A DNA stretch of 64,000 nucleotides from Natrinema salaciae (lineage in GTDB: Archaea > Halobacteriota > Halobacteria > Halobacteriales > Natrialbaceae). Position numbers and translations under genes: made by a program. The notes below the pieces were generated by a model that saw nothing but the letters and a program-made list of their open reading frames with translations, did no database searches and was not told the origin of the DNA. Shown piece after piece: positions 1 through 64,000 of the stretch; the stretch's first letter is position 1; every line of letters starts with the position of its first letter. Location of the stretch: the NCBI RefSeq assembly GCF_900110865.1, contig NZ_FOFD01000007.1:124001-188000 (forward strand). Reading direction: 5' to 3'.

Positions 1-130
1 GGTCCTGGCCGTCGCCGGCTCCGGACAAGCGGTCGTCGCCGTCGGGGCGACCGTCGGCCTCCTCGCGTCCGTCGTGGGCTACTACTTCGGTCGCGATCTG
101 CGCGACGGGCTCTCGAGGGACGTCGACTGA
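1..130 (+). CDS. C-terminal end of a membrane protein (5' part outside window)
   Basis: The frame is open from the window edge and ends with TGA at 128-130. The visible 42 residues hold a hydrophobic Val/Ala/Gly-rich segment followed by a short charged tail (GRDLRDGLSRDVD). That pattern is what the end of an integral membrane protein looks like, with one last membrane helix and a cytoplasmic tail. The family cannot be named from so little sequence. The stop lies one base from the stop of the convergent regulator at 132. Confidence 0.6.
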   Translation, partial: VLAVAGSGQAVVAVGATVGLLASVVGYYFGRDLRDGLSRDVD

Positions 131-131
131 G

Positions 132-791
132 CTACCCGTTCGTCGTCAACTCCCAGCCGCGTTTGGTTCGGCGAACGACCCCGTTGTCGGCCATCACCTC
201 GAGCAACTCGGCGACGACCTCGTGGGGGGCGTCGATGTCCTCGCTGAGTTCGCCGACCGATTTCGGCTCCGAGCGGACGCTCGCGAGCAGGTCGGCGTAG
301 ATTCGACTCTCCGGACCGGCGCCGACCGACTCGGAGATGCTATCGAGCACGTCGTGGAGCCGGCCCTGTACCCACCGCTGTGCCAGCGAGAGCTCGTTCT
401 CGAGTTGTTCGAGGTCTTCCAGGGCGGCGAGGAGTTCGTCGAGGTCGTCGGTGTCGTCCCAGGAGACGTCGAAGGAGAGGTGACGACACGTCGTGATGTC
501 GAAACTGTTGTTCGACGGATACGCACTCTTGCTCGCGAAGCCATACGGCGAGACGTTTACCTCGAGCCGAACGTTCCGAGCGATGTGAAAGTACTTCCGT
601 CGTTGATCGTCGACCCGGCTCTCGATCAGCCCGGCCTCCTCGAGTTTCCGTAGGTGTTCGATAACCGCTTTGGGACTCACACCGATATACTCCGAGATTT
701 CCGTCACATAACAGGGCTTGCGGGCGAGCAACCGGAGGATCCGCCTCCGGTTTTCGTTCCCGAGTAAATCCAACAACGCGGCGGAGTCCAT
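132..791 (-). CDS. ArsR-like winged-helix transcriptional regulator
   Basis: A 219-residue protein. Residues 1-75 form a winged helix-turn-helix of ArsR/MarR type, with the start LLGNENRRRILRLL, a recognition region (TEISEYIGVSPKAVIEHLRKL) and a wing (DDQRRKYFHI). The middle, about residues 110-150, is a Leu/Glu-rich helical stretch that may dimerise. The C-terminus has a second helix-turn-helix-like part (SVGELSEDIDAPHEVVAELL). There is no obvious metal-binding cysteine cluster, so an effector cannot be guessed. It is a single transcription unit, convergent with the partial gene before it. The fold assignment is firm and the target unknown. Confidence 0.85.
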   Translation of the reverse strand: MDSAALLDLLGNENRRRILRLLARKPCYVTEISEYIGVSPKAVIEHLRKLEEAGLIESRVDDQRRKYFHIARNVRLEVNVSPYGFASKSAYPSNNSFDITTCRHLSFDVSWDDTDDLDELLAALEDLEQLENELSLAQRWVQGRLHDVLDSISESVGAGPESRIYADLLASVRSEPKSVGELSEDIDAPHEVVAELLEVMADNGVVRRTKRGWELTTNG

Positions 792-860
792 CGTGGGAGG
801 GTTAGTGATCGCCGCTGAAAAGCGTGTCTGCTCGCCGGACTCGCGGTGCCGGCCGCGACC

Positions 861-1658
861 CTAGCTGCCGGTGGCGTCCGCGCCGCCGGTCTCGGTTCCC
901 GCTCCGGCGGCCGATCCGCCGTTCGGTTTCTCCGCTGGCTGCCCGGGATCGTCAGGTGCCCCCCCTGCGGACCGCTCGGGAGTCCCCTTGTCCGCGGGCC
1001 CGCCGCTCCCGTCGTCGCTACCGTTTCCCGGACCGGGCTCGGTGGGCGGACCGCGGTCGTCCGGTGGTCCCGCGCCGTGACCGGGCGGAGTATCGGCCTC
1101 GGCCAGGCCGCGAGCGACCGCCGCAGTGCCGGGGCCGGCCTCCGCGGAGGCGTTTTGCCGCATCGTCGCCGCGTTCCCGCGGAGGGCCGCGAGCCGATCC
1201 TCGCCGACGCCGACCTCGGCGGCGCGGCGTTCGGCCCGTTCGATCGATCGCTCCAGGCTCGCGATTTCGACCGTCAGCGTCGCCATTCGCGACTGATAGG
1301 CCCCCCGAGAGAGCGCGCCCCGTTGTGCACGGAGCTCGTCGCGCTCGGCCTCGAGCCGAGACACCTGCTCCGCGAGTCGCGTTGCTCGGTCGCTGACGAT
1401 CTCCTCCCGGCTCTCGTTGTCGGCGGACTCGTATGCTGCCTCGAACATGCCGGACTCGACCGTGTTCTTCGTGTCGGCCGCGTTCGCCTGCATCAACGTT
1501 CCGACTGACGCGTTCGTCGTTTCGGCGTCGGACTGATCGGACTGACCGGTCTGGGCCCCGGTCAACGGGCTCACCACGGTACCGCTCGCGAGCGGCGCGA
1601 CCGTGAGCCCGACGACGGCGAGCACCACGAGGAGGGCGACCGACCGAGTGGTAGTCAT
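861..1658 (-). CDS. Secreted coiled-coil protein with Gly/Pro-rich tail, function unknown
   Basis: A 265-residue protein with a Sec-type signal peptide (about residues 1-27, hydrophobic core SVALLVVLAVVGLTVAPLA). Residues 95-150 are a Glu/Arg/Leu-rich coiled coil (EQVSRLEAERDELRAQ, IASLERSIERAERR). From about residue 185 to the end it is a low-complexity Gly/Pro/Asp/Ser tail. A TATA-like T/A-rich stretch lies around 1683-1692, about 27 bases before the start, so the message is probably leaderless. It is likely exported and extended, perhaps surface associated. I do not recognise a named family with certainty. Confidence 0.75.
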   Translation of the reverse strand: MTTTRSVALLVVLAVVGLTVAPLASGTVVSPLTGAQTGQSDQSDAETTNASVGTLMQANAADTKNTVESGMFEAAYESADNESREEIVSDRATRLAEQVSRLEAERDELRAQRGALSRGAYQSRMATLTVEIASLERSIERAERRAAEVGVGEDRLAALRGNAATMRQNASAEAGPGTAAVARGLAEADTPPGHGAGPPDDRGPPTEPGPGNGSDDGSGGPADKGTPERSAGGAPDDPGQPAEKPNGGSAAGAGTETGGADATGS

Positions 1659-2056
1659 TACGGTACCCGTCGGACGAATTTACTAAAAAGACGGACCTTC
1701 GTTCGAACCGTTTACTCCGTTCTATCGACGTCCGAGATCCGTTTTGAGCGTTCAAGACGGCCGCAGTTCCCGCGACCGGTCCAGTCCCACGAGAACGATC
1801 CGTCCGCATCGTACGCCCCACTTTCGAACCGGTCATTCGGGTCGTCCTCTCGAACCCGCCGCTCACGTGCGACGGGGCTTCGGGGGGCCAACGGGTGTCC
1901 GACCGGAAACGGTATTCGACTGCTAACTCGTTCCACGACAGTCACGGATGCGTTCGATCCGCGGACGTCCGACGGGCCGGAAACTGGTCTGATAGCACGA
2001 CGGTTTAAATATATCCGGAAACAGTTATGTCGGTTCGTCCCTTGGTACTAGTTAGC
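1659..2056. other. Intergenic region with divergent promoters
   Basis: No gene is supported here. A 77-codon minus-strand frame at 1712-1945 exists but has no recognisable domain and no promoter. The two ends carry promoters: a T/A-rich stretch near 1683-1692 serves the minus-strand gene at 1658, and a TATA box (TTTAAATATA, 2004-2013) serves the plus-strand gene at 2057. Confidence 0.6.
2004..2013 (+). promoter_or_regulatory. TATA box for the gene at 2057
   Basis: TTTAAATATA is a strong archaeal TATA element. With the usual spacing of about 25 bases, transcription would start near 2035. That is downstream of the ATG at 2027 and argues that the true start codon is the ATG at 2057. Confidence 0.65.
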
Positions 2057-2452
2057 ATGTTCGAGGTGTTTTCGCGAAGCTATTATCTCGGACGTCTCTA
2101 CGTGACCCCTGTCGACGGGGACCACGCCCTCATGCACAGCGAGCAACACGAACAGATCAACGAGGAGGTGTACGCGACCGGCGACGGGCTCGAGCGACTC
2201 GATACCCCGCTGGTGATGAAACTCGAGTCCACGCACTTCCCGGTTCACGGGTCGGCCGACGTCCCGACGAACACGCTCGCGATTCCGGAGTCGATGCTCG
2301 CGGGAACCGGCGTGCGGAATCCACCCTCGCTCCGGGAGGTATTCCTCGCCCGGCGGGAGCGGGCCCGACAGTTGCTCTCGTTCACCGGCGGCTGGCGGGA
2401 CCCCGACGGCGTCGACCCGGCCGACGACGATCTGCCGAGTGCCGGAATCTAG
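2057..2452 (+). CDS. Haloarchaeal DUF5802-type protein
   Basis: A 131-residue protein starting MFEVFSRSYYLGRLYV, which matches my memory of the conserved haloarchaeal DUF5802 family. It has no signal peptide or membrane segment. The body is acidic and contains a conserved-looking LGRLYVTPVDGDHALM strand region and a helical LREVFLARRERARQLL segment. The start at 2057 is preferred over 2027 because the TATA box at 2004-2013 places the transcript start between the two. It is followed after 29 bases by the Vms1-like gene on the same strand, so the two may be cotranscribed. Its function is unknown. Confidence 0.8.
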   Translation: MFEVFSRSYYLGRLYVTPVDGDHALMHSEQHEQINEEVYATGDGLERLDTPLVMKLESTHFPVHGSADVPTNTLAIPESMLAGTGVRNPPSLREVFLARRERARQLLSFTGGWRDPDGVDPADDDLPSAGI

Positions 2453-2481
2453 AAGTAGGCTCGCTTCCCGCTTTCGGCCGG

Positions 2482-3414
2482 ATGCTCGACGAGTTGCTCG
2501 GCCGCGCATCGCTCAAGGACCGAATCGACGAACTCGAGGAGGAAAACGAGCGGTTGCGGAGCCGCTACGAGGCCGAATCCGATCGCCGGGCCGAGGCCGC
2601 CACCGCGAGACAGGACGCCGAGGAGCGGGTCAACCGGCTCGAGGACCGGATCGCCCAGCTCGAGGGCGAACTCGAGCGGACGAGTGAGGACGAGACCGGA
2701 CTCAGCGTCCGTCACCGCCACCAGCTGCGGGGCGGGCGGCTCGAGGCAGTGCTCGATCGGCTGGAATCGTTCCGGACGGGAGCGGAGGGGGCGCTGACCG
2801 TCGGCGTGAGCGACGGCGGACTCTCCGACCCCGTCCGCGCGGACCTCGAGCCCGTCCTCGGCGATCGCGTCGCGCTCGTCGACGACGCTGCGCCCTGTCT
2901 GTGCTGTGTCGACGACGAGGGCCTGCTCGCGGTGACGCTGGACCCACCGCTCGTTCCCGACCGGGAAGCGACCTGGCGGGATCGGTTCGCGCTCGAGCGC
3001 GAGTGGTTCCTCCCGACCGGCCGGCACGCGGTCGCACTGATCCGGACGGATCTGTTCGCGCTCGGCACTTACGAGGGCGACGAGCGCGTCGACTACCGCG
3101 GCTTCGAGAGCGACGTCAAGGGCAGCCACTCGAAGGGTGGCTTCTCCCAGGCCCGGTTCGAGCGGATCCGCGACGGGCAGATCGACGACCACCTCGAGCG
3201 CTGTCGAGACGCCCTCGCCGCGTACGAACGCGGCGGGGAGAACGCCGACGTGGCGCTCTTCCTCGCGGGTCAACGCGGCGTCGTCGACGCGCTCGTCGAC
3301 GAATCGGCGCTCGAGCCGGCCGCGACGGCCGCCGTCGACGCGACCGGCGATCCGGAACCGGCGCTCGAAGACGCCGTTCGATCGTTCTGGACGACCGAGT
3401 TACGAGTGCTGTAG
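2482..3414 (+). CDS. Vms1/Ankzf1-like (VLRF1 type) peptidyl-tRNA hydrolase
   Basis: A 310-residue protein. Residues 1-70 form a coiled coil (KDRIDELEEENERLRSR, VNRLEDRIAQLEGEL). The rest resembles the release-factor-like domain of Vms1/ANKZF1. The key loop is at residues 214-225 (GSHSKGGFSQAR): a Gly-Gly pair with the Gln three residues further on (GGFSQ, 219-223), followed by a basic helix. This aligns with the GGQ loop of eRF1 and the GxxQ loop of Vms1. Family members cleave peptidyl-tRNA on stalled large ribosomal subunits, so a ribosome rescue role is inferred. The protein is cytoplasmic. The stop-to-next-gene interval is short and the next gene is convergent. Confidence 0.75.
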   Translation: MLDELLGRASLKDRIDELEEENERLRSRYEAESDRRAEAATARQDAEERVNRLEDRIAQLEGELERTSEDETGLSVRHRHQLRGGRLEAVLDRLESFRTGAEGALTVGVSDGGLSDPVRADLEPVLGDRVALVDDAAPCLCCVDDEGLLAVTLDPPLVPDREATWRDRFALEREWFLPTGRHAVALIRTDLFALGTYEGDERVDYRGFESDVKGSHSKGGFSQARFERIRDGQIDDHLERCRDALAAYERGGENADVALFLAGQRGVVDALVDESALEPAATAAVDATGDPEPALEDAVRSFWTTELRVL

Positions 3415-3429
3415 AACGGATCGACGGTG

Positions 3430-3624
3430 TCAGTAGCCGCCCCCGTTCTCGAAGCAGCGACCGCACCGGTTCGCGCCGGTGTCGGTGACCGCCCGCTCGA
3501 CGGGAATCAGTCGGAGGTGCTCGTGTGCGACGTGGGACGTCGCTCCGCAGGTCGTCTGAAAGTCGGACCGGCCGGATTCGTACTTGTGGATCTTGTTCGT
3601 CGTCTCGTTCAGAACGCCATTCAT
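3430..3624 (-). CDS. Small conserved haloarchaeal protein, possible zinc binder
   Basis: A 64-residue protein starting MNGVLNETTNKIHKYE and ending with a CGRCFENGGGY tail. One Cys at about residue 26, two His residues (SHVAHEH) and the C-terminal CxxC could coordinate zinc. The ATG at 3624 is chosen because a TATA-like stretch lies about 25 bases upstream; the longer open frame to 3720 adds residues with no haloarchaeal composition. Similar small proteins are conserved in halophiles as far as I recall, but no function is established. It is convergent with the Vms1-like gene. Confidence 0.65.
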   Translation of the reverse strand: MNGVLNETTNKIHKYESGRSDFQTTCGATSHVAHEHLRLIPVERAVTDTGANRCGRCFENGGGY

Positions 3625-4046
3625 GCTACTCGTTATCATTGTCCGTGCACATAAGCGCATCGTCCGTTTTTCCGCGCGTGTTGGGCCGAATCCCCACCGT
3701 TTCGGCGATCGAACGATCAACTGTTCGATGAGAAACGACCGGCGGAATGAAACAGACTGTTACCGGTCTCGAAACGGTACGGTGCCGGCGGGTCATTCGC
3801 GCTCACGGAAACGGTTTCGAGACGGGTTCCGCTCCGAACGGCGAACAGTCAATCGAGCACGTCCGACTTCGAAACCGTCACGTGCGAGCAGTGTGGTGGC
3901 GATTTCGGCGCGTAGCCGGACGCCAACGCGGCCGAGCGCGGGGTCTGCAGTCCCCCTGCGCCCTCGAGGCGAACTGCGCCGCGGTCGGCTTTCTCGCATC
4001 GACGGGGACCGATCGAGCCGTCACTCGTCGCGACTCGCCGACGGCA
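3625..4046. other. Intergenic region holding a zinc-finger gene remnant
   Basis: No intact gene is seen. The stretch 3853-3990 holds a broken zinc-finger coding trace, listed separately. The rest, including AT-richer sequence around 3600-3720, shows nothing further that can be supported. Confidence 0.5.
3853..3990 (+). pseudogene. Remnant of a small CxxC zinc-finger protein
   Basis: Read from 3853, the frame gives SSTSDFETVTCEQCGGDFGA, then TAG at 3913-3915, then PDANAAERGVCSPP. The next codons give PCALEANC only after a frame change near 3957. Together this resembles a haloarchaeal small zinc finger with the pattern CxxCG...ANAAERGVCSxxCA. No in-frame ATG precedes it. One nonsense codon, one frameshift and no start suggest a decayed gene. 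It could also be a chance resemblance, since the match is short. Confidence 0.4.
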
Positions 4047-4472
4047 TCACGTCCCCCACGTCCATCGCGCGTCGAGCACGTACCGATAGACGCCGCTGAT
4101 CGCGATGGCGAACCCGTTGGCGACCAGATACGAGACGTTCACCACCTCCACGAAGGCGAAGAGGACGGCGATCTGGATCGGGATCGCCGTTCCCCGGACG
4201 ACGTTCGTCTTGAGCAATCCGACGAGGTACTCGCCGGTGCCGGTGTTCCGATGCGCCCGAAACGTCCACGCGTTGTTGAGCACGTACGAGAGGACGATCG
4301 TACACTCGATGGCCAGCAGCGCACCCAGCAGGTAATGCAGTCCGGCGTTGTCGACGAACGCCCACAGCAGGACGATCTGGACCCCGGCCGCGACGATTCC
4401 GACGGCGACGAACCGCCGTAACTGGGGCGCGAACGGACCGTCGACCAGACTGCGGAGGAACGATCGGATCAT
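4047..4472 (-). CDS. GtrA-family membrane protein
   Basis: A 141-residue protein with four predicted transmembrane helices and GtrA hallmarks: FVAVGIVAAGVQIVLLWAFV in helix 1, YVLNNAWTFR after helix 2 and YRYVLDARWTW at the C-terminus. GtrA proteins are thought to move polyprenyl-linked sugars across the membrane for glycosylation of surface polymers. It starts directly after the stop of the sulfatase-like gene (4473), with no spacer, so the two are one operon. The pairing suggests a shared role in cell-surface glycan or lipid-linked sugar handling. That role is inference. Confidence 0.85.
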   Translation of the reverse strand: MIRSFLRSLVDGPFAPQLRRFVAVGIVAAGVQIVLLWAFVDNAGLHYLLGALLAIECTIVLSYVLNNAWTFRAHRNTGTGEYLVGLLKTNVVRGTAIPIQIAVLFAFVEVVNVSYLVANGFAIAISGVYRYVLDARWTWGT

Positions 4473-5915
4473 CTATCGATAGCCGAGCGCCGATAATCGT
4501 GCCTCGAGATCCTCACCGACGTCCTCGTCATCCTCGTCGTCGGACGTCTCGGAACCCCCGTCGCGAATCGCGCTCGCGTGGTCCGCGACGATCGGCGCGA
4601 GCGATTCGATCACGTCCCGCTGCTCGGGCGACGGGTCCGTCGCGAGGTTCGTCTGCTGGGTGGGATCGTCGGGCCGGTAGTACAGTTCGCGCTCGTCCGT
4701 CGCCGCGTTTTCGAGGTAGGTCCAGTCTCGGGTCCGGGCGCTGACGATGAGGGTCCCGTCGGCAGGCGATCGGGGAATCGGCTGGGTCGTCACCGCGCCG
4801 TCTCGGACGGTGACCGAGACGACCGGCCGGTCGGCCGGGGACTCGTCGCCGACGACGCTCGGAACGAGCGTCTCGCCGGTCCACGCCGACGGGGCGTCGA
4901 CGTCCAGCAAGTCGGTCACCGTCGGCGGGATCGCGTCGAGGCCGACTTGTCCGCTCACCCGACCGCCCTCGGAGCCCGGAACGTCGACGACGAGCGGGAC
5001 CCGGATCAGTTCGTCGTACAGCTTCGGATAGTGCGCGAGGTGGCCGTGTTCCTGAAACTCCTCGCCGTGGTCCCCCGCCAGCACGACGGCCGTCTCGTCC
5101 GCAAGGTCGTTCGTCGAGAGCGTCTCGAGGAGTCGACCGATGCTCGCGTCGACTTGCCGGACCGACGCCTGATAGAGCGTTCGGAGGTCCGCCAGAGTTC
5201 GATCGCTGACGTCTCGACCCAGTCCGGTTCGGGTGTGAGCGAGCAGCATTCTGTGCGTGCCCACCCGAGTGTCCGAGACCTCGCGGATGTACCGCGGTGC
5301 GGGAGCGTACGGCGTGTGGGCGTCCATGTAGTGGACCCAGAGGAAAAACGGCGACGACGTCTCTTCGACGAACGAACGCGCGGCGTGTTCGACGTCGAAC
5401 AGCCGCGACGTGTCCAGAAACGGCCGATCGTCGGTTTCTCCGCGAAGCCACGAGCCGACGCGGCGGACCGGCGAGGCGGCCAACTGGAGCCAGGCTTCGA
5501 CGGTCGGATGGGTCGCGAGATACCGACTGTACACGCTGGACCCGACGGTCGCGACGAAGGAGTCGAACTCGTCGAAGCCGTCGTCGTATCCCCAGTGGGT
5601 CGTGAGAAAGCCGTTGGCAGCGTTGAAGCCGCCGGTCGAGACGTCCGCGTCGGACACCGTCTCGGCGAGCGTCGGCGACTCCTCGACGCCGATTCGGCCG
5701 GTATCGGTGAAGACGGGACGCGAAGACAGGATCGACGGAAACGAAAACGGCGTCCAGTTTCCGGTCGCGAAGGCCCGCTCGAAGACGGTCCCGCGGTCGG
5801 CGAGGGAATCGATCACCGGCGTCTGCCGGTCGGCGTCGTAGGGGGCGACCGCGTCCGCCCGCAGCGAGTCGACGGTGACGAGTACGACGTTCGAAACGGC
5901 GGTGTCATGTCCCAT
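4473..5915 (-). CDS. Sulfatase-like hydrolase/transferase
   Basis: A 480-residue protein of the alkaline phosphatase/sulfatase superfamily. Visible motifs are the N-terminal metal site NVVLVTVDSLRAD (residues 9-21), a nucleophile region at about residues 54-66 (TPFSFPSILSSRP), FLWVHYMDAHTPYAP with the conserved Asp/His, and VVLAGDHGEEFQEHGH with the second metal site. The nucleophile region has S-x-P-S where classical sulfatases have C/S-x-P-x-R, so the substrate may not be a sulfate ester. There is no clear signal peptide. The C-terminus is acidic (SDDEDDEDVGEDLE). It is operonic with the GtrA gene downstream, which suggests modification of surface glycans. Confidence 0.85.
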   Translation of the reverse strand: MGHDTAVSNVVLVTVDSLRADAVAPYDADRQTPVIDSLADRGTVFERAFATGNWTPFSFPSILSSRPVFTDTGRIGVEESPTLAETVSDADVSTGGFNAANGFLTTHWGYDDGFDEFDSFVATVGSSVYSRYLATHPTVEAWLQLAASPVRRVGSWLRGETDDRPFLDTSRLFDVEHAARSFVEETSSPFFLWVHYMDAHTPYAPAPRYIREVSDTRVGTHRMLLAHTRTGLGRDVSDRTLADLRTLYQASVRQVDASIGRLLETLSTNDLADETAVVLAGDHGEEFQEHGHLAHYPKLYDELIRVPLVVDVPGSEGGRVSGQVGLDAIPPTVTDLLDVDAPSAWTGETLVPSVVGDESPADRPVVSVTVRDGAVTTQPIPRSPADGTLIVSARTRDWTYLENAATDERELYYRPDDPTQQTNLATDPSPEQRDVIESLAPIVADHASAIRDGGSETSDDEDDEDVGEDLEARLSALGYR

Positions 5916-6383
5916 ATCCTTCGTGCTCCCTCACGGGGTAGTTTCGCGCCAGCGTGATCGGTCGGTCCCACCCGGAACCGACGGAAGCGTCGAGTAACGG
6001 CCCGACACTGCCCCGCTCGAATCGGGAGGACACCGTGTTGCAACCGAATCGGGGAGTTATCGGAATGAGCGTTTCGGTATCGACGAGATAATAAAAATGT
6101 GTTGATATAAATCTCTTTCGAATAGTATTCTCTCGAATTAAGATAAGTCCGATCCGAGAGTACGTATCGGCACGGTCGGAACCGAGACGCAGATATCACC
6201 GGTACGGAGCACCGATCGGGGGTGATAGCTCGCACGAGTACGGGCTTCGAAAGGCGAGCGCTCACGGGCGGCCGCCCGCGGTATTCTCTCCGTCGGCGAC
6301 CGTCATGTTCGTCGAACTGTCGATCTCCCATCATACAAGTTCCGTGTCTGTATCGTTAAGTCATCCCTCGTCTATGTCCGGGT
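5916..6383. other. Intergenic region between divergent operons
   Basis: No gene is supported. A distinctly AT-rich stretch lies at about 6080-6150 and includes TATA-like sequence on both strands. The plus-strand gene at 6384 has a weak TATA-like element (TATCGTTAAG, about 6351-6360), consistent with a leaderless start. Confidence 0.5.
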
Positions 6384-7403
6384 ATGCGCGTCGCGATTCT
6401 CGCCCACGAGAAGTTTCCCGATCGAGCCAAGACCGCCCTCGGTATCCTCCGATACGCCGACCACGATACCGTCGCCGTCCTCGATCGAGCGACCGCCGGC
6501 CAGCGCGTCGCAGACCACGTTCCCGACGTGCGGGACGCGCCCATCGTCGGCGAGATGGCCGACCTCGAGCCCGAGGCTGTCGACACGCTCCTGATCGGGA
6601 TCGCACCGATCGGCGGCGGCTTCGACGAGAGCTGGCGCGAAGACGTGCTGACGGCCCTCGAGTACGGCTGTGACGTCGTCTCCGGGCTGCACCACTTCCT
6701 CGCCGAGGACGAGGAGTTCGCCCGACTGGCGGCCGAACACGACTGCGAGATTCGCGACGTTCGGAACCCGCCGGCCGATCTCACGGTCGCCGACGGCGTC
6801 GCGGACGAGGTCGACGCCGAGGTGATCCTCACCGTCGGGACCGACTGCTCCGTCGGCAAGATGACGACGACGATGGAACTGGCTCGCGACGCCCGCGACG
6901 CCGGCCACGACGCGGCCGTGATCCCGACCGGACAGACGGGGATCATGATCGAAGGCTGGGGCAATCCGATCGACCGCGTCGTCAGCGACTTCACGGCCGG
7001 CGCGGTCGAGGAGATGATCCTCGAGAAAGGCGACGACCACGACTACCTGTTCGTGGAGGGGCAGGGCAGCATCGTCCACCCGGCGTACTCGCCGGTCTCC
7101 CTGGGGATCCTCCACGGGTCGATGGCGGACACGCTGGTGCTCTGTCACGAGGCCGGACGCGAGGCGATTCACGGCTACGAGTCGTTCTCCCTCCCGTCGA
7201 TTCCGACCTACGTCGACCTCTACGAGAGCGTCGCCGCACCGGTCGCGGCGACCGACGTCGTCGCCGGCGCGTTGAACACCGCCGGCCTCGAGGACGACGC
7301 CGACGCCCGAGACGCCGTCGACGACTACGCCGACGCGCTCGGCGCGCCCGCGACCGACGTGCTCCGCTTCGGAACCGACGCCCTGCTCGAGGAGCTGTGC
7401 TGA
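6384..7403 (+). CDS. dgcN: DUF1611 protein, DgcN-like D-glutamate N-acetyltransferase
   Basis: A 339-residue DUF1611 protein. Residues 1-120 form an N-terminal Rossmann-like part (VAILAHEKFPDRAKTALGIL, LLIGIAPIGGGF). A P-loop-like region, TVGTDCSVGKMTTTMEL, lies near residues 149-165. The late part has IEGWGNPIDRVVSDF and FVEGQGSIVHPAYSPVS, both typical of the family. In marine bacteria DgcN acetylates D-glutamate and DgcA converts the product to N-acetyl-L-glutamate. Here the next gene, one base after the stop, is an enolase-superfamily racemase of the matching type, which supports the same pathway. An exact substrate in this archaeon is inferred. Confidence 0.75.
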   Translation: MRVAILAHEKFPDRAKTALGILRYADHDTVAVLDRATAGQRVADHVPDVRDAPIVGEMADLEPEAVDTLLIGIAPIGGGFDESWREDVLTALEYGCDVVSGLHHFLAEDEEFARLAAEHDCEIRDVRNPPADLTVADGVADEVDAEVILTVGTDCSVGKMTTTMELARDARDAGHDAAVIPTGQTGIMIEGWGNPIDRVVSDFTAGAVEEMILEKGDDHDYLFVEGQGSIVHPAYSPVSLGILHGSMADTLVLCHEAGREAIHGYESFSLPSIPTYVDLYESVAAPVAATDVVAGALNTAGLEDDADARDAVDDYADALGAPATDVLRFGTDALLEELC

Positions 7404-7404
7404 G

Positions 7405-8457
7405 ATGAGCCTCGAAACGTCCGTCGAGCGGCGCTCGCTGCCGCTCGAGTACCCTTTCGGGATCGCTCGCGGGACGACGACCGAGCGCGACGTCGTGTTC
7501 GTCCGGGTCGAGGACGACGGGGGTACGACCGGCATCGGTGCCGCCGCCCCGTCGAGACACTACGGCGAGACCGCCGGGACCGTCGAGGCCGCCTTGCCGG
7601 CGCTGTGTTCGGTCGTCGAAACCGTCGGCGATCCCCACCGCCTCGAGCGGATCGAACGACGCATGCGCGAGACGGTCCGGCGGAACCCGTCGGCACGCGC
7701 CGCGGTGAGCATCGCCCTTCACGACCTCGTCGCGAAACGACTCGACGTGCCGCTCTATCGGTACTGGGGGCTCGACCCCTCGAAGACGCTCGCGACCTCG
7801 TACACGATCGGGCTCGACGACCGCGAGACGATGCGCGAGAAGACGGAGACGGCCCTCGAGAGGGGGTACGGGACACTGAAGGTCAAACTCGGCACCGACC
7901 GGGACCTCGAGATCGTCCGGACGATCCGGTCGGTCGCCCCCGACGTCGAGCTGTTCGTCGACGCGAACGAGGCGTGGACGCCCCGCGAGGCGGTCGGGAA
8001 GATCGAGCGGCTCGCCGAGTTCGACCTCGCGTTCGTCGAGCAGCCGGTCCCCGCGGAGGATCCCGAGGGACTGCAGTTCGTGTACGAGCGCTCGGCGCTG
8101 CCGATCGCCGCCGACGAGTCCTGCGTGACGCTCGCGGACGTCCCGCGGATCGCGGACCGGTGTGACATCGCGAACCTGAAGCTGATGAAGTGCGGCGGGT
8201 TGCGGGAAGCGAAACGGATGATCGCCACCGCTCGCGCACACGGTCTCGAGGTGATGTGCGGCTGTATGACCGAATCGAACGCCTCGATCGCGGCGGCCTG
8301 TCACCTCGCGCCGCTGCTCGACTACGCCGACCTCGACGGCTCGCTGCTGCTGGCCGACGATCCGGCCGACGGCGTCCCGATGCCCGACGGTCGGATCGAC
8401 CTCGCCGGCCTCGATCGGCCGGGGACGGGTGCCGTTCTCGAGTCCGCGTTCGACTGA
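7405..8457 (+). CDS. dgcA: Enolase-superfamily epimerase, DgcA-like
   Basis: A 350-residue mandelate racemase/muconate lactonizing enzyme-type protein. The catalytic lysine motif TLKVKLG lies near residues 157-163. Metal ligands follow in order: VDANEAW (Asp), FVEQPV (Glu) and IAADESC (Asp). A second lysine motif, LKLMKCGG, comes near residue 260. This KxK...D...E...D...K order is that of dipeptide epimerases and of DgcA, the N-acetyl-D/L-glutamate racemase. It starts one base after the DUF1611 gene, so the pair is translationally linked. A dipeptide (L-Ala-D/L-Glu) epimerase is the main alternative. The context favours N-acyl-glutamate. Confidence 0.8.
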   Translation: MSLETSVERRSLPLEYPFGIARGTTTERDVVFVRVEDDGGTTGIGAAAPSRHYGETAGTVEAALPALCSVVETVGDPHRLERIERRMRETVRRNPSARAAVSIALHDLVAKRLDVPLYRYWGLDPSKTLATSYTIGLDDRETMREKTETALERGYGTLKVKLGTDRDLEIVRTIRSVAPDVELFVDANEAWTPREAVGKIERLAEFDLAFVEQPVPAEDPEGLQFVYERSALPIAADESCVTLADVPRIADRCDIANLKLMKCGGLREAKRMIATARAHGLEVMCGCMTESNASIAAACHLAPLLDYADLDGSLLLADDPADGVPMPDGRIDLAGLDRPGTGAVLESAFD

Positions 8458-8556
8458 CGGGGCGGGGCGGCCGATCCCCGCCGTTCTTCCGGGGGAGACA
8501 GTCACTCCGGCCCGCAACTGGGTTTCATATCGGTCGTCGGTGTGGAACGCGTTGGT

Positions 8557-9444
8557 ATGCACGACAGTGACGGCCATCTGAACGTGTCTCGTCGGACGAT
8601 CTTGCGGGCCTCGGCCGGAACGACCGCGCTCTCGGCCGTCGGCAGTGCGCGAGCCGACGACTCCGACGCATCCGACGGAGACGCCCTCGGCGTCCCGCGA
8701 CTCGATCGAGACTGTCCGGACGCGACAATCGAGCCCAGCACGACTCACTGCGAGGGGGCGGAGACGGCGGGCTGTGCGGACGATCACCCGGCGACGACCG
8801 AACTCCGATCGGCGGTCGCGGACTCCCTCGAGCGCCAGTACCCGGACGCGGACGCGTTGATCGACGCGGGGTACAAGCCGTATTTCGACACGCTCGAGAT
8901 GGGGGACGACAGCTGGTCTCACTGGCTCAATCCGGCCTTCATCGGCGACGACGAGCTCGTCGATCCCGAACGGCCGGAATCGGTGCTCGTGGACAACGAC
9001 ACGTGGCGATCGATCGGCGTCATGTTCATCGCGACGAGCGACGGGGAGCCGGTCGACTCCCCGGCGGTGTACGGCGGTGACGACGACGAACAGCTGTGTT
9101 CGCCGTGGCACGCTCACACCGGAGTTCCCGGCCGGTTCGCGTGGTGGTTCTACCGGCTGGCCTACGAACGGGACGGCGACGCGGAGCGCCTCGAGTTCCC
9201 CTGCCGAACCCCCTGTATGCTCCACGTATGGACCGTCGATCACCCGGAGAGCGTCTACGCGCACGACGCGCCGCCGGAGTCGTATCGCGACCAGCCGCCC
9301 GCCGACGATCCCGGGTTCGACACCGATGCCGCACCCGGTGAGGACGAACTCGGCTGGGACGTCCTGCCGTCCGAGGTCGTCCCCGACCGTACGCCCGACG
9401 AATTGCTCCCGACCGACCCGTTCGGGTTCGATCTCGGCGTCTAG
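8557..9444 (+). CDS. Tat-exported protein of unknown function
   Basis: A 295-residue protein with a twin-arginine signal (SRRTILRASAGTTALSAVG, about residues 10-28). The mature part contains paired cysteines (DRDCPD, THCEGAETAGCADD, FPCRTPCML), and patches such as HWLNPAFIGDDELVDPERP, CSPWHAHTGVPG and MLHVWTVDHPESVYAH. These patches with conserved-looking His, Trp and Cys recall secreted bacterial proteins of unknown function that have an NP-x-L...EPE motif and a His-rich C-terminal core. Metal binding is possible. The ATG at 8557 is used because the twin-arginine region then sits at the usual distance. It is a single-gene unit. Confidence 0.65.
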   Translation: MHDSDGHLNVSRRTILRASAGTTALSAVGSARADDSDASDGDALGVPRLDRDCPDATIEPSTTHCEGAETAGCADDHPATTELRSAVADSLERQYPDADALIDAGYKPYFDTLEMGDDSWSHWLNPAFIGDDELVDPERPESVLVDNDTWRSIGVMFIATSDGEPVDSPAVYGGDDDEQLCSPWHAHTGVPGRFAWWFYRLAYERDGDAERLEFPCRTPCMLHVWTVDHPESVYAHDAPPESYRDQPPADDPGFDTDAAPGEDELGWDVLPSEVVPDRTPDELLPTDPFGFDLGV

Positions 9445-9531
9445 CGACGAGACTCGCTCTCGAGCCCGCGCGCCTGTCCCCATCCCGTCCCCGGTTCTCG
9501 TCGCGAGCCGTCCGGTGATCGACCGGCCCGG

Positions 9532-9978
9532 CTAGTCGAGGGCCGTTTTCATGCAGATCGCCGAGGCCGGGCAAAGCGCCGCGAACTCGGTCGTCCGCTG
9601 GATACGCGGCGGAACGGCCGCCCGCTCGATCGCCTCGTATCCCGCTCGACGGAAGAACGCCGCCGCGGTCGTGGTCAACAGGTACAGCGACTCGACCCCG
9701 TTGGCTCGCGCGTACTCCTCGAGCGCGTCCACCAGGGCCGCTCCGTAGCCCCGTCCGCGGTTCGGTTCCGTGACGACGACCGACCGCAGGAGCCCGTGCG
9801 AGCCGTACAGTTCGACGCCGCCGATGCCGATCCACGCCGTCTCGGAGACCGCGACGAAGAAACACTCCGGCTTCGTTCGCACGTCCCGAGTGGGCAGCCC
9901 GTTCGCGTCCAACAGCGCTTCGAGGCGGTCGAGGTCGGCCGCCGTTGCGTCCCGAAGGGTGATCGAAGCGTCGGTCAT
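9532..9978 (-). CDS. arsN2: ArsN2-like GNAT acetyltransferase (arsenic resistance)
   Basis: A 148-residue GNAT protein. The acetyl-CoA motif is VVTEPNRGRGYGAALVDALEE (about residues 71-91). Residues YLLTTTAAAFFRRAGYEAIERAAVP and EFAALCPASAICMKTAL match the C-terminal signature I know from ArsN2. ArsN2-type enzymes are found in arsenic operons and are thought to acetylate organoarsenicals such as methylarsenite-like or phosphinothricin-like compounds. The gene lies downstream of arsR-arsM on the same strand, with a start-less membrane ORF between, which supports a role in arsenic detoxification. Confidence 0.85.
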   Translation of the reverse strand: MTDASITLRDATAADLDRLEALLDANGLPTRDVRTKPECFFVAVSETAWIGIGGVELYGSHGLLRSVVVTEPNRGRGYGAALVDALEEYARANGVESLYLLTTTAAAFFRRAGYEAIERAAVPPRIQRTTEFAALCPASAICMKTALD

Positions 9979-10062
9979 GCGCTTCCCTCGGACGCCACTT
10001 GCGGAGGTCGGTTTCGATGACCGTGTCGGTGCGGCCGTCTGGTCGGCGACCCGAACCGGCGG

Positions 10063-10299
10063 CTACCGCGAGTCATCGGTGTGCGGGTTCTCGACGGTGA
10101 TTCGGACTCGGCTCCCTCCGTCGAACGAGACCCCGCCACAGTCGCGGAAGCAGCGGGCCACGCTCCGGAGGCGTCGGACGCCGAGGAAGAGTCCGACGAC
10201 GGACGCGAGGGCGACGGTCGCGGTCGCCGACCGGCTGACGGCCCAGAGCGCGAGGCGGAACGCCGGGACGAGCGCGTCGCTCGCGAGCAGGCGCTCCCA
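10063..10299 (-). pseudogene. Start-less small membrane protein fragment in the ars cluster
   Basis: From 10299 down to TAG at 10063-10065 one frame reads WERLLASDALVPAFRLALWA, then a hydrophobic stretch (VALASVVGLFLGVRRL), then ARCFRDCGGVSFDGG. Third-codon positions are strongly G/C here, unlike the sequence just upstream in the same frame. The frame stays open up to the arsM stop but has no ATG or GTG in a useful place. It is either a 5'-truncated gene, a frameshifted one (the ATG at 10352 is in another frame), or it uses a rare start. It would encode one membrane helix and a cysteine-containing tail. Confidence 0.45.
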
Positions 10300-10446
10300 A
10301 CTGGGCGGTCGATGGCTGTGCGGTTTCGCGGATCGAACGGTGGGCTGGACATCGGACGGTGATCGAGTTATCGGTGACGGGTCTGGCTGTGCCGATCGAT
10401 ACGGGCCACGGTGCTCGCCGCCCCTCGCGGGCCGGGGAGCGACGAG

Positions 10447-11283
10447 TTACTGAGCAGCTGCTGTACCCCTTGGCTTCTCGGCCTTGATCGTCGCCGCGAC
10501 GACGTAGTCACTCGGGTCGTGCTCGTCGTCCCACTCGCGGATGAACGACTCGCTGTCGGCTTTCGGCTCGATCGCGACGCCGACGAATCCGGCGTCGGAC
10601 AGCAGCTCCGCTAACGCGGGTACCGGAGCGGCGCCGCCGATGCACGCGGCCACCGACGCCGGATCGGCCCGCCGGTCGGCCGGGAGGTCGGCGCTCAGGA
10701 CGACGTCGGAGACGGCGAGCCGGCCGCCCGGTCGCAGCACGCGGAAGGCCTCGCGGAACACCTGCGACTTGTCCGCCGAGAGGTTGATGACGCAGTTCGA
10801 GAGGATCACATCCACGGACTCGTCGGCGACCGGGAGGTGTTCGATCTCGCCGAGGCGGAACTCGACGGTCGTCGCGTCGTTCGCGTCGACGTTCTCGCGG
10901 GCCCGCTCGACCATCTCCGGCGTCATGTCCACGCCGATGACGCGACCCGTCGGACCGACCTCCCGCGCCGCGAGGAAGCAATCGAACCCGGCACCGGAAC
11001 CGAGGTCGAGGACGGTGTCCCCGTCCTCGAGGCCGGCGATGGCGGTCGGATTGCCGCATCCGAGGCCCATATCGGCACCCGCGGCGACGGCCTCGCGGTC
11101 GGCGTCCGAGTAGCCGAGTTCGGACGACCGGTCGGTCGGTGCGTCGGCGCAGGAGTCGGTGTCGCCACAGCACGACGACGACTCGGACGCGATTCGCGCG
11201 TACCGGTCCCGAACGGCCGCGCGCTGTTCCGCGGGGTCGAGACGGCTCCCGTTCCCGGCGCTCGGTGTGCTCTCGTCAGTCAT
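10447..11283 (-). CDS. arsM: Arsenite methyltransferase
   Basis: A 278-residue SAM-dependent methyltransferase. SAM motif I is VLDLGSGAGFDCF (residues 91-103). The conserved arsenic-binding cysteines are visible at GLGCGNP (C76), SNCVINL (C163) and ACIGG (C214). An extra CC pair and SC lie at residues 38-45 (SSCCGDTDSC). The family methylates As(III) stepwise. The start ATG at 11283 overlaps the arsR stop by eight bases (ATGACTGA), giving tight translational coupling. Regulation is expected through the operator upstream of arsR. Confidence 0.92.
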   Translation of the reverse strand: MTDESTPSAGNGSRLDPAEQRAAVRDRYARIASESSSCCGDTDSCADAPTDRSSELGYSDADREAVAAGADMGLGCGNPTAIAGLEDGDTVLDLGSGAGFDCFLAAREVGPTGRVIGVDMTPEMVERARENVDANDATTVEFRLGEIEHLPVADESVDVILSNCVINLSADKSQVFREAFRVLRPGGRLAVSDVVLSADLPADRRADPASVAACIGGAAPVPALAELLSDAGFVGVAIEPKADSESFIREWDDEHDPSDYVVAATIKAEKPRGTAAAQ

Positions 11284-11647
11284 CGTCGAGCCCTCTCGTC
11301 TCGTCGAGCACGCGGAGCAGTCGATCCGCGCGCGGCGTCGCGGAGTAGTACCGCCATCGTCCCTCTTTCCGCCGATCGACCAATCCGGCGCTGAAAAGCC
11401 GCGAGAGGGCCTGACTGACCGCTCCCTGACTGACCCCGAGCGTCGGCTCCAGCTCGCAGACGCAGACGGCCTCGTCGGCCGCGGCGATGCGTCGAAGCGC
11501 CTCGTACCGGGTGTCGTTCCCGAGCGTCGCGAGCGTCTGCACGTCGGCGGCGAGTTCCTCGTCCGCCAGCGAGCGGCCGACCGAGCAACAGTCGGACGTC
11601 CGCCGGTCTGTCGACGGAACCGGCCCGTCTGTCTGTCGTTCACTCAT
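11276..11647 (-). CDS. arsR: ArsR-family metalloregulatory repressor
   Basis: A 123-residue winged helix-turn-helix protein. The DNA-binding region is SQGAVSQALSRLFSAGLVDRR (about residues 72-92). Metal-site candidates are CVCELE (two cysteines in the helix before the recognition helix, typical for As(III)-sensing ArsR) and CC near residues 20-21. It is the first gene of the arsR-arsM unit and overlaps arsM. The promoter has a 14-base palindrome and a repeated half-site at 11649-11683, so it is probably autoregulated and released from DNA by arsenite or antimonite. Confidence 0.9.
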   Translation of the reverse strand: MSERQTDGPVPSTDRRTSDCCSVGRSLADEELAADVQTLATLGNDTRYEALRRIAAADEAVCVCELEPTLGVSQGAVSQALSRLFSAGLVDRRKEGRWRYYSATPRADRLLRVLDETRGLDDD

Positions 11648-11648
11648 T

Positions 11649-11683
11649 TTAGCAATTGCTAATATTAGGGTCTGCTAATATAA
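11649..11683 (-). promoter_or_regulatory. arsR promoter with palindromic operator
   Basis: TTAGCAATTGCTAA (11649-11662) is a perfect 14-base palindrome that begins two bases before the arsR start codon. TGCTAATATTA (11657-11667) and TGCTAATATAA (11673-11683) are direct repeats with 16-base spacing. On the minus strand the second copy contains the likely TATA box (TTATATTA), about 27 bases from the start codon, so the arsR message is nearly leaderless. A repressor bound here would cover both the TATA box and the start site. Confidence 0.7.
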
Positions 11684-11825
11684 TCGTTCTGGTCAGCGGC
11701 GTCGCGGTCTGTAGGGAACGCAGCGTCGATTCCGTCAGCGGCCGGTCGTCCGACTGGCAACCGACAGCGCGGCCGCTACGCACGATCGGGCAGGAAGACG
11801 CTCGAACCGTCTGCGGACGGTAGCG

Positions 11826-12272
11826 TCACTCGAGCCACGCCTCGATCGTGGCTACGATCCGATCGGCCGCGTCGTCGGGGCTACACCGGTCAGTGTCGAT
11901 CTCCAGTTCGGCGTCGGGCTCGTCGAACTCCCGGTAGACCACGTGGACGCCCCGCTCCGCGATCGGGTCCGCGCGCTCTCGGTTTCGCTCGAGGCAGGTC
12001 TCGAGGCTCGCCGTCACGCGGACGAAGTGGACGTCGCCGAGCGTCCGAAAGCGGGTCTGCCACTTCCGGCGATAGAACGTGCCGTCGACCAGCGTGACGC
12101 CGGTCGCCGGTGTCTCGCCGACCTGCTCGGCCAGCTGGTCGTACGTGCGACTCGAGAAGTCGTCGGAGTGAACCGACCGAACCGGCCGGCCCCGCGCCTC
12201 GAGCCGCTCGCGAACGCGGGCCGTGATCGTGGTTTTCCCCGCCCCCGGCGGCCCGCAGATGACGACGATCAC
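11826..12272 (-). CDS. P-loop kinase, PSTK/AAA-like
   Basis: A 148-residue P-loop protein with Walker A motif CGPPGAGKTT at residues 6-15. SVHSDDFSSRTYDQL supplies a likely acceptor-binding Asp pair, and VRVTASLETCLERNRER has an Arg-rich lid-like helix. This layout is that of small kinases related to adenylylsulfate kinase, gluconate kinase and PSTK. It is shorter than PSTK, which adds a tRNA-binding domain. The substrate is unknown. It is followed on the same strand by nothing closely spaced, and lies downstream of a small zinc-finger gene. Confidence 0.75.
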   Translation of the reverse strand: MIVVICGPPGAGKTTITARVRERLEARGRPVRSVHSDDFSSRTYDQLAEQVGETPATGVTLVDGTFYRRKWQTRFRTLGDVHFVRVTASLETCLERNRERADPIAERGVHVVYREFDEPDAELEIDTDRCSPDDAADRIVATIEAWLE

Positions 12273-12346
12273 GGGTGCCGATAGCGGCCGGGGTCATACC
12301 AATGGCGGGGATCGTGACCCGCCCGCCCGGGACCGAGTGGCGGACG

Positions 12347-12478
12347 TCAGAACGCCGGCGACCGAGCCGTTCTCGCGGGGAGTTCCTCGAGGCACTCCCG
12401 GCAGTAGGTGTAGAAGCGGTCGTTCTCGGTCCGGCAGACGGGACAGGTCTGTGTAGGCGGGTCGGACGACGTCGACAT
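12347..12478 (-). CDS. 43-residue double-CxxC zinc-finger protein
   Basis: This gene falls below the usual ORF size cut-off. It starts with ATG at 12478 and ends with TGA at 12347-12349. The product begins MSTSSDPPTQ and contains CPVC (residues 12-15) and CREC (residues 26-29), an arrangement that can bind one zinc ion as a compact zinc ribbon. Haloarchaea encode many such tiny zinc proteins, several of them linked to stress or biofilm phenotypes. It sits between the P-loop kinase and the two paralogous membrane proteins on the same strand. Confidence 0.65.
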   Translation of the reverse strand: MSTSSDPPTQTCPVCRTENDRFYTYCRECLEELPARTARSPAF

Positions 12479-12568
12479 GAACGGTAGTTGGGGTCGACGG
12501 GAAATAGCCCCGGTGCCCACGTCTGCAAGCGTCCACCGGGGCGCGACGGCTGCCGGAACTGCGGCGAC

Positions 12569-13600
12569 TCAGCCCAGATCCTCGTCGCGCTGGGACTCGC
12601 GAAGGATGAACGGCCCCATCGCGAGGGTTCGCTTCGCGACTGTCGCGATCCGGAGGATGTAGACGATGAAGACGACGAACGGCGCGATGCCGACGACGAA
12701 CCCCGCACTGGTCACCCAGACGAGGTTGTCGACGCCCAGCGTGGTTCCCGGGAGTGCGCTGGCGTCGACGTACATCAGCATGCTCCCCATCACCGTCAGC
12801 GCCGGCACCGCAATGTATAACAGCGCGCGCGAGAGGTTGATCAGTTCCCACTGGAAGTACAGCGTCTTGAAGTGTTCGCGGGCCGGCCCGAAGAACTTGA
12901 GAACGGCGATCATCTCGTCGATTTCGTGGTTGGCATCGTCCGACAGTTCGTCGCCGTAGTCGGCTCGAATCTTGCGCGCATCGTAGATCTTCCGCGAGTA
13001 GTTGAAGTTGAGCGCGTTCCAGATCACCTCGAAGGTTCCGAACTGAGCGTCCTCGAGGTTCTCCTTGACGGTTCTGGCGTTTTCGGCGACGTCGTCCACG
13101 TAGTCTCTGACTTCTCGCTGTAGGTCGTCGGAGTGGCTGCTGTCGCCCGTCACCGTCTCTTCGAAGTCGGTCGCTTCGTCCTCGATTCCGTCGACGAGCT
13201 CGTAGAGAAAGCCCGAGGGCTCGGGCGGGGTCACGTCCTCCTCGAGCTCGTCTTCGATGTCCCGTCGGAAATCCATCGCCTGCTGCATCCGCTCGCGCTG
13301 GTCGCCGACTGCGCCGAGTTCCTGGGAGAGCACCAGCTGGTTGATCGTGACGACGATCGACGTCCCCGTGATGATCGCGCCGATGAAGGCGGAGAAGATC
13401 CAGAAGGTGCCGTTGTTGGCCGCGACGATCACGCGCAGCGGGGGAAGACCGACCTGACCGAGCCCGACGAGGACACCGAACACGACTGCGAGCACGAGCG
13501 CCGTGAGCAGCCAGCGGTTCATCCGAAGCAGGAGGTACAGCCGCGGGCCGGCGAGCCGACCGCTTCCCTTCCCGTCACCGTTCGAGTTCAGAACGTCCAT
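12569..13600 (-). CDS. Four-helix membrane protein, paralogue B
   Basis: A 343-residue protein. There are two N-terminal transmembrane helices (WLLTALVLAVVFGVLVGLG and IFSAFIGAIITGTSIVVTI), then a long charged cytoplasmic segment, then two C-terminal helices (ALLYIAVPALTVMGSMLMYV; FVVGIAPFVVFIVYILRIA). It shares with its neighbour at 13675 the motif VxxNQLxLSQExGA after helix 2, FRxxxxDE, AREHFKTLYFQWEL before helix 3 and YILRxATxxxRT at the end. The start at 13600 is chosen by alignment with the paralogue. No family name is certain. The topology suggests a bestrophin-like or regulatory membrane protein, but this is a guess. Confidence 0.75.
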   Translation of the reverse strand: MDVLNSNGDGKGSGRLAGPRLYLLLRMNRWLLTALVLAVVFGVLVGLGQVGLPPLRVIVAANNGTFWIFSAFIGAIITGTSIVVTINQLVLSQELGAVGDQRERMQQAMDFRRDIEDELEEDVTPPEPSGFLYELVDGIEDEATDFEETVTGDSSHSDDLQREVRDYVDDVAENARTVKENLEDAQFGTFEVIWNALNFNYSRKIYDARKIRADYGDELSDDANHEIDEMIAVLKFFGPAREHFKTLYFQWELINLSRALLYIAVPALTVMGSMLMYVDASALPGTTLGVDNLVWVTSAGFVVGIAPFVVFIVYILRIATVAKRTLAMGPFILRESQRDEDLG

Positions 13601-13674
13601 CCGGGTATCGGGTTCGACCACGACGGCGGGTAAAAACGTCGGGCCGGGAGACGATGGGTCGGTTATGAACGCCG

Positions 13675-14727
13675 TCACTCGTCCGTCCCGGGGCTCACCT
13701 CGAACGGCCCTTCGTCGGGGTCCTTCTGGAGGACCGACGGGCCGACCGACGCGGTCCGACGCGTGATCGTCGCGGTCCGGAGGATGTAGGAGACGAGGAG
13801 CGCGAGCGGCGAGAGGACGACGACGATCAGCACGCTCACGACGGTGGGGAGCACGGCGACGTCGACGCTGGGTCCGGTGAGGTCGGCGTACAGGAGGCCG
13901 ACGAGGATCGCCGACAGAATCGACGGCACGCCGCAGTAGATCGTCAGCTGTGAGAACCGGGTGAGTTCCCGCTGTAGATAGGTCGTCTTGAACTGTTCCC
14001 GGGCCACGTGGAACAACTTCAGTGAGTCGACCAGTTCGTCGAGGCGCTCGTTCGCGGCCGGCGACAGCGAATCGGCGTACTCGCCGCGCAGGTGCGTGCC
14101 GACGTACAGGTGCCAGGATTCGTCGTACGTGATCGCCGCGGAAACGGCCGTAAACGTATCGACGTCGGACCGGTCGATCCGGTCCTCGATCCGAGCCGTC
14201 CGCTGTTGGACGCCGTTCGTGTACCGAACGACCGTTTCGCGGACCGCATCGTCGTCGTGATCGGCAACCGCATCCGCCAGCTCGTCGGCGTTGTGATGGA
14301 TCGATTCGACGACCAACTCGAGCACCCGGGTGGGCGAGGCCGGACTCGCGGGGATGGCCGCGGCGTCGGCCACCTCCTGTCGGAATTCCATGACGCCCTC
14401 GAGACGGTTGCGGGCCGTGCCGGCCGCGCCAAACTCCTGTGAGAGGATGAGCTGGTTGACCGAGACGACCAGCGTTACCAGCGAGAACGTCCCCGCGATC
14501 ATGCCGCTGGCGACGCGCGTCACGGAGTTCGGATTGGTAAACGAGATGATCCCGACCTCGTGGAGGGCGAGCAGGAGGGCGAAGACGACGGCCGAGAGAG
14601 CCACCGCCACGCCCAACCGGTTCCCTTTGACCAGCACCCACTCGTGGAACCGCATTAGCACTCCCATCCGGGTACCGATGTCGGCTCCGTAGGACTCGAG
14701 CGTCTCGTCGGTCTCGGGCGTCCCCAT
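13675..14727 (-). CDS. Four-helix membrane protein, paralogue A
   Basis: A 350-residue protein with the same build as the next gene (12569-13600). Two helices lie at about residues 37-60 and 72-95, a cytoplasmic part at about 100-255, and two helices at about 258-285 and 290-316. Shared motifs are VSVNQLILSQEFGAAG, EQFKTTYLQRELTRFS and VSYILRTATITRRTASVGP. The two genes are separated by 74 bases on the same strand and look like an old tandem duplication. One may form a complex with the other. Function unknown. Confidence 0.75.
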   Translation of the reverse strand: MGTPETDETLESYGADIGTRMGVLMRFHEWVLVKGNRLGVAVALSAVVFALLLALHEVGIISFTNPNSVTRVASGMIAGTFSLVTLVVSVNQLILSQEFGAAGTARNRLEGVMEFRQEVADAAAIPASPASPTRVLELVVESIHHNADELADAVADHDDDAVRETVVRYTNGVQQRTARIEDRIDRSDVDTFTAVSAAITYDESWHLYVGTHLRGEYADSLSPAANERLDELVDSLKLFHVAREQFKTTYLQRELTRFSQLTIYCGVPSILSAILVGLLYADLTGPSVDVAVLPTVVSVLIVVVLSPLALLVSYILRTATITRRTASVGPSVLQKDPDEGPFEVSPGTDE

Positions 14728-14943
14728 ATCGATACGTGCAATGGTCCCGACAATAAGGGCCTGCGTTGCACACCGCCGGGCCGTCCTCGAGACGGTCCCG
14801 ACCGGTAGCCGGCTCCGAGCGACCCCGCTCGCCCTCGAGCGCCGGGTGCTGTCGCTTCAAGGCCTACACTGAAATGCGTCCGCGATGTCGATCCGATACA
14901 TGCTCGGTGAGGGAACCAACGTGCGGACGACGGCTCGGCGGCG

Positions 14944-15453
14944 ATGACGCGATCGGAGTCGACGAGCCGACGGCGAGTGCTCGCGTCGCTCGGTGCGGGC
15001 GTCGCAGTCGCGGCCGCCGGCTGTACCGGCAGTGGCGGACTCGACGGCCAGCCGAGATACGAGGAGGGGACCGTCGGCGACCGAAACGCCAGCAACGTCT
15101 CCGAGCGGAACGCGACCCAGATGTCCACGGCCGCTGCGCTCGCCCAGCAGGAGCCCAGCAACGCGGTGACGCCGCTCGATCCGCTCGAGCTGGTCGAACA
15201 CGAGTTCGTCGTCGAGGACGGCTATCTCGGCTCCACGGTTCAGGGAACCGTCACGAATACGGGAGCCGACCGTATCCAGGTCGTCGAAGTACGAACGCGC
15301 ATCTACGACGACGCTGGCAACCTGCTCGGCAGGTATTTCGCCAGCACCGGTGACCTCGACGGCGACGAGACGTGGGCCTTTCAGGTCGTCGTGCTCGAGT
15401 CACCGTCGGACGTGGCCAGCTACGACATCACCGTTCTCGGAACGCCGACGTGA
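14944..15453 (+). CDS. Tat lipoprotein with FxLYD domain
   Basis: A 169-residue protein. The signal has twin arginines (SRRRVLASLGAGVAVAAAG) followed by a lipobox-like AAGCTG, so Cys27 or thereabouts would be lipidated. The C-terminal 85 residues (EHEFVVEDGYLGSTVQGTVTN to the end) form an FxLYD beta-sandwich as found in many archaeal lipoproteins, with the pattern VxGTVTNTG...V.VR...YDxxGNLL. It is anchored outside the cytoplasmic membrane. Substrate or partner is unknown. It is transcribed alone, divergent from the paralogous membrane-protein genes. Confidence 0.8.
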   Translation: MTRSESTSRRRVLASLGAGVAVAAAGCTGSGGLDGQPRYEEGTVGDRNASNVSERNATQMSTAAALAQQEPSNAVTPLDPLELVEHEFVVEDGYLGSTVQGTVTNTGADRIQVVEVRTRIYDDAGNLLGRYFASTGDLDGDETWAFQVVVLESPSDVASYDITVLGTPT

Positions 15454-15519
15454 CCGTGCAGCCTCGGCTCCCCGCCGCGATTGCGCGGCCCCCGTGAGCG
15501 GTATCCCCGGCCGCGTGGC

Positions 15520-15867
15520 TCAGTCGGATTTCCGGTCGAGAAGGGCGTCGTCGACGCCGTCGTAGACCGCGTCGATACTCACGCCGAGCGTATAGGCCGG
15601 TCGACCTTTCCCCGTCGGCGACGTCGTCGACGGCTCGACTTCGTCGACGAGGTCCGCGTCTTCGAGTCGGTACAGCGACCGGATGACGTCCGCTTCGGTA
15701 ATCGTCCCGACGACCTCCGTGTCGGCCTCCGGGAGGTGCTCCCGACAGTATCGCCGCAGGTCGTGGGTCTGAACCGGCGTTTCGTCATCGCTGGCGAGTT
15801 CGGCGACGCCGAGCAAAATTACCTGATCGGTCAGCGAGATGGCCCCGAACAGTGACTCATCACTCAT
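15520..15867 (-). CDS. Small winged-helix regulator
   Basis: A 115-residue protein. The part LTDQVILLGVAELASDDETPVQTHDLRRYCREHL looks like the first helices of a winged helix. TITEADVIRSLYRLEDADLVDEVE is a recognition-helix region, and TGKGRPAYTLGVSIDAVYD is a wing. A GRPxYxL pattern at the wing is common in haloarchaeal MarR/PadR-like proteins. It is convergent with the FxLYD lipoprotein gene. No ligand-binding domain is present, and the target is unknown. Confidence 0.7.
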   Translation of the reverse strand: MSDESLFGAISLTDQVILLGVAELASDDETPVQTHDLRRYCREHLPEADTEVVGTITEADVIRSLYRLEDADLVDEVEPSTTSPTGKGRPAYTLGVSIDAVYDGVDDALLDRKSD

Positions 15868-16019
15868 AGTTCATACTGTGTCCGCGAACGATGGTAATCG
15901 TTTCTCTCCCTTCCAGAGGGACGGAATCGAGAATAAACAGTTCCAAGACATCGACGGCTGCACCGGCCGCTGGTGGACCGCTCGATCGCAGCCGCCCCGG
16001 AGCGGTTCGAGCGGATCGA

Positions 16020-16862
16020 TCAGGCGTTCTCTTCGTCCTGTAACTCGGCGAGTTCGGCCTCGACGTCTTCCTGATCCTCGCCCTCGAGTTCGGTGAGTTC
16101 CGCCTCGTCGGCCTCGCTCGCGGCCTCGGTCTCGGTCTCGGTCTCGGATTCCGGCTCGGTTTCGCTCGCGCCGACGTCGGACTTGAGCGTCTCGAGTTCC
16201 GCTTCGACGCCGCTGTCGGTCGAGAGCTGCTCGAGTTCGCGGTCGATGTTATCCTTGTCTGACATAACGTCCTCGAACGCGCCGGACTCGTGGAGTTCGT
16301 CCATCGCGGCGGCGCGGGCCTCCATGTCCTCGGTCTGCTCCTCGGCGCGCTCGATGGCACGGCCGACGTCCTCGAACTCTTCGCCGGTTGCCGTCATCGC
16401 CTCCGACACGGTCGAACTCGCCTTCGCGGCCTCGTGGCGGGCCTTCATCGTCTCCTTCTTGGTCCGGAACTCCTCGATGCGGCTCTGGAGTTCGTTCTTC
16501 TGTTCGATCAGCCGGTCCTGCTGGCCCTGCAGGTCCGAAATCTGGCGCTCCAAGTCCTCGATCTGGTTCATCTTCGTTTTCTTCTTCTCGAGGGCGCGCC
16601 GCGCCAGATCCTCCCGGTCCTGTTGGACCGCCGTCCGTGCCTGATCGTTGTGTTTCTCGACGTTCTCCTCGAGCCGGCGTTTCTGCATCTCGAGGCGCTT
16701 TTTCTGCGTGGTGAGATCGGCGATACCGCGTTTGACCTGCTGGAGCTGGTCCCGCATCTGCTCGTAGGAGTAGTCCAGCGTTTCGGTCGGGTCCTCGGCC
16801 TGGTTGAGCACCGAGTTGAGTTTCGACCGGATGACGTAGGAAGTCCGAGAGAGGATACCCAT
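16020..16862 (-). CDS. pspA: PspA/IM30 (Vipp1-like) membrane-remodelling protein
   Basis: A 280-residue, almost fully helical protein. The N-terminus (MGILSRTSYVIRSKLNSVLNQAEDPTETLDYSYEQM) is the typical amphipathic helix plus hairpin start. Residues 40-190 form the long coiled-coil hairpin (QQVKRGIADLTTQKKRLEMQ, EDLERQISDLQGQQDRLIEQ). The last 70 residues are very Glu-rich. The family is ESCRT-III related and supports membrane stability under stress. A soluble, peripheral membrane location is expected. It is divergently oriented from the alpha/beta hydrolase at 16976. Confidence 0.92.
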   Translation of the reverse strand: MGILSRTSYVIRSKLNSVLNQAEDPTETLDYSYEQMRDQLQQVKRGIADLTTQKKRLEMQKRRLEENVEKHNDQARTAVQQDREDLARRALEKKKTKMNQIEDLERQISDLQGQQDRLIEQKNELQSRIEEFRTKKETMKARHEAAKASSTVSEAMTATGEEFEDVGRAIERAEEQTEDMEARAAAMDELHESGAFEDVMSDKDNIDRELEQLSTDSGVEAELETLKSDVGASETEPESETETETEAASEADEAELTELEGEDQEDVEAELAELQDEENA

Positions 16863-16975
16863 ATTCGATACGTATTGCTCCCCGGCCTTAAAAATGTCAC
16901 TTCAGAAATATCCAAGGTCGAACCCGGTCGGGACGACTCGCCGATTTCATTATCCGTGGCGGCGTGTACCACGCC

Positions 16976-17614
16976 ATGAGCGACGTTCTGCTCCCCGGCG
17001 GCCGCGACGTTCGGGGGACGCTGGAGGAACCGGACGACGAACCGGCGGCGATCGCGGTCGCCTGCCCGCCGCATCCCCGCCACGGCGGCTCGCGCAGCGA
17101 TCCCCGGCTCGTCGCCGTCAGTGACGCCCTGTGCGACGCGGGCATCGCCTGCCTCCGGTTCGATTACGGCTCGTGGGACGAGGGGTACGGCGAGCGGGAA
17201 GACGTTCGTAACGCCGTCCGGTGGGCCCGCGATCGGGATACCGAGCTCCCGGTCGGCGTCTTCGGCTACAGTTTCGGCGCGTCGCTGGCGCTGCTGGCGG
17301 CGGCCGACGTCGAGCCGGAAGCCGTCGCCGTCCTCGCGCCCACCGCACGGCTCGCCGACGATCTGGACGCGATCGAGGCGGTAGAGACGCTCGAGGCTCC
17401 ACTCCACGTCCTGTACGGCGACCGAGACACGACCGTCGACTGGGAGCCGGTCGTCGAGCGTGCGCGAGAGCGTGGCGACGAGGTCACCGCGCTGGCCGGC
17501 GACCACTTCTTCCTCACCAAGCACGACGAAATCGCGACGACGGTCCGGTCGTTCTTCGAGCGAACGCTACTCGAGTCCGCGGACGATAGCGAGACGGCCG
17601 ATCGACACCGGTGA
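16976..17614 (+). CDS. Alpha/beta hydrolase
   Basis: A 212-residue alpha/beta hydrolase. The oxyanion region is CPPHPRHGGSRSD, the nucleophile elbow is GYSFGASLAL (near residue 93, Ser), the acid is in YGDRDTTVDW and the catalytic His is in AGDHFFLTKH near residue 180. This resembles the small dienelactone-hydrolase-like or CocE-like haloarchaeal hydrolases. The start ATG at 16976 is used because it gives the common N-terminus MSDVLLPGGRDVRG and lies about 28 bases from a TATA-like ATTATCC. Substrate unknown. Confidence 0.85.
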   Translation: MSDVLLPGGRDVRGTLEEPDDEPAAIAVACPPHPRHGGSRSDPRLVAVSDALCDAGIACLRFDYGSWDEGYGEREDVRNAVRWARDRDTELPVGVFGYSFGASLALLAAADVEPEAVAVLAPTARLADDLDAIEAVETLEAPLHVLYGDRDTTVDWEPVVERARERGDEVTALAGDHFFLTKHDEIATTVRSFFERTLLESADDSETADRHR

Positions 17615-17731
17615 CACTCTCGGGGACGAGACAGTCACTGCCGGACCCGAGAACCGTTTTCCGCGTGCCGCGAGTACGCCCGCCGATGCGGCACCGACGC
17701 TCGACCGAGACCGGGACGCCCGTCCGAACCG

Positions 17732-18634
17732 ATGTCCGCTGATTGCCACCCGTCGGTCCAGCGAGCCGAAACCTGGACCGAGCTCCAGCAGCTGATCACG
17801 CAGGAGATGTGGACGGCCGACATCGGCCGCCACCGCTCGCCCTACGTGTTCCGCGGCGTATCGGACCAGTCGTTCACCCTCGAGACGTCGATCAAGCGCT
17901 TCGTCGGCGACTCGGGAAAGTGGCCCCTCGAGCTCCTGTTGCTCCGTAACTTCGCCCAGTACGGAGCGAACGAGATCGACGAGCCCCGATCCGTCTGGCA
18001 CCTGCTCTCGCTCGCGCAACACTACGGGCTGCCGACGCGGCTGCTCGACTGGTCGTTTTCGCCGCTCGTGGCGGCGTACTTCGCAACCGTCGCCGGCGAC
18101 ACCGACCACGACGGGGCGATCTGGGCCGTCGACTACCGGCAACTGCACGCCGACCTCCCGGACTACTACCAGGATGTTCTCGAGATGACGGAGACCCACA
18201 TGCTCGACACGCACCTCCTCTCGAACGTGACTCTCGAGTACCAACTGCACGGGGATCGTCCCGACGGTGACGGACTCCCGCCGGTCCGGAGCCTCAACGA
18301 CGTGTCCCGCGTCGACGAACTGTGGCAGGAGCTGTGGGCTCCCGACGACGCCCGCGACGAGTACGTCATGTTCTTCCGGCCGCCCGCGATCGACGACCGC
18401 ATCGCCAACCAGGCGGCCGTCTTCTCGTTTCAGTCCGATCCGCGGCTGGTCCTCGACCGCTGGCTCGCGGACCGACCCGATTGCTATCGGAAAATCGTCA
18501 TTCCGGGCGAACGCAAGCTCGAGTTCCGCGACACGCTCGACCAACTGAACGTCAACCATCGAACGCTGTTCCCCGGGCTGGAGGGGCTGGCAACCTGGCT
18601 CAAGCAGTACTATCAGCCACAGGCCGGCGAGTGA
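17732..18634 (+). CDS. FRG-domain protein
   Basis: A 300-residue FRG-domain protein. The domain hallmarks are visible: YVFRGVSDQSFTLETSIKR (about residues 38-56) and AQHYGLPTRLLDWSFSPLVAAYFA (about 97-120). The RLLDW motif is the most conserved part of the family. FRG proteins are of uncertain biochemical function and are often found in mobile or defence-related regions as putative effectors. Here the gene is alone, 117 bases after the hydrolase on the same strand, with normal haloarchaeal codon use. A defence role is only a possibility. Confidence 0.85.
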   Translation: MSADCHPSVQRAETWTELQQLITQEMWTADIGRHRSPYVFRGVSDQSFTLETSIKRFVGDSGKWPLELLLLRNFAQYGANEIDEPRSVWHLLSLAQHYGLPTRLLDWSFSPLVAAYFATVAGDTDHDGAIWAVDYRQLHADLPDYYQDVLEMTETHMLDTHLLSNVTLEYQLHGDRPDGDGLPPVRSLNDVSRVDELWQELWAPDDARDEYVMFFRPPAIDDRIANQAAVFSFQSDPRLVLDRWLADRPDCYRKIVIPGERKLEFRDTLDQLNVNHRTLFPGLEGLATWLKQYYQPQAGE

Positions 18635-18810
18635 CAGCCGTCTGCCAGACTCGGGCCGCCGTCGCCCCAGTGTCTCAGCGGCAGCCCGCCTGATCCGGAG
18701 TGCGTTGTAGTCGATGCGGTCTCCCGAACGGCGCTCGCAGTTCGTCGCGGCACGTCGACTACCCACGGGAGCCCGTGCGAGACGTCTCGCGAGGGCTCGT
18801 CGGGCCGTGA

Positions 18811-19155
18811 CTACTCGTCCGAGAGCCGCTGGATGGGCAGTTCGGCGGCGGGCGTCCGAAGGGACGACTCGAGGTCGTCGAAGACGTCCATGAGCACGAC
18901 CGATTCCCGGTCGTAGCTGACGACGTCGTGCTCGGCGAGCCGCGGTAGGTGGTTGTGAACGAGCGAAACGGTAACCCGTCGCTGGGTTTCTCGGCCGACG
19001 TTCTCCGGGCGCACGTCTTCCTCTCGAGCGGCGATCCGACGGGCGAGCGCGTCGATATTCCCCGTTCCCTCCTGACGCAGGAGTGTCAGCAGGTGCAGTC
19101 GCTCGGAATCGGCGAGCAGCGCGTGGGCAGTGTCTTCCGCGAGTTCGGGTGACAT
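18811..19155 (-). CDS. DUF7344-type winged-helix regulator (short form)
   Basis: A 114-residue haloarchaeal winged-helix protein. It opens with a helix pair (LADSERLHLLTLLRQEGTG), continues with a helical DALARRIAAREEDV segment, and has the family signature VSLVHNHLPRLAEHDVVSYDRESVVL (about residues 66-91). The LVHNHLPRL motif is shared with the double-domain regulator at 31738. These proteins are numerous in haloarchaea and act as regulators, mostly with unknown targets. It stands alone on the minus strand. Confidence 0.8.
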   Translation of the reverse strand: MSPELAEDTAHALLADSERLHLLTLLRQEGTGNIDALARRIAAREEDVRPENVGRETQRRVTVSLVHNHLPRLAEHDVVSYDRESVVLMDVFDDLESSLRTPAAELPIQRLSDE

Positions 19156-19355
19156 CAGTAACAGCGGGTTACGTCCCGCTCAAGTCAACACTTACTCCAA
19201 CACGATTTGGATGTGTAGTCGTCGATCGCGCTCACAATACGTTGGTAATCTGAAACCGTCTCCGCCAGCGAGGAATGGTCCGCAGGCGATCGCGCACGCG
19301 ACTGGACGCCGTCGACGGCTATTCAGCACACGTTCGGCGTCAGTCGGTGGCGACG

Positions 19356-19649
19356 TTACTCCGCGTTCGAGAGCTGCTCACCGATGTACTGGTCTTCCCA
19401 CTCCCGGCGAGCCGCGAGTTCCCGCCGACCACGAGCTGTGACCGAGTAGTAATTCGTCCGCCGATCGACCTCCCCCTTCTCGACGAGCCCCTTGTCGACG
19501 ATCGTGTCCAGATTCGGATAGAGTCGTCCGTGGTGGATCTCTTTCTCGTAGTACTCCTCGAGTTCCGCTTTGATCGCGAGCCCGTGGGGTTCGTCCTGTC
19601 CAGCGATCGTGTACAACAGGTCGCGCTGGAAGCCTGTGAGATCGTACAT
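19356..19649 (-). CDS. PadR-family transcriptional regulator
   Basis: A 97-residue PadR-type winged helix with the start MYDLTGFQRDLLYTIAGQDEPHGLAI, a helix YYEKEIHHGRLYPNLDTIVDKGLVEKGEVDRRTNYYSVTARG and a short C-terminal helix. The GRLYPxLDxLVDKGLV and RTNYYxLT patterns are characteristic. There is no C-terminal dimer extension beyond about 15 residues, so this is the minimal form. Its promoter has the inverted repeat TTAGACCTAA just upstream of the ATG, which suggests autorepression. Confidence 0.88.
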   Translation of the reverse strand: MYDLTGFQRDLLYTIAGQDEPHGLAIKAELEEYYEKEIHHGRLYPNLDTIVDKGLVEKGEVDRRTNYYSVTARGRRELAARREWEDQYIGEQLSNAE

Positions 19650-19650
19650 A

Positions 19651-19678
19651 TTAGACCTAATTTCTTTAGTTGTATAAG
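19651..19678 (-). promoter_or_regulatory. padR promoter and possible operator
   Basis: TTAGACCTAA (19651-19660) is a TTAG/CTAA inverted repeat starting two bases before the ATG. A TATA-like TTATACAA (minus strand, about 19671-19678) lies at the distance expected for a leaderless message. A repressor bound to the repeat would block initiation. Confidence 0.45.
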
Positions 19679-20083
19679 GGTTCCGAGATCCAGGAAGAAT
19701 GCGCGGATCGCTCGCGTTCGGGTCGGATCAGAGACCGGCGCGAACGGCTGACGACCGGTTCGTATCGTGGACCTGGTGGTACCTCGGCACGCGTAATGAC
19801 AGACATTTGAATGGTTGTTTCGGGGGCATCCGCGTCGAACGGTGATTCGTCGTCAACAGGTGCCGCGAGGTGATCGACTCTGGCCCGCGGAGCGGGCGGA
19901 TACTGCGCCGACTGACGGAGCCGGCTAATTCGACTTCACGAACCGAACTCTCGGTTTCAAATATAGTTATGCACTCCGAGATGTCGGACACTAATCGGCG
20001 TTGAAAGGCGATCCAGGGTCAGGGACACGAGTGCATCGACGGACCGCAGCGACCCGTCTCCGAATCGCGTTGCGGTCGGCGAA

Positions 20084-20254
20084 ATGGGGGTGCGGGTCGG
20101 TAACCATCGCGAATGGCAGTATCCCACCGTCGATCCGGAGCCGGACCGGCACACACAATCGGCGGCGTTCGACGCGAAAGGCAAATGCGTGGAATGGGAC
20201 GGGTACGGGCCGTTCGAGAAAAACGCCCTCGAGACGCTGGAATTCCGCCGGTAG
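20084..20254 (+). CDS. Possible 56-residue protein or gene fragment
   Basis: An ORF from ATG at 20084 to TAG at 20252. The product begins MGVRVGNHREWQYPTVDPEP and ends NALETLEFRR. The composition, with balanced acidic residues and aromatic residues, looks more protein-like than the overlapping frames, and the same frame is open upstream to 19967 without a start codon. It may be the C-terminal remnant of a lost gene. I recognise no family. Confidence 0.3.
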   Translation: MGVRVGNHREWQYPTVDPEPDRHTQSAAFDAKGKCVEWDGYGPFEKNALETLEFRR

Positions 20255-20611
20255 CCCTCGGCGGACCCGGTCGACGACCCTGCCATCGAGGGGTTCGATT
20301 CAGGAGGAACGACGCGGGATCGAAACGCTGCCGAAAACATAGTAGATGAGAGAGAACGATTGACTTCTCAGATCACAACTAATCTATCTCGTACGATTCC
20401 ATCGAGCGGAAGCTCGCGAATGCTGCCCTCGGCAACTGGGAGGAACACACGGATCGAACGCGGTCCGCAATTCGTGGGCTCCCCGTCTATCCAGCGCGCG
20501 CGGGCCGGCAGGCGAGGGGTCGACCGGGACGCCCGGTTCGAACCACCCCCGATCGCCGACCGCAACGAGAGCGCGCCGGGGACTGCGGAGCGACGCTGGT
20601 TCGCCCCTCTT

Positions 20612-20647
20612 TTTTGCAAAAGGCTGAATAACGATTATTGTCGTTAT
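20612..20647 (+). promoter_or_regulatory. Operator-like palindromes upstream of the TrmB-like gene
   Basis: ATAACGA (20628-20634) and TCGTTAT (20641-20647) form a perfect inverted repeat with a six-base spacer, ending six bases before the ATG at 20654. Further up, TTTTGCAAAA (20612-20621) is a perfect ten-base palindrome at promoter distance. TrmB-family proteins bind palindromes near their own and their target promoters, so this is a candidate autoregulatory site. Confidence 0.5.
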
Positions 20648-20653
20648 GGAGGT

Positions 20654-21793
20654 ATGGACAGGGACCCTCTCCGAGACGCGCTCCAGAACGCGGGGCTGAC
20701 CTCGTATCAGGCCGACGCCTACATCACGCTGCTCGAGCGAGGAATGATGCCCGCCGTGGAGGTCGCCAACCAGTGTTCCGTCCCGGTGTCCCAGATCTAC
20801 GACGTCCTCCGCGCCCTCGAGCGGATGGAGTACATCGAGACGTTCGACCAGGATCAGCTCCACGCCAGCCCCACGGAACCGATCGGCGTCCTCCGCGAAC
20901 TTCGGTCTCGGGGCCAGCAGATGAACCAGGCGGCGGATGCGATCGAGGATCGCTGGGAGCGGCCGGCGGTCAGCGACCACAAAGTCAGCGTCGTCAAACA
21001 CGAGGAGACGGTCGTCGACCGGACGCGCGACCTGATCCGGGACGTGGAGAGCTCCATCGAACTATCGGCGACCGTCGACCAGTTCCGAGCCCTGACGAAC
21101 GCGCTCGAGGACGCCCACGACCGGGGCGTCGTCACGAAGGTGGCCGTCTACGGCGCCGATCTGGAGGAGCGACTCGAGGACGCCCCCCTCGAGGGGACGG
21201 TAACGGAACTCCGCGCGTGCCGTATCCCGGGGCCGTTCCTGTTCGTTGCGGATCGCTCGCGGACGTGTTTCACGCCGAACGACTGGGCCAACAGGCCCTT
21301 CGGCGTCCTGATCGACGACTACATCCTCTCGCTGATCTTCCACTGGTACTTCCAGACCGGCGTCTGGGCCCTCTGGGAGACGGTCTACGAGGACACCGAA
21401 CCGCCACACGTCTACACGACCCTCGAGGAGTTCGTCCGCGACGTGGCACCGCTGTGGACGGACGGAGCGAACGTCGCGGTGACGGTCGAGGGGACGTGGG
21501 TCGACACGAACGAACCCTGCGAGATCACCGGAATCGTCACCGATATCGTCTATCCGGGTTCCTACCGCTCCGAGGGCCGTCCGTCCTTCGAGGACCTGGC
21601 CGGGTTCCTGCAGGTGCATCTCGCCGCCGACGGCGACCTGTACGACGTCGGTGACTGGGGCGCGGTCTACGAGGACATCGAAGCGGTCCGGATCACCCTC
21701 GAGGCCATCGAGTTCGACGAACCGACGACTGCGGCGGGTCGCGTCGACGTCGACGGTGCGCTGGACACCGAGCGCGAGTCGGCGGACGACTGA
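20654..21793 (+). CDS. TrmB-like sugar-responsive transcriptional regulator
   Basis: A 379-residue TrmB-family protein. Residues 1-75 form the winged helix (LTSYQADAYITLLERG, VEVANQCSVPVSQIYDVLRALERMEYIE). A helical linker follows (residues 85-120, VLRELRSRGQQMNQAADAI). The C-terminal half has the TrmB effector domain features TVDQFRALTNALEDAHDRGV and WVDTNEPCEITGIVTDI. Relatives respond to maltose, trehalose or glucose-type ligands. The gene lies directly upstream of a GH16 glucanase and a G8-domain protein on the same strand, so it probably controls glucan use. The start at 20654 is set by the domain edge and by the palindrome just upstream. Confidence 0.85.
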   Translation: MDRDPLRDALQNAGLTSYQADAYITLLERGMMPAVEVANQCSVPVSQIYDVLRALERMEYIETFDQDQLHASPTEPIGVLRELRSRGQQMNQAADAIEDRWERPAVSDHKVSVVKHEETVVDRTRDLIRDVESSIELSATVDQFRALTNALEDAHDRGVVTKVAVYGADLEERLEDAPLEGTVTELRACRIPGPFLFVADRSRTCFTPNDWANRPFGVLIDDYILSLIFHWYFQTGVWALWETVYEDTEPPHVYTTLEEFVRDVAPLWTDGANVAVTVEGTWVDTNEPCEITGIVTDIVYPGSYRSEGRPSFEDLAGFLQVHLAADGDLYDVGDWGAVYEDIEAVRITLEAIEFDEPTTAAGRVDVDGALDTERESADD

Positions 21794-21982
21794 CCGTCGG
21801 TTCGAGGATACTCGATATTGAACGCTTAATTTTATAACCGTCCACGGAATCAGGTGTCGTATCTCCCGGCGACCCGCCTCGACCCCCCGGTGACCCGCCT
21901 CGAGCCACCGCGTCGGCGGAGCGACGGTCCGGAACGACTCGGGGCGAGACCGCGGTCCGTCGGGAGGGGACGAACGAGACAC

Positions 21983-23830
21983 ATGACCGAGCAACGACGA
22001 CTGACACACGACACGAGCGAATCGAGCGGCACGAACATACAGCGCAGGCGATTCATGAGCGCCGCTGTGGCGGCCGCGGCGGGAGTCGGCCTCGCGAGTT
22101 CGGTCGGGAGCGCGGCCCCGGGAGACGTCGTCTTCGCGGTCAACGCCGCCGGCGGCGCCTACACGGCAGCGGACGGGACCGAGTATCAGGCCGACGCGAA
22201 CTACAGCGGCGGCACCGCCGCGAGCTCGAGCGAACCGATCGCCGGCACCGACGACGACACGCTGTACCGGACACACCGGTACGGCGATTTCAGCTACGAC
22301 GTCGAGGTTCCCGACGGGACGTACGACGTCGAGATCCACGTCGCGGAGACGTACTGGAGCGCGGACGGCGATCGGGTATTCGACGTCTCCGTCGACGGAT
22401 CGGAGTCCATCACCGACCTCGACGTCCACGCCGAGGTCGGCCACAACGCGGCGCTGGTTCGGACGATCAGCGGCGTGGACGTCTCGGACGGGACCCTGTC
22501 CGTCTCGTTCAGCACCGACGTCGACAACGCGATGGTCAGCGCGATCAGGGTCGTCGAAGCCGGCGACGAGCCGGCCGGCAAGCAGCCGTACGGCGGGTCG
22601 GCCTGGCGGCTTCCCGGCCGGGTCGAGGCCGAGGACTACGACGTCGGCGGCGAGGGCGTCGCCTACCACGATACCTCGTCGGGCAACACCGGCGGTGCCT
22701 ACCGGGACGACGACGTCGACATCGAGTCCTCGACCGAAGGCGGCTACAACGTCGGCTGGATCGAGCCCGACGAGTGGCTCGAGTACACCGTCGACGTCGA
22801 CAGCGACGGGACGTACGATCTGGCAACCCGGGTCGCCTCCGCGTCCGGCGGTGGTCAGTTCCACGTCGAGGTCGACGGCACCGACGTTACGGGTTCGGTC
22901 AGCTTCGGCGGGACCGGCGGCTGGCAGTCCTGGACGACAGTCGACGCCGGCTCGGTCGACCTGACTGCCGGCGAGCACGTCGTCCGCGTCTACTCCGAGG
23001 CCAGCGGCTGGAATATCAACTACTTCGAGTTCACCGATTCCGGCGGCAGCGGCGAGGAGTACCCGGACGACCCGGGCAACCTCGACGGCCGGTCGTGGAA
23101 CGAGATTCTGGCCGACCACTTCGACGGCGGCTCGCTGGACACCTCGCTGTGGACGGACCAGACCGGGAACGGTCACGACTACGGCATCCCCGGCTGGGGC
23201 AACAGCGAAGAGCAGTACTACAGCGAGGACAACCGCTGGGTCGAAAACAGCGACCTCGTGGTCGAGATCCGGGAAGAGCAGGTCTCGGACGAGTACGGGA
23301 CCTACGACTACACGTCGGGGAAGCTGGTGACCGAGGGCAACTTCGATTTCCAGTACGGCCGCGTCGACTTCCGCTCGCAGCTCGTCGAGGATCAGGGTCT
23401 GTGGCCGGCCCACTGGATGCTGCCGGCGGGTGGCACCTGGCCCGACAACGGTGAGATCGACATCATGGAACTCGTCGGCCACGAGCCCGCGACGGTCCAC
23501 GGGACAGTCCACGGACCGGGCTACTCCGGTGGTAACTCGATCGGCGGGGACTACCACCTCGACAGCGGCGTCTTCGCGGACGACTACCACGTCTTCTCCG
23601 TCGTGTGGGACCCCGGCGTCATCAAGTGGTACGTCGACGGCGAGCACTTCTTCACCGTCACCCGCGAGGATGTCGAGAGCCAGGGCAACGAATGGGCCTT
23701 CGACGACAACCCCTTCTGGCTGATCCTCAACTGTGCGGTCGGTGGCGAGTGGCCCGGTTCGCCGGACGGGACGACGACGTTCCCGCAGCAGATGCGCATC
23801 GACTACGTACGGGTGTTCAAAGAAGCGTAG
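21983..23830 (+). CDS. Secreted malectin-CBM6-GH16 endo-beta-glucanase (laminarinase type)
   Basis: A 615-residue exported enzyme. The N-terminus has a twin-arginine signal (QRRRFMSAAVAAAAGVGLAS, about residues 20-39). A malectin domain follows (about 47-195, FAVNAAGGAYTAADGTEYQA, HVAETYWSADGDRVFDV), then a CBM6-type module (about 205-335) and a GH16 domain (about 345-615). The catalytic signature GEIDIMELVGHE places nucleophile E491 and acid/base E496. Substrate-site residues WPAHWMLP and WDPGVIKWYVDG are present. GH16 members of this kind hydrolyse beta-1,3 or mixed beta-1,3-1,4 glucans. A TATA box (TTTTATAA, about 21830) predicts a leader of about 120 bases. Confidence 0.9.
   Translation: MTEQRRLTHDTSESSGTNIQRRRFMSAAVAAAAGVGLASSVGSAAPGDVVFAVNAAGGAYTAADGTEYQADANYSGGTAASSSEPIAGTDDDTLYRTHRYGDFSYDVEVPDGTYDVEIHVAETYWSADGDRVFDVSVDGSESITDLDVHAEVGHNAALVRTISGVDVSDGTLSVSFSTDVDNAMVSAIRVVEAGDEPAGKQPYGGSAWRLPGRVEAEDYDVGGEGVAYHDTSSGNTGGAYRDDDVDIESSTEGGYNVGWIEPDEWLEYTVDVDSDGTYDLATRVASASGGGQFHVEVDGTDVTGSVSFGGTGGWQSWTTVDAGSVDLTAGEHVVRVYSEASGWNINYFEFTDSGGSGEEYPDDPGNLDGRSWNEILADHFDGGSLDTSLWTDQTGNGHDYGIPGWGNSEEQYYSEDNRWVENSDLVVEIREEQVSDEYGTYDYTSGKLVTEGNFDFQYGRVDFRSQLVEDQGLWPAHWMLPAGGTWPDNGEIDIMELVGHEPATVHGTVHGPGYSGGNSIGGDYHLDSGVFADDYHVFSVVWDPGVIKWYVDGEHFFTVTREDVESQGNEWAFDDNPFWLILNCAVGGEWPGSPDGTTTFPQQMRIDYVRVFKEA
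22651..22790 (+). repeat. CBM6 repeat, copy 1 (in GH16 gene)
   Basis: The CBM6 coding stretch is nearly the same here and at 26856-26990 in the G8-domain gene. Both encode GGEGVAYHDT...GNTG.AYRDDDVDIE.STEGGYNVGWI. One run of about 36 bases is identical. This indicates module duplication or gene conversion between the two genes. Confidence 0.75.
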
Positions 23831-24038
23831 GTTCGACGGAAGACCGACCTCACCACCCGGGCCACAATCGCGGCCCACGTCTGTCCCCACCATCTGACCG
23901 GTCGCACGCGGGCGCTCTCGTCGACCGGACTGGACGAGCGAACGTCGCTACCGCGTGACGACCGGTCGTGACCCCGACGAGGGGCTGCGCACCCGGCCCA
24001 GTACTCTACCGGGGCACCGATAGCTGCGGGACCGAGAA

Positions 24039-24072
24039 TAAAATTATTTTAATATATAATAAAATAATTTTA
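24039..24072. promoter_or_regulatory. 34-bp AT-only inverted repeat in the G8-gene promoter
   Basis: TAAAATTATTTTA (24039-24051) and TAAAATAATTTTA (24060-24072) are perfect 13-base inverted arms around an eight-base A/T spacer. The whole element contains no G or C in a genome that is otherwise strongly GC-rich. It lies 28 bases upstream of the ATG at 24100 and includes TATA-like sequence. It probably sets the promoter and may bind a regulator as a dimer. Confidence 0.6.
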
Positions 24073-24099
24073 AGTTATAGCCATACGAAGTAGTCTTTG

Positions 24100-27000
24100 A
24101 TGGCGGAAGAGCGCATCAGCGGAGACCAGGACGGACAGTCGATCGGAAAACCATACCTCTCGCGTCGGCGGTTGTTGCAGACCACGGGGACACTCGCTGC
24201 GTTGTCGGGACTCGGCTCGACGGCGATCGCCTCGGAACACGACACGGACGACCACCACGTCGCCGACCTCGTACCGGCGTCGGATGCGACGCACAGCGCG
24301 ACGACGAGTGGCTCGTGGACCGACCCGGCGACGTGGGACAACGGGGTTCCGGACGACGGCGCGCGCGTCCACGTTCCGTCCGGCGTCACGGTGACGTTCG
24401 ACGCGAACCCCAGCGCGCGCCTGCAGTGGGTCCGGATCGACGGGACGTTCAGGGCCGCGACGAGCCGGACGGCCGAACTGCAGGTCGACACACTGATCAC
24501 GACCCAGAACAGCACGATCCAGCTCGGCACGGAGAGCGATCCGGTCAGGCCCTCAAGCGAACTGACCGTCACCTTCATCGACCGCGGACCGATCGACGAG
24601 AGCTGGGACTCGGAGCGGAAGACCCGCGGACTGGTCGCGGTCGGCACCGTCGAGGTCCACGGCGCGGCGAAGACACCACACACGACGCTGGCGCACCATC
24701 CGACGGCGGGTGAGGCCGTCCTCGAACTCGAGGCGGCACCGACGAACTGGCAGGCCGGCGACGCGCTGGTCGTCCCGGGCGTCTCGCCGCGGGAGAACCA
24801 GGACGAGGAAGTGACCGTCGCGAGTGTCAGCGGCTCGACGGTCCAGCTGGCGGAGACGCTCGAGTACGACCACGTGCCGCCGGCGAGCGACCTCGATACG
24901 TACGCGCTCAACCTCGACCGACACGTTCGATTGCGCTCCGAGAGCACCGAGATAAAGCGCCGTGGCCACGTGATGATCATGTCGCCGGGTTCGACGATCC
25001 GGTATGCCGGCCTCTACGACCTCGGCCGGACCGACAAGAGCATCCCGTTCTCGAATCCGGCGTACAAGGAAAGCGAGATCCGGAACGACGGCGTGTTCGA
25101 CTTGGACGTCAACGACAATCGACGGGCCCGGTACGCGCTGCACTACCACGAGACTGGACCCCGAACGGACGTGGAACCCCACGACGCGACCGGCTGCGTG
25201 GTCGCGCCGCGGACCGACGGGAACGGCTGGACGGGCAGTCCCGGGTGGGGCTTCGTCAACCACCAGAGCTACGCCCACGTTCACGACTGTGTGAGCTACA
25301 AAGTGTTCGGTTCGCACTTCCAGACCGAGACGGGCGTCGAACTCGGCAGCTTCGTGAACAACTTCGCGCTGCGCTCGACGGGCAGCGGCGACGACCCCGA
25401 TTTCCGCGAAGTCGTCGCCTGGGCCGATCACGCCAACCGGCCGCTGATCGACGACTACGGCCACAACGGGGTCGGCTTCTGGCTGCACGGGCCGCTCGTG
25501 TTGAACGAGGACAACGTCGCGGCGGGCCAGCGCAACCACGGGTTCGCGTACTGGACCCGGGCGATCGGCGACTACGTGCCCGACGAAGTCGACGATCCTG
25601 CGGTCCCACCCGCCGAACTCGATCGCGAGATCGAGGAGTCCGACATTGGCAGACACCGGGGGACGATCCCGAACGTGCCCGCCCCGTACGCCGACGACCG
25701 GCCGTCGGAACAGCACAACGTGGCACCGGAGTCCGCCGGCCCGAACGTCGCTGAGTTCGCCCACGCGACCGACACCGCCGACGACGGGACGGTCTTCGTC
25801 GACGAGGGGTCGATCCCGCTCCGGGACATCGGCAACACGGCCTTCGCCTGCGGGAGCGGCATGGAGGTCATGAATCACATGCGCGGTGCCGGCTCGCAGA
25901 TGAATGGGCAGACCGACTACTACGGGCTCATCGAAGACTACACCGCGTGGAACATCGGCCGACGCGACGGCGAGAGCGACCTTCCGGACACCCGGATTTA
26001 CCAGAACGGGGATCTCAGCTTCGAGTTCCCGCGGGGGACCGGTATCGGCCTCGCGATGCGGTACGCCAGCCACCTGAAGGTCGTGAACCCGCGGCTCATC
26101 GGCGTGGGCGAGGGCGTCGGCATCACCCACAACATGCGAGCCGAAGGGCTGGTGATCGAGGACGCGACCATCGAGAACTGGAGCAGCGGCATCGGCGCGC
26201 TGACGGACGGGCGCATGGAGATCCGGAACCCGACGTTCAGCAACATCCGGAACTACGAGATCAACATCCAGGGCGAGCAGATCCTCGCGGGCAATCCCAC
26301 CACCAAGCTGTGGGACGTCGACGCCGAGGACGAGATCTACATGAACCCGACGGACGACGTCGACACCGACTGGGACCGGGAGTACTGGCTCGACGACAGG
26401 CGGGTCTACTTCGAGGACGCCGCCCCCGGTGACACGGAGACCGATCCGCGGCTCGTCGGCGGGCGGATCGAACCCGGCTCGAGTAGCGACCAGGCGGCAC
26501 CGAGCACGCCCGCGAACCTCTCGTCGCCCGCTCACACCGAATCCTCGCTCGATATCGACTGGGACGCCAGCAGCGACACCGGCGGTACAGGTCTCGATCA
26601 CTACAACGTCTACGTCGACGGCGCGCTGGATCACTCCGTGGCCGCGGGCACCACCGCGACAATGGTCGGTGGCCTCTCGGGCGGAACGACTTACGACGTC
26701 CATGTGACGGCGGCCGACGGTGCAGGCAACGAATCCGCCGCCTCGAACACCGTCACGGTCACCACCGACGACGCTCCGTCGAGCCAGTCTGCGTACAACG
26801 GACCCCACCCGATTCCCGGTTCGCTTCAGGCACAGGACTACGACACGGGCGGCGAGGGCGTCGCCTACCACGACACCACGAGCGGCAACACCGGCAGCGC
26901 CTATCGCGACGACGACGTCGACATCGAGCCCTCGACCGAAGGCGGCTACAACGTCGGCTGGATCGCCAGCGGTGAATGGCTCGAATATACGGTCCAGGTC

Positions 27001-27375
27001 GAGAGCGCCGGCGACTACGACGTGGCCGCGCGCGTCGCCTCGAACTCGAGTGGCGGGGGTCTCACCGTCGACGCCGACGGCGACGCCGCATCGGCGAGTT
27101 TCGGCGCGACCGGCGGGTGGCAGTCCTGGACGACGGTCGACGTGGGCACGCTGTCGCTCCCGGCGGGCGAGACGGTCGTCCGCATCGCGGCAGACGCCAG
27201 CGACTGGAATCTCAACTATCTAACGTTCGCGAGCGCCTCGAGCGACGCCGGCACGGCAGAGACGGCGATCGACGTCGGTGGTTCGAGTGACACCGCCGGT
27301 GACGGGACGGAGTTCCGGGCCGATATCGCCACCAACGGCGGGTACACCGCGTCGACCGGGGATTCGCACGAGTAG
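24100..27375 (+). CDS. Secreted G8-domain protein with Fn3 and CBM6 modules and truncated malectin tail
   Basis: A 1091-residue exported protein. The Tat signal has RRR at residues 22-24 (SRRRLLQTTGTLAALSGLG). A G8 domain spans about 58-170 (SGSWTDPATWDNGVPDDGARV). A long middle part (about 180-770) looks like a right-handed beta-helix, as in CEMIP/KIAA1199-type polysaccharide-acting proteins. An Fn3 domain lies at about 800-890 and CBM6 at about 900-1045. The last 36 residues (TAIDVGGSSDTAGDGTEFRA onward) match the first strands of a malectin domain and then stop, so the final domain is cut off. It lies downstream of the GH16 gene and likely acts on the same polysaccharide. Its activity is not established. 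Confidence 0.85.
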   Translation: MAEERISGDQDGQSIGKPYLSRRRLLQTTGTLAALSGLGSTAIASEHDTDDHHVADLVPASDATHSATTSGSWTDPATWDNGVPDDGARVHVPSGVTVTFDANPSARLQWVRIDGTFRAATSRTAELQVDTLITTQNSTIQLGTESDPVRPSSELTVTFIDRGPIDESWDSERKTRGLVAVGTVEVHGAAKTPHTTLAHHPTAGEAVLELEAAPTNWQAGDALVVPGVSPRENQDEEVTVASVSGSTVQLAETLEYDHVPPASDLDTYALNLDRHVRLRSESTEIKRRGHVMIMSPGSTIRYAGLYDLGRTDKSIPFSNPAYKESEIRNDGVFDLDVNDNRRARYALHYHETGPRTDVEPHDATGCVVAPRTDGNGWTGSPGWGFVNHQSYAHVHDCVSYKVFGSHFQTETGVELGSFVNNFALRSTGSGDDPDFREVVAWADHANRPLIDDYGHNGVGFWLHGPLVLNEDNVAAGQRNHGFAYWTRAIGDYVPDEVDDPAVPPAELDREIEESDIGRHRGTIPNVPAPYADDRPSEQHNVAPESAGPNVAEFAHATDTADDGTVFVDEGSIPLRDIGNTAFACGSGMEVMNHMRGAGSQMNGQTDYYGLIEDYTAWNIGRRDGESDLPDTRIYQNGDLSFEFPRGTGIGLAMRYASHLKVVNPRLIGVGEGVGITHNMRAEGLVIEDATIENWSSGIGALTDGRMEIRNPTFSNIRNYEINIQGEQILAGNPTTKLWDVDAEDEIYMNPTDDVDTDWDREYWLDDRRVYFEDAAPGDTETDPRLVGGRIEPGSSSDQAAPSTPANLSSPAHTESSLDIDWDASSDTGGTGLDHYNVYVDGALDHSVAAGTTATMVGGLSGGTTYDVHVTAADGAGNESAASNTVTVTTDDAPSSQSAYNGPHPIPGSLQAQDYDTGGEGVAYHDTTSGNTGSAYRDDDVDIEPSTEGGYNVGWIASGEWLEYTVQVESAGDYDVAARVASNSSGGGLTVDADGDAASASFGATGGWQSWTTVDVGTLSLPAGETVVRIAADASDWNLNYLTFASASSDAGTAETAIDVGGSSDTAGDGTEFRADIATNGGYTASTGDSHE
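26856..26990 (+). repeat. CBM6 repeat, copy 2 (in G8-domain gene)
   Basis: This is the counterpart of 22651-22790. The encoded stretch differs at few positions, mainly IEPDEWLEYTV versus IASGEWLEYTV. The later GGWQSWTTVD motif is also shared by both genes. Confidence 0.75.
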
Positions 27376-28881
27376 CCGTTCGTCGATCCCCGACGGAGAC
27401 TCGACATACCCGCCCGTCCGTCGTCCCCTGCCGAGTTCTCTCAGGGAGACGACGAGCGGACGGTCGCTTCCGGTCACACATACGGGTCCGTTCATGTATT
27501 ATTTCCAATTGCGAATCCGAGAATCGACGCACTGCAGTCGGGTGGAACGATCACAGTTCTGTTTATTAGCGGGCTACTAGACAGGGATCGGACACGACTC
27601 CGTCGGGGACCGGATGCTGACCCGAGCGACGAACGGATACCAGCCACAGCGGTGCAAGACACGAGTTCCACGCATCGTCTGCGAACCGTCGACGCGCTCA
27701 CGGAGCGGATCGAGACCACCGTCGATGCAGCGGGAACGGAAATTATGATTCGACCGACAGAAGTCGCGGCATACCTATGACACAACTATGTCTGTAAACG
27801 AACGGACGTCCGATCCGTCGAGTCCTCGTACAGCACCCCCTCGATCGACGCGCCGATCGGTCCGGCCGGGCAGTCCCTCGAGTCGCAGTGCCCGGCCCCA
27901 GCGATCGTCGCCTTTGCGCTCGAATTGGCAACAGCACCTGACCAAAGTACCACTTTTACATTCATATATTGAAGCTGCTAATTTTGGACCAAGTTGCGCA
28001 ATCGACGAGAGACGGCCAGAGAGAGCAGCGTTGTATACACCTCGCGAGCCGAAATAACAGGTTCGTATGAGCAGCGATGAAATCACGATCGAACACCTCG
28101 ACCGCCGGTATCGGCTATACACTGCTGTCGGTTCAGGACTGCACAGCGTGCCTATTCGGCTCGTTGCGACGGTCGGGGCGCACTTCACGGCCCTCCTTTC
28201 CGAGCGTCACCCGAGAACCGCCACCTCGAGCTCGCCATCCCTCTCGCCGACGATGCCAGACGTGTGCAGACGATCGCTCTGTATCGGAGCGCCGAGATCG
28301 GGATGGAAACGAGAACGAAACGATCGTTCCTGACATGTGTGTATTCCGATCGGAGCCCATAAATTATTGATTTCATACTATTTCTACCGGGCGAAGTCCG
28401 CGACCGTAGAATCGACGTGTGGACCGGTCGGTATCTCGTGGGAAGTGGGAATCGGTCCACGACGGAGTTGCGACTACGGGACACCTGGCGAGGCCAGCCC
28501 GATATCGCTGCGACCCGCCCGTCCCCCGGCGGGAGACGCGATGCGGGCGAAAAACGGGCGACACGCGAGCCGACGGAACGGACGCCTCTCCGTCCGCTTC
28601 GGCTGCCAACTGGCGGCTATCCGTCGGCGACTGTCGACGCGTCTCGACTCACGCACACGCCGCTACGACCTCTCCGCTCACTCGCCGGGTACCCGACGAC
28701 GCGATCGCCGACGACATCGATACCGTCACGGCGGCGATCGAATCCGATGGCGACTGCGAGTGCGAACGGTTCCGTCGCCGGCACATTCCGGACGACGCAG
28801 GAGCACAAGCGCGGTTTCTGGCGCTCTCGAGCCGAGGTCGGACCGAGCGAACCGCACCGTCTCACGGAGTCCGGCCGTCGA
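27376..28881. other. 1.5 kb gene-poor zone with decayed coding traces
   Basis: No intact gene is seen. Short stretches look coding by composition but change frame or lack starts. One is HRLRTVDALTERIETTVDAA, ending at TGA 27778-27780, continued in the same frame by VESSYSTPSIDAPIGPAGQS up to 27957. A second is ENRHLELAIPLADDARRVQT (about 28213-28275), ending at about 28364. A third is RVPDDAIADDIDTVTAAIES (about 28690-28750). AT-rich patches lie around 27490-27570, 27950-27990 and 28360-28390. It is most likely a graveyard of small haloarchaeal genes. Confidence 0.4.
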
Positions 28882-30735
28882 TCAGTCCCTGCCGTGCCGA
28901 GTCAGACACTTCGGGAGCCCGATCAGTTCGACCGGCTCCGAATTATCGGGCGAGTAAACGACCATCTGCCCTTTCTCCATGTAGGGCACCTTCGACTCGA
29001 GGTTGCTCGGAATGTTGACGCTCTTGATGGCGTCCTCGTCGCCGAGGTTGAGCACGACGGTGGTGTTGATCTGTTTGAAGACGGCGTCGTGGATGTCCTG
29101 GGGGTCCTGCGTGATGAGGAATAGGCCGAGGCGCTCCTTCCGGCCCTGTTTGGCCGCCTCGGTGAACTTGGTGATGACCTTCCCGGCCTGCACCGAGTCG
29201 GCGTCGGTCAGGAAGTTGTGGGCTTCGTCCATCCCGAGCACGAGCGGGGTCTCCTTGATCCGGTCGTAGGCCGGATCGTTCGAGAGTTTCTGATCGATGA
29301 TGAGCGAGGAGACGGCGAGGACGATGGTCTCGGTCGCCCGACTGTCGTTGATGTGGTAGGTCGGAACGACGGTGAGCCCGCCCGGGCGGACGAACTCGTG
29401 GACCAGCTCGGTGATCGGGCGCGCGTCCTGATCGAAGACGTGGCCGAACCCGAGGACGCGTCGCCGGACGGCGTCGAAGGTCGCCTCGTGGACCCGACCC
29501 GACTCGTCGAGTTCCTCGCGCAGCGCGGGGTCGTCGAGGAACGTGGTGAACTCCTCGTACGTGCCGCCATCGCCGTACTGCTTCCGGAATCGCGGGAGGA
29601 GCACGGTGACGAGCGCGCCGTACTGGTTGTCGTTCAACCCGCTGCCGGCGACCAGCCACGGGTTGTCGTGGACCATCGAGAACGGAATCGTGAACTCGAC
29701 CTGCTCCGCGCGGTGGTGTCCCGCCGCGTACGACGCCGAGCCGACCTTCGGGACGAAGGCGGTCGTATCGTCGTGGCCGCCGTACGCGATCCCCTCGCGC
29801 TCGAGTCGGCGGGCGAACTCGTCGTCGAGGTCGGGGTTGTCGTCGTGCATCTGTGCGTACTCGTCCTGCGGGTCGAACTGGACGACGGCGGGCTGGACCG
29901 CGCGACCGTCGTCCATCGGGTAGGTCCGCTCCGCGGCGAGATACTGCCGCAAGATGTTCTTCGCGCCGTGGGTCTTCCCCGACCCCGTCCCGCCGGCGAT
30001 CAGGGAGTGGCGGAAGACGAGCGGATCGCCCGCGTCGTAGTCGTCTTTCAGCCGGTAATCGATGGTCGGTGGGGTGGCCGCCGTCCGCACCTTCTCGCCG
30101 CCGACCGAGAGATGACCGAGGAAGACCCCGTCGTCGGGCATCTTCAGTCCGGTCTTGATCTCCTCGGTGTCGTCCGCCTGCCGGATCACCGTCTGCGGTT
30201 TCGGGACCCGGTCGGTCATCCGCCGTTTCAGCTCCCCGTCGTCGTCGTAGAGAACGGCGACGGGCTCGAGATTCGCGACGAACTTGTAATCGGCCTCGTC
30301 GATCTCGTCGGTCCGCATCGCCCGCCGCGCGTGGATCTCCGTCGCGTCGTCGGCGCGGTACTGCTGGGCGTACTCGAGGCCGGTGATTCGACAGAACAGC
30401 GTCTCGCCGTCGGGATAGGGCGCGAGCAGGTAGCTCCCGATCCGGATCGACGAGCGGTTCCCCTGGGTGACGTAGGCCCGCAGGGTCGTCTCCTCGCCGT
30501 CCTCGGCGATGCGCAGTCCCTGGGAGACGCAGATCGTCCCGATACCGACGTCGTCGCCGCTGGGTTCGACCGGCGTCGGTTCGAACGCGTCGGCGGTTCC
30601 GTCAGTCGTCGAACTCCTACTCGCGTCGCGCTCGGACCCCGAAGACGACGTCGACGAGTCCGCTGCGTCGGCCGCCGCGCCGTCTCCGGTATCGGCGTCG
30701 GCGTCGAACTCGCCGAAGTCTCCCAGATCGGTCAT
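28882..30735 (-). CDS. herA: HerA-like DNA translocase/ATPase
   Basis: A 617-residue ATPase of the HerA/FtsK superfamily. A low-complexity acidic N-terminus (residues 1-60) precedes a beta-barrel-like HAS region (about 62-190). The ATPase part has Walker A GGTGSGKTHG near residues 247-256 and Walker B LVLGMDEAHN near 497-506, followed by a sensor region FLITQDPQDIHD. HerA forms hexamers that work with the nuclease NurA in DNA end resection. A nurA gene lies at 35054-36331 on the same strand, 4.3 kb away. The long acidic N-terminus is unusual compared with crenarchaeal HerA. DNA repair is the likely role. Confidence 0.85.
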   Translation of the reverse strand: MTDLGDFGEFDADADTGDGAAADAADSSTSSSGSERDASRSSTTDGTADAFEPTPVEPSGDDVGIGTICVSQGLRIAEDGEETTLRAYVTQGNRSSIRIGSYLLAPYPDGETLFCRITGLEYAQQYRADDATEIHARRAMRTDEIDEADYKFVANLEPVAVLYDDDGELKRRMTDRVPKPQTVIRQADDTEEIKTGLKMPDDGVFLGHLSVGGEKVRTAATPPTIDYRLKDDYDAGDPLVFRHSLIAGGTGSGKTHGAKNILRQYLAAERTYPMDDGRAVQPAVVQFDPQDEYAQMHDDNPDLDDEFARRLEREGIAYGGHDDTTAFVPKVGSASYAAGHHRAEQVEFTIPFSMVHDNPWLVAGSGLNDNQYGALVTVLLPRFRKQYGDGGTYEEFTTFLDDPALREELDESGRVHEATFDAVRRRVLGFGHVFDQDARPITELVHEFVRPGGLTVVPTYHINDSRATETIVLAVSSLIIDQKLSNDPAYDRIKETPLVLGMDEAHNFLTDADSVQAGKVITKFTEAAKQGRKERLGLFLITQDPQDIHDAVFKQINTTVVLNLGDEDAIKSVNIPSNLESKVPYMEKGQMVVYSPDNSEPVELIGLPKCLTRHGRD

Positions 30736-30791
30736 ATCAATCCCATCAGACCGGTTCCTAAAACACGTTTCCCTCCAGCTGCGCGGACTGT

Positions 30792-31598
30792 TTATCCGTG
30801 GCGACCGTCACCGCCGGTCGACGACAGAATCGACAGGAGTCCCACAGCCACGACGGCCGTGAGCGCGAGGCCGACCGTAAAGCCCGGAATCGGCTCGCTT
30901 CCGTCGGCGTCGTTCGGCTCGTCGGCCCCGGCCGAGTCGTTCGCGCTCGACGCCGCCGCGTCGCGGTCGATGTCGTCGGGATCGGGGTGGTCGAACGACG
31001 CGAGCGATTCGTTGCCGCCGTCGATGGCGACGGTCGCGGACTCGTCGACGACGGCGATCGGCCAGTCGCCGGTGAGGTCGATCTCGCTCTCGTCGAACGA
31101 GATCGTCGTCGTCCCGGGCGGCGCGTCCTCGGCGACGCGAACCGTCAGCGTCGCGATCGTGCCCGACCCCGTCGTCCCGTTGGCGGCCGGTTCGCGGCGC
31201 TGCTCGAGGATCGCGGTTCCCCGCTCGTGAGCGATCGTTTCCGCCGCGCGGACCTCGGTCTCGTCGCCCTCGAGCCACGGGCCGCGCCTCACCTCGGTGA
31301 TCTCGAGGTAGTCGGGATGGTATCGAGCGATCAGCGTCGTCGCTTCGACGCCCTCGCCGCCGTGGCCGCCCTGGCTCCGGAGGGTAACGTCGAGCTCGAT
31401 CGTCTCGCCGGGTGCGGCCTCGATCTGGGTCCGATCGGGCGAGAGGATCGCGACCTGATCGATCGCGACGGCCGTTCCGGCGACGCCAGCGATCGAGAGC
31501 GAAAGCGCGAGCAGGGCGGCTACCGTGGAAACACCGACGACTCGGGCGGCACTCGGCGCGGCGCTACCGGATCGGCCTCCGTCGTCACTCCCAGCCAT
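30792..31598 (-). CDS. Cohesin-like surface protein with PGF-CTERM-like tail
   Basis: A 268-residue protein with an N-terminal hydrophobic signal (VVGVSTVAALLALSLSIAGVAGTAVA, about residues 20-45). A cohesin-like beta-sandwich spans about 50-195 (APGETIELDVTLRS, ATLTVRVAEDAPPGTTTISF). An acidic Asp/Ser/Ala linker (200-235) leads to the C-terminal tail SEPIPGFTVGLALTAVVAVG, a PGF-CTERM-like sorting signal processed by archaeosortase. It is expected at the S-layer surface. If it binds dockerin modules it could be a partner of the PhoX-dockerin protein at 41197, but this is inferred. Confidence 0.75.
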   Translation of the reverse strand: MAGSDDGGRSGSAAPSAARVVGVSTVAALLALSLSIAGVAGTAVAIDQVAILSPDRTQIEAAPGETIELDVTLRSQGGHGGEGVEATTLIARYHPDYLEITEVRRGPWLEGDETEVRAAETIAHERGTAILEQRREPAANGTTGSGTIATLTVRVAEDAPPGTTTISFDESEIDLTGDWPIAVVDESATVAIDGGNESLASFDHPDPDDIDRDAAASSANDSAGADEPNDADGSEPIPGFTVGLALTAVVAVGLLSILSSTGGDGRHG

Positions 31599-31737
31599 CG
31601 TGTCGTTCGTCTCGCCGTACGGCCGCGAGGATGCTTATCGTTTCGGCAAGCGTCGAAGAGAACGGTGTATCGAGAAGTGCTCGGACGCGGACCGGCGGGT
31701 CGGGAGCCGCCGGTCGGGACTCGGACGCGGTCGACGC

Positions 31738-32364
31738 CTACTGGACGATCGAGACGACCTGGTCGTATCGCGTGACCAGCTTGGACTCGGGGTCGTAGCC
31801 GACGACGCCGATCTCCGCCATCGCGGGCAGGTGGGAGTGGTGGAGCGCGATCTGCGCGCGCTCTGCGTCGGCGAACGGTCCGCCGTCGTGGGCGCTGAGC
31901 CGAGCGGCGAGCTGCTCGAGCGAGAGCGGCTGGTCGCTCGTCTCGAGCGCCGAGAGGAGACGCATCCGGACGGGATCGACGAGCGTCTGGAGCAGCGTCT
32001 CCGCGTTCTCGTCGTCACAGAGGTCGAGGAGGACGGAGAGATCCGCGGGATGAACGGGCGGTTCGTCGACGAGGGCGACGCCGTCGTCGTTCCAGTCGAC
32101 GATGTCGTAGTCCTCGAGTCGCGGGAGGTGGTTGTGCACGAGACTGATCCGAATCTCGTGACGAGCCTGCCCGTTCGAGACGTCGGTCGACCCGTCGGCC
32201 AGCTCCGTCGTCAGATCCGACAGCGAGAGCCGCGTCCGCTGGCAGCCGAGCACCTCGAGGAGGCGAAGCCGGCGCGGATGGCGGAGGATCTCGTAACACT
32301 CCGTCGGGACGTTCGCGAGTGGGTCGGTCGTGCTGTCGCCGCCGAGGTGAGCGTCCGAACTCAT
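31738..32364 (-). CDS. Double winged-helix DUF7344-type regulator
   Basis: A 208-residue protein with two copies of the haloarchaeal winged-helix unit. The first spans about residues 20-100 (YEILRHPRRLRLLEVLG, ISLVHNHLPRLEDYDIVDWN). The second spans about 115-200 (LVDPVRMRLLSALE, IALHHSHLPAMAEIGVVGYD). The repeated (L)xHxHLP motif marks both. The ATG at 32364 is used; the upstream in-frame ATG would add a non-conserved segment. It probably binds DNA as a pseudo-dimer. The target is unknown. Confidence 0.8.
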   Translation of the reverse strand: MSSDAHLGGDSTTDPLANVPTECYEILRHPRRLRLLEVLGCQRTRLSLSDLTTELADGSTDVSNGQARHEIRISLVHNHLPRLEDYDIVDWNDDGVALVDEPPVHPADLSVLLDLCDDENAETLLQTLVDPVRMRLLSALETSDQPLSLEQLAARLSAHDGGPFADAERAQIALHHSHLPAMAEIGVVGYDPESKLVTRYDQVVSIVQ

Positions 32365-32788
32365 TACTCCACCCAACTCCTGCAATGGGGATAAGGCCGT
32401 TTCCAAAACGATTTGGGCCGAAAACTCTGCCCTTACTCACGTAATAGCCTGATAACCCGTTGAATCGCTCGAGAACGGGGGATGAGGGGAAATTGTCCTT
32501 GGTAATAGGTGCGACAGACCCACTGAATATGGCGATTCGACGACATACCGCGGATCGAGAATAGTATGTGTAATGATAACATACTGGTCGCCGTTCCTCG
32601 GTCGGCAGGGCGATAGCAGCCCGATTCCGGTCGTCCGCGTCGTCGTTGGGAGGCGGCGAGCGACTGCGGTGCTCGCACGACTGCGACCGGCGCGCCGGTA
32701 TCGGCCGCCGTGACTGACCGACGCCACCGTGTCGCACGCATCGATCGATGCCACGACATTTTTGCGTCCGCGAAGCGTACGATAGCGT
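32365..32788. other. Intergenic region between divergent genes
   Basis: No gene is supported. AT-richer sequence around 32480-32590 is likely promoter DNA. Open frames on both strands here are long only because of GC richness and lack haloarchaeal composition. Confidence 0.5.
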
Positions 32789-33121
32789 ATGCTTATGGTA
32801 CGCGGTCGCGCGGGGGGGACGGAGCTCACCGGAACGCTGTACGAACGGGGTGAACGAGCACCCTCGTTCCGCGGCGCTCCCGACGAAGACGCCGCGTACG
32901 TCTGGGTCTGCGACGAGTTCTACGAGGTCGACAGTGGCGGGACGACCCAGCTCGTCGACGGCCGGGAAGTCAACCTCGCCTTCGAGTCGCCAATGCCCCG
33001 CGGTTTCGACACCCGAGAACAGGCCCTCGAGGGGGCGAAAGAACACGTCCGGACGCAGTTCGCCCGAATCGGCGTCGATCCCGACGACGTCTCGCTCGAG
33101 GTCGAGAAAAACGACGGCTGA
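32789..33121 (+). CDS. Conserved haloarchaeal protein (DUF7113-like)
   Basis: A 110-residue protein (MLMVRGRAGGTELTGTLYER at its start). The segment APDEDAAYVWVCDEFYEVDSGG is strongly conserved in my memory of the DUF7113 family. It has no signal peptide or membrane helix, and its fold is probably alpha/beta. A start two codons later (32795) is equally possible. The gene is followed after about 105 bases by a regulator on the same strand. Function unknown. Confidence 0.7.
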   Translation: MLMVRGRAGGTELTGTLYERGERAPSFRGAPDEDAAYVWVCDEFYEVDSGGTTQLVDGREVNLAFESPMPRGFDTREQALEGAKEHVRTQFARIGVDPDDVSLEVEKNDG

Positions 33122-33227
33122 AACTCGCAGCGGGGACTTCGGTCCGCTCTCCCCGGAGACCCGTCCGGCCACTGACCGAGCGGAGACTAACGGTCACAAC
33201 TATGCTACTGGCGTGCGTACGATTACC

Positions 33228-34037
33228 ATGCTATCTGGAGTGACAAGCACGCCACTCGAGGACGTCGAGTTCCTCGCGCGATCGGACCACCGCGTCGCTG
33301 CGCTCGAGTCACTGACCAGCGGCCCGCGGAGCCGGGCCGAACTCCGGGAGACGACCGGCGTTTCGCAGTCGACGATCGGGCGGACGCTGCGCGAGTTCGA
33401 AGCGCGACACTGGGTCAGGCGGGACGGACACCGGTACGAGGCGACGCAGCTGGGGGCGTTCGTCGCGACGGGGCTGCGGGAATTGATCGAGCGGCTCGAA
33501 ACCGAGCGGCAACTCCGCGACATCTGGCAGTGGCTGCCGATCGAGGCGAGCGGGTTCGCGATCGAAATGTGTGCCGACGCGGTCGTGACGGTCGCCGAGA
33601 CCGACGATCCGTACCGGCCGGTGAACCGATTCGTGTCGCTGCTCCGGGAGACGGACCGGTTTCGGTTCGTCGGATTCGACCTGGCCTTACTCGAGCCGTG
33701 CAAGGACGAACTCGCTCGACGGATCGTCGACGGGATGCGGACGGAGATCATCGACCCGCCGTCCGTCGCCAGACACGTCCTCTCGACATACCCGGAGCAC
33801 TGTGCCGAGCCGCTCGAGAGCGGCCATCTCGAGATTCGGCTCCACGACGACCTGCCGTCGTACGGCGTCGCCATCTTCGACCATCGGATCGGAATCAGCG
33901 GCTATAACCCCGAGAGCGGGACGGTTCGAGTGCTGGTCGACACCGACGCGCCGGCGGCGCGCGAGTGGGCGAAATCGACGTACGAGCGCTACAGACGCGA
34001 GTCCCGACCGCTCGCGCTCGAGCCCACGGTCGACTGA
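33228..34037 (+). CDS. Winged-helix regulator with FilR1-type C-terminal domain
   Basis: A 269-residue protein. Residues 1-80 form a winged helix (HRVAALESLTSGPRSRAELR, VSQSTIGRTLREFEARHWVRR). The C-terminal part (about 95-265) resembles the FilR1/methanogenesis-type regulatory domain (WLPIEASGFAIEMCADAVVT; YGVAIFDHRIGISGYNPESG). Such proteins are abundant in haloarchaea and may sense small molecules. The start at 33228 follows the last ATG before the winged helix. Third-codon G/C use is normal. The target is unknown. Confidence 0.78.
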   Translation: MLSGVTSTPLEDVEFLARSDHRVAALESLTSGPRSRAELRETTGVSQSTIGRTLREFEARHWVRRDGHRYEATQLGAFVATGLRELIERLETERQLRDIWQWLPIEASGFAIEMCADAVVTVAETDDPYRPVNRFVSLLRETDRFRFVGFDLALLEPCKDELARRIVDGMRTEIIDPPSVARHVLSTYPEHCAEPLESGHLEIRLHDDLPSYGVAIFDHRIGISGYNPESGTVRVLVDTDAPAAREWAKSTYERYRRESRPLALEPTVD

Positions 34038-34193
34038 GCGTACTCGAGCGGCGACCGCGGTTCCCGGCCGATCGGCCGCTTGCGGCGACTGCCCGCCGGG
34101 CACCGGCTGCACGACGGTCACCGGCTGCACGGGACCCGCTAGATGCCTACACGACCCCTCGTATCGTCCCCTCGAGTGCGGGGTGGAGAAACC

Positions 34194-34427
34194 ATGACTG
34201 AAGACCTGCAATCGAACGACAGCGTACCGGGGATACAAGTAGCGTGTGACACGGCGGTTTCGGGCTGTGTCTTCCGCATGCGGACCGAGGTGGACGACAG
34301 GGAACGACTGCTGGAGATAGCGCGCGACCACGTCAGGGAACAGCACGGGAAGGAGTTCGGCCTGGACGAGATCGACGCGCGCCACGTGGAAACGGTCGAG
34401 GTCGATCTCGAGGAGGAAGACCGGTGA
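34194..34427 (+). CDS. DUF1059 small protein
   Basis: A 77-residue DUF1059 protein with the family pattern CDTAVSGCVFRMRTEVDDRE (residues 18-37) and the helix ARDHVREQHGKEF. The two Cys and one His could bind a metal. The next gene starts inside its stop codon (GTGA overlap), so the two are cotranscribed and coupled. Role unknown. The start at 34194 is the ATG that gives the usual domain-only protein. Confidence 0.78.
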   Translation: MTEDLQSNDSVPGIQVACDTAVSGCVFRMRTEVDDRERLLEIARDHVREQHGKEFGLDEIDARHVETVEVDLEEEDR

Positions 34428-34963
34428 GCGTAAATCGGGCGACGGCCGACCGACACCGGACCGATCACGAACTCGAGCGAGGCGGACGGATCGGGGCGCT
34501 CCTGATGGCGCTCGCGGGCGTCGCCTTCGTCGGGTACGGGGTCGTCTTCCTCGCCAGAACGTTCGTCGGAACTGGCTTCGAGCTCGGTGTCGCGACCCTG
34601 AACGGGGTGACGCCGGCCGAACTCGACGCGATCGATCCGGCCATCATGCACTACATCACTCACCTCCACGTGGCCACGGCGGCGTTTATCATCGCCACCG
34701 GAATCGCCATCGCGGCGCTCGCGTGGTACGGCGTCCGTAGCGGGCAACTGTGGGCGTGGGCGACGGCGATCGTCGCCGCCGTGATCGGACTGGCCATCGC
34801 GCTCCCGATGCACTACGTCGATCGCTTCGCGCACGACTGGGTGACGCACCTCGGCCCCATCTACCTCGCGACGATCGTGTTCGTGGTGGGCGCCGCGCTC
34901 GCCTACCGCGGACTCAGAGTCGGGGCTCAGACGGCGGAGCACAGCACGAACGCGGAGGCGTAG
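34424..34963 (+). CDS. Four-helix membrane protein
   Basis: A 179-residue integral membrane protein starting with GTG, which overlaps the DUF1059 stop (GTGA). Four hydrophobic helices are visible: GALLMALAGVAFVGYGVVFL, VATAAFIIATGIAIAALAWY, WAWATAIVAAVIGLAIAL and GPIYLATIVFVVGAALAYRG. Between helices 1 and 2 is a loop with HYITHLHVATA, which holds several His residues. No named family is certain. The coupling to DUF1059 suggests they work together. Confidence 0.75.
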   Translation: MSVNRATADRHRTDHELERGGRIGALLMALAGVAFVGYGVVFLARTFVGTGFELGVATLNGVTPAELDAIDPAIMHYITHLHVATAAFIIATGIAIAALAWYGVRSGQLWAWATAIVAAVIGLAIALPMHYVDRFAHDWVTHLGPIYLATIVFVVGAALAYRGLRVGAQTAEHSTNAEA

Positions 34964-35053
34964 GACACCGTCTCGTTCGTGGTCGTCGGGCGCGCCACCG
35001 AACGGCGACCCGACAACCGGACGCGTCTCCGGGGACGGAGAGAGCGATCCGGG

Positions 35054-36331
35054 TCAATACGGCTGTTCGTCCCACCGGTGGTCGTCGTAGCTCCGATCCT
35101 GGGCGGCGTCGAACCGCTCCTCGAGCGTCTCGCGGAGCGACGCCTTCTCCGAGTTGCTGATTCGGGCGAGTTCGTCGGCTTTCTCGACGATCGTCGGCGG
35201 GCCGTGCGCGACGGCGACGTCCTGGAGCAACTGCAACGTCAGGCGCTCCCGGAGTTCGGGGTCCGCCGTGAACGCGTACGGTGCCTCGATCCGATACAGC
35301 AGGTCGTCGCGCGGGTCGTAGATCACGAAGAAGGTGACCTCGTAGGCGTCCCGCTCGAGGCGACGCTCGACGCCGAGCGCGTCGCCGTCCGCCGACAGCG
35401 GCCGATCGACGCCGCCCCGCGACCGGAACCAGTTCGTGTACGTCAGCGCCGACGTGTCCCGGTCCCAGCGCTCGCCGTCGACGTCGTCGACGTACTCGCC
35501 ACGCTCGAGCAGGCGGGTGAACAGCGCCGAGTCGTCGCTCCACGGGACGCTGACGTCGACGTCTCGCTTCGACTTGAGGGTCCGCGTGAGCACGCGCGTG
35601 GCCGGGTTTTTGACGAAGCCGACGAGCGGGACGCCGCGCTCGACGAACGCCTCGACCAGCCGGATGTAGTTCTCGAGGACCGTCGTTGGGCGGGGATCCT
35701 CGAGCAGGAAGTCGGCGAGGTCGGGGTGCTGGTCGGCCCAGCGAAGGAGCCCCCGGGGATACAGGGGGCCGTCGAGGACGAGCAGGTCCGATACCGCGTC
35801 CGCGTGATCGCGAGCGTGGGTGCTCTCGGCGAGGTACAGCGCCAGCGCGTGGACGACGCCCTCGGCGAACCGCGGCAGCGGCGGAATCTTGACCGCCCGG
35901 CTCCGACTGTACCCCTCGTCGAACTTGCCCCAGTTCTCGTCGACCACCATCGTCTCGTCGTTCGAGTGGACCGTCATCACGGTCGTTCGCGACCGATGGA
36001 GGTCGAGATCGCTCGGGGTCGCGCTCATGGCCGCCTGTGCGATGTCGATGACGAGCCCGTTCCGAAACGTCGTCGGATTGATCGTCCCCGCGTCGAGGCC
36101 GTGCTCGGTCGGGAACTCCCGCTCGCGCAACGCGACGGCTTCGCAGTCGACGAGCCGTCGCTCCTGTGTCTCGAGCGGCTCGAGGACGATCCGCCCGTCG
36201 TGAACCAGCGGGTCCAGAAACGAATCCCAGACGGTCTCGGCGAACGCCCGACGGTCCCGGTCGTCGGTCCCGTGGTCGATCCGCCCTGCGAGCCGCGCGA
36301 TGCCGTCGAAGTGGACCGGATCGAGCGTCAT
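35054..36331 (-). CDS. nurA: NurA nuclease
   Basis: A 425-residue NurA-type protein. Acidic catalytic candidates lie in RRLVDCEAVALREREFP (about residues 58-74), VVDENWGKFDEGY (about 133-145), and YTNWFRSRGGVDRPLS with FFVIYDPRDDLLYRIEAP in the C-terminal half. The protein is longer than crenarchaeal NurA and matches haloarchaeal versions. It should trim 5' ends during homologous recombination together with the HerA-like ATPase at 28882-30735, which is on the same strand. The ATG at 36331 is used since it begins with the common MTLDPVHFDGIA. Confidence 0.85.
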   Translation of the reverse strand: MTLDPVHFDGIARLAGRIDHGTDDRDRRAFAETVWDSFLDPLVHDGRIVLEPLETQERRLVDCEAVALREREFPTEHGLDAGTINPTTFRNGLVIDIAQAAMSATPSDLDLHRSRTTVMTVHSNDETMVVDENWGKFDEGYSRSRAVKIPPLPRFAEGVVHALALYLAESTHARDHADAVSDLLVLDGPLYPRGLLRWADQHPDLADFLLEDPRPTTVLENYIRLVEAFVERGVPLVGFVKNPATRVLTRTLKSKRDVDVSVPWSDDSALFTRLLERGEYVDDVDGERWDRDTSALTYTNWFRSRGGVDRPLSADGDALGVERRLERDAYEVTFFVIYDPRDDLLYRIEAPYAFTADPELRERLTLQLLQDVAVAHGPPTIVEKADELARISNSEKASLRETLEERFDAAQDRSYDDHRWDEQPY

Positions 36332-36422
36332 GACAGGTGGCTCCCACCGGACCCGCAAAAAGCCAGTGATCGGCGGTAAGACGATGTTAACTCGAGGGCG
36401 GGTAAATTACTATCAGAAAACG

Positions 36423-36429
36423 TATATAT
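36423..36429 (+). promoter_or_regulatory. TATA box for gene at 36457
   Basis: TATATAT lies about 30 bases before the ATG, which gives a transcript start near 36453 and an almost leaderless message. Confidence 0.55.
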
Positions 36430-36456
36430 GGGCGCGTCGAGTGTCTCCATGTCTCG

Positions 36457-36720
36457 ATGACCGAGCGCGAAACGGCCGCGACCACCCCCGACGATCGTGC
36501 GATCAACTGGCGACAGAACAGCGGCGGCGTGACCCTCTACGAGGAGGGGAACCCCGACGCCTGGATTCACGCTCGATTCGAAGCCGGTACCGCGCCGGAA
36601 GACCGTCTCTTCATGATCTGCGACGAGTGTGGTGCCGTTTTCGCGCAGCGGAGTAAGCCCGGAAACGGCACCGTCTGTGGCGACTGCGGGACGACGTTCG
36701 ATCACCGGTACGACGACTAA
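36457..36720 (+). CDS. Small zinc-ribbon protein
   Basis: An 87-residue protein. Residues 25-50 are a short beta-rich part (GVTLYEEGNPDAWIHARFEA). The C-terminal half carries CDECGAVFAQ and CGDCGTTF, two CxxC pairs that form a zinc ribbon. A TATA box at 36423-36429 supports this start. Similar proteins are widespread in haloarchaea and may bind nucleic acid or other proteins. No function is known to me. Confidence 0.7.
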   Translation: MTERETAATTPDDRAINWRQNSGGVTLYEEGNPDAWIHARFEAGTAPEDRLFMICDECGAVFAQRSKPGNGTVCGDCGTTFDHRYDD

Positions 36721-36927
36721 CGACCCGACTTCGAGGGACGAACACGCCGCGGGTTTTCCGGGAAGCGGTCCCGTCGCTCCGTCCGGCCGGGCCGTCCCTC
36801 GGACGTGACTATTCGGTGATACGTCGGCGGCGGGTCGGCGTCGTCACCCGACGTCGACGGGAACCAGTGACACGTGCCGACGCGGAACAACGACAGTTAG
36901 TTACGGCGCGCCGAGTTCCGAATTCGT

Positions 36928-38448
36928 ATGGAAGCTGCGCTGATCGTCCTCGACGGCTGGGGACTCGGTGACGGCGGCAGAGACGCGGTCAAAGCGGCCG
37001 AGACACCCGTCTTCGATCGACTTTCGGAAGCAGGGTCGTACGGCCGACTCGAGGTTGCGGGCCGACGCGTCGGCCTCCCGGACGGCCAGATGGGCAACAG
37101 CGAGGTCGGTCACCTCAACATCGGTGCCGGACGGGTCGTCTACCAGGAGTACACGCGCATCTCGGATTCGATCGCGGACGGCTCCTTCCGGGAGAACGAC
37201 GCGATCAACCGCGCGTTCGACCGAGCGCGGGAGAACGACGCCCGCGTCCACTTCCTCGGCCTGGTCAGCGACGGCGGGGTGCACTCGGATCAGGAGCACC
37301 TGCACGCGCTGATCGAACTGGCCGCCGACCGCGACGTCGAAGCCGTCACTCACGCGATCACCGACGGCCGGGACACCTCGCCGACCGGCGGCCGCAAGTA
37401 CCTCGGAACGCTCGAAGACGTGATCGCCGAGCACGGGACCGGCGACGTGGCAACCGTCACCGGCCGGTACTACGCGATGGACCGCGACCAGAACTGGGAG
37501 CGGACGAAGCGAGCCTACGACGCGATCGTCGATCGAGACGCGGAGTGGACCGCCGACTCGGCCGTCGACGCGGTCGAAGAATCGTACGACCGCGACGTGA
37601 CTGACGAGTTCGTCGAGCCGACGTTGGTCGCGGATCAGCCGGCGCTCGAGGACGGGGACTCGGTCGTCTGGTTCAACTTCCGGTCCGATCGGGCCCGGCA
37701 GTTGACGCGGATGCTCGCCGATATTCGGCCCGAAGACTGGGCGAACACCCTCGAGACCAGCCCGCCGGACGCCGAGGTCGTGATGATGACGCAGTACGAC
37801 AAGACGTTCGACCTCCCCGTGGCCTACCCGCCGAACCAGCCGGAACAGGTGCTCGGCGAGGTGCTCGCCGACGCGGGCCGGACGCAGCTCCGGATCGCGG
37901 AGTCGGAGAAGTACGCCCACGTCACCTACTTCCTCAACGGCGGCCGCGAAGTCGAGTTCGACGGCGAGATTCGGAAGATCGTCGAGAGTCCCGACGTGCC
38001 GACCTACGACCAGCAACCCGAGATGAGCGCGCCCGACGTCACGGACACGGCGATCGAAACCATCGAATCGGACGACCCCGACGTGCTCGTACTCAACTAC
38101 GCCAACCCGGACATGGTCGGTCACACCGGCGACTACGACGCCGCGATCGAGGCCGTCGAAGCCGTCGACGCACAGCTCGGTCGGCTCGTCGACGCGCTCG
38201 AGGACGCCGGCGCACACGTCCTGATCACCGCGGACCACGGCAACGCCGACGACATGGGGACCGAGGACGATCCCCACACCGCACACACGTACAACGAGGT
38301 CCCGCTCGTCTATCTCGCTCCCGACGGCACCGATAGTGGCTGGACGGTTCGCGAGGGCGGGACGCTCGCCGACATCGCGCCGACGATGCTCGAGGCGATC
38401 GGCCTCGACCAGCCCCCCGAGATGACCGGCGAATCGCTGCTCGAGTGA
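36928..38448 (+). CDS. gpmI: Phosphoglycerate mutase (2,3-bisphosphoglycerate-independent)
   Basis: A 506-residue iPGM of the alkaline phosphatase superfamily, of normal family length. Motifs are LIVLDGWGLG at residues 5-14 (metal Asp), GQMGNSEVGHLNIGAGRVV with the phospho-acceptor Ser near residue 57, WFNFRSDRARQLTRM, YANPDMVGHTGD and ITADHGNADDM with metal ligands in the C-terminal half, and a final AHTYNEVPLVYL. It converts 3-phosphoglycerate to 2-phosphoglycerate in glycolysis and gluconeogenesis. It is a single gene, followed after 95 bases by a sensor kinase. Confidence 0.96.
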   Translation: MEAALIVLDGWGLGDGGRDAVKAAETPVFDRLSEAGSYGRLEVAGRRVGLPDGQMGNSEVGHLNIGAGRVVYQEYTRISDSIADGSFRENDAINRAFDRARENDARVHFLGLVSDGGVHSDQEHLHALIELAADRDVEAVTHAITDGRDTSPTGGRKYLGTLEDVIAEHGTGDVATVTGRYYAMDRDQNWERTKRAYDAIVDRDAEWTADSAVDAVEESYDRDVTDEFVEPTLVADQPALEDGDSVVWFNFRSDRARQLTRMLADIRPEDWANTLETSPPDAEVVMMTQYDKTFDLPVAYPPNQPEQVLGEVLADAGRTQLRIAESEKYAHVTYFLNGGREVEFDGEIRKIVESPDVPTYDQQPEMSAPDVTDTAIETIESDDPDVLVLNYANPDMVGHTGDYDAAIEAVEAVDAQLGRLVDALEDAGAHVLITADHGNADDMGTEDDPHTAHTYNEVPLVYLAPDGTDSGWTVREGGTLADIAPTMLEAIGLDQPPEMTGESLLE

Positions 38449-38543
38449 GCGCGGCGTCGAACGATGTGACGCTGTGCGATCGGCTCGCGGTCGCGCCCGT
38501 GTAGCCACAACACGGAAGTCACTGTACTCGTACCGTCCGTAGC

Positions 38544-40277
38544 ATGGGAGTCGTTCCGTGGCCGGCGGCCGGGTCGCTACTGGCTGGCGGCGGAACGCTG
38601 CTCTTGCTCTCCTATCTCCGCCAACACCGCGGCAAACCGGGCGCGAACTGGTTGCTGCTCGCGCTCGTCGCGCAGGCGCTGTGGTGTTTTTCGTACGGGG
38701 TATCGCTGCTCGTCTTCGATCCCGCGGTACGGTGGGTCTTCGAGGCCCTGACCTGGACCGGTATCGTCTGGACCGGCGTGCCGTTTCTGGCCTTCGGCCT
38801 CGAGTACACCGGTCGCGGGAGCCTCGTCCGAACGCCCTGGTTCGGAGCGGTGCTACTCGTCCCGGTGATCACGACGCTGCTGGTCCTGACGAATCCGCTG
38901 CACGAACTCGTCTGGAGCGGGCTTCGGCTCGATCCCGTCTACGGCGCGGCGACGGTCTCCTACGAACCCAACGCGTGGGCCTTCTTCGCGATCGTGACCG
39001 GGACCGTCTTCGCCGCGTCGGGGACGCTGCTCCTGTTCGATACCGTCGTCAGTTACGGACCGCTCTACCGAACGGAGGCGCTCGCGGTGGGTCTCAGTAC
39101 GCTGCCGCCGGGCGTCGCCCTGCTCGTCTGGCTCTTCGGGATCGGACCGGTCCCACAGCTCAACCTCTCTGCGGTCATGTTCCTGCCCCACGTGGTCCTC
39201 GACGCGTACGCGTTCGTCGGCGGTGGCATGTTCACGTACAGCCCCGCCGTCCGGCGAACGGCCGATCAATCCGCGGTCGAAGACCTCGAGAACCCGTTTC
39301 TCGTCGTCGATACGGATCGGCGGATCGTCGACTGCAATCCGGCGGCGGAATCCCTGTTCGACATCACGGAGTCGGCGATCCTCGGAGCGCCGCTCGCAGA
39401 CGCGACCGGCCTGACGATCGACGGCGCGGACGCGCGGGTGCTCACGGACGCCGATCGAAACGACCACCGGGAACTCGCGGTGTCGACGTCCCGGCTCCGG
39501 AACGAAGCGGGGCGGATCGTCGGCCACACCGTCATCCTCCAGGACATCACCGAGCAGCAGCGACGCGAACAGCGCCTCGAGATCCTCAACCGGGTGTTGC
39601 GCCACAACCTCCGGAACGACCTGACCGCCGTCCGCGGCTACCTCGGTATCGCGGCGGATCGCGTCGACGACGACGAACTCGCGGCCATGCTCGAGGGGAT
39701 CCACGACGACGTCGACGGCGTGCTCGAGACGAGCGAGAAGGCCCGCGACTTCGAGCGGGCGATCGAGTCGACCGGCCGGTCGCCGTCCCCGCTGGCCGCC
39801 CGTGACACGCTCCGTTCGCTCGCAGCCGCCCTCGAGACCGAACTCGAGGGCCGCGTCGACGTGGTCGTTCCGGACGACCTCGCCGTGCAGGCGAACGAGC
39901 AACTGTTCGAACTCGCCTTCGAGAACCTCGTCGAAAACGGACTCGTTCACACCGACGCCGACGAGCCCCGCGTGACGGTCGGATTCGAGGAACGCGGCGA
40001 TCGAACCGCCGTCTTCACCGTCAGCGACGACGGTCCCGGGATCCCGGCACACGAACTGGCCGTCCTCGAGCGCGGCGAGGAGACGGCCCTGGAACACGGC
40101 AGCGGGCTCGGACTGTGGGTCGTCTCGTGGTCGGTCGGGGTCCTCGGCGGCGACCTCTCGTTCGAGACGGGGGAGAGCGGGACGACCGCAACCGTCCGTC
40201 TCCCCGAGAGCGTCGTTCCGGCGGCGACCGCGGCCGAGATGTCGAAACCGGAGCAGTCGGCGGAACGACCCCCGTGA
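38544..40277 (+). CDS. Histidine kinase with 7TM sensor and PAS domain
   Basis: A 577-residue sensor kinase. Residues 1-225 hold seven transmembrane helices of the haloarchaeal histidine-kinase 7TM type (NWLLLALVAQALWCFSYGVS, FVGGGMFTYSP end). A PAS domain spans about 240-345 (VVDTDRRIVDCNPAAESLFD). The phospho-acceptor is in RVLRHNLRNDLTAVRGYLGI (His near residue 354). The ATP domain has FENLVENGLVH, SDDGPGIPAHE and GSGLGLWVVSW. No cognate response regulator is next to it. Its signal is unknown; a lipophilic or membrane signal is possible. Confidence 0.92.
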   Translation: MGVVPWPAAGSLLAGGGTLLLLSYLRQHRGKPGANWLLLALVAQALWCFSYGVSLLVFDPAVRWVFEALTWTGIVWTGVPFLAFGLEYTGRGSLVRTPWFGAVLLVPVITTLLVLTNPLHELVWSGLRLDPVYGAATVSYEPNAWAFFAIVTGTVFAASGTLLLFDTVVSYGPLYRTEALAVGLSTLPPGVALLVWLFGIGPVPQLNLSAVMFLPHVVLDAYAFVGGGMFTYSPAVRRTADQSAVEDLENPFLVVDTDRRIVDCNPAAESLFDITESAILGAPLADATGLTIDGADARVLTDADRNDHRELAVSTSRLRNEAGRIVGHTVILQDITEQQRREQRLEILNRVLRHNLRNDLTAVRGYLGIAADRVDDDELAAMLEGIHDDVDGVLETSEKARDFERAIESTGRSPSPLAARDTLRSLAAALETELEGRVDVVVPDDLAVQANEQLFELAFENLVENGLVHTDADEPRVTVGFEERGDRTAVFTVSDDGPGIPAHELAVLERGEETALEHGSGLGLWVVSWSVGVLGGDLSFETGESGTTATVRLPESVVPAATAAEMSKPEQSAERPP

Positions 40278-40399
40278 GCCCCGCACCGCGCCGCACACAG
40301 TAGTCTCGGTATCGATCCGAACGGATCCCGAGAGCTATAGACGGCACATACGAAGGTTCAATGTCCCGATAGGAGTGGATTCCGCCGGGCCGTTTCGAT

Positions 40400-40819
40400 A
40401 TGTCCCAGTCCACACCTACCCCCGACACCGACGAATCAGTCGTCGACGCCTACGTTCTCGGCGTTCGCATCGTCGAGACCGACGCGGCCGACGGCGACCC
40501 GCGGTACCGATTCGAGGCGCCCGACCACACCGAGATTGCCTTCGCCGACCTGGCGGACGCTCGGCTCTACGCCGACGTCTACTTCGACGTCAACGGCTTC
40601 GTCGAGGAGAACACCGGCGAACGCGGCGTTCCACCCGAGGTCGTCCAGTCCGGCAAGGACACCCTCGCGGCGTATCTCGTCACGTGCCGGTGGGCCGACG
40701 TCAACTGGGTCGCCTCGTTCTACGGCACGACGCCAGAGACCATCGAGCGCTACTGTTCGTGGGTTCGCGACCGCGCCGACGAGATCCGAACGCGGGCCAG
40801 TACGGCCGATCTCGAGTAG
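40400..40819 (+). CDS. Conserved haloarchaeal protein, possible helix-turn-helix end
   Basis: A 139-residue acidic protein. The first half is beta-rich (YVLGVRIVETDAADGDPRYR, EIAFADLADARLYADVYFDV). The second half is helical, and SWVRDRADEIRTRA at the end plus ADVNWVASFYGTTPETIERYC look like a helix-turn-helix-type segment. The pattern GVPPEVVQSGKDTLAAYLVT is of the kind conserved across haloarchaea. It is transcribed alone, 122 bases after the histidine kinase. No function is known. Confidence 0.65.
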   Translation: MSQSTPTPDTDESVVDAYVLGVRIVETDAADGDPRYRFEAPDHTEIAFADLADARLYADVYFDVNGFVEENTGERGVPPEVVQSGKDTLAAYLVTCRWADVNWVASFYGTTPETIERYCSWVRDRADEIRTRASTADLE

Positions 40820-41196
40820 GACGGCGGTTTCGGACTACCCCAGCCACGCTCCTCCCGTCGCTTTTCTCGGACCGACCGTCGTCGACGAGCCCTCGCCGAG
40901 CCACCGCTGAATCTGTCGCCCAGCGATCCCCTGACGGACCCGTCCGAGCAGGACGGGAGCGGAAACGCGAAGCGGTCGATCGTGGAACGACCGATTCCGG
41001 ACGGACGGGACGGCTGACCGGGGACCGCCGGTCCGCTCGAGACGCCGATAGACCGAACAGTACGACAATAGACCGAACAATAGAACACATATCTCTCAGA
41101 TCGCTCGGGAGCGGTCCGTAGCAGTTCTCGGCGTTCATTCGTCTCGATACGAATATTATAAAATCTAACTAAAACGCGGATGGTCGATCCCATCGC
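40820..41196. other. Intergenic region with promoter of the PhoX-like gene
   Basis: No gene is seen. The sequence holds an AT-rich promoter for the next gene: TATTATAAA at 41154-41162, about 38 bases upstream of the ATG. The frames on both strands have Arg/Ser-rich composition and are shadows. Confidence 0.55.
41154..41162 (+). promoter_or_regulatory. TATA box for the PhoX-like gene
   Basis: TATTATAAA is a clear A/T-rich TATA element. A transcript start near 41184 leaves a leader of about 13 bases before the ATG at 41197. No Pho-box-like repeat could be recognised by eye. Confidence 0.5.
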
Positions 41197-43815
41197 ATGG
41201 TCGAATTTACCAGGCGGAAGCTGATGGCAACGTCGGCGGCGGCCGCGATCGGCGTCGGCGCGGTCGGAACGGCGAGTGGAGACGACGGGGACACGCCGGG
41301 TGCTCCGACGGTACGGGGGAGCCTCGATCGACTCGCGACGACGGCCCGCGGGGCGGAGGTCACTGGCCCGTTCGTCTTCGAGAACGGGGAAGTGCTGTTC
41401 AGCCTGCAACATCCGAGTCGGGAGAATCCGAGCCCGTACGATACGGCGGCGGTCGGCGTCCTCGCCGGCCACCGGTTCGAGTTCGACGGCCGGAACGACG
41501 AGTTCGACGAACTCGAGCCGCCGCGCTCGAACGAGGCCCAGGGCCGGGTCCAGGTCGCCGGCGGCGAGTACGAGATCCTCGTCCAGGAGGGCGACGAGAT
41601 CAACGGCGGCGCGGAGCGATGGGGGCATCCCCAGACGCCCGACGGCACCGACATCGGCTCGTTCGTCGGCAGCCAGTACGGCGATGTCGGCTACAACCCC
41701 GACATGAACTTCTTCGTTCCGACCGACGAGGAGGGGCTCGAGGGGTACCTCTTTACGAACAACGAGACGAGTCCGGGCTGTATCAGCCGGACGCCGATCA
41801 GCCGCGGCGACGACGGCTGGGACGCCGATCCCGAGGGCGCGATGGAACTCGAGAACCGCGAGTCGTTCCGCGAGATCGGCGGGACGCGGATCAACTGTTA
41901 CGGCGACCTGAGCCCGTGGGGGACCCCGATGTCCGCCGAGGAAGACTACAGTCACCCGCGCGTTTCGGGATCGGCGACGGTCGGCGACGTCGTCGAGGCC
42001 GGGAGCGGCGTCGGTCTCCGAGGCGCGGCGGCGTTCTGGAACCGGCCGAACCCGACCGAGATCACGGATGCGCTGGACGAGCTGTTCGACGAGAGCTGGT
42101 ATCCGCAGGGGGGCTGGGCCCTCAGCGGCGTCGAGCTGCAGGCCTATTACCTCGGCGCCGACCCGGTCGATCAGGACGGCGAGACGAACACGACGGAGCC
42201 GATCGGCGACGGCTACCCCAACCGCTACCGGTACGGTTACATCGTCGAGGTGACCGAGCCCGCGAGCGCGGAACCGACGCCGGTCAAACACTACGCCATG
42301 GGCCGGGCCGCCTTCGAGTGTCCCGGGTTCATGCCCGACGAACGGACCGTCTACCTCACCTCCGACGGGGCGAACAAGGGCTTCTACAAGTTCGTCGCCG
42401 ACGAGCCGATCCCGAGCTACGACGATCGGATGGACGTCCGCGGGACGCTGTACGTCGCCCGCGTGACCAACGAGGCGGCCGCAAAGAACGACCCGCCGGC
42501 CGAGGTCGACCTCGAGATCGAGTGGATCGCCCTCGGCACCGCGAGCAACGCCGAGGTCGCGTCCTGGATCGCCGACTACGACGATATCACGCAGATCGAC
42601 TACCTCGAGACCCACGCCGAGACCGACTGGGAGACGGACCTCGAGACCGCGCTCGCCGAAGCCGACGAAACGGTCGCAATCGGGGGCAACCGGGACTACG
42701 TCACCGACGAGGAGGTCCTCGAGTGGGCCAGCCAGTACGAGGCGAACGGTCCCGACGGCGTCGACGAGGAACTGCGTCGGGTTCCCTTCCTCGAGACCCG
42801 CGCCGCGGCGAAGGCGGTCGGTGCGAGCGTCGAGTTCCGCAAGGCCGAGGGGATCGACGCGGTCGACGACGCCGACCCCGGCGACTTCCTCTACGTCGGG
42901 ATCTCGGAACTCAACGACGGCATGGCGGACGAGAGCGGCGACATCCGGATGGACCGGGTCGACGGCGGCGTCGTCTACCGGGCCGAACTCGAGTCCGACT
43001 ACGATATCTCGACGCTCGAGCCGGTCGTCGTCGGTCCCGACGCGACGGACCGCGAGTCGATCGTCGACGCCGCGCCCATCAACGTGGACAACCTGCTGGT
43101 ACTGGACGACGGCCGCGTCCTCCTCTGTGAGGACAAGGGGAGCTTCGGCCGCTCGTACCCCAACGACGCCCTGTGGGTCTACGAGCCGCCGACGTCGCTG
43201 TCCGTCGACTCCGTCGCGGTCGGGCAGGAGGCGACCGGGACCGCCGAACTCACGCTCTCGTCGGTCCCGGACGGGCTCGCCGGCGGTCGCGTCACCGTCT
43301 CCCTCGAGCACACCGACGTCGCCGAAATCACGGGCGCGAGCTACCACGGCGCGATCGAACTCGCCGCCGACCCGACGATCAGCGCCGACGGCTCGACGGT
43401 CGAGTTCCAGTTCGCCGACCTCGACGACGAGATCCAACCCGGCGCGACGAACGTCCGGCTGGCGACCGTCGAGCTCGAGGGCATCAGCGCCGGAACGACC
43501 GATATCACGGCCGATATCCACGCGCTGGACGCCGACGACGGGAGCGCGATCGACACCCGGTCGCACACCGGTGTCGTGGTTACCGGACCGCCACCGATCG
43601 GCGACGGCTCCGGCGGCCGCCCCCCGACCGACGTCGACGGCGACGGACTGTACGAGGACGTCAACGGCAACGGCCGGCTGGATTACGACGACGTGGTGGT
43701 CCTGTTCGAACACATCGAGAGCGACTCGGTCACGCTCAACGTCGACGCCTACGACTTCAACGACAACGGCCGCATCGACTACGACGACGTCGCCGAGCTG
43801 TACGACGAGCTGTGA
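41197..43815 (+). CDS. PhoX-like (DUF839) phosphatase with cohesin and dockerin modules
   Basis: An 872-residue exported protein. A Tat signal is at the N-terminus (TRRKLMATSAAAAIGVGAVG). A DUF839/PhoX propeller spans about 35-665, with MSAEEDYSHPRV and YGYIVEVTEP typical of PhoX. A cohesin-like domain spans about 668-795 (TGTAELTLSSVPDGLAGGRV, GATNVRLATVELEGISAGTT). The end, about 811-872, has two dockerin-type calcium loops: VNGNGRLDYDDVVVLFEHIE and FNDNGRIDYDDVAELYDEL. PhoX enzymes hydrolyse phosphate esters with Ca and Fe. The dockerin predicts docking to a cohesin. The next gene, five bases on, encodes a surface cohesin. Confidence 0.85.
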   Translation: MVEFTRRKLMATSAAAAIGVGAVGTASGDDGDTPGAPTVRGSLDRLATTARGAEVTGPFVFENGEVLFSLQHPSRENPSPYDTAAVGVLAGHRFEFDGRNDEFDELEPPRSNEAQGRVQVAGGEYEILVQEGDEINGGAERWGHPQTPDGTDIGSFVGSQYGDVGYNPDMNFFVPTDEEGLEGYLFTNNETSPGCISRTPISRGDDGWDADPEGAMELENRESFREIGGTRINCYGDLSPWGTPMSAEEDYSHPRVSGSATVGDVVEAGSGVGLRGAAAFWNRPNPTEITDALDELFDESWYPQGGWALSGVELQAYYLGADPVDQDGETNTTEPIGDGYPNRYRYGYIVEVTEPASAEPTPVKHYAMGRAAFECPGFMPDERTVYLTSDGANKGFYKFVADEPIPSYDDRMDVRGTLYVARVTNEAAAKNDPPAEVDLEIEWIALGTASNAEVASWIADYDDITQIDYLETHAETDWETDLETALAEADETVAIGGNRDYVTDEEVLEWASQYEANGPDGVDEELRRVPFLETRAAAKAVGASVEFRKAEGIDAVDDADPGDFLYVGISELNDGMADESGDIRMDRVDGGVVYRAELESDYDISTLEPVVVGPDATDRESIVDAAPINVDNLLVLDDGRVLLCEDKGSFGRSYPNDALWVYEPPTSLSVDSVAVGQEATGTAELTLSSVPDGLAGGRVTVSLEHTDVAEITGASYHGAIELAADPTISADGSTVEFQFADLDDEIQPGATNVRLATVELEGISAGTTDITADIHALDADDGSAIDTRSHTGVVVTGPPPIGDGSGGRPPTDVDGDGLYEDVNGNGRLDYDDVVVLFEHIESDSVTLNVDAYDFNDNGRIDYDDVAELYDEL

Positions 43816-43820
43816 GGTCG

Positions 43821-44510
43821 ATGGGACGACCACCACGACGGACCGCCCTGACGGCCGCCGTCTGCGTCGCGGTCGGTCTGGCTGTCGGCCTCGCGAGCCC
43901 GGGGATGGCCGCGAGCGGCGCGAGTGCCGACGCTGGGGCGACCCCGGCGGCGGCCGAGAGCCGCCTCGTCGTCACCGACGCGACCGTCGAACCCGGGGAG
44001 ACGGCGAGCCACCGGATCGCGCTCACCGACGCGCCGAACGGACTCGCCGGCTTCAAGCTCACCCTCGAGCTGTCGACCGACGACGCGACCATCTCGGACG
44101 CCGCGTACCCCGACACGTACGGGAAGACGACCCCTCCCCACGTGAGCGACGACGGGCAGTCGGTGACCGTCGAGGCCGCGGATCTCACCGACGAAGTGAC
44201 GGCGGGTGCGACCGACGTCACGCTCGCGACGGTCGAGGTACACGGGACCGACGCCGGCTCGACGGCGCTCGAGGTGACCGGGATGCAGGCCGACGCGGAC
44301 GGCGGCGACCGTATCGCACCGTCCCTCGAGGCGGGGACGCTCACTGTCACCGATGACGGGTCCGCACCCACCGAGACCCAGAGCGGGCGATCGGCCGACG
44401 GGACTGAACGCGACGATTCCATCCCCGGCTTCGCGGCCGGAACCACGATCGTCGCGCTCGCCGCCCTCGTGGTCGCCCTGCTCGCGCGGTCCCGGCGCGA
44501 CCCGCGGTGA
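43821..44510 (+). CDS. Surface-anchored cohesin-like protein with PGF-CTERM-like tail
   Basis: A 229-residue protein. The signal peptide covers about residues 1-32 (ALTAAVCVAVGLAVGLASPG). A single cohesin-like domain spans about 48-175 (LVVTDATVEPGETASHRIAL, VTAGATDVTLATVEVHGTD). A Ser/Thr/Glu linker follows, then DDSIPGFAAGTTIVALAALV, a PGF-CTERM-like sorting tail with a basic end. It is expected to be lipid anchored at the outer face. The ATG at 43821 is five bases after the PhoX-dockerin stop, so they are one operon. It is the most likely partner for the PhoX dockerin. Confidence 0.82.
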   Translation: MGRPPRRTALTAAVCVAVGLAVGLASPGMAASGASADAGATPAAAESRLVVTDATVEPGETASHRIALTDAPNGLAGFKLTLELSTDDATISDAAYPDTYGKTTPPHVSDDGQSVTVEAADLTDEVTAGATDVTLATVEVHGTDAGSTALEVTGMQADADGGDRIAPSLEAGTLTVTDDGSAPTETQSGRSADGTERDDSIPGFAAGTTIVALAALVVALLARSRRDPR

Positions 44511-44601
44511 GCCTTCGACCGGCCTCGTCGGCTCACGAATTCGATCGAGCCCTCGCGTTCGTATAGCCCGTTTTATACGATCGGCGGGGAAACCCGCACC
44601 T

Positions 44602-45615
44602 ATGATCGAGGTCGCCACGCTGCTCCTGATGGCAACCGCCGGGACGGCGATCGTCTGGAAGGGAAGCGGCTGGCTCGAGGAGTCGGCGAACAAACTCGCG
44701 GTCGCGTACGGACTGCCGGCGGTCGTTCAGGGGGCCGTAATCGCGGCCGTAGGCTCGAGTACCCCGGAACTGGCGAGCGTCATTCTCGCGACGCTGATAC
44801 ACGAGGAGTTCGAACTCGGTGTGGGGTCGATCGTCGGCTCGGCGGTATTCAACCTCCTCGTGATTCCGGGGCTCTCGGTGCTCGTCGGCGGCGGGATCGA
44901 CACGACGCGCGAACTGGTCTACAAGGAGTCGCTGTTTTACATGCTCGCAGTCGCGTCGCTGTTGTTGACGTTCTCGCTGGCGGTCATCTACAACCCGGCC
45001 GACGTGGCCGGCGGCCGAATCGGCGGGAGCGTCTCGAGACCGCTCGCCCTGTTTCCGATCGCGCTGTACGGACTCTACCTGTTTACCCAGTATCTCGACG
45101 CCACGGAGGCCGACAAGGCGGCCGACGCATCGATCGAGCTCGCCCGGGCGTGGTTCTGGTTCGTCGTCGGACTGGCGTTCATCGTCGTCGGCGTGGAGGC
45201 ACTCGTCCGCGCAGCGATCGGGCTCGGTGCGGCGTTCGGGACGCCCACGTTCCTCTGGGGCATGACCGTCGTGGCCGCTGGCTCGAGTCTGCCGGATACG
45301 TTCGTCAGTCTCACGGCTGCGCGGGCCGACCGGCCGACAGTCACGCTGGCGAACGTCCTCGGGAGCAACACGTTCGACCTGCTCGTGGCCGTGCCGGTCG
45401 GCGTTCTCATCGCGGGATCGCGGACGGTAGACTTCGGCCACATCGTCCCGATGATGGGGTTTCTGGTGCTGGCGACGATCACGTTCTTCGCGATCTCGCG
45501 GACCGGAATGCGGCTCTCTCGACGGGAAGCGTGGTCGCTGCTCGTGCTCTACACAGCGTTCGTCTGCTGGCTCCTGCTGGAGAGTCTGGGCGTCGTCAGC
45601 GTGCTCGGGCTCTGA
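44602..45615 (+). CDS. Sodium/calcium exchanger family transporter
   Basis: A 337-residue CaCA-family antiporter with about ten transmembrane helices. The two alpha repeats are visible: VIAAVGSSTPELASVILATL near residues 46-65 and VAAGSSLPDTFVSL near 225-238, each with the conserved acidic residue that binds the cation. The second repeat is followed by GSNTFDLLVAVPVG. It exchanges sodium or potassium for calcium at the cytoplasmic membrane. The start at 44602 follows a TATA-like TTTTATACG at about 44570. It is transcribed alone. Confidence 0.9.
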   Translation: MIEVATLLLMATAGTAIVWKGSGWLEESANKLAVAYGLPAVVQGAVIAAVGSSTPELASVILATLIHEEFELGVGSIVGSAVFNLLVIPGLSVLVGGGIDTTRELVYKESLFYMLAVASLLLTFSLAVIYNPADVAGGRIGGSVSRPLALFPIALYGLYLFTQYLDATEADKAADASIELARAWFWFVVGLAFIVVGVEALVRAAIGLGAAFGTPTFLWGMTVVAAGSSLPDTFVSLTAARADRPTVTLANVLGSNTFDLLVAVPVGVLIAGSRTVDFGHIVPMMGFLVLATITFFAISRTGMRLSRREAWSLLVLYTAFVCWLLLESLGVVSVLGL

Positions 45616-45725
45616 GAGAGCGGCTCGCTCCGTCCCGGATCGCCAGCCAGTCACCGATCGACGGTGTTCCTATCCGAACGGAATCTTCTAGTGGTTTTAC
45701 TTAGACCGCCTGCAATGAGCCGGGT

Positions 45726-47018
45726 ATGAGTGACGACTCGGACTCTGAGGGACACAGATTCGCCACGAACAGCATCCACGCCGGCCAGGAACCAGATTCG
45801 GCCACGGGTGCCCGCGCACCGCCGCTGTACCAGACGACGTCCTACGAGTTCGACGACACCGACCACGCCGCCGCACTGTTCGGGCTCGAGGAAGCGGGCA
45901 ACATCTACTCGCGGATTATGAACCCGACGAACGCGATGCTCGAGGAGCGCATCGCGACGCTCGAGGGCGGCGTCGGCGCGCTGGCCACCGCCTCGGGAAT
46001 GGCCGCGTTCGACCTCGCGACGTTCATCCTCGCGGAGGTCGGCGACAACATCGTCTCCTCGTCGTCGCTGTACGGCGGGACCTACACCTATCTCACCCAC
46101 ACCGTCGAAAAACGCGGGATCGAGACGAAATTCGTCGACACGCTGGACTACGACGCCTACGACGCGGCGATCGACGACGACACCGCCTTCGTCCACCTCG
46201 AGACGATCGGGAACCCCGCGCTCGTGACGCCGGATATCGAACGCATCGCGGATATCGCCCACGACCACGACGTACCGTTGTTCGTCGACAACACCTTCGC
46301 CACGCCGTACCTCTGTCGGCCGCTCGAGCACGGCGCGGACCTGGTCTGGAACTCGACGACCAAGTGGATCCACGGCGCGGGGTCGACGGTCGGCGGGATC
46401 CTCGTCGACGGCGGCTCGTTCCCCTGGGCCGACGGGGACTACCCCGAGATCGCCGAGCCGAATCCGGCCTACCACGGGATCAACTTCGCCGAGGCGTTCG
46501 GCGACGCCGCCTTCTCGGCCGTCGCCCGAACCCGCGGGCTGCGGGATCTGGGCAACCAGCAGTCCCCCTTCGACGCCTGGGTGACCCTGCAGAAACTCGA
46601 GTCGCTCCCGCTGCGAATGGAGAAACACTGCGAGAACGCCATGGCCGTCGCGGAGTTCCTCGCGGATCACTCGGCCGTCGAGTGGGTCAACTACCCCGGC
46701 CTCGAGAGCCACGAGACCCACGAGGAAGCGAGCGAGTACCTCGAGGGCGGCTACGGCGGCATGATCACCTTCGGACTCGAGGGTGGGTACGACGCCGCGG
46801 AGACGGTCTGCAACGAGGTGGAGCTCTCGAGTCTGCTCGCGAACGTCGGCGACGCGAAGACGCTGATCATCCACCCCGCGAGCACGACCCACCAGCAGCT
46901 CACCGAGGAGGAGAAGCTGGCCAGCGGCGTGACCGACGACCTCGTGCGCCTGTCGGTGGGGATCGAAGACGTCGACGACGTGATCGCGGACCTCGATCGG
47001 GCGATCGACCAGGTGTAA
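45726..47018 (+). CDS. metY: O-acetylhomoserine sulfhydrylase (PLP enzyme)
   Basis: A 430-residue Cys/Met metabolism PLP-dependent enzyme. The start [20 protein letters not shown] and [10 protein letters not shown] are typical of O-acetylhomoserine aminocarboxypropyltransferases. [17 protein letters not shown] and [11 protein letters not shown] bind cofactor phosphate. The PLP-lysine lies in SSTKW-like [19 protein letters not shown]. The end [17 protein letters not shown] is also diagnostic. It makes homocysteine from O-acetylhomoserine and sulfide. An acetyltransferase gene (metX) would often be adjacent but is not in the next gene here. Confidence 0.93.
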
Positions 47019-47144
47019 GCTCTCGCTCGACGGCCGCTTCGACCGCGGCTGCGACGGCGGCCGGGAGCAGTCGTGACCGGTGACGATTGCAGCTCGCTGT
47101 AACTAGCCCACGTCGTTAAGGTCACGGGGTTCGACTGTTTCACT

Positions 47145-47534
47145 ATGCCGACCGGGATACTCACGTCAGAGGCAGCGGAGCAGATCGTCGCAACCTGTCG
47201 AACGGCCATCGGCGACAGCCTCCGTTCGGTCACCTACTTCACGCGCGACGACTTCGAGCAGGTCTACCTCCGCGAGGACCTGGAGCGCGACGCCGACCTC
47301 TCGACGTTCATCGGCCACGAGTGGCGCGGGTTCAAGACCACCCAGACCGCCTACGAAGGGTCGGAACTCGGCGCGTACGACTACACGATTCGCGTCTTCG
47401 ACAACGGCTTCCTCATCCGCGTAACCAACGACAGCGAGGGCGTCTTCGTCACCACTGACGGGCTGACGGTCAAAGACTTCGAAGAGGTCGCGACGGCGCT
47501 CGATTCGTTCCTCAGCAGCCGCGAGATTTCGTAG
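47145..47534 (+). CDS. Conserved haloarchaeal protein (DUF7522-like)
   Basis: A 129-residue protein. It opens with a helix (SEAAEQIVATCRTAIGDSLRS), continues with VTYFTRDDFEQVYLREDLER, and has a beta-rich second half (YDYTIRVFDNGFLIRVTNDS, GVFVTTDGLTVKDFEEV). This arrangement recalls the DUF7522 family known from haloarchaeal genomes. It has no membrane segment. Its final bases overlap the 3' end of a small minus-strand ORF (47512-47700). Function unknown. Confidence 0.75.
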   Translation: MPTGILTSEAAEQIVATCRTAIGDSLRSVTYFTRDDFEQVYLREDLERDADLSTFIGHEWRGFKTTQTAYEGSELGAYDYTIRVFDNGFLIRVTNDSEGVFVTTDGLTVKDFEEVATALDSFLSSREIS

Positions 47535-47700
47535 TCGCGTCGTCGCTCGAGCGGTCGATGTCGCGGTCGTCCGCAGCCCGATCGTCTTCCTCGCCGTCGG
47601 CATCCCGCCCGCCGATGGGCAGGCCGGATCCCTGCTCGCCGTCGGTTCCGAGGAGGCGAGCGAAGCGACGGCGTTCCGCAGCGTGTCTGTCCAGACTCAT
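47512..47700 (-). CDS. Possible small acidic protein
   Basis: A 62-residue ORF (MSLDRHAAERRRFARLLGTD at its start, followed by a low-complexity Asp/Arg tail). The first 20 residues are of a kind I recall from small haloarchaeal hypothetical proteins. It overlaps the 3' end of the DUF7522-like gene by 23 bases, tail to tail. It may be real, but the tail is not informative. Confidence 0.45.
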   Translation of the reverse strand: MSLDRHAAERRRFARLLGTDGEQGSGLPIGGRDADGEEDDRAADDRDIDRSSDDATTKSRGC

Positions 47701-47886
47701 GCCACCACTAGAGGCAGGTTTCCCTTGTAGTAATGCAGGCCGTTTTGGGGAGAAACACGGTACTTCCCACATGAAACGGTCCCGACGCAGTCTCGCGATT
47801 TTCGCGGTGTAACGGGTTCGTACGAATCGGCTTCCAGCCGACCGAACAGCGTAACACCCTTTTCCGCCACGCTCGTGGTGTCGACA

Positions 47887-48423
47887 ATGACCGACCTTCC
47901 CGACGCCGTCGCACGCGAACTCGACTCTCACGACGCGTTCGCCCGGCGCGACGACGGCTACCGCCTCACGACGACCGTCTTCGAAACGACCGTGACGGCC
48001 GACGACGCCGACGGAAAGCGCGACGGCCGCTTTCGCATCACCGTCTTCCTCCCGACGCTCGACGCGGCCGTCGCCGACGAGGTCGTCGCCGACGTCGTCG
48101 AAGAGGGTTGGTTCGAGACGCTCGAGCGGCGACTGCGTGACGTGTTTACCGTCGCGCGCACGGACACGCACGACGACCCCGTCGTCGACCGGGACGCCGG
48201 CGAGGTCCGAGTTCGACTCGAGTACACCGCCTGGGACGCCGGCGAGGGCGTCGACGACGCCAAAGCCCTCATCGAGTTCGTCGAAGGGACATTCGCACAG
48301 GGGATCATCCCGGGCTACGAGTACCGCGGCGAGGCGGCAACGCTGCTCGAGAACGCCCAGAACAGAGGGCAGCAGGCTGCAGACGGCGACAGAAACGGAA
48401 CCAGTGGCGGCATGCCGCTGTAA
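47887..48423 (+). CDS. DUF5813 family protein
   Basis: A 178-residue acidic protein of the haloarchaeal DUF5813 type (LPDAVARELDSHDAFARRDD at the start, GRFRITVFLPTLDAAVADEV, WDAGEGVDDAKALIEFVEGT later). It has no signal or membrane segment. The C-terminus is a Gly/Asn tail. A GGCG-rich spacer and the start ATG at 47887 follow a weak promoter. The stop (48421-48423) is followed after one base by a palindromic element. Role unknown. Confidence 0.78.
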   Translation: MTDLPDAVARELDSHDAFARRDDGYRLTTTVFETTVTADDADGKRDGRFRITVFLPTLDAAVADEVVADVVEEGWFETLERRLRDVFTVARTDTHDDPVVDRDAGEVRVRLEYTAWDAGEGVDDAKALIEFVEGTFAQGIIPGYEYRGEAATLLENAQNRGQQAADGDRNGTSGGMPL

Positions 48424-48424
48424 A

Positions 48425-48513
48425 CCGAAATTTTACTCTGCGGTCTGCCGCGCTGGTGGCTTCGCCACACAGCGCGGCGTCCCTCGGTAAAATTTCGATC
48501 AAAAGCACTCCTC
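48425..48513 (+). repeat. Palindromic repeat element, copy I
   Basis: This element starts CCGAAATTTTACTCTGCGG, one base after the stop codon of the DUF5813 gene. It has outer arms CGAAATTTTAC and GTAAAATTTCG, an inner GC-rich hairpin around CTTCGCC, and then runs on to GATCAAAAGCACTCCTC. The inverted copy II at 48880-48947 shares the left end, the loop and the last 33 bases, with one mismatch in those 33. It may be a REP-like repeat or a bidirectional terminator. Confidence 0.75.
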
Positions 48514-48879
48514 CTTCCCCTTCACACCGTTCCGGGTCAGTCGTCGGCCCGCTCGCTCACTGGCTCACGGCACTGCCGTTCGCCTTCCCGCGGCGCTTCG
48601 CGCCGCGCATCCGTTCACTCGCGGCGAGTGACGGTGAGTCGCCTGCCCTTCCCCGAGTCGCGGGGCTCTCACGTCTGCTCGAGCCCCGCTCCCGGCCATC
48701 GAAGTAGGTAACTCGTCTGATAGGACGAACACACTCACTGCGAGCAACTGATGGGAGCGAGCGTGTTGATCGTGAACCGATCATCAAGTGTTGTCTCAGC
48801 GAGCGAGCGGTTCGGAGAACCCGAGTGACGCTGTTCACCGAGCGCGTCGCGCTCGGGCCGACGAGCGACCAACGGGAGC

Positions 48880-48947
48880 GAGGAGTGCTTTTGATCGAAA
48901 TTTTGCCGAGGGCGCGGCTTCGCCGCGCCCGCAGAGCAAAATTTCGG
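48880..48947 (-). repeat. Palindromic repeat element, copy II (inverted)
   Basis: The reverse complement of copy I, with a shorter inner hairpin (GCGCGGCTTCGCCGCGCC). It ends two bases from the stop codon of the RAM-domain gene (48950). Together the two copies form a mirrored pair with each repeat lying immediately after the stop of one of the converging genes. Confidence 0.75.
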
Positions 48948-48949
48948 CA

Positions 48950-49180
48950 CTAGTCCATCGCGATGTACGTTTGCGTGTCCTCGATGCCCTCGATGGCCTG
49001 GATGCGAGTGGCCGCGATCTCCTTTACCTCGGCCGGCGTCTCGACCTCGGTCTTCGCGATGAGGTCGACGTCGCCCGCGACGATGTGGGCCGACTGAACG
49101 CCGTCGATGGATTCGATGCTGTCTTTGAGTCGATCCGCCTCACCCGTGTTCGCCTTGATCATGATGAACGCTGTAACCAT
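48950..49180 (-). CDS. Stand-alone RAM (Lrp/AsnC ligand-binding) domain protein
   Basis: A 76-residue protein that is only the RAM/Lrp C-terminal domain (MVTAFIMIKANTGEADRLKD, IDGVQSAHIVAGDVDLIAKT). It lacks the winged helix. The start ATG shares one base with the stop codon of trkA (TGATG), so the two are translationally coupled. Such domains bind amino acids and form oligomers. Here one likely modulates or senses for the TrkA potassium system. A paralogue is at 50111. Confidence 0.85.
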   Translation of the reverse strand: MVTAFIMIKANTGEADRLKDSIESIDGVQSAHIVAGDVDLIAKTEVETPAEVKEIAATRIQAIEGIEDTQTYIAMD

Positions 49181-49962
49181 CAGTTGACACCTCCAGTGTC
49201 GGATTCGGACTCCCGATCCGGTCTCGAGTCCGAGTCCGCCTCGGAGTCCAATAGCTCCGCCGCCGAACTCGAGCCCGACCCTGCGTTTGCGGCCGCTCGG
49301 GTCGGCGACTCGCCGACCAGGAGCTGGCGCACCTGACTCAGGACGTCGAAGTCCGCGAGGACGACGAGCCGGTCGCCGTCCTCGATCGAAAGATCCTCGG
49401 TCGGGATCTCGAGGTGGCCCTCGCCCTTCCCGAAAGCGAGGAGGGTCGCGTCGGCGGGCAGGTGCAGTTCGCTGATCGTGTACCCGTTGACGGGGGCCGC
49501 GTCGGTGATCGTGAGTTCGACGACCTGCAGGTACGGGGCGATGTCGGCGATCGCGCGGATCGTGCCGCCCAGGAGGGCGTTTTTCGCGCCGATCGCGCCG
49601 AGCCGTTCGGGGTAGATGACCTCGTCGACCTGATCGGCGTACTTGCGGTAGATCCCCTCGCGGTAGGACTCGTCGATCCGCATGACCGTCCGACAGTCGT
49701 AGTGGTTGGCGATCATACACGCCGTGAAGTTGACGTTGAGGTCACCCGTGAGCGCACCGACGGCGTCGGCCTCGGTGACGCCGGCCTCCTCGAGGACCGT
49801 TTCGCGCGAGCCGTCGCCCTCGACGGTGGTGAACTCCTGATCGCGAGCGCGTCTGAGCGTCGGCTCGTCGCGTTCGACGATCGTCACCTCGTGGCCTTCG
49901 TCACGCAAGACGCGTGCTGTGCGCAGACCGACCCGTCCGGCCCCGATAATCACGAACCGCAT
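49180..49962 (-). CDS. trkA: TrkA-like potassium uptake regulatory subunit
   Basis: A 260-residue RCK protein. The N-terminal Rossmann fold binds NAD (MRFVIIGAGRVGLRTARVLR, with the GxGxxG-type GAGRVG at 8-13). TrkA-N ends near 140. TrkA-C follows at about 140-225 (VVELTITDAAPVNGYTISEL). A Ser/Asp/Glu tail completes the protein. It gates Trk/Ktr potassium channels in response to nucleotides. It is coupled to a RAM-domain gene downstream, and another RAM gene lies upstream. No membrane subunit gene is adjacent. Confidence 0.9.
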   Translation of the reverse strand: MRFVIIGAGRVGLRTARVLRDEGHEVTIVERDEPTLRRARDQEFTTVEGDGSRETVLEEAGVTEADAVGALTGDLNVNFTACMIANHYDCRTVMRIDESYREGIYRKYADQVDEVIYPERLGAIGAKNALLGGTIRAIADIAPYLQVVELTITDAAPVNGYTISELHLPADATLLAFGKGEGHLEIPTEDLSIEDGDRLVVLADFDVLSQVRQLLVGESPTRAAANAGSGSSSAAELLDSEADSDSRPDRESESDTGGVN

Positions 49963-50110
49963 GCAGAGGCGTACGCCGGCCCCAGTGAATAAGTTTGCCC
50001 CGAGTTACCGTGTGTCCAGATCGAACGGACGCGTGACTCGGACGACGACGGTTCCGGAAGAAGAGGCGATAAACGCCGCACTGACGGCCGCAGGAATCCG
50101 CAGCTAGTCG

Positions 50111-50341
50111 CTACGCCATCGCGATGTACGTCTTCGTATCGGTGACGCCACCGAGCCCCTGTAGACCCGAAGAGACGGTCTGGAGCACGTCGTAGACCTC
50201 CGGTGCGTCGATCTCAGCGATGATGTCGTAGTTGCCCGCGACGATGTGGGCGTCGGTGACCGATTCGAGGCCGGCGATCTCAGCGAGCAGCCCCTCGGAC
50301 TTTCCGGCGGCCGTCTTCACCATGATGAACGCGTGGACCAT
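50111..50341 (-). CDS. Stand-alone RAM (Lrp/AsnC ligand-binding) domain protein, paralogue
   Basis: A 76-residue RAM-domain protein (MVHAFIMVKTAAGKSEGLLA to TKTYIAMA). It shares MVxAFIMxK, AHIVAGxxDxIA and TxTYIAM with the protein at 48950. The start at 50341 is chosen to match that paralogue. It has no DNA-binding part. It is upstream of trkA on the same strand but separated by 148 bases, so may have its own promoter. Confidence 0.85.
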   Translation of the reverse strand: MVHAFIMVKTAAGKSEGLLAEIAGLESVTDAHIVAGNYDIIAEIDAPEVYDVLQTVSSGLQGLGGVTDTKTYIAMA

Positions 50342-50411
50342 CGGAGGTGTGGTACACTCTGCCACGACTAAAGCCTTTGCCCGAAGCCGACGTGCGGCGT
50401 CGGGCCATCGA

Positions 50412-51017
50412 TCACCGACGGTCCGACACCCGCGCGGCCAGTGCGTCCGCCACGGCCTCGAGTACCGCCTTCGGCGACGCGGTCGCGTCGACGCGGACGA
50501 ACCGGTCGGGGTCGCGCTCGATCAGCCGCTCGTAGTTCTCGCGAACCGACGAGAGGTACTCGGCCCGCTCGAACTTGTTCGTCGTTCCCGCGCGGGTCGC
50601 GGCGGTCTCGGGGTCGACGTCGAGGTAGATCGTCAGGTCCGGCTCGATCGAGAACGGACGGTGGACGTCGACGACGTACTCGAGCGGATCGTCGATGTCG
50701 TGGCCCGTGGCCGACTCGAGGGACGCACCCTGATAGGCGAAGCGGGAGTCGGAGTAGCGGTCGGAGATCACGAGGTCGCCCCGCTCGAGGGCCGGTTCGA
50801 TCAGCCGCGAGAGGTGATCGGCGTGGTCTGCGGTGTAGAGGAACAGCTCCGCCAGCGGATCGGCGTCGTCGTCCTCGATCGAGCGGTAGACGGCGTCGCC
50901 GTACCACGAATCGTTCGTGGGCTCGCGCGTGAACACGGCGTCGGGGTACCGGTCGTGTAGGGCCTCCCAGACCGTCGTCTTGCCGCTGCCGTCCAACCCC
51001 TCGAGCGTGACGAGCAT
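50412..51017 (-). CDS. tmk: Thymidylate kinase
   Basis: A 201-residue dTMP kinase. The P-loop is [16 protein letters not shown] (residues 5-20), the DR(Y/F) motif is [15 protein letters not shown] (about 84-98), a base-binding Asp is in [12 protein letters not shown] and the lid is [16 protein letters not shown]. The C-terminal helix completes the fold. It phosphorylates dTMP to dTDP. It is divergent from the NDUFA9-like gene at 51121 and lies 70 bases upstream of the RAM-domain gene. Confidence 0.93.
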
Positions 51018-51120
51018 GGTCGCACCTCGTCGTGACGGGTACTACAATCTGTCGAGAGCCGCGAGCGGCCCTTACAGGGTAGCCGCCCACTATTTATCGT
51101 TGCGGAGTCATGTTCCGCGT

Positions 51121-52044
51121 ATGAAGATCCTCGTCGCTGGCGGTACCGGCTTCATCGGGACGAACCTGTGTGCGGAACTGGCCGAGCGCGATCACGAGGT
51201 GACGGCGCTCTCTCGGTCGCCGACCAAAGCGGAGCTACCGGCGGGTGTCGAGTCGGCGATCGGCGACGTCAGTGCGTACGATTCGATCGTCGAGACGGTG
51301 GCCGAGCACGACGCCGTCGTCAACCTCGTCTCGCTCTCGCCGCTGTACAAACCGCCCGCGGGGACGAGTCACGAGGAAGTCCACCTCGGCGGTACCGAGA
51401 ACCTCGTCCGGGCCGCCGAGGAGGGTGACGTCGACAGATTCCTCCAGATGAGTGCGCTCGGAGCCGACCCGGACGGTGCCACTGCCTACATCCGCGCCAA
51501 GGGGGAGGCTGAAACGGTCGTCAGGGAGTCGACCCTCGAGTGGACGATCGTCCGTCCGTCCGTCGTCTTCGGCGATGGTGCGGAGTTCCTCGAGTTTACG
51601 AAAACCCTGACGACGCCCTACGTAACGGGGCTTCCGGGGGGCGGACAGACGCGGTTCCAGCCCATCTGGATCGGCGACCTCGTCCCGATGCTGACCGACG
51701 CGCTCGAAGACGCGTCCCACATCGGCGAAACGTACGAACTCGCCGGGCCCCAGGTCGCCACGCTCGCGGACGTGACGGAGCTGGTCTACGCGGCCGAGGG
51801 GAGAGACGTGACGGTCCTCTCGATCCCGATGGGACTGGCGAAACTCGGGCTCTCCGCCGCCGATTCCCTGCCGTTCGTGCCGTTTGGCCTCGATCAGGCG
51901 CGCTCGCTCGAGTTCGACAACACCGTCGCGGACAACGACGCGACCGCGTTCGGGTGCGACCCCGCAGCGTTCGTGACGCTCGGATCGTACCTCGGACTCG
52001 AGGGGACCAGTCCGCGAAAGAAACCGGCAGAAACGGCCGGATAA
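51121..52044 (+). CDS. NAD-dependent epimerase/reductase, complex I NDUFA9-like
   Basis: A 307-residue extended/atypical SDR. The NAD-binding glycines are in ILVAGGTGFIGTNLCAEL (residues 3-20). It lacks the classical YxxxK; instead SALGADPDGATAYIRAKGEAE gives Y/K at typical positions. The end IPMGLAKLGLSAADSLPFVP follows the NDUFA9-like family pattern. In other species these proteins contribute to complex I assembly or quinone/polyisoprenoid biochemistry. The start is at 51121, just downstream of a TTTATCG promoter element at about 51093. It is divergent from tmk. Confidence 0.82.
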   Translation: MKILVAGGTGFIGTNLCAELAERDHEVTALSRSPTKAELPAGVESAIGDVSAYDSIVETVAEHDAVVNLVSLSPLYKPPAGTSHEEVHLGGTENLVRAAEEGDVDRFLQMSALGADPDGATAYIRAKGEAETVVRESTLEWTIVRPSVVFGDGAEFLEFTKTLTTPYVTGLPGGGQTRFQPIWIGDLVPMLTDALEDASHIGETYELAGPQVATLADVTELVYAAEGRDVTVLSIPMGLAKLGLSAADSLPFVPFGLDQARSLEFDNTVADNDATAFGCDPAAFVTLGSYLGLEGTSPRKKPAETAG

Positions 52045-52217
52045 TCGCTGTGGAAGCGACCCACGCGTACCACCTCACTTCGTGGAAAACGTACTATGAA
52101 AATATAATCAAACGGAGTGAAAAACAGTTTCACTGGGGCAAAACGGGTCGTAGACCCCTTCAAACTCTCGATCAACGATAATACTAAATTAAGACGGAAA
52201 GTCAGTTTAGCACAAGA

Positions 52218-52225
52218 CTTATATC
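52218..52225 (+). promoter_or_regulatory. TATA box for cetZ
   Basis: CTTATATC is a strong TATA element, about 45 bases upstream of the cetZ ATG. A transcript start near 52247 leaves a leader of about 23 bases. The upstream 170 bases are distinctly AT-richer than the flanks. Confidence 0.5.
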
Positions 52226-52269
52226 CTCCATCGCACTGTTACCAATCCAACGGAGCCCCCTGACAAACA

Positions 52270-53451
52270 ATGAAGCTGGCGATGATCGGATTCGGACAGG
52301 CCGGTGGCAAAATCGTCGATCGATTCCTCGATTACGACGATCGGACGAACGGCGGAATCGTCCGGGCAGCGATCGCTGTCAACTCCGCGAAAGCGGACCT
52401 CATCGGCCTCGACAATATTCCTCAGGAGAATCGCGTACTCATCGGCCAGGCCCGAGTAAAGGGCCACGGCGTGGGTGCTGACAACGAACTCGGCGCGGAA
52501 GTCGCCGAAGAGGACATCGACGAGGTCCAGAACGCCATCGACTCGATCCCGACCCACGAGGTCGACGCCTTCCTCATCGTTTCCGGGATGGGCGGCGGCA
52601 CCGGGTCGGGCGGCGCGCCCGTCCTCGCGAAACACCTCAAGCGAATCTACACGATCCCCGTCTACGGACTCGGCGTCCTGCCGGGTACGGACGAGGGCGG
52701 GATCTACACGCTCAACGCGGCCCGCTCGTTCCAGACGTTCGTCCGCGAAGTGGACAACCTGATGGTCTTCGACAACGACTCTTGGCGACAGACCGGCGAG
52801 TCCGTCGAGGGCGGCTACGACCAGATCAACGAGGAGATCGTCCGGCGGTTCGGCATCCTCTTCGGCGCGGGCGAGGTCGGTGACGGACAGGAAGTCGCCG
52901 AAAGCGTCGTCGACTCTTCCGAGATCATCAATACGCTCTCCGGCGGTGGTGTCTCGACCGTCGGCTTCGCGAGCGAGGAGGTCGAACTGAACACCAGCGG
53001 CGGACTACTCTCCCGGTTTACCGGCGAAAGCGGCGGTTCCGACGACGACCTCGACGCCGCGAACACGACCAATCGCATCACGAGCCTCGTCCGCAAGGCC
53101 GCGCTCGGCCGACTCACGCTTCCCTGTGAGATCGAAGGCACCGAGCGCGCCCTGCTCGTGCTCTCCGGTCCCTCGGAGTATCTCAACCGGAAAGGCATCG
53201 AGCGCGGCCGCAAGTGGCTCGAGGAGGAAACGGGCAGCATGGAAGTCCGCGGTGGCGACTTCCCGCGAGAGGAGCCCGAAGTGGCCGCGGCGATCCTGCT
53301 GTCGGGCGTGACGAACGTCCCGCGGATCAAGCGCCTCCAGCAGGTCGCGATCGAGGCACAGGACAACATCGACGACATCCAGCAGGAGAGCGAAGAGAAC
53401 CTCGAGGAACTCGTCGAGGACGACGAGGACGAGCTCGAGCCGCTCTTCTAG
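52270..53451 (+). CDS. cetZ: CetZ-family tubulin-like cytoskeletal GTPase
   Basis: A 393-residue CetZ protein. The N-terminus MKLAMIGFGQAGGKIVDRFL and the tubulin signature GMGGGTGSGGAPVLA (T4 loop, about residues 103-117) are clear. VNSAKADL, a T3-like loop, and the T5-like VFDNDSW are also seen. The C-terminal part (LTLPCEIEGTERALLVLSG) and a final acidic tail (EDDEDELEPLF) match CetZ rather than FtsZ1/2. CetZ proteins control cell shape and motility in haloarchaea. It is transcribed alone, upstream of the F420 genes. Confidence 0.93.
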   Translation: MKLAMIGFGQAGGKIVDRFLDYDDRTNGGIVRAAIAVNSAKADLIGLDNIPQENRVLIGQARVKGHGVGADNELGAEVAEEDIDEVQNAIDSIPTHEVDAFLIVSGMGGGTGSGGAPVLAKHLKRIYTIPVYGLGVLPGTDEGGIYTLNAARSFQTFVREVDNLMVFDNDSWRQTGESVEGGYDQINEEIVRRFGILFGAGEVGDGQEVAESVVDSSEIINTLSGGGVSTVGFASEEVELNTSGGLLSRFTGESGGSDDDLDAANTTNRITSLVRKAALGRLTLPCEIEGTERALLVLSGPSEYLNRKGIERGRKWLEEETGSMEVRGGDFPREEPEVAAAILLSGVTNVPRIKRLQQVAIEAQDNIDDIQQESEENLEELVEDDEDELEPLF

Positions 53452-53597
53452 GCTCCCCTTCGTTCGGGATTTCACGGCGCGAGCGGCCGCACTCGTGTCG
53501 GGGGGCGCGAGACCGCCTGCGATCGCGGGACGGCGTCCGATCGCACGCGACTCCGACGTACTTTTGAACGCGCCCGGAGTACCGTAATTAGATTCAG

Positions 53598-54290
53598 ATG
53601 CGCGTCGTCGTTCCGTTCGCCGCCGAGACGCCGAAGACTCGACTCGAGTCAGTGCTCACGCCGGCCGAGCGGTCGGCGTTCGCCCGCGCCATGCTCGCGG
53701 ACGTCCTGCGTGCCGTCGTCGAAGCGGGCCACGAACCGACGGTCGTCTCGACCGCGCCGCTCGACCTCGCGGGCCTCGAGCTTCCGGGCGAGGTCGCTGC
53801 GTCGGCGTCGGTCACCGCCGACGACCGCCCGCTGACGGAGGCGGTCAACGCGCGGCTTCCGGGGGGCGACGCGGAAACGACCACGGACGAGCCCGCTCCC
53901 GTCGCCGTCGTCATGGCGGACCTTGCGCTGGCGACGCCGGATGCGCTCGAACGACTCTTGACGTCGACGGCCGACGTTGCGGTCGCGCCGGGACGGGGGA
54001 GCGGAACGAACGCCCTCGTCGTCCGCCACCCCGAGTTCCGCGTGGATTACCACGGAACCTCCTACCTGGACCACCGTGAGACCGCTCGCGAGATCGGTGC
54101 CACCCTCGAGACGGTCGACTCGTTCCGACTGGCGACCGACGTGGACGAGCCGGCGGATCTCGTCGAAGTGATCGTTCACGGGCGCGAGAGCAACCGTGCG
54201 CCGGCGTGTCTGCGAGAGTTCGGCTTCGCACTCGACGAACGGGATGGGCGGGTCGATATCGTTCGCAACGAGGACTGCGCGGCAGAGTAG
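53598..54290 (+). CDS. cofC: 2-phospho-L-lactate guanylyltransferase
   Basis: A 230-residue nucleotidyltransferase-like protein (MRVVVPFAAETPKTRLESVL at the start; GTNALVVRHPEFRVDYHGTS near residue 135-155). It activates 2-phospholactate or phosphoenolpyruvate with GTP for coenzyme F420. The neighbouring gene is cofG, the radical SAM enzyme for the F420 chromophore, 69 bases downstream. This adjacency supports the assignment. Confidence 0.9.
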   Translation: MRVVVPFAAETPKTRLESVLTPAERSAFARAMLADVLRAVVEAGHEPTVVSTAPLDLAGLELPGEVAASASVTADDRPLTEAVNARLPGGDAETTTDEPAPVAVVMADLALATPDALERLLTSTADVAVAPGRGSGTNALVVRHPEFRVDYHGTSYLDHRETAREIGATLETVDSFRLATDVDEPADLVEVIVHGRESNRAPACLREFGFALDERDGRVDIVRNEDCAAE

Positions 54291-54359
54291 TCCGACATCG
54301 GCCGGGTTGCCCGCGACGAAGTGAAGCCCTTATGTGCCGAGCGACGACATCCAGAGGTA

Positions 54360-55529
54360 ATGTTCCCCGGGGCGAGCGAGTACGGTGTCGACATCGCGGT
54401 CGACGACGAGGCCGTCGAGGAACTCCTCCAGGTCAGCCCGAACGACGTCGACGCGCCTCCGGCGCTGACGTTCTCGCGCAACGTGTTCGTGCCGCTCACC
54501 ACGGCCTGTCGCTACACCTGTACCTACTGCACCTACTTCGACCCGCCGGGGCAGGCCTCCCTGCTCTCGCTCGAGGAGGTTCGCGAGATCTGCCGGCGCG
54601 GGGCCGACGCGGGCTGTACGGAGGCGCTATTCACCTTCGGCGACGATCCGGACGACCGCTACACCGAGATTCACGACCAGCTCGCGGCGTGGGGGCACGA
54701 CTCGATCCACAGCTACCTGCGCGAGGCCTGCGAGGTGGCGCTCGAGGAGGGGTTGCTCCCCCACGCGAACCCGGGCGACCAGACCCGCGAGCAGATGGCG
54801 ACCGTCGCGGACGTCAACGCCAGCATGGGCGTGATGCTCGAGACGACCGCGGAAGTCGGGGCCCACGCCGGTCCACGACGGAAGGTGCCCGGCCAGCGGC
54901 TGCGGACCCTGCAGAACGCGGGCGAACTGGACGTCGCCTTCACGACCGGGATCCTCGTCGGCATCGGCGAGAAGTGGCGCGACCGCGCGGAGAGCCTGCT
55001 GGCGATCCGCGCGCTTCACGAGCGCTACGACCACATCCAGGAGGTGATCGTCCAGCCCGTCGTCGACAACGAGCGCTGGTCGGATGGCTCGCCCGATCTC
55101 GCGACGATGCGGCAGGTGACTGCGATGGCCCGCGTCGCCCTCCCCGAGGAGGTGTCCGTGCAGGTGCCGCCGAACCTCGCCCCCGCCGCGGATCTGATCG
55201 ACTGCGGCGTCGACGATCTGGGCGGCGTCTCGCCGGTCACCGACGACCACATCAATCCCGACTACACGTGGCCGGCGCTGCGCGAACTCGAGGAGATCGC
55301 CGCCTCGGCGGGCTTGCCGCTGGGCGAGCGGCTCCCGGTCTACGAGCGGTTCCTTCCACCCGACCTACGAACGGACGGGTTCGACGGCGCGGTGGCCGAC
55401 GGCGCGGACGGCGGCGACGGCCGAGCGTGGATCTCGTCGACGATCCGCGACGCGCTCGCAGCCGACGATTCGGCGGGCGAGCGCTATCGGGCGGTGCTCC
55501 GGGGCGAGACGGCGACTGCCCCGCGCTGA
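54360..55529 (+). CDS. cofG: FO synthase subunit CofG
   Basis: A 389-residue radical SAM enzyme. The cluster motif is CRYTCTYC near residues 50-57 (CxxxCxxC). Family features are FGDDPDDRYTEIH, LLPHANPGDQTREQMA, LETTAEVGAHAGPRRKVPGQ and VIVQPVVDNERWSDG, all typical for CofG. It makes the 7,8-didemethyl-8-hydroxy-5-deazariboflavin core with CofH. CofH is not in the window. The ATG at 54360 is used since a TATA-like CTTATGTG lies about 28 bases upstream. Confidence 0.93.
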   Translation: MFPGASEYGVDIAVDDEAVEELLQVSPNDVDAPPALTFSRNVFVPLTTACRYTCTYCTYFDPPGQASLLSLEEVREICRRGADAGCTEALFTFGDDPDDRYTEIHDQLAAWGHDSIHSYLREACEVALEEGLLPHANPGDQTREQMATVADVNASMGVMLETTAEVGAHAGPRRKVPGQRLRTLQNAGELDVAFTTGILVGIGEKWRDRAESLLAIRALHERYDHIQEVIVQPVVDNERWSDGSPDLATMRQVTAMARVALPEEVSVQVPPNLAPAADLIDCGVDDLGGVSPVTDDHINPDYTWPALRELEEIAASAGLPLGERLPVYERFLPPDLRTDGFDGAVADGADGGDGRAWISSTIRDALAADDSAGERYRAVLRGETATAPR

Positions 55530-55732
55530 GTTCGCTCGCCGACGCGGTCTTCGGTCCACTGACAACCGGCACGAGAACGTCGGTTTCAGGCTCGACCGTT
55601 CAGTTTTCGAGGGGGTGATCGTCGAGACGCGTGATCGAGCTGATCGGCTCGTCGGGACGCTATCGTCACGACGCCCTGACAGACGCTACTACGAAGAATA
55701 GTTGTAAAATTCACAATTCGGATATATTCGAA

Positions 55733-55746
55733 CGATAATATTATCG
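55733..55746. promoter_or_regulatory. 14-bp palindrome in the PQQ-propeller promoter
   Basis: CGATAATATTATCG is a perfect palindrome between a TATA-like GATATATTC (about 55721-55729) and the ATG at 55768. Its position over the expected transcript start suggests an operator. No regulator gene is adjacent. Confidence 0.5.
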
Positions 55747-55767
55747 CCGGCAGACGCTGCCACCGGT

Positions 55768-57165
55768 ATGCCAGACTGGAATCGCCGTTCGGTCCTCGCG
55801 ACTGGCGCAGCGCTTTCGACCACCGGAATACTCGCCGCCGTCGGGTCGACGGTCGCCGAGGAGGACGCGTCCACGGAAGGAGTTGCGACTGGCGATCCGC
55901 CCGGTTGGTCCTCGGTTCACGGGAACGCCGCGAACTCCCGCTATCTGCCGCTGGACGATGGGTTCCCGGAACCGAACACCATCGCATGGCGGTCCGACAC
56001 CTTATACGGCGTCAGCAACGACGGCGATATCGCCGTCGTCGACGGGCGAATCTACATCGTAGGGGAGTTCGAATCGACCGACTACGAGCAGACCGAACTC
56101 CGCGTGGCTTCCACCGACGACGGGACGCTCGAGTGGAAGACCGAAGTAACCGGGAGACAGCGGCCGACGGTCGCCGACGGAACGGTCTACGTCAGCGGCG
56201 TGGATCGCGTCACGGCGTTCGACACCGAGGACGGCTCGCTCCAGTGGGTTCGCGAGTTCGATTCCGAGCAGTGGATTTCCAACGCGACCGCTGCCGACGG
56301 GGAGATCTACGTCGTCACTGGCGGGACCCGCTTCAACGCCGACGCGACCCTGTACGCACTCGACGGCGAGGACGGGTCGATCCAGTGGAAACGCAAACAG
56401 GTCGAAGCGAGACAGGAGAACCGGGAAACGGCCGATCCCGCCCCGGTGGGGTTCAAATCGGCACCGGTCGCCGTCGCGAACGGATCGGTCTACGCGATAA
56501 CGGGCGGCGGCGAATTCAAAGGAAGCGGTTCGAAACCCGGCCTCCAGTGGAACGGTGGAGTCACCGCACTCGATGCGAAGACGGGCGAGAAGCAATGGGG
56601 TGTCGTGCTCGAGGACGGCGCTTTCATAAAGATCATCGCGACCGACGCGTTCGTCTGCGTGCAGAATATGCCGGACGGGTTAGAGGAGACCGTCCTCGAT
56701 TCCGAGACGGGTGAAACCGTCCTGACGTCGAATTCCACGAGAGCCGCAACGGCCGACGTCCGAGTGACCCACGACACGTTCCGCCCCAGTAGCGGCCCCA
56801 TCACCGTCTCCACGTACGGCACCGATGATAGCTGGACCGCCTCCGACATATATTATTTCCCGCCGCTCATCGCCGGTGATACCCTGATAGCTACCCGCAC
56901 CTCCGAGAGTTCGATCGTCGGATTCGACCTCGAGAGCGGGACGGAGAAGTGGAACTGGGAGTTCGACGGCACGCCCCACGCGCTCGCCGGTGTCGACGAG
57001 AACACGCTGTATTTCAAGTTATACAAAGCCGATAGGCCCACCGAGCTCATCGCGTTGCGTGCGTCTGACGACCGGGGCGAGGGACGAGAGGGCGACGATC
57101 GGGACGAAACGGAACCGGACGACGACACCGAGGACGGCAGCGACGAGAGCGATTCCGACTGCTGA
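55768..57165 (+). CDS. Tat-exported PQQ-like beta-propeller protein
   Basis: A 465-residue protein. A Tat-type signal is at the N-terminus (NRRSVLATGAALSTTGILAA). The rest is a WD/PQQ-type propeller with blades marked by DGxxxW repeats: DDGTLEWKTEV, EDGSLQWVREF, EDGSIQWKRKQ, KTGEKQWGVVL and ESGTEKWNWEF. The end is acidic with a final Cys. No catalytic residues of PQQ dehydrogenases are seen, so it is more probably a binding or scaffold protein. Base composition is slightly lower in GC than the neighbours. Confidence 0.85.
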   Translation: MPDWNRRSVLATGAALSTTGILAAVGSTVAEEDASTEGVATGDPPGWSSVHGNAANSRYLPLDDGFPEPNTIAWRSDTLYGVSNDGDIAVVDGRIYIVGEFESTDYEQTELRVASTDDGTLEWKTEVTGRQRPTVADGTVYVSGVDRVTAFDTEDGSLQWVREFDSEQWISNATAADGEIYVVTGGTRFNADATLYALDGEDGSIQWKRKQVEARQENRETADPAPVGFKSAPVAVANGSVYAITGGGEFKGSGSKPGLQWNGGVTALDAKTGEKQWGVVLEDGAFIKIIATDAFVCVQNMPDGLEETVLDSETGETVLTSNSTRAATADVRVTHDTFRPSSGPITVSTYGTDDSWTASDIYYFPPLIAGDTLIATRTSESSIVGFDLESGTEKWNWEFDGTPHALAGVDENTLYFKLYKADRPTELIALRASDDRGEGREGDDRDETEPDDDTEDGSDESDSDC

Positions 57166-57396
57166 ACCACGGCGGTCGTCGCCTCGGCAGACCTACCGCC
57201 GGACGAGGGGCACCCTGTCTGGGAACGGTGCTCCCCGTCGGACCTGCGAACGAACGAATTCGACGCGATCTCCGCTGCGAAGTCTCGACCGACCGCGGGA
57301 ACCAGCGGGATCAGTACCGACTGAAACGGGGTCACAGCGGAGTGCCAACGGTGCCTGACAGCGATCACATGGCGGACCGTCTCCGCACCCGCTCGG

Positions 57397-57852
57397 CTAC
57401 TGAAAGTACGCCTCGTGGACCGCGAGCCCCTCGTCCTCGAGCACCGGCCCCTCCACGGTTGTCGACCCACCGGCTCGGTCGACGACCTCCTCGCAGGGAA
57501 TTTCGATCACGCCATCGTTCCGCAGGGACGCGAGCGAGTCGACGGAGACGCTGTAGACGACCCGCCCGAGACCCGCGTAGACGATCGCGCTCGCACACAT
57601 CGGGCACGGTTCGGTGCTGGTGTACATGGTACACGATTCCCGTTCGGCCGGCTCGAGTTCGCTCGCGGTCCAGCGAGCCAGCTCGAGCTCGGGGTGGGCA
57701 GCGATGTCGTCGTCGGTGAGGGTCGTGTTCTCGGCCGTCCGGATCACCTCGTCGTCGACGACGAGCAGCGAGCCGAAGGGCGTGTTGCCGTGCTCGACCG
57801 CCGACTCCGAGAGCTCGATCGCGCGCCGCACGTAGGATTCGTCCGTCGTCAT
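57397..57852 (-). CDS. Nucleoside/guanine deaminase (CDA superfamily)
   Basis: A 151-residue deaminase. The first zinc motif is AHPELELARW (His and Glu of HxE, about residues 51-60). The second is TEPCPMCASAIVYAGLGRVV (PCxxC, two Cys ligands). This layout fits guanine deaminase or related nucleoside deaminases. The frame continues upstream to 57993, where it contains a remnant of an M48 peptidase (see 57900), so the true start is the ATG at 57852. The dimer interface residues near the C-terminus, HEAYFQ, match the guanine deaminase end. Confidence 0.85.
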   Translation of the reverse strand: MTTDESYVRRAIELSESAVEHGNTPFGSLLVVDDEVIRTAENTTLTDDDIAAHPELELARWTASELEPAERESCTMYTSTEPCPMCASAIVYAGLGRVVYSVSVDSLASLRNDGVIEIPCEEVVDRAGGSTTVEGPVLEDEGLAVHEAYFQ

Positions 57853-57899
57853 GACGGAGTCTTCCGTCGCCGAGACCGAAATACGTCCTCTCGCCACCG

Positions 57900-58030
57900 G
57901 CGTTGGCCGTCTTCGAGGTAGTATCCCGCTCGAATCTTGAAGCTCGATGACCGCCCGAACGTACCGGATCCGGTCGGGAATCGACGGGTGCATGTGGTGG
58001 AACGTCGCCTACTACGGATGGAACGGGTTC
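57900..58030 (-). pseudogene. C-terminal remnant of an M48 peptidase
   Basis: On the minus strand this reads NPFHP, two stop codons (58012-58014 and 58009-58011), then ATFHHMHPSIPDRIRYVRAV. The intact version at 60597-61883 has NPFPHPLYATFRDTHPPIP and DRIRYIREI at the same place. The frame then runs without a stop into the deaminase gene. The DNA differs from the other copy at many positions, so it is an old paralogous remnant rather than a fresh duplication. It lies directly after the stop of the HTTM gene. Confidence 0.7.
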
Positions 58031-58054
58031 GACCGATTCTCGGCGGAAAGACGG

Positions 58055-58882
58055 TTACGAGAGGACGCCAACGAATCGATTCGCATATATTATCGCCGGA
58101 TACGTCGCGACGAACGGAAGGATGAATCCGTTTAGGCCCATGAAAATCGCCGCTCCAACGTGGAACGAGAACCCGAGGAGCAGGAACGCGAATACGTATT
58201 CAGACGGTGCAAGGAGAACCGATGGAAACAGACATTCGAACGCGATCGTCGCCCAACAACCGACAGTACCGAGTTGTGGGTAGTCCTGCAACCGCTCGTA
58301 CACCCACTGGTGGCCGTAGATAGACGTTCCGAAAATGCCGGTCAGAGCGCCCCCATCTCGCCAGATATCGGAACTCGCTTTGCTCACTCCCGCGACGAGA
58401 TAGGAGAGGATGGCCTGTGCAGCGATGAACAGGATGGCGAGATCCCGTTCGATGCTTCCCTCGGGAAACAGACTCGCGATAAACAGCGCGCTGAAAACGA
58501 TGAACGACATCTGGAACCCGCCTTCGAGTCCGTACGGATGCCGAAACGAAATGGCGAACGTCGTGGCGACGATGCCAGCCAACAAAATGGGCGACTGCGT
58601 GCCAGAGAGTGCGAGGATCCCTGCGAACGCGCCCAGGAGTAATCTGCTGGCTAGCAGGCCCAGAAACCGAGGGTACGGAAATATCGCGTCCGATACGTGC
58701 GAAACGAACGGGTACGAAAATACCGGTCGCTGTTTCGAGACCTTCCAACTCAGAATGTCGTCGTCCTGCAGTCGGTCCCGAGCCGCGAGATACTCGGCCG
58801 ACGACAGGACGACGTACCCACTGGCGAGGACAGTGATCGCTCGCAGAACCGTTTCGCTAGTTGAGAACAGCGCCGTCGTCAT
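58055..58882 (-). CDS. SdpB-like HTTM membrane protein
   Basis: A 275-residue integral membrane protein with about eight helices (VLRAITVLASGYVVLSSAEY; LLLGAFAGILALSG; FIVFSALFIASLFPEG; FAFLLLGFSFHVGAAIFMGL). The late segment FHVGAAIFMGLNGFILPF is typical of the HTTM superfamily, related to vitamin K-dependent carboxylase and to SdpB. Bacterial SdpB works with SdpA in making the SDP toxin. The start overlaps the stop of the upstream gene (ATGA), so the three genes are coupled. GC content is visibly lower than in the flanks, suggesting transfer. Confidence 0.7.
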   Translation of the reverse strand: MTTALFSTSETVLRAITVLASGYVVLSSAEYLAARDRLQDDDILSWKVSKQRPVFSYPFVSHVSDAIFPYPRFLGLLASRLLLGAFAGILALSGTQSPILLAGIVATTFAISFRHPYGLEGGFQMSFIVFSALFIASLFPEGSIERDLAILFIAAQAILSYLVAGVSKASSDIWRDGGALTGIFGTSIYGHQWVYERLQDYPQLGTVGCWATIAFECLFPSVLLAPSEYVFAFLLLGFSFHVGAAIFMGLNGFILPFVATYPAIIYANRFVGVLS

Positions 58883-59445
58883 ACTGTATGGTAGTCGGAC
58901 GTGAATATCGGCTCTAGTGTCCCGTCGACACCGGCTTCTCGCATGATCAGAAACTGCGTCGCCACGCTCATTTCGGACCGCTGGACGGATGACACGTAGT
59001 TCAGAAGTACGATGTACGCCGTCGTGAGTTTGATCGCGTCGGATCGGACGGGCGTCAGTTCGCGTTCGTCGGATGATTCCGCGTCGTACTCGCTTTCGGT
59101 CTCGGGTTGGGACCGCAGTAGCTCCTGTGTCAAATCGAACAGCGCCTTCTTGCCGTGCTTGTCCGGGTGCCAGATGGGGGCTGTTACGTCTCGCGGCTCG
59201 TGGAATCTAGAAACCTCCTGCCACGGTCCGACTCCGCCGTCGACGAACGTATCGCGGTAGAGGAGATGATAGTCCGCTACACCCGGGTCCGGTGCGAAAA
59301 AGTTCCACCGGGGAATGAAATGGTGGACTTCACGCCCGCCGAGCTTTCGAAACCCCCACGGAGTGGAGTTGATCACCGTGGCGACGAGCCACACGCTCAA
59401 CACAGTCCCGAGAGCGATCACGGTCCAGCTACCAGTCGCGGTCAT
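58879..59445 (-). CDS. SdpA-like membrane-anchored protein
   Basis: A 188-residue protein with one N-terminal membrane helix (residues 7-24) and an exposed remainder. Its main signature is IPRWNFFAPDPGVADYHLLY (residues 44-63), which resembles the aromatic-FF-x-P-x-P motif of SdpA-type proteins and of HTTM partners. The later part is charged. The stop overlaps the HTTM start by four bases (ATGA), and the start is one base from the stop of the upstream gene. The protein would sit next to the HTTM partner in the membrane. The SdpA link is a motif-level inference. Confidence 0.6.
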   Translation of the reverse strand: MTATGSWTVIALGTVLSVWLVATVINSTPWGFRKLGGREVHHFIPRWNFFAPDPGVADYHLLYRDTFVDGGVGPWQEVSRFHEPRDVTAPIWHPDKHGKKALFDLTQELLRSQPETESEYDAESSDERELTPVRSDAIKLTTAYIVLLNYVSSVQRSEMSVATQFLIMREAGVDGTLEPIFTSDYHTV

Positions 59446-59446
59446 C

Positions 59447-60370
59447 TCACGCGAACCCGTGCTCGTGCAGGACCTCCCGGCGCATGTCCAGTAACTCACC
59501 GACCGCGGCCCTGCTCCCGAGTTGGTTGACCGTATCGTCGGGCAGACTGACTTCCCGCAAATCCTCGTGGACCCCCGGCGACGTGGACGTAGCAACGGCT
59601 ACCGCGACCACCACGGCCGCTACCAGAACGGCGTCACTCACCGGTCCGTTAGGGAGGATGTTTGCCTCGTCGACGTCCGACGGGATGGTCTCCATCGCTC
59701 GCCGTTCGATATCACTCATTTCCGGCGGCGATGCGACGACCAGGTAATCGTAGAACCCGTTCGGTGGGAACGGACCGTCTGGACCGTCAGGCCAGGGGAA
59801 ATCGTCCGGCCACGGCGGCGATGGTGGACAGTCGGGTCCGCACGGACACTCCCGAATGGTGAACTCGTCCGGATCGAGTTCACCACCGGTGTACGGAAAC
59901 GTCATCGCCCCCAGCGGGAGCTCTCTGAGTGCGAGGTTTCTGCCGAGTTCACGCGACCCGTAACTGAAATCGAAGATCGCCGGTGCCTCGAGTGCCTTCT
60001 CGACACCCTCGTGCGGAGTCGGTAACTCCCGGGACAAGAGCTCCTCGTTTTCGAGTAGCATCTCGCCGACCTCCGAGAACGCGTCGAGGTCGTCCTTGAC
60101 GATCGCGGTTTCGATGTCGTCGATCAGATCGGTTCCGGTCGCGCCCCAAAAGAGCATGACGGTCCCCTGGGGTGGCCTGAAGGGATTGCCGTCAAGCGCG
60201 TCTTCATCCGGGTCGAAGGTAACCACTGGGGGGGTTTTGTGATGTGTTTCTCGGCGAGCCTTCGCACTCTGAATGGCTTCGAACGGATCGTCTTCTTCCT
60301 CCGGTATTCGAGTCGCTCGAGAGAGCTGTTCACCCACGTTTTCATCGAAGTCGATATCTCCTAATTGCAT
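59447..60370 (-). CDS. Unknown protein, first gene of the SdpAB-like cassette
   Basis: A 307-residue protein of no recognised family. It is acidic, with LFWGATGTDLIDDIETAI near 73-90. A Cys/Pro-rich patch (CPCGPDCPPSPPWPDDFPWP, 175-194) precedes PDGPFPPNGFYDYLVVASPP. A hydrophobic Ala/Val-only segment follows at 243-261 (SDAVLVAAVVVAVAVATS), and the C-terminus is charged. It has no classical signal peptide. In bacterial sdpABC operons the third gene is the toxin precursor, so this protein could be the precursor or its carrier. ATG 60370 is favoured over the GTG at 60385 by the TATA position (60401-60410). Confidence 0.65.
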   Translation of the reverse strand: MQLGDIDFDENVGEQLSRATRIPEEEDDPFEAIQSAKARRETHHKTPPVVTFDPDEDALDGNPFRPPQGTVMLFWGATGTDLIDDIETAIVKDDLDAFSEVGEMLLENEELLSRELPTPHEGVEKALEAPAIFDFSYGSRELGRNLALRELPLGAMTFPYTGGELDPDEFTIRECPCGPDCPPSPPWPDDFPWPDGPDGPFPPNGFYDYLVVASPPEMSDIERRAMETIPSDVDEANILPNGPVSDAVLVAAVVVAVAVATSTSPGVHEDLREVSLPDDTVNQLGSRAAVGELLDMRREVLHEHGFA

Positions 60371-60400
60371 GTAGTCCGTTCCCACATTATTGGTAATGGT

Positions 60401-60410
60401 ATTAAAATAT
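60401..60410 (-). promoter_or_regulatory. TATA box of the SdpAB-like cassette
   Basis: On the minus strand ATATTTTAAT lies about 35 bases before the ATG at 60370. It sits in an AT-rich block (about 60386-60440) that contrasts with the GC-rich flanks. A transcript start near 60378 gives a leader of about eight bases. Confidence 0.55.
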
Positions 60411-60596
60411 GTCTATTGGAAATTATAAATAGGTTTGTTATTGCTTGTCTCCTGTTCCGAATACGACCCCTGAGGTTGACCCGTCGATCGATCGCCCACA
60501 GTGCCGGATGACGACCGCGATCGGACAGCGATCTCTACCAACTACTCGGTGCAGACGACCGGTGCGGGGACGCGGTTCTCGAAATCATCGGGACGG

Positions 60597-61883
60597 TCAA
60601 TCAGCGCCGCTCGCGCCCGGAGGCGATGTCTCGCTCGAGCCATCGGTCCCGCTGATCTCACGGATGTACCGAATCCGGTCGGGAATCGGCGGGTGCGTGT
60701 CGCGGAAGGTGGCGTACAACGGATGCGGGAAGGGGTTCGCGAGGTGTTCGCTCGTGAGCCGGCAGAGCGCGTCGACCAGCGGCTCGCCGTCCGCCATCAC
60801 GGCGGTTGCGAAGGTGTCGGCCTCGCGCTCGTGGGCCAGCGAAAGTCTGTTCTCGAGCGGGCTGGTGGGTATGGCTACCGGCTGGAGCCAGAGCGCACCC
60901 ATTACGAGGCCGACGTAGGTGGTTTCCGGCAGTGCGAACAGCTCGTAGAGCCACGGTGCCTCGAGCAGGTACCAGAGGATGGTGAGCATCGCTCCGATTC
61001 GCACAAGCCCGGCGGTGAATCCCTTCCAGACGTGGCGTTTTTCCAGTGGGCGAGCTCGTGTGCGAGGACTGCCTCGATCTCGGCGAGCCCCATCTGGTCG
61101 ACGAGCGTATCGAACAGGACTATCCGTTTGGTCCGGCCGAAGCCGACGAAGTAGGCGTTGGAGTGGGAGGACCGCTTGCTCGCGTCCATGACGGAGACGT
61201 GTCGCAGGTGAAGCCGGCGCGCTCGAAGACGCGCTCGACGGCAGCCCGCAACTTGCCGGCGTCGACGGGCTCGAAGTCGTTGAACAGCGGCGCAATCACC
61301 CGCGGGTAGAGCACGAGCATCGCGAGCGAAACGGCCGTGAACAGGGCGGTCGCCGCCAGCGGTCAGTAAGTCGGCAGGCGAACGACGACCCAGAGGACGG
61401 CGGCGAGAACGGCCGTGAAGACCGCCGCGAGAACCGTCCCGAGCAGGAGGTCCGTGACGAACAGCCCGGTGACGCCTCGTTGAAGTCGAATCGCTCCTCG
61501 ATCACGAACGTCTCGTAGGCGTCGAAGGGGACCGAGACGAGCCGGATTCCGACAACCGCCGCGACGAAAAAGGCCGCCCCCGTCTCGATCGGCCCGTATC
61601 CAAGCCCCTCGAGCCACTCGACGGCCGTCGCCAGCGCGCCCGAGTAGAGGACCGCCAGTACGAGCGCCAGAATCACCCAGGGCTGTCCCTGCGAGAGTAT
61701 CGTCGTCGCGCGTTGGTAGTCGACTACCCGGTCGGTGTCCTCGAGATCGAGCCGTTCGGCGACCCAGTCGGATTCCCGCTCGAGCGCCCGTCTCCCGTGG
61801 CGAACGTTGAGCACGGACAGGACGGTGAAGAACGCGGTTGTCCCGGCGAGCACGGCGAGAAAGAGCACGTGATACGCGAGCAT
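60597..61883 (-). pseudogene. Ste24-like M48 metallopeptidase, disrupted
   Basis: A membrane-embedded zinc protease related to CAAX endoprotease Ste24. The pieces in order are: FVAAVVGIRLVSVPFDAYET...RFDFNEA (frame 1, to about 61480); [20 protein letters not shown]...RLPTY, then TGA at 61363-61365; [20 protein letters not shown]...[28 protein letters not shown]...HELAHWK (HExxH type); and [20 protein letters not shown] to the end. Joining these needs three single-base frame changes (near 61480, 61200 and 61040) and reading through one stop. Either the gene is dead or the sequence has errors. The first is favoured since the lesions are several. The C-terminus is shared with the remnant at 57900. 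Confidence 0.85.
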
Positions 61884-61956
61884 ATCCGTAGTACGGCGTG
61901 CAGACCGATTAACGGTTGCTCCGCGCTCGAGCGGGGACGGCGACCGACGGGGCCGA

Positions 61957-62715
61957 TCAGGTACAGGAGAAGCCGCCGTCGACGACGAGCGCCTGGCCGG
62001 TGATCCAGTCGGCGTCGTCGCTGGCCAGGAACAGCATCGCGTTGGCGATGTCCTCGGGTTCCCCGAGGCGTTTGAGCGGGTAGTGACGAGCCATCTCCTC
62101 TTTGGTCGCTTCCCACTCCGCTTCGGTCTGCCCTTTCCGGGGCATCGGCGTGTCGGTCACGCCCGGGCAGACCGCGTTCGCCCGAACCCCGGCCGGCCCG
62201 ACCTCCGCCGCGACGGTGCGGGTGAAGTTGACGACCGCACCCTTCGACAGCGAGTAGGCCCCGAGTTGCGGCGCGCCGATGACGCCGGCCAGCGACGCGG
62301 TGTTGACGATCGCGCCGCTTCCCTGTTCCTTGAAGTGGGGAATCACGGCGTGGCAGCCGTTCCAGACCCCCTTGACGTTCACGTCGATGATCCGATCGCG
62401 TTCGCCCTCGTCGATATCCTCGATCCGCGCACGCTGGTGGCTGACCCCCGCGTTGTTCACCATGATGTCGAGGCCGAACGTCGAGACGGCCTCGTCGACG
62501 GCCGCGTGGACTGCGTCGGCGTCGCGGACGTCCAGTTCGACGGCAGTCCCCGCTCGCCCCGCGTCCTCGACGCGGTCGATCGTCTCCTCGGCCCCCTCCA
62601 GATCGACGTCGGCCGCGACGATCGTCGCACCCTCGCCGGCGAACAGTTCGGCCGCTTCCCGGCCGAGGCCGGAGCCCGCTCCCGTGATAAACGCGGTCTT
62701 GTCTTCGAGTCGCAT
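61957..62715 (-). CDS. Short-chain dehydrogenase/reductase
   Basis: A 252-residue classical SDR. The cofactor motif is TGAGSGLG (residues 10-17), VNNAG lies near 86-90, the catalytic Ser/Tyr/Lys set is in NTASLAGVIG and AYSLSKGAVV (YxxxK), and the end VDGGFSCT is typical. The acidic residue after the second strand (ADVD) points to NAD preference. It is leaderless by the position of a TTTATAC element near 62737. Substrate is unknown. Confidence 0.92.
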   Translation of the reverse strand: MRLEDKTAFITGAGSGLGREAAELFAGEGATIVAADVDLEGAEETIDRVEDAGRAGTAVELDVRDADAVHAAVDEAVSTFGLDIMVNNAGVSHQRARIEDIDEGERDRIIDVNVKGVWNGCHAVIPHFKEQGSGAIVNTASLAGVIGAPQLGAYSLSKGAVVNFTRTVAAEVGPAGVRANAVCPGVTDTPMPRKGQTEAEWEATKEEMARHYPLKRLGEPEDIANAMLFLASDDADWITGQALVVDGGFSCT

Positions 62716-62818
62716 ACCCACACATTGTCGAGCGGGAGTATAAACGCTGGTCACGGACGGGCGGATTGCCTCGAGCCGCTCGGACGCGAAACGGAGAAGC
62801 GACCGCCGGTGGCGATCC

Positions 62819-63832
62819 TTACTCGGCGAACTGCCGCTCGAGCAGCGTCGTCACCAGGTACGCGGCCAGCCGCGCCGTGTCGTCGGTCGGATCGTACGGC
62901 GGCGCGACCTCCATCAGGTCGGCCGCGCCGACAGCGGGGTGTTCGCCGAGGGTTTCGACGACGGCGAGCGCCTGCGAGGCCGAGAGCCCGCCGGGCTCCG
63001 GGGTACCGGTGCCGGGAGCGACCGAGGGGTCGACCGAGTCGATGTCGAAGGTGACGTAGACGGCGTCGGTCTCGGCGGCGGCGTGCTCGATCGCGTCGCG
63101 GACGACCGGTCGAACCCCGCGCTCCTCGACGTCGCGGATGGTGGACAGTCCGAGGCCGGTCTCCTCGGCGAACTCGAAGAACTCGGGGGACTCGTAGCCG
63201 CGGATCCCCACCTGCGCGACGTGCTCGAAGTCCGTGTGAGGCGATTCCGCGATGTGGTGGGTCGGCGATCCGTGGAAGTCGGTTCCGAAGACCGGGCTCT
63301 CGGCCGCGGTGTCGGTGTGAGCGTCGATCTGGACCAGTCCGACGGTATCGTGCTCGGAGCCCTCCGCGAAGCCCCGGAACGCGGGGAACGTACAGTAGTG
63401 ATCGCCGCCGATGAAGAGCGGCATGACGCCCTGTGCGGCCACGGTCGCGACGTGGGCCGTGATCGACTCGGCGGTCGTCTCGAGGTCCATCGGGAAGACC
63501 GGAACGTCGCCGCAGTCGACGACCTCGAGCGAGCCGAAGTCGACCTGTTTGCCCGTTCGCATGTTCGTCAGTCCGCCCTTGTAGCCCGAGAGGTAGGCGA
63601 GCCAGCCGCTGGCGCGGCGGACGGCCCGCGGGCCGTACCGCGCGCCCGGGCGATTGCTCACGGCCCCGTCGTAGGGCGCGCCGAGGACCGCGACGTCGGC
63701 CCCCGCGACGTCCTCGATCTCGCCGGGGTCGCTCTTGAGGAACGTATCGAAACCGGCGTAGGCGAGTTCGACCTCGCTGCCGGGCGTCGACTCGCGGAAC
63801 GCCGCCGCGCGGCTCCGGTCGTTCGCCGTCAT
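62819..63832 (-). CDS. speB: Agmatinase-family ureohydrolase
   Basis: A 337-residue ureohydrolase. The binuclear manganese ligands are visible: GGDHYC (His), QIDAHTDT (DxHxD) and FDIDSVDP (DxD). The loop YDGAVSNRPGARYGPRAVR fits this family. Length is slightly above bacterial agmatinase. It cleaves agmatine or a related guanidino compound to urea. The upstream gene is a class III aminotransferase and overlaps it by four bases (ATGA), so both belong to one polyamine, guanidino or GABA route. The exact substrate is uncertain. Confidence 0.9.
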   Translation of the reverse strand: MTANDRSRAAAFRESTPGSEVELAYAGFDTFLKSDPGEIEDVAGADVAVLGAPYDGAVSNRPGARYGPRAVRRASGWLAYLSGYKGGLTNMRTGKQVDFGSLEVVDCGDVPVFPMDLETTAESITAHVATVAAQGVMPLFIGGDHYCTFPAFRGFAEGSEHDTVGLVQIDAHTDTAAESPVFGTDFHGSPTHHIAESPHTDFEHVAQVGIRGYESPEFFEFAEETGLGLSTIRDVEERGVRPVVRDAIEHAAAETDAVYVTFDIDSVDPSVAPGTGTPEPGGLSASQALAVVETLGEHPAVGAADLMEVAPPYDPTDDTARLAAYLVTTLLERQFAE

Positions 63833-64000
63833 CGGTCGTCCTCCAGTTCGGCGTCGATCGACTCCCGGATACCGGCGACGCCCCGCTCGAGCTGCTCGCG
63901 GTCGATCGAGAGCGGCGGCTGGACCCGCAGGACGTTCTTGTAGTAGCCGCCGACGCCCGCAACGATACCCCGCTCGCGGAGGCGCTTCCCGACGTGTTTC
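63829..64000 (-). CDS. C-terminal part of a class III PLP aminotransferase
   Basis: Only the last 56 residues are in the window (KHVGKRLRERGIVAGVGGYY, KNVLRVQPPLSIDREQLERG). The GGYYKNVLRVQPPLSI pattern is the C-terminal signature of class III aminotransferases such as GABA or ornithine-type enzymes. Its stop overlaps the ureohydrolase start by four bases (ATGA). The two genes are therefore an operon. The 5' part lies beyond the right edge. Confidence 0.8.
   Translation of the reverse strand, partial: KHVGKRLRERGIVAGVGGYYKNVLRVQPPLSIDREQLERGVAGIRESIDAELEDDR

Follow-up and report, generated by a model that had tools for sequence, protein, structure and literature searches.

Organization of the PhoX and anchor gene pair

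The window, i.e., the whole 64,000-nucleotide stretch of Natrinema salaciae DNA analysed here (C7:124001-188000 of the 4.86-Mb host genome), carries two adjacent genes on the plus strand, as do all features given below with window coordinates. The first (41197..43815) encodes an 872 aa PhoX-cohesin-dockerin protein, P0001, which begins with a TAT-type signal (TRRKLM) and comprises a PhoX-type phosphatase domain (residues 40–660; 41314..43176), an internal cohesin-fold domain (residues 664–797; 43186..43587), and a dockerin with two EF-hand loops (43630..43812). Calcium loop 1, DVNGNGRLDYDD, lies at 43657..43692 and calcium loop 2, DFNDNGRIDYDD, at 43753..43788; both were located in the sequence, with loop positions aligned over 63 enzymes. 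Five bases separate the P0001 stop from the ATG at 43821 that opens the anchor gene (43821..44510). Its 229 aa product, P0002, consists of a signal, one cohesin domain (43959..44348), and a PGF-hydrophobic-basic C-terminal tail (44424..44507), confirming the signal-cohesin-PGF-CTERM gene described in the first-pass annotation. A GTG at 43812, overlapping the P0001 stop, provides an alternative P0002 start, and the same arrangement occurs in several orthologues.

Comparison of 17 upstream regions revealed a TATA-like promoter element, ATATTATAAAA, upstream of the PhoX gene (41153..41163). Near-identical ATATTATAAA is present in nearly all of these regions, and the element is the sole upstream segment retained among the PhoX orthologues. 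A perfect inverted repeat, ATTCGT-N6-ACGAAT, also lies upstream of PhoX; retained in no orthologue, it was rejected as an operator candidate.

The PhoX catalytic domain

Pfam PhoX (PF05787) matched P0001 residues 216–651 with 99.7 bits (cut-off 24; 3e-28). The predicted P0001 model superimposed on PhoX of Pseudomonas fluorescens (PDB: 3zwu), a member of the same family, over 381 residues (Z 12.0, rmsd 4.4). Four residues of 3zwu, Cys-179, Glu-273, Arg-385, and Glu-387, are presumably part of the Fe/Ca active site. P0001 residues Cys-234 and Glu-374, both invariant in the orthologues, align with Cys-179 and Glu-273, respectively. By-eye alignment alone places Glu-551, likewise invariant, at Glu-387 and Lys-549 at Arg-385; Glu-551 is thus probably the counterpart of Glu-387. 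The two enzymes differ in that bacterial PhoX has no tail where P0001 has its cohesin-dockerin tail, and the C-terminal blade motif of bacterial PhoX seems to be N-terminal in the haloarchaeal enzyme.

Fold and profile evidence for the cohesin and dockerin modules

Pfam Cohesin (PF00963) matched neither P0001 nor P0002 at E values up to 1, and internal cohesins on 5'-nucleotidases, related to that of P0001, reached 17 bits against a cut-off of 24.1. Because Pfam missed the cohesins, we turned to fold prediction, with structure predictions built on 18 and 43 sequences. Residues 664–798 of the P0001 model resembled solved cohesins, the best being 1g1k (Z 13.7, rmsd 2.4, 128 residues), and scored Z 12.6 against the Archaeoglobus cohesin 2xdh. 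The P0002 cohesin is homologous to the P0001 internal cohesin (E 8.5e-14). Modelled as its Halorientalis orthologue, the anchor cohesin was predicted at pLDDT >90 and resembled type I cohesins with Z up to 15.8 (rmsd 2.0, 129 residues) and 2xdh with Z 15.0.

The C-terminus of P0001 matched the CelS dockerin in the PDB (E 1.7e-5). It scored 19.2 bits against Pfam Dockerin_1 (PF00404), under the cut-off of 22.9, and several dockerins of a glycoside-hydrolase cluster in the same genome also scored near this cut-off. Both 12-residue EF-hand loops carry acidic or amide ligands at positions 1, 3, 5, 9, and 12 in nearly all orthologues. Together with the ORF coordinates, the Pfam PhoX match, and the fold comparison, the CelS match bears out the domain order originally read from the DNA, a PhoX/DUF839 region followed by a cohesin and a two-loop dockerin in one 872-residue protein. 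The full-length AlphaFold model of P0001 was poor overall (mean pLDDT 53, dockerin <50), so we draw no claims on domain contacts from it. A read-through construct of the Halorientalis dockerin and anchor cohesin, with the stop changed to Gln, gave good predicted folds.

The putative anchoring tail of P0002 and the N-termini of the tailed enzymes

P0002 ends in PGF, a hydrophobic stretch, and RSRRDPR. The features of a PGF-CTERM tail, namely the PGF motif, a transmembrane stretch, and a basic end, are all present (IPGFAAGTTIVALAALVVALLARSRRDPR). The PGF end of TIGR04281 matched the tail (E 8e-4); TIGR04126 did not match P0002. The genome encodes archaeosortase A (ArtA, the PGF-CTERM archaeosortase; E 3.2e-95). 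On sequence grounds, the tail implies an anchor in membrane or lipid and not in the S-layer itself. The N-terminal regions of tailed PhoX and PhoD proteins were searched for a lipobox, and none was found except for one unclear case (L269). Such enzymes without a lipobox should diffuse off the cell unless docked.

Conservation of the gene pair

Scanning 84,980 species genomes identified 16 full-length P0001 orthologues, which belong to Natrinema, Halovivax, Haloterrigena, Halopiger, Halobiforma, and Halorientalis. In all 16, a P0002 homologue follows downstream on the same strand, with a gap of -4 to +46 bases. Within the family (125 genomes), a long PhoX occurs in 44 genomes and the anchor gene adjoins it in 43 of them, adjacency being taken from listed coordinates; the anchor adjoins PhoX in none of the 16 family genomes with a short PhoX only. 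The association between PhoX length and an adjoining anchor is strong (44 vs. 16 genomes; Fisher p 1e-13), in a test that ignores relatedness. Short PhoX proteins end at about residue 666, before the cohesin, and no anchor gene lies within ~2.8 kb of any of 20 such loci.

A tree of the PhoX domain answers the relatedness problem of the Fisher test in part: well-supported branches carry at least four long/short switches, and these track anchor presence or absence. Since the tree needs at least four such changes, the linkage between PhoX and anchor is not a single inherited accident. Another 22 long PhoX genes lie outside the family, and the anchor adjoins 18 of them; it also adjoins each of the nine long PhoX genes found in genomes examined for PhoD. 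Overall, 70 of the 75 surveyed long-PhoX genomes have an adjoining anchor, counting one genome per species by tblastn thresholds and, in some searches, scoring no more than the first few candidates of each genome. The conserved gene pairs sought in other haloarchaea were therefore found, both in the 16 named relatives and in this wider set, and conservation of the pair among relatives excludes a chance association.

In G023, the family's single exception, the Na/Ca exchanger downstream has been lost along with the anchor, and Asp replaces the loop Tyr in the PhoX dockerin. In G356, PhoX retains its internal cohesin, and dockerin and anchor are absent.

The same tail on other enzymes

Searches with PhoX, PhoD, and the tail as queries placed the cohesin-dockerin tail also on PhoD phosphatases (Pfam PhoD, 1e-106), 5'-nucleotidases, SNase-domain proteins, and choice-of-anchor-I proteins, the last with no assigned function. 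In an order-wide search with the PhoX tail, a query that favours near relatives and for which part of the match list was fetched and classified, the strongest full-tail matches (inspected, or judged by frame size) made up these five families. The weaker matches include a cellulase and PKD-domain proteins, among others, so this class of tail belongs predominantly but not exclusively to phosphoesterases.

PhoD also has a short form, ending at about residue 540 without the tail, and the PhoD of G323 has a stop inside the tail. The anchor gene adjoins the tailed PhoD in 0 of 11 genomes; 10 of these (G008, G333, G287, G350, G408, G260, G199, G294, G387, and G323) have the PhoX anchor pair elsewhere, and the remaining one, G087, is a fragmented assembly of 170 contigs. 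No PhoX anchor pair was found in the four short-PhoD genomes tested. The simplest reading is that PhoD and PhoX share one anchor, which PhoD uses in trans. The SNase and 5'-nucleotidase genes have their own adjoining anchor in some cases.

Dockerin and cohesin classes in the same genome

Natrinema salaciae also encodes a glycoside-hydrolase cluster (C3:141905-171128) with approximately 13 dockerin proteins, and an 811-residue scaffoldin in which three cohesins are accompanied by two FN3, a CBM5/12-like module, and PKD. The cluster also includes a protein with one cohesin that weakly matches PGF-CTERM. An alignment of 63 phosphoesterase-type tails showed D-[YF]-x at dockerin loop positions 9–11 in nearly every loop. 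In this genome, PhoX has DYD/DYD at these positions vs. THA/GFA in the glycoside-hydrolase cluster; glycoside-hydrolase dockerins of other genomes have other non-D patterns. In a cohesin tree, which is approximate as it was built on few columns, the 37 PhoX anchors fall into a single clade (SH-aLRT 95), and glycoside-hydrolase anchors group among scaffoldin cohesins. These comparisons suggest that the phosphoesterase and glycoside-hydrolase docking pairs may be orthogonal.

Proposed mode of action and alternative readings

Many haloarchaea appear to hold a secreted phosphatase at their surface via cohesin-dockerin modules like those from which bacteria assemble complexes for cellulose digestion. 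Specifically, we lean towards a mechanism in which dockerins loaded with calcium attach phosphorus-scavenging enzymes to a cohesin anchored in the membrane. As its signal suggests, the PhoX enzyme would be exported via the TAT route, and calcium would occupy both dockerin loops. The loaded dockerin of P0001 would plug into the one cohesin that the co-transcribed P0002 carries; the PGF-CTERM tail of P0002, once processed by archaeosortase A, presumably keeps this protein in the membrane. Docked on membrane-held P0002, the phosphatase would therefore work at the cell surface, and the phosphate it frees could be taken up instead of being lost by diffusion. The same anchor probably also serves in trans for further phosphorus-scavenging enzymes that carry a dockerin, PhoD in particular, and the internal cohesin could let a docked enzyme receive another, like the monovalent adaptor scaffoldins. 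A broader version is more tentative, and we hold it to be possible but short of probable: a phosphorus-dedicated surface complex of PhoX, PhoD, 5'-nucleotidase, and nuclease proteins with one tail and one specificity, orthogonal to the glycoside-hydrolase scaffoldin, that is assembled on and chained from the single-cohesin membrane anchor.

The co-occurrence of the two genes among genomes gives good support to attachment via the neighbouring cohesin, and so to this part of the first-pass proposal, in which the enzyme was held on the S-layer through that cohesin; the S-layer part does not agree with the PGF-CTERM tail. The dockerin could instead bind cohesins of the kind found in the enzyme itself, either intramolecularly or in chains of phosphatases for which the anchor is an occasional end. 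Since no dockerin-bearing PhoX lacks an internal cohesin, each domain of the tail may be the partner of the other, and the two recur as a unit on PhoX, PhoD, 5'-nucleotidase, choice-of-anchor-I, and SNase-domain proteins. Enzyme-cohesin-dockerin "monovalent adaptors" are also known in Paenibacillus guangzhouensis (PMC11557425). Moreover, no other P0002-like cohesin was found in five long-PhoX genomes from four genera (G023, G348, G176, G330, and G161), which leaves room for self-assembly of the enzyme, the alternative offered in the first-pass proposal. However, dockerin presence tracks a separate anchor gene in 70/75 genomes, and the PhoX of G356 has kept its cohesin where both dockerin and anchor are absent, so that self-binding as the main function seems rather unlikely. 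Docking on the anchor is favoured by the joint gain and loss of tail and anchor, by the adjacency of the genes, and by G356, although both kinds of binding may operate.

The internal cohesin might also be a structural partner of the dockerin, comparable to the X modules that stand beside bacterial type II dockerins, leaving binding to the anchor cohesin alone. It always directly precedes the dockerin, with a short linker, but the domain matches true cohesins (Z 13.7) and exists without a dockerin in G356, making this role improbable. We give similarly little weight to an EF-hand tail whose direct target is substrate, calcium, or the S-layer, with no cohesin involved. Substrate binding is the published view for the dockerins of haloarchaeal mannanases and GAG lyases, in which cohesin is not mentioned (PMC10963439, PMC13260240); this view ignores the cohesins and does not explain why the anchor cohesin is gained and lost in step with the tail. 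Finally, the C3 cluster of the same genome encodes about 13 dockerin proteins, and its three-cohesin scaffoldin is another conceivable docking site for PhoX. The differing dockerin loops and the separation of the PhoX anchor clade from the scaffoldin cohesins disfavour such docking, which we regard as very improbable.

Comparison with known systems

Cohesin-dockerin docking is known mainly from the digestion of plant polysaccharides, and the mode of action proposed here is likened to the non-cellulosomal cohesin anchoring of dockerin enzymes. A cellulosome gathers many enzymes on a multi-cohesin scaffoldin. P0002 has one cohesin, so the PhoX-P0002 system is not a cellulosome and P0002 would act like an anchoring protein rather than a scaffoldin. 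The idea that a phosphatase on an archaeal surface scaffold would be a new use is accordingly too strong in the word scaffold, the anchor having a single cohesin. As far as the open-access literature shows, the use itself would be new: we found there no report of phosphatases on a cohesin-dockerin system, and literature searches for haloarchaea with both cohesin and dockerin retrieved a single, unrelated review. A comparison of cellulose-degrading haloarchaea mentions neither (PMC10267330).

A similar architecture is that of Paenibacillus guangzhouensis, whose proteins likewise combine a catalytic domain, one cohesin, and one dockerin and could dock on separate single-protein cohesin surface anchors (PMC11557425). 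Those enzymes are glycoside hydrolases of a Gram-positive organism with SLH anchors, whereas the present ones are archaeal phosphoesterases with a PGF-CTERM-like anchor. Among archaea, the non-cellulosomal cohesin/dockerin of Archaeoglobus fulgidus (PDB: 2xdh) shares the archaeal cohesin fold; we know of no link between it and phosphatases or a conserved anchor gene. A study on ANME archaea (PMC9012536) cites archaeal cohesin-dockerin pairs as shown to bind and describes surface proteins using these modules, some of them scaffoldin-like with as many as five cohesins. Their cargo is mainly ABC-transporter binding proteins, and the section on these proteins reports no phosphatase pair.

If correct, our reading ties cohesin-dockerin docking to phosphate and nucleic-acid scavenging in archaea of phosphate-poor brines, and haloarchaeal dockerins, in print substrate-binding modules, would gain a different job. 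It could also supply salt-stable and possibly orthogonal docking pairs for protein engineering. The gene pair is simple, conserved, and amenable to tests by deletion. External DNA serves Haloferax as a phosphorus source, and growth on it needs Hvo_1477 of Haloferax volcanii, an SNase-family putative surface lipoprotein (PMC3929857). Hvo_1477 has a predicted lipobox anchor and no cohesin or dockerin, in contrast to the cohesin-dockerin tails of the enzymes described here; the need for it fits the value of retaining such enzymes at the surface.

Organisation of the PhoX protein and its anchor gene

The motif G-x-I-x-R...G-x-EVTG...QHP, which is C-terminal in bacterial PhoX, aligned best at the N-terminus in 16 of 18 haloarchaeal PhoX proteins; motif alignment placed its counterpart in P0001, the PhoX-cohesin-dockerin protein, at residues 38-82 (window 41308-41442). 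This displaced alignment suggests that the haloarchaeal PhoX propeller is circularly permuted relative to the bacterial one.

Long PhoX genes, sharing the architecture of P0001, were duplicated in tandem with one downstream anchor cohesin gene common to the copies (L038, G067, G024, G026, G027, G028), and a PhoX with an internal cohesin occurred without dockerin or anchor gene in G356 (L217:1482-4328). Directly 3' of the window's anchor gene lies a Na/Ca exchanger family gene (44602-45612, +); G023 has lost both this gene and the anchor.

Other cohesin and dockerin genes

Additional to the anchor P0002, the window encodes a single-cohesin protein with a PGF-CTERM-like tail (30792-31598, -), which exceeds the Pfam Cohesin cut-off and is not close to the PhoX type. 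Elsewhere in the genome, L032:3685-6278 (-) (C2:617700-620300) carries cohesin and dockerin in different, overlapping frames and looks like a frameshifted enzyme bearing a PhoX-type cohesin-dockerin tail. A cellulosome-like haloarchaeal cluster at C3:141905-171128 (L027, L028) encodes about 13 dockerin proteins, including GH5, GH10, rhamnogalacturonan lyase and others, together with a single-cohesin anchor and a scaffoldin combining three cohesins with FN3, CBM5/12-like and PKD modules.

Scaffoldin-like proteins of other genomes, surrounded by dockerin enzymes, contain 10 (L133:13156-19467, G008), at least eight (L131:14976-20000, G007) and at least five cohesins (L135:3-3563, G085), higher numbers than the five described for ANME archaea (PMC9012536). 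The 2104-residue member of this set also carries a GH5 cellulase domain.

What the first reader, a model, noticed from the sequence alone, without database searches (positions are those of the whole stretch)
58055..60370. Three-gene SdpAB-like cassette: candidate archaeal secreted-toxin or peptide system
Three genes are packed on one strand (1-base gap and a 4-base ATGA overlap). Seen: an unknown 307-residue protein with a CPCGPDC patch and a 19-residue Ala/Val-only segment, a membrane-anchored protein with a WNFFAPDPG motif, and an HTTM-type multispanning protein. Established: bacterial sdpABC makes an antimicrobial peptide, with SdpB an HTTM-like membrane protein. Inference: this may be an archaeal counterpart, in which the first protein is the precursor or carrier of a peptide. 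The block is visibly lower in GC and has its own AT-rich promoter.
Basis: partly seen in the sequence, partly recalled or inferred. Interest (0 to 1): 0.82.

Follow-up and report, generated by a model that had tools for sequence, protein, structure and literature searches.

The report
Archaeal cassette maturing a hydrophobic peptide
Three packed genes in a salt-loving archaeon look like a small peptide-making kit (a precursor protein, a membrane enzyme with the fold and key lysine of the human vitamin K carboxylase, and its partner), and similar kits occur in distant bacteria, which suggests how a little-understood enzyme family may work.

Summary
The three packed genes are real: P1 307 aa, P2 188 aa, P3 275 aa, in a low-GC block. 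The same P1-P2-P3 order occurs in other haloarchaea and in Pseudoduganella, Nocardia, Rhodococcus and a Cyclobacteriaceae genome. Of 9 P1-positive genomes among 391 Halobacteria, 8 also have a P2 cluster. P1 ends in a module shared with short proteins (mostly 86-124 aa) beside P2/P3: a leader-like helix, a hydrophobic core ending 32-48 residues before the C-terminus (20 of 24) and a tail like [AS]SxxELLxxR. P3 is an HTTM protein: its model matches human vitamin K-dependent carboxylase (Z 16.4, 232 residues), and invariant Lys168 aligns with that enzyme's base Lys218. Relatives of P2 and P3 sit in linaridin-type clusters on Streptomyces plasmids and beside YcaO/SagB genes on a Haloplanus plasmid. 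So this is most likely a ribosomal-peptide maturation cassette. The SdpAB reading is half right: P3 is a distant SdpB relative; P2 does not match SdpA; P1 shows no secretion signal. Substrate, cleavage, chemistry and toxicity are untested. Best guess: P2-P3 mature P1's hydrophobic core at the membrane.

The parts
59447..60370 (-). P1, 307 aa, proposed precursor: N-terminal carrier domain plus C-terminal precursor module
   Evidence: ORF; relatives in haloarchaea and bacteria linked to P2/P3; no Pfam or NCBIfam match
59681..59719 (-). leader-like stretch of P1, residues 218-230 (SxxERxA..xP)
   Evidence: coordinates; conserved in alignments
59579..59641 (-). hydrophobic core of P1, residues 244-264
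   Evidence: highest 19-residue hydropathy of P1
59468..59509 (-). tail of P1, residues 288-301 (AAVGELLDMRREVL)
   Evidence: conserved in alignments
59822..59848 (-). CPCGPDCPP patch of P1, residues 175-183, start of a Pro-rich insertion
   Evidence: coordinates; the insertion is absent from the nine aligned relatives
58879..59445 (-). P2, 188 aa, membrane-anchored partner, DUF5819-like by its relatives
   Evidence: ORF; 6 of 22 relatives hit PF19136, 0 of 22 hit SdpA
59281..59307 (-). WNFFAPDPG motif of P2, residues 47-55
   Evidence: sequence; columns conserved in 22 relatives
58055..58882 (-). P3, 275 aa, HTTM membrane protein with the carboxylase fold, remote SdpB relative
58379..58381 (-). 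codon of Lys168 of P3, aligned with base Lys218 of GGCX
   Evidence: Lys in 21 of 21 and 14 of 14 rows
58160..58162 (-). codon of invariant His241 of P3
   Evidence: His in 21 of 21 and 14 of 14 rows
60422..60429 (-). TATA-like element TTTATAAT in the AT-rich stretch before P1
   Evidence: sequence; hexamer also listed by the consensus scan, which is no evidence of function
57915..58020 (-). diverged partial copy of the M48 3' end on the far side of the cassette
   Evidence: direct repeat, 74% over 106 bases; 80% over 98 bases to the M48 3' end of G060
60620..60725 (-). native M48 3' end, other copy of the repeat
   Evidence: M48 domain in the C-terminal ORF

Best explanation
The cassette makes a ribosomally encoded hydrophobic peptide. 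P1 is the precursor: an N-terminal carrier domain of about 210 residues joined to a precursor module (leader-like helix, hydrophobic core, recognition tail). P3 is a membrane enzyme with the fold and base lysine of the vitamin K-dependent carboxylase. P2 is its membrane-anchored partner. Together they recognise the flanking helices and mature the hydrophobic core at the membrane, as SdpA and SdpB are required to do for SDP and as HTTM proteins are assumed to do for linaridins. The product is most likely a small membrane-active peptide used against related cells. Shown here: gene linkage, the shared precursor module, the predicted P3 fold and the conserved lysine. Inferred: that P1 is the substrate, that the core is released, which chemistry occurs, and what the product does.
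For: In 391 Halobacteria genomes 8 of 9 P1-positive ones also have a strong P2 hit. Precursors of very different length share leader and tail while the middle varies. P3 model pLDDT 89.8; the 15 best VIA rows are all GGCX, Z 13.1-16.4, next row Z 9.1; the first 12 Foldseek rows are GGCX. Lys168 aligns with GGCX Lys218, the residue that starts its reaction (PMC9146348, passages). Relatives of P2 and P3 lie in Streptomyces plasmid clusters with hydrolase, methyltransferase, ABC transporter and small peptides, 9 of whose 11 peptides have PxxxTP (read by eye); PxxxTP, HTTM and hydrolase are linaridin features (PMC9927463, passages). A Haloplanus plasmid has the P2-P3 pair beside YcaO, SagB-type and TOMM leader-binding genes. 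SdpA and SdpB are required to process SdpC (PMC6818787, passages).
Against: No family model matches window P1 or P2. P1's model is poor (pLDDT 64.9) and finds no fold, so an enzymatic or structural role for P1 is not excluded. The cassette has no transporter and no recognised immunity or protease gene, whereas several haloarchaeal relatives carry an ABC transporter. Foldseek has no match at E<=0.001; its best GGCX row is 4.1e-3 at 13% identity, and the sequence profile alone gives E 0.07. One review credits dehydration in cypemycin to kinases and lyases (PMC10880069, passages), which speaks against a dehydratase role of the HTTM protein. The hydrophobic core does not hold in L057, L055, L111 and L059; the tail is not terminal in L055 and weak in L059 and L051c. 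Not every P2/P3 locus showed a precursor: none with the tail was found by me in L060, L061, L063 or L070.
Confidence: 0.68

Rival explanations
1. A plain SDP-type toxin system: P2 and P3 only help to cut and export a hydrophobic toxin from P1; no residue is chemically changed and the carboxylase-like lysine is a relic or structural.
For: P3 is a remote SdpB relative; [quoted passage not shown]
Against: P2 is not SdpA by profile; P1 has no visible signal sequence; Lys168 and His241 are invariant in 21 of 21 and 14 of 14 rows; relatives sit among peptide-modifying enzymes.
Confidence: 0.3
2. P2-P3 modify P1 as a whole (for instance carboxylation of acidic residues), and P1 is a secreted or surface protein with its own function rather than the source of a small peptide.
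For: P3 has the carboxylase fold and base; P1 is large and acidic, with a conserved N-terminal domain in ten aligned proteins.
Against: Short proteins with only the C-terminal module take P1's place beside P2/P3 in Natronorubrum, Halorussus, Haloferax, Amycolatopsis and Bacteroidota; P1 shows no signal sequence.
Confidence: 0.15
3. The peptide is a signal or serves the producer itself (motility, differentiation) rather than killing competitors; the maturation steps are as in the main reading.
For: No immunity gene or transporter was recognised in the window cassette; archaeal lanthipeptides also affect motility of their host (PMC12144867, abstract and passages).
Against: Hydrophobic cores and patchy distribution (8 of 125 family genomes for P3) fit an antagonistic peptide; linaridins and SDP are antimicrobial (PMC9927463 and PMC6818787, passages).
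Confidence: 0.2
4. The cassette is a decaying foreign insertion without function in this strain.
For: Low GC, bracketed by diverged repeats, next to an M48 gene split by frame changes.
Against: All three ORFs are intact, tightly packed and keep the residues conserved in relatives.
Confidence: 0.08

Closest known systems
Linaridin biosynthesis (HTTM protein, alpha/beta hydrolase, LinL; cypemycin, grisemycin, corynaridin)
   Same: HTTM membrane protein beside a second small conserved protein and a hydrophobic ribosomal precursor; relatives of P2 and P3 occur in such clusters on Streptomyces plasmids
   Different: No alpha/beta hydrolase, methyltransferase or transporter in the cassette and no PxxxTP in P1; a large carrier domain and a C-terminal tail are added. 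That P2 corresponds to LinL is inferred from position only
SdpABC of Bacillus subtilis
   Same: P3 is a remote SdpB relative; a hydrophobic stretch lies inside a larger precursor
   Different: P2 does not match SdpA; P1 has no visible signal sequence; no SdpI or SdpR recognised beside it
Vitamin K-dependent gamma-carboxylase (GGCX), HTTM domain
   Same: P3 model matches residues 58-313; the base lysine is kept
   Different: P3 is 275 aa and lacks the rest of GGCX; the residue nearest by offset to GGCX His160 varies; no carboxylation is shown
DUF5819 (PF19136)
   Same: 6 of 22 P2 proteins match, best 1.4e-5
   Different: Window P2 itself has no match; the two matches seen with scores are below the gathering score

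Membership tests
SDP system (SdpABC) | SdpB homolog over the TIGR04033 cut-off | tested here: inconclusive
   Window P3 20.8 bits against 178.4; 19 of 23 aligned P3 proteins match at E<=0.01: remote homology, not membership by the curated score
SDP system (SdpABC) | SdpA homolog (TIGR04034) | tested here: not met
   0 of 22 P2 proteins at E<=1; no match in the window's genome or in 18 other genomes, while the B. subtilis control rings
SDP system (SdpABC) | Precursor with N-terminal secretion signal and C-terminal hydrophobic domain | tested here: not met
   Hydrophobic stretch near the C-terminus present, but no hydrophobic N-terminus in P1 by reading and by the hydropathy peak; no signal-peptide program was run; definition from PMC6818787 passages
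SDP system (SdpABC) | Immunity protein SdpI and repressor SdpR nearby | not tested
   Neighbours scanned are M48, deaminase and a PQQ-type protein; no SdpI search of the window or genome was made
Linaridin | PxxxTP cleavage motif in the precursor | tested here: not met
   Absent from window P1 by reading; present in 9 of 11 small peptides of four Streptomyces plasmid clusters; definition from PMC9927463
Linaridin | HTTM protein related to those of linaridin clusters | tested here: met
   tblastn and profile matches between P3 and the HTTM proteins of those clusters
Linaridin | LinL | not testable with these tools
   No LinL match appeared in Pfam or NCBIfam for P2 proteins; a P2-type protein follows HTTM/hydrolase in S. 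globosus, S. californicus and S. atratus and, by position only, in two more
Linaridin | Alpha/beta hydrolase beside or fused to HTTM | tested here: not met
   None in the window cassette; present in the plasmid clusters
Vitamin K-dependent carboxylase family | HTTM membrane fold | tested here: met
   VIA Z 16.4, rmsd 4.0, 232 residues; first 15 rows all GGCX, next Z 9.1
Vitamin K-dependent carboxylase family | Base lysine (GGCX Lys218) | tested here: met
   Aligned with Lys168 by profile; Lys in 21 of 21 and 14 of 14 rows
Vitamin K-dependent carboxylase family | His160 equivalent | tested here: inconclusive
   Residue 115 of P3, nearest by offset, varies; no residue-level structural alignment was available
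Vitamin K-dependent carboxylase family | Carboxylation of Glu with reduced vitamin K | not testable with these tools
   Needs biochemistry
DUF5819 (PF19136) | Score over the gathering threshold | tested here: not met
   Window P2 no match at E<=1; genome search best E 0.98 elsewhere; 6 of 22 relatives match at E<=0.01

The most novel reading that the evidence does not exclude
SDP, linaridins and this archaeal-bacterial family share one maturation core: an HTTM enzyme that uses a reduced quinone and a base lysine, as the vitamin K carboxylase does, to make a strong base that abstracts protons from the backbone of a membrane-bound hydrophobic peptide (epimerisation, elimination or carboxylation), guided by a partner of the P2/LinL/SdpA kind. 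Menaquinol of the haloarchaeal membrane would be the cofactor.
Probability: 0.3. Interest if true: 0.92.

Novelty: new variant of a known kind. Interest (0 to 1): 0.72.

Why it matters
[quoted passage not shown] The carboxylase fold and the invariant lysine give both a concrete, testable hypothesis, and the archaeal cassette is a minimal three-gene version in which to test it. It would also add a peptide family to the short list known from archaea, and it gives a precursor signature (leader, hydrophobic core, ELLxxR tail) with which to look for more.

Tried and rejected
P2 as SdpA: rejected as a family claim. Viral origin: no phage record matches window P3 at E<=0.01 and no viral contig was confirmed; among predicted viral structures one match reaches E<=0.001, a Yasminevirus protein named desaturase, and the second row is a Harvfovirus HTTM protein, not followed up. 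P1 in plasmids: no tblastn match with the Pseudoduganella protein, although the profile found P1 on a Rhodococcus plasmid. P1 fold: low-confidence model, no match; the P1 profile has only weak PDB hits (best E 0.038) and two weak single-member Pfam hits. PADLOC: no match for five proteins. A genome-contig scan with P2 alone found no relative.

Recent transfer of the whole cassette from bacteria: the P1 tree puts window P1 with bacterial P1 (80/92) and the P2 tree puts window P2 and Pseudoduganella with the haloarchaea (87/86), both weak. The first P3 tree put window P3 with bacteria (83/93) but held one row read in the wrong frame (L111). The rebuilt tree leaves out L111 and, by my choice, L062-L065 (21 of 26 rows); there window P3 is the first branch of a haloarchaeal clade (99/96). 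A recent transfer of P3 is therefore not supported.

Simple insertion at the M48 3' end: not settled. The cassette is bracketed by two diverged copies of that end, and G060 has M48 and the deaminase without the cassette. I fetched 8 of the 26 other same-genus genomes with a deaminase match: six have SDR and deaminase with no M48 found, and in one only the deaminase was found. No integrase was looked for, and assembly errors in M48 are not excluded.

Literature: ten searches listed no paper that by title or abstract start describes this cassette or ties HTTM peptide clusters to carboxylase chemistry; DUF5819 does not occur in the 40 listed of 81 papers; one search found none. Two papers on archaeal peptides hold no 'Sdp', and the second no 'HTTM'. 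The 2019 survey of archaeal peptides and toxins by Makarova and others, and a 2020 linaridin survey, are not held, so prior description is not excluded.
Full report
What is there. Three genes on the minus strand, 60370 to 58055, are packed with one base between the first two and a 4-base ATGA overlap between the last two. I call them P1 (307 aa), P2 (188 aa) and P3 (275 aa). GC of the block is 0.593 against 0.665 elsewhere, and the 100 bases upstream are 36% GC. The claimed 19-residue Ala/Val-only segment is a 19-residue hydrophobic stretch with an 11-residue Ala/Val run, and the CPCGPDC patch lies in an insertion not found in the nine aligned relatives. The window lies in G000.

Linkage. In 125 genomes of the family (G000 included) P3 relatives occur in 8, P2 in 6 and P1 in 3; G000 has one hit for each. 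In a class sample of 391, 15 genomes have a P2 hit, 11 of them strong (E below 1e-15). P1 hits 9 genomes, 8 of which are among those 11. The ninth, G265, is weak, has two stops and no P2 hit. Fisher's test gives about 1e-13, without correction for relatedness.

Beyond archaea. A scan of named genomes with the P3 alignment returned 17 loci, 14 of them bacterial. Pseudoduganella umbonata carries P1-P2-P3 in the same order; its P1 is the best match to window P1 (E 2e-28; best haloarchaeal one 1.5e-16). It is rare: P1 in 1 of 294 genomes around Pseudoduganella, that one being Pseudoduganella itself; P2-type hits in 10 of 251 around Nocardia and 8 of 241 around the Cyclobacteriaceae, several weak.

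The precursor signature. Large P1 proteins and short proteins (86-124 aa, one of 196 aa) in P2/P3 clusters share a C-terminal module. I collected 24 such proteins from 20 loci, choosing them by profile match or by position and tail, so the set is not blind. In 20 of 24 the most hydrophobic 19 residues end 32-48 residues before the C-terminus; the exceptions are L057, L055, L111 and L059. The tail resembles [AS]SxxELLxxR, with L055 not terminal and L059 and L051c weak. A loose pattern for it hits 24 of 3953 mechanical ORFs of 60 aa or more in these loci, precursors and duplicate loci included. The middles differ freely while the ends are kept, as expected of a precursor read by its ends. PMC6818787 (passages) says that SdpC homologs likewise have unique C-terminal hydrophobic domains. 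I found no tail-bearing precursor in L060, L061, L063 or L070.

The membrane enzyme. Window P3 hits TIGR04033 (SdpB) at 2.5e-4; 19 of 23 aligned P3 proteins do, and 4 of 23 hit HTTM. All seven PDB sequences found at E<=1 by the P3 profile are vitamin K-dependent gamma-carboxylase, at E 0.073-0.085, not significant alone. The AlphaFold model (17 sequences, pLDDT 89.8) is the stronger evidence: VIA gives Z 16.4 over 232 residues to GGCX 58-313, the first 15 rows are all GGCX, the next is Z 9.1. Foldseek ranks GGCX in its first 12 rows but with a best E of only 4.1e-3. The profile alignment pairs Lys168 with the second Lys of AGVKKLD, residue 218 when the offset of the 758-residue chain is used; a K217A/K218A mutant is among the listed structures. 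PMC9146348 (passages) names Lys218 as the residue that initiates the reaction and His160 as essential. Lys168, Gln156, Tyr161, Trp174 and His241 are invariant in 21 of 21 rows and 14 of 14 in a wider set with linaridin-type and fused proteins. Position 115, nearest to His160 by offset, varies. So fold and base are kept; carboxylase chemistry is not implied.

The partner. P2 relatives share a W/F-rich FFxPxP motif. 6 of 22 hit DUF5819, none SdpA. In four haloarchaeal loci (L071-L074) a single protein of 532-556 aa holds an HTTM domain followed by a P2-like stretch, so the two parts go together elsewhere.

The linaridin link. Window P3 hits 17 plasmid records. I opened 11 of the 17 hits; two stretches have no annotation. 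S. globosus, S. californicus, S. sp. GBA 94-10 and S. flavofungini show small peptides, HTTM with alpha/beta hydrolase (fused in three), a further small protein, a methyltransferase and an ABC transporter; that further protein matches the P2 profile in the first two and is judged by position in the others. Of their 11 small peptides 9 carry PxxxTP, such as PVMATP (read by eye), the linaridin cleavage motif given in PMC9927463. Hits to the NCBI linaridin models are weak and below cut-off (best E 0.0034 and 0.011). PMC9927463 (passages) says that HTTM and hydrolase proteins are assumed to take part in maturation, mechanism unclear; PMC10373908 (passages) reports grmL as a possible peptide epimerase. 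On the other side, PMC10880069 (passages) credits cypemycin dehydration to kinases and lyases. In S. atratus HTTM, hydrolase and P2-type genes follow lantibiotic dehydratase and LanC genes, and on a Haloplanus plasmid the P2-P3 pair sits beside YcaO, SagB-type and TOMM leader-binding genes on the other strand. These settings make peptide modification the likeliest job of P2-P3. That P2 is LinL is inferred from position only.

How it most likely works. P1 is made in the cytoplasm; its carrier domain and end helices bring the hydrophobic core to the P2-P3 pair in the membrane; P3 acts on the core, using its lysine and possibly a quinol; the core is released. Shown: linkage, module, predicted fold, lysine. 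Inferred: the rest. Export and self-protection are open: the window trio has no transporter, whereas G027, G028, G015 and G307 have ABC genes beside it (the ATPase is an 83-aa remnant in G027 and G028).

Origin. The cassette lies between an M48 gene that is 90% identical in DNA to an intact 430-aa gene of G060 but split over several frames, and a second partial copy of the M48 3' end. Window P1 groups with bacterial P1 (80/92); window P3 is the deepest branch of the haloarchaeal P3 clade in the corrected tree (99/96), unlike in the first tree, which held a misread row. This would fit an old exchange between domains and swapping of precursors, with weak support.

Verdict. A peptide-maturation cassette, with a precursor family that none of the libraries I searched describes, and a variant of the SDP/linaridin kind. 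The strongest new claim is the carboxylase-type active site of P3; the strongest caution is that no product has been seen.

Noticed in passing
60597-61883 and 57915-58020: The M48 peptidase gene is split over several frames while G060 keeps an intact 430-aa relative; a diverged copy of its 3' end lies on the far side of the cassette.
   Followed up: partly
L162:2591-10820 (NZ_CP098516.1): Haloplanus sp. GDY1 plasmid: P2-P3 pair next to amidase, M28 peptidase, methyltransferase, SagB/ThcOx, YcaO and TOMM leader-binding genes, a candidate archaeal hybrid peptide cluster.
   Followed up: partly
L165:1-7964 (NZ_CP108284.1): Streptomyces atratus plasmid: HTTM, hydrolase and P2-type genes directly after lantibiotic dehydratase and LanC genes.
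   Followed up: no
L071:7636-9240, L071:3180-4850, L072:7548-9146, L073:8641-10281, L074:8182-9846: Haloarchaeal proteins of 532-556 aa fuse an HTTM domain to a P2-like stretch; role unknown.
   Followed up: partly
L030:6208-7269, L029:12295-13359, L052:9856-10893: Similar-looking 345-354 aa proteins (Methyltransf_24 domain tested only for L030) recur in clusters with short precursors.
   Followed up: no
L024:8097-8348: In G027 and G028 the ABC ATPase beside the trio is reduced to an 83-aa remnant while the permease ORF is full length.
   Followed up: no
L029:6896-7579: G066 has a second P2 copy with no P3 hit next to it, beside an ABC transporter.
   Followed up: no
predicted viral structures: The P3 fold also matches a Yasminevirus protein named desaturase (E 9.8e-4) and a Harvfovirus HTTM protein (E 0.14).
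   Followed up: no
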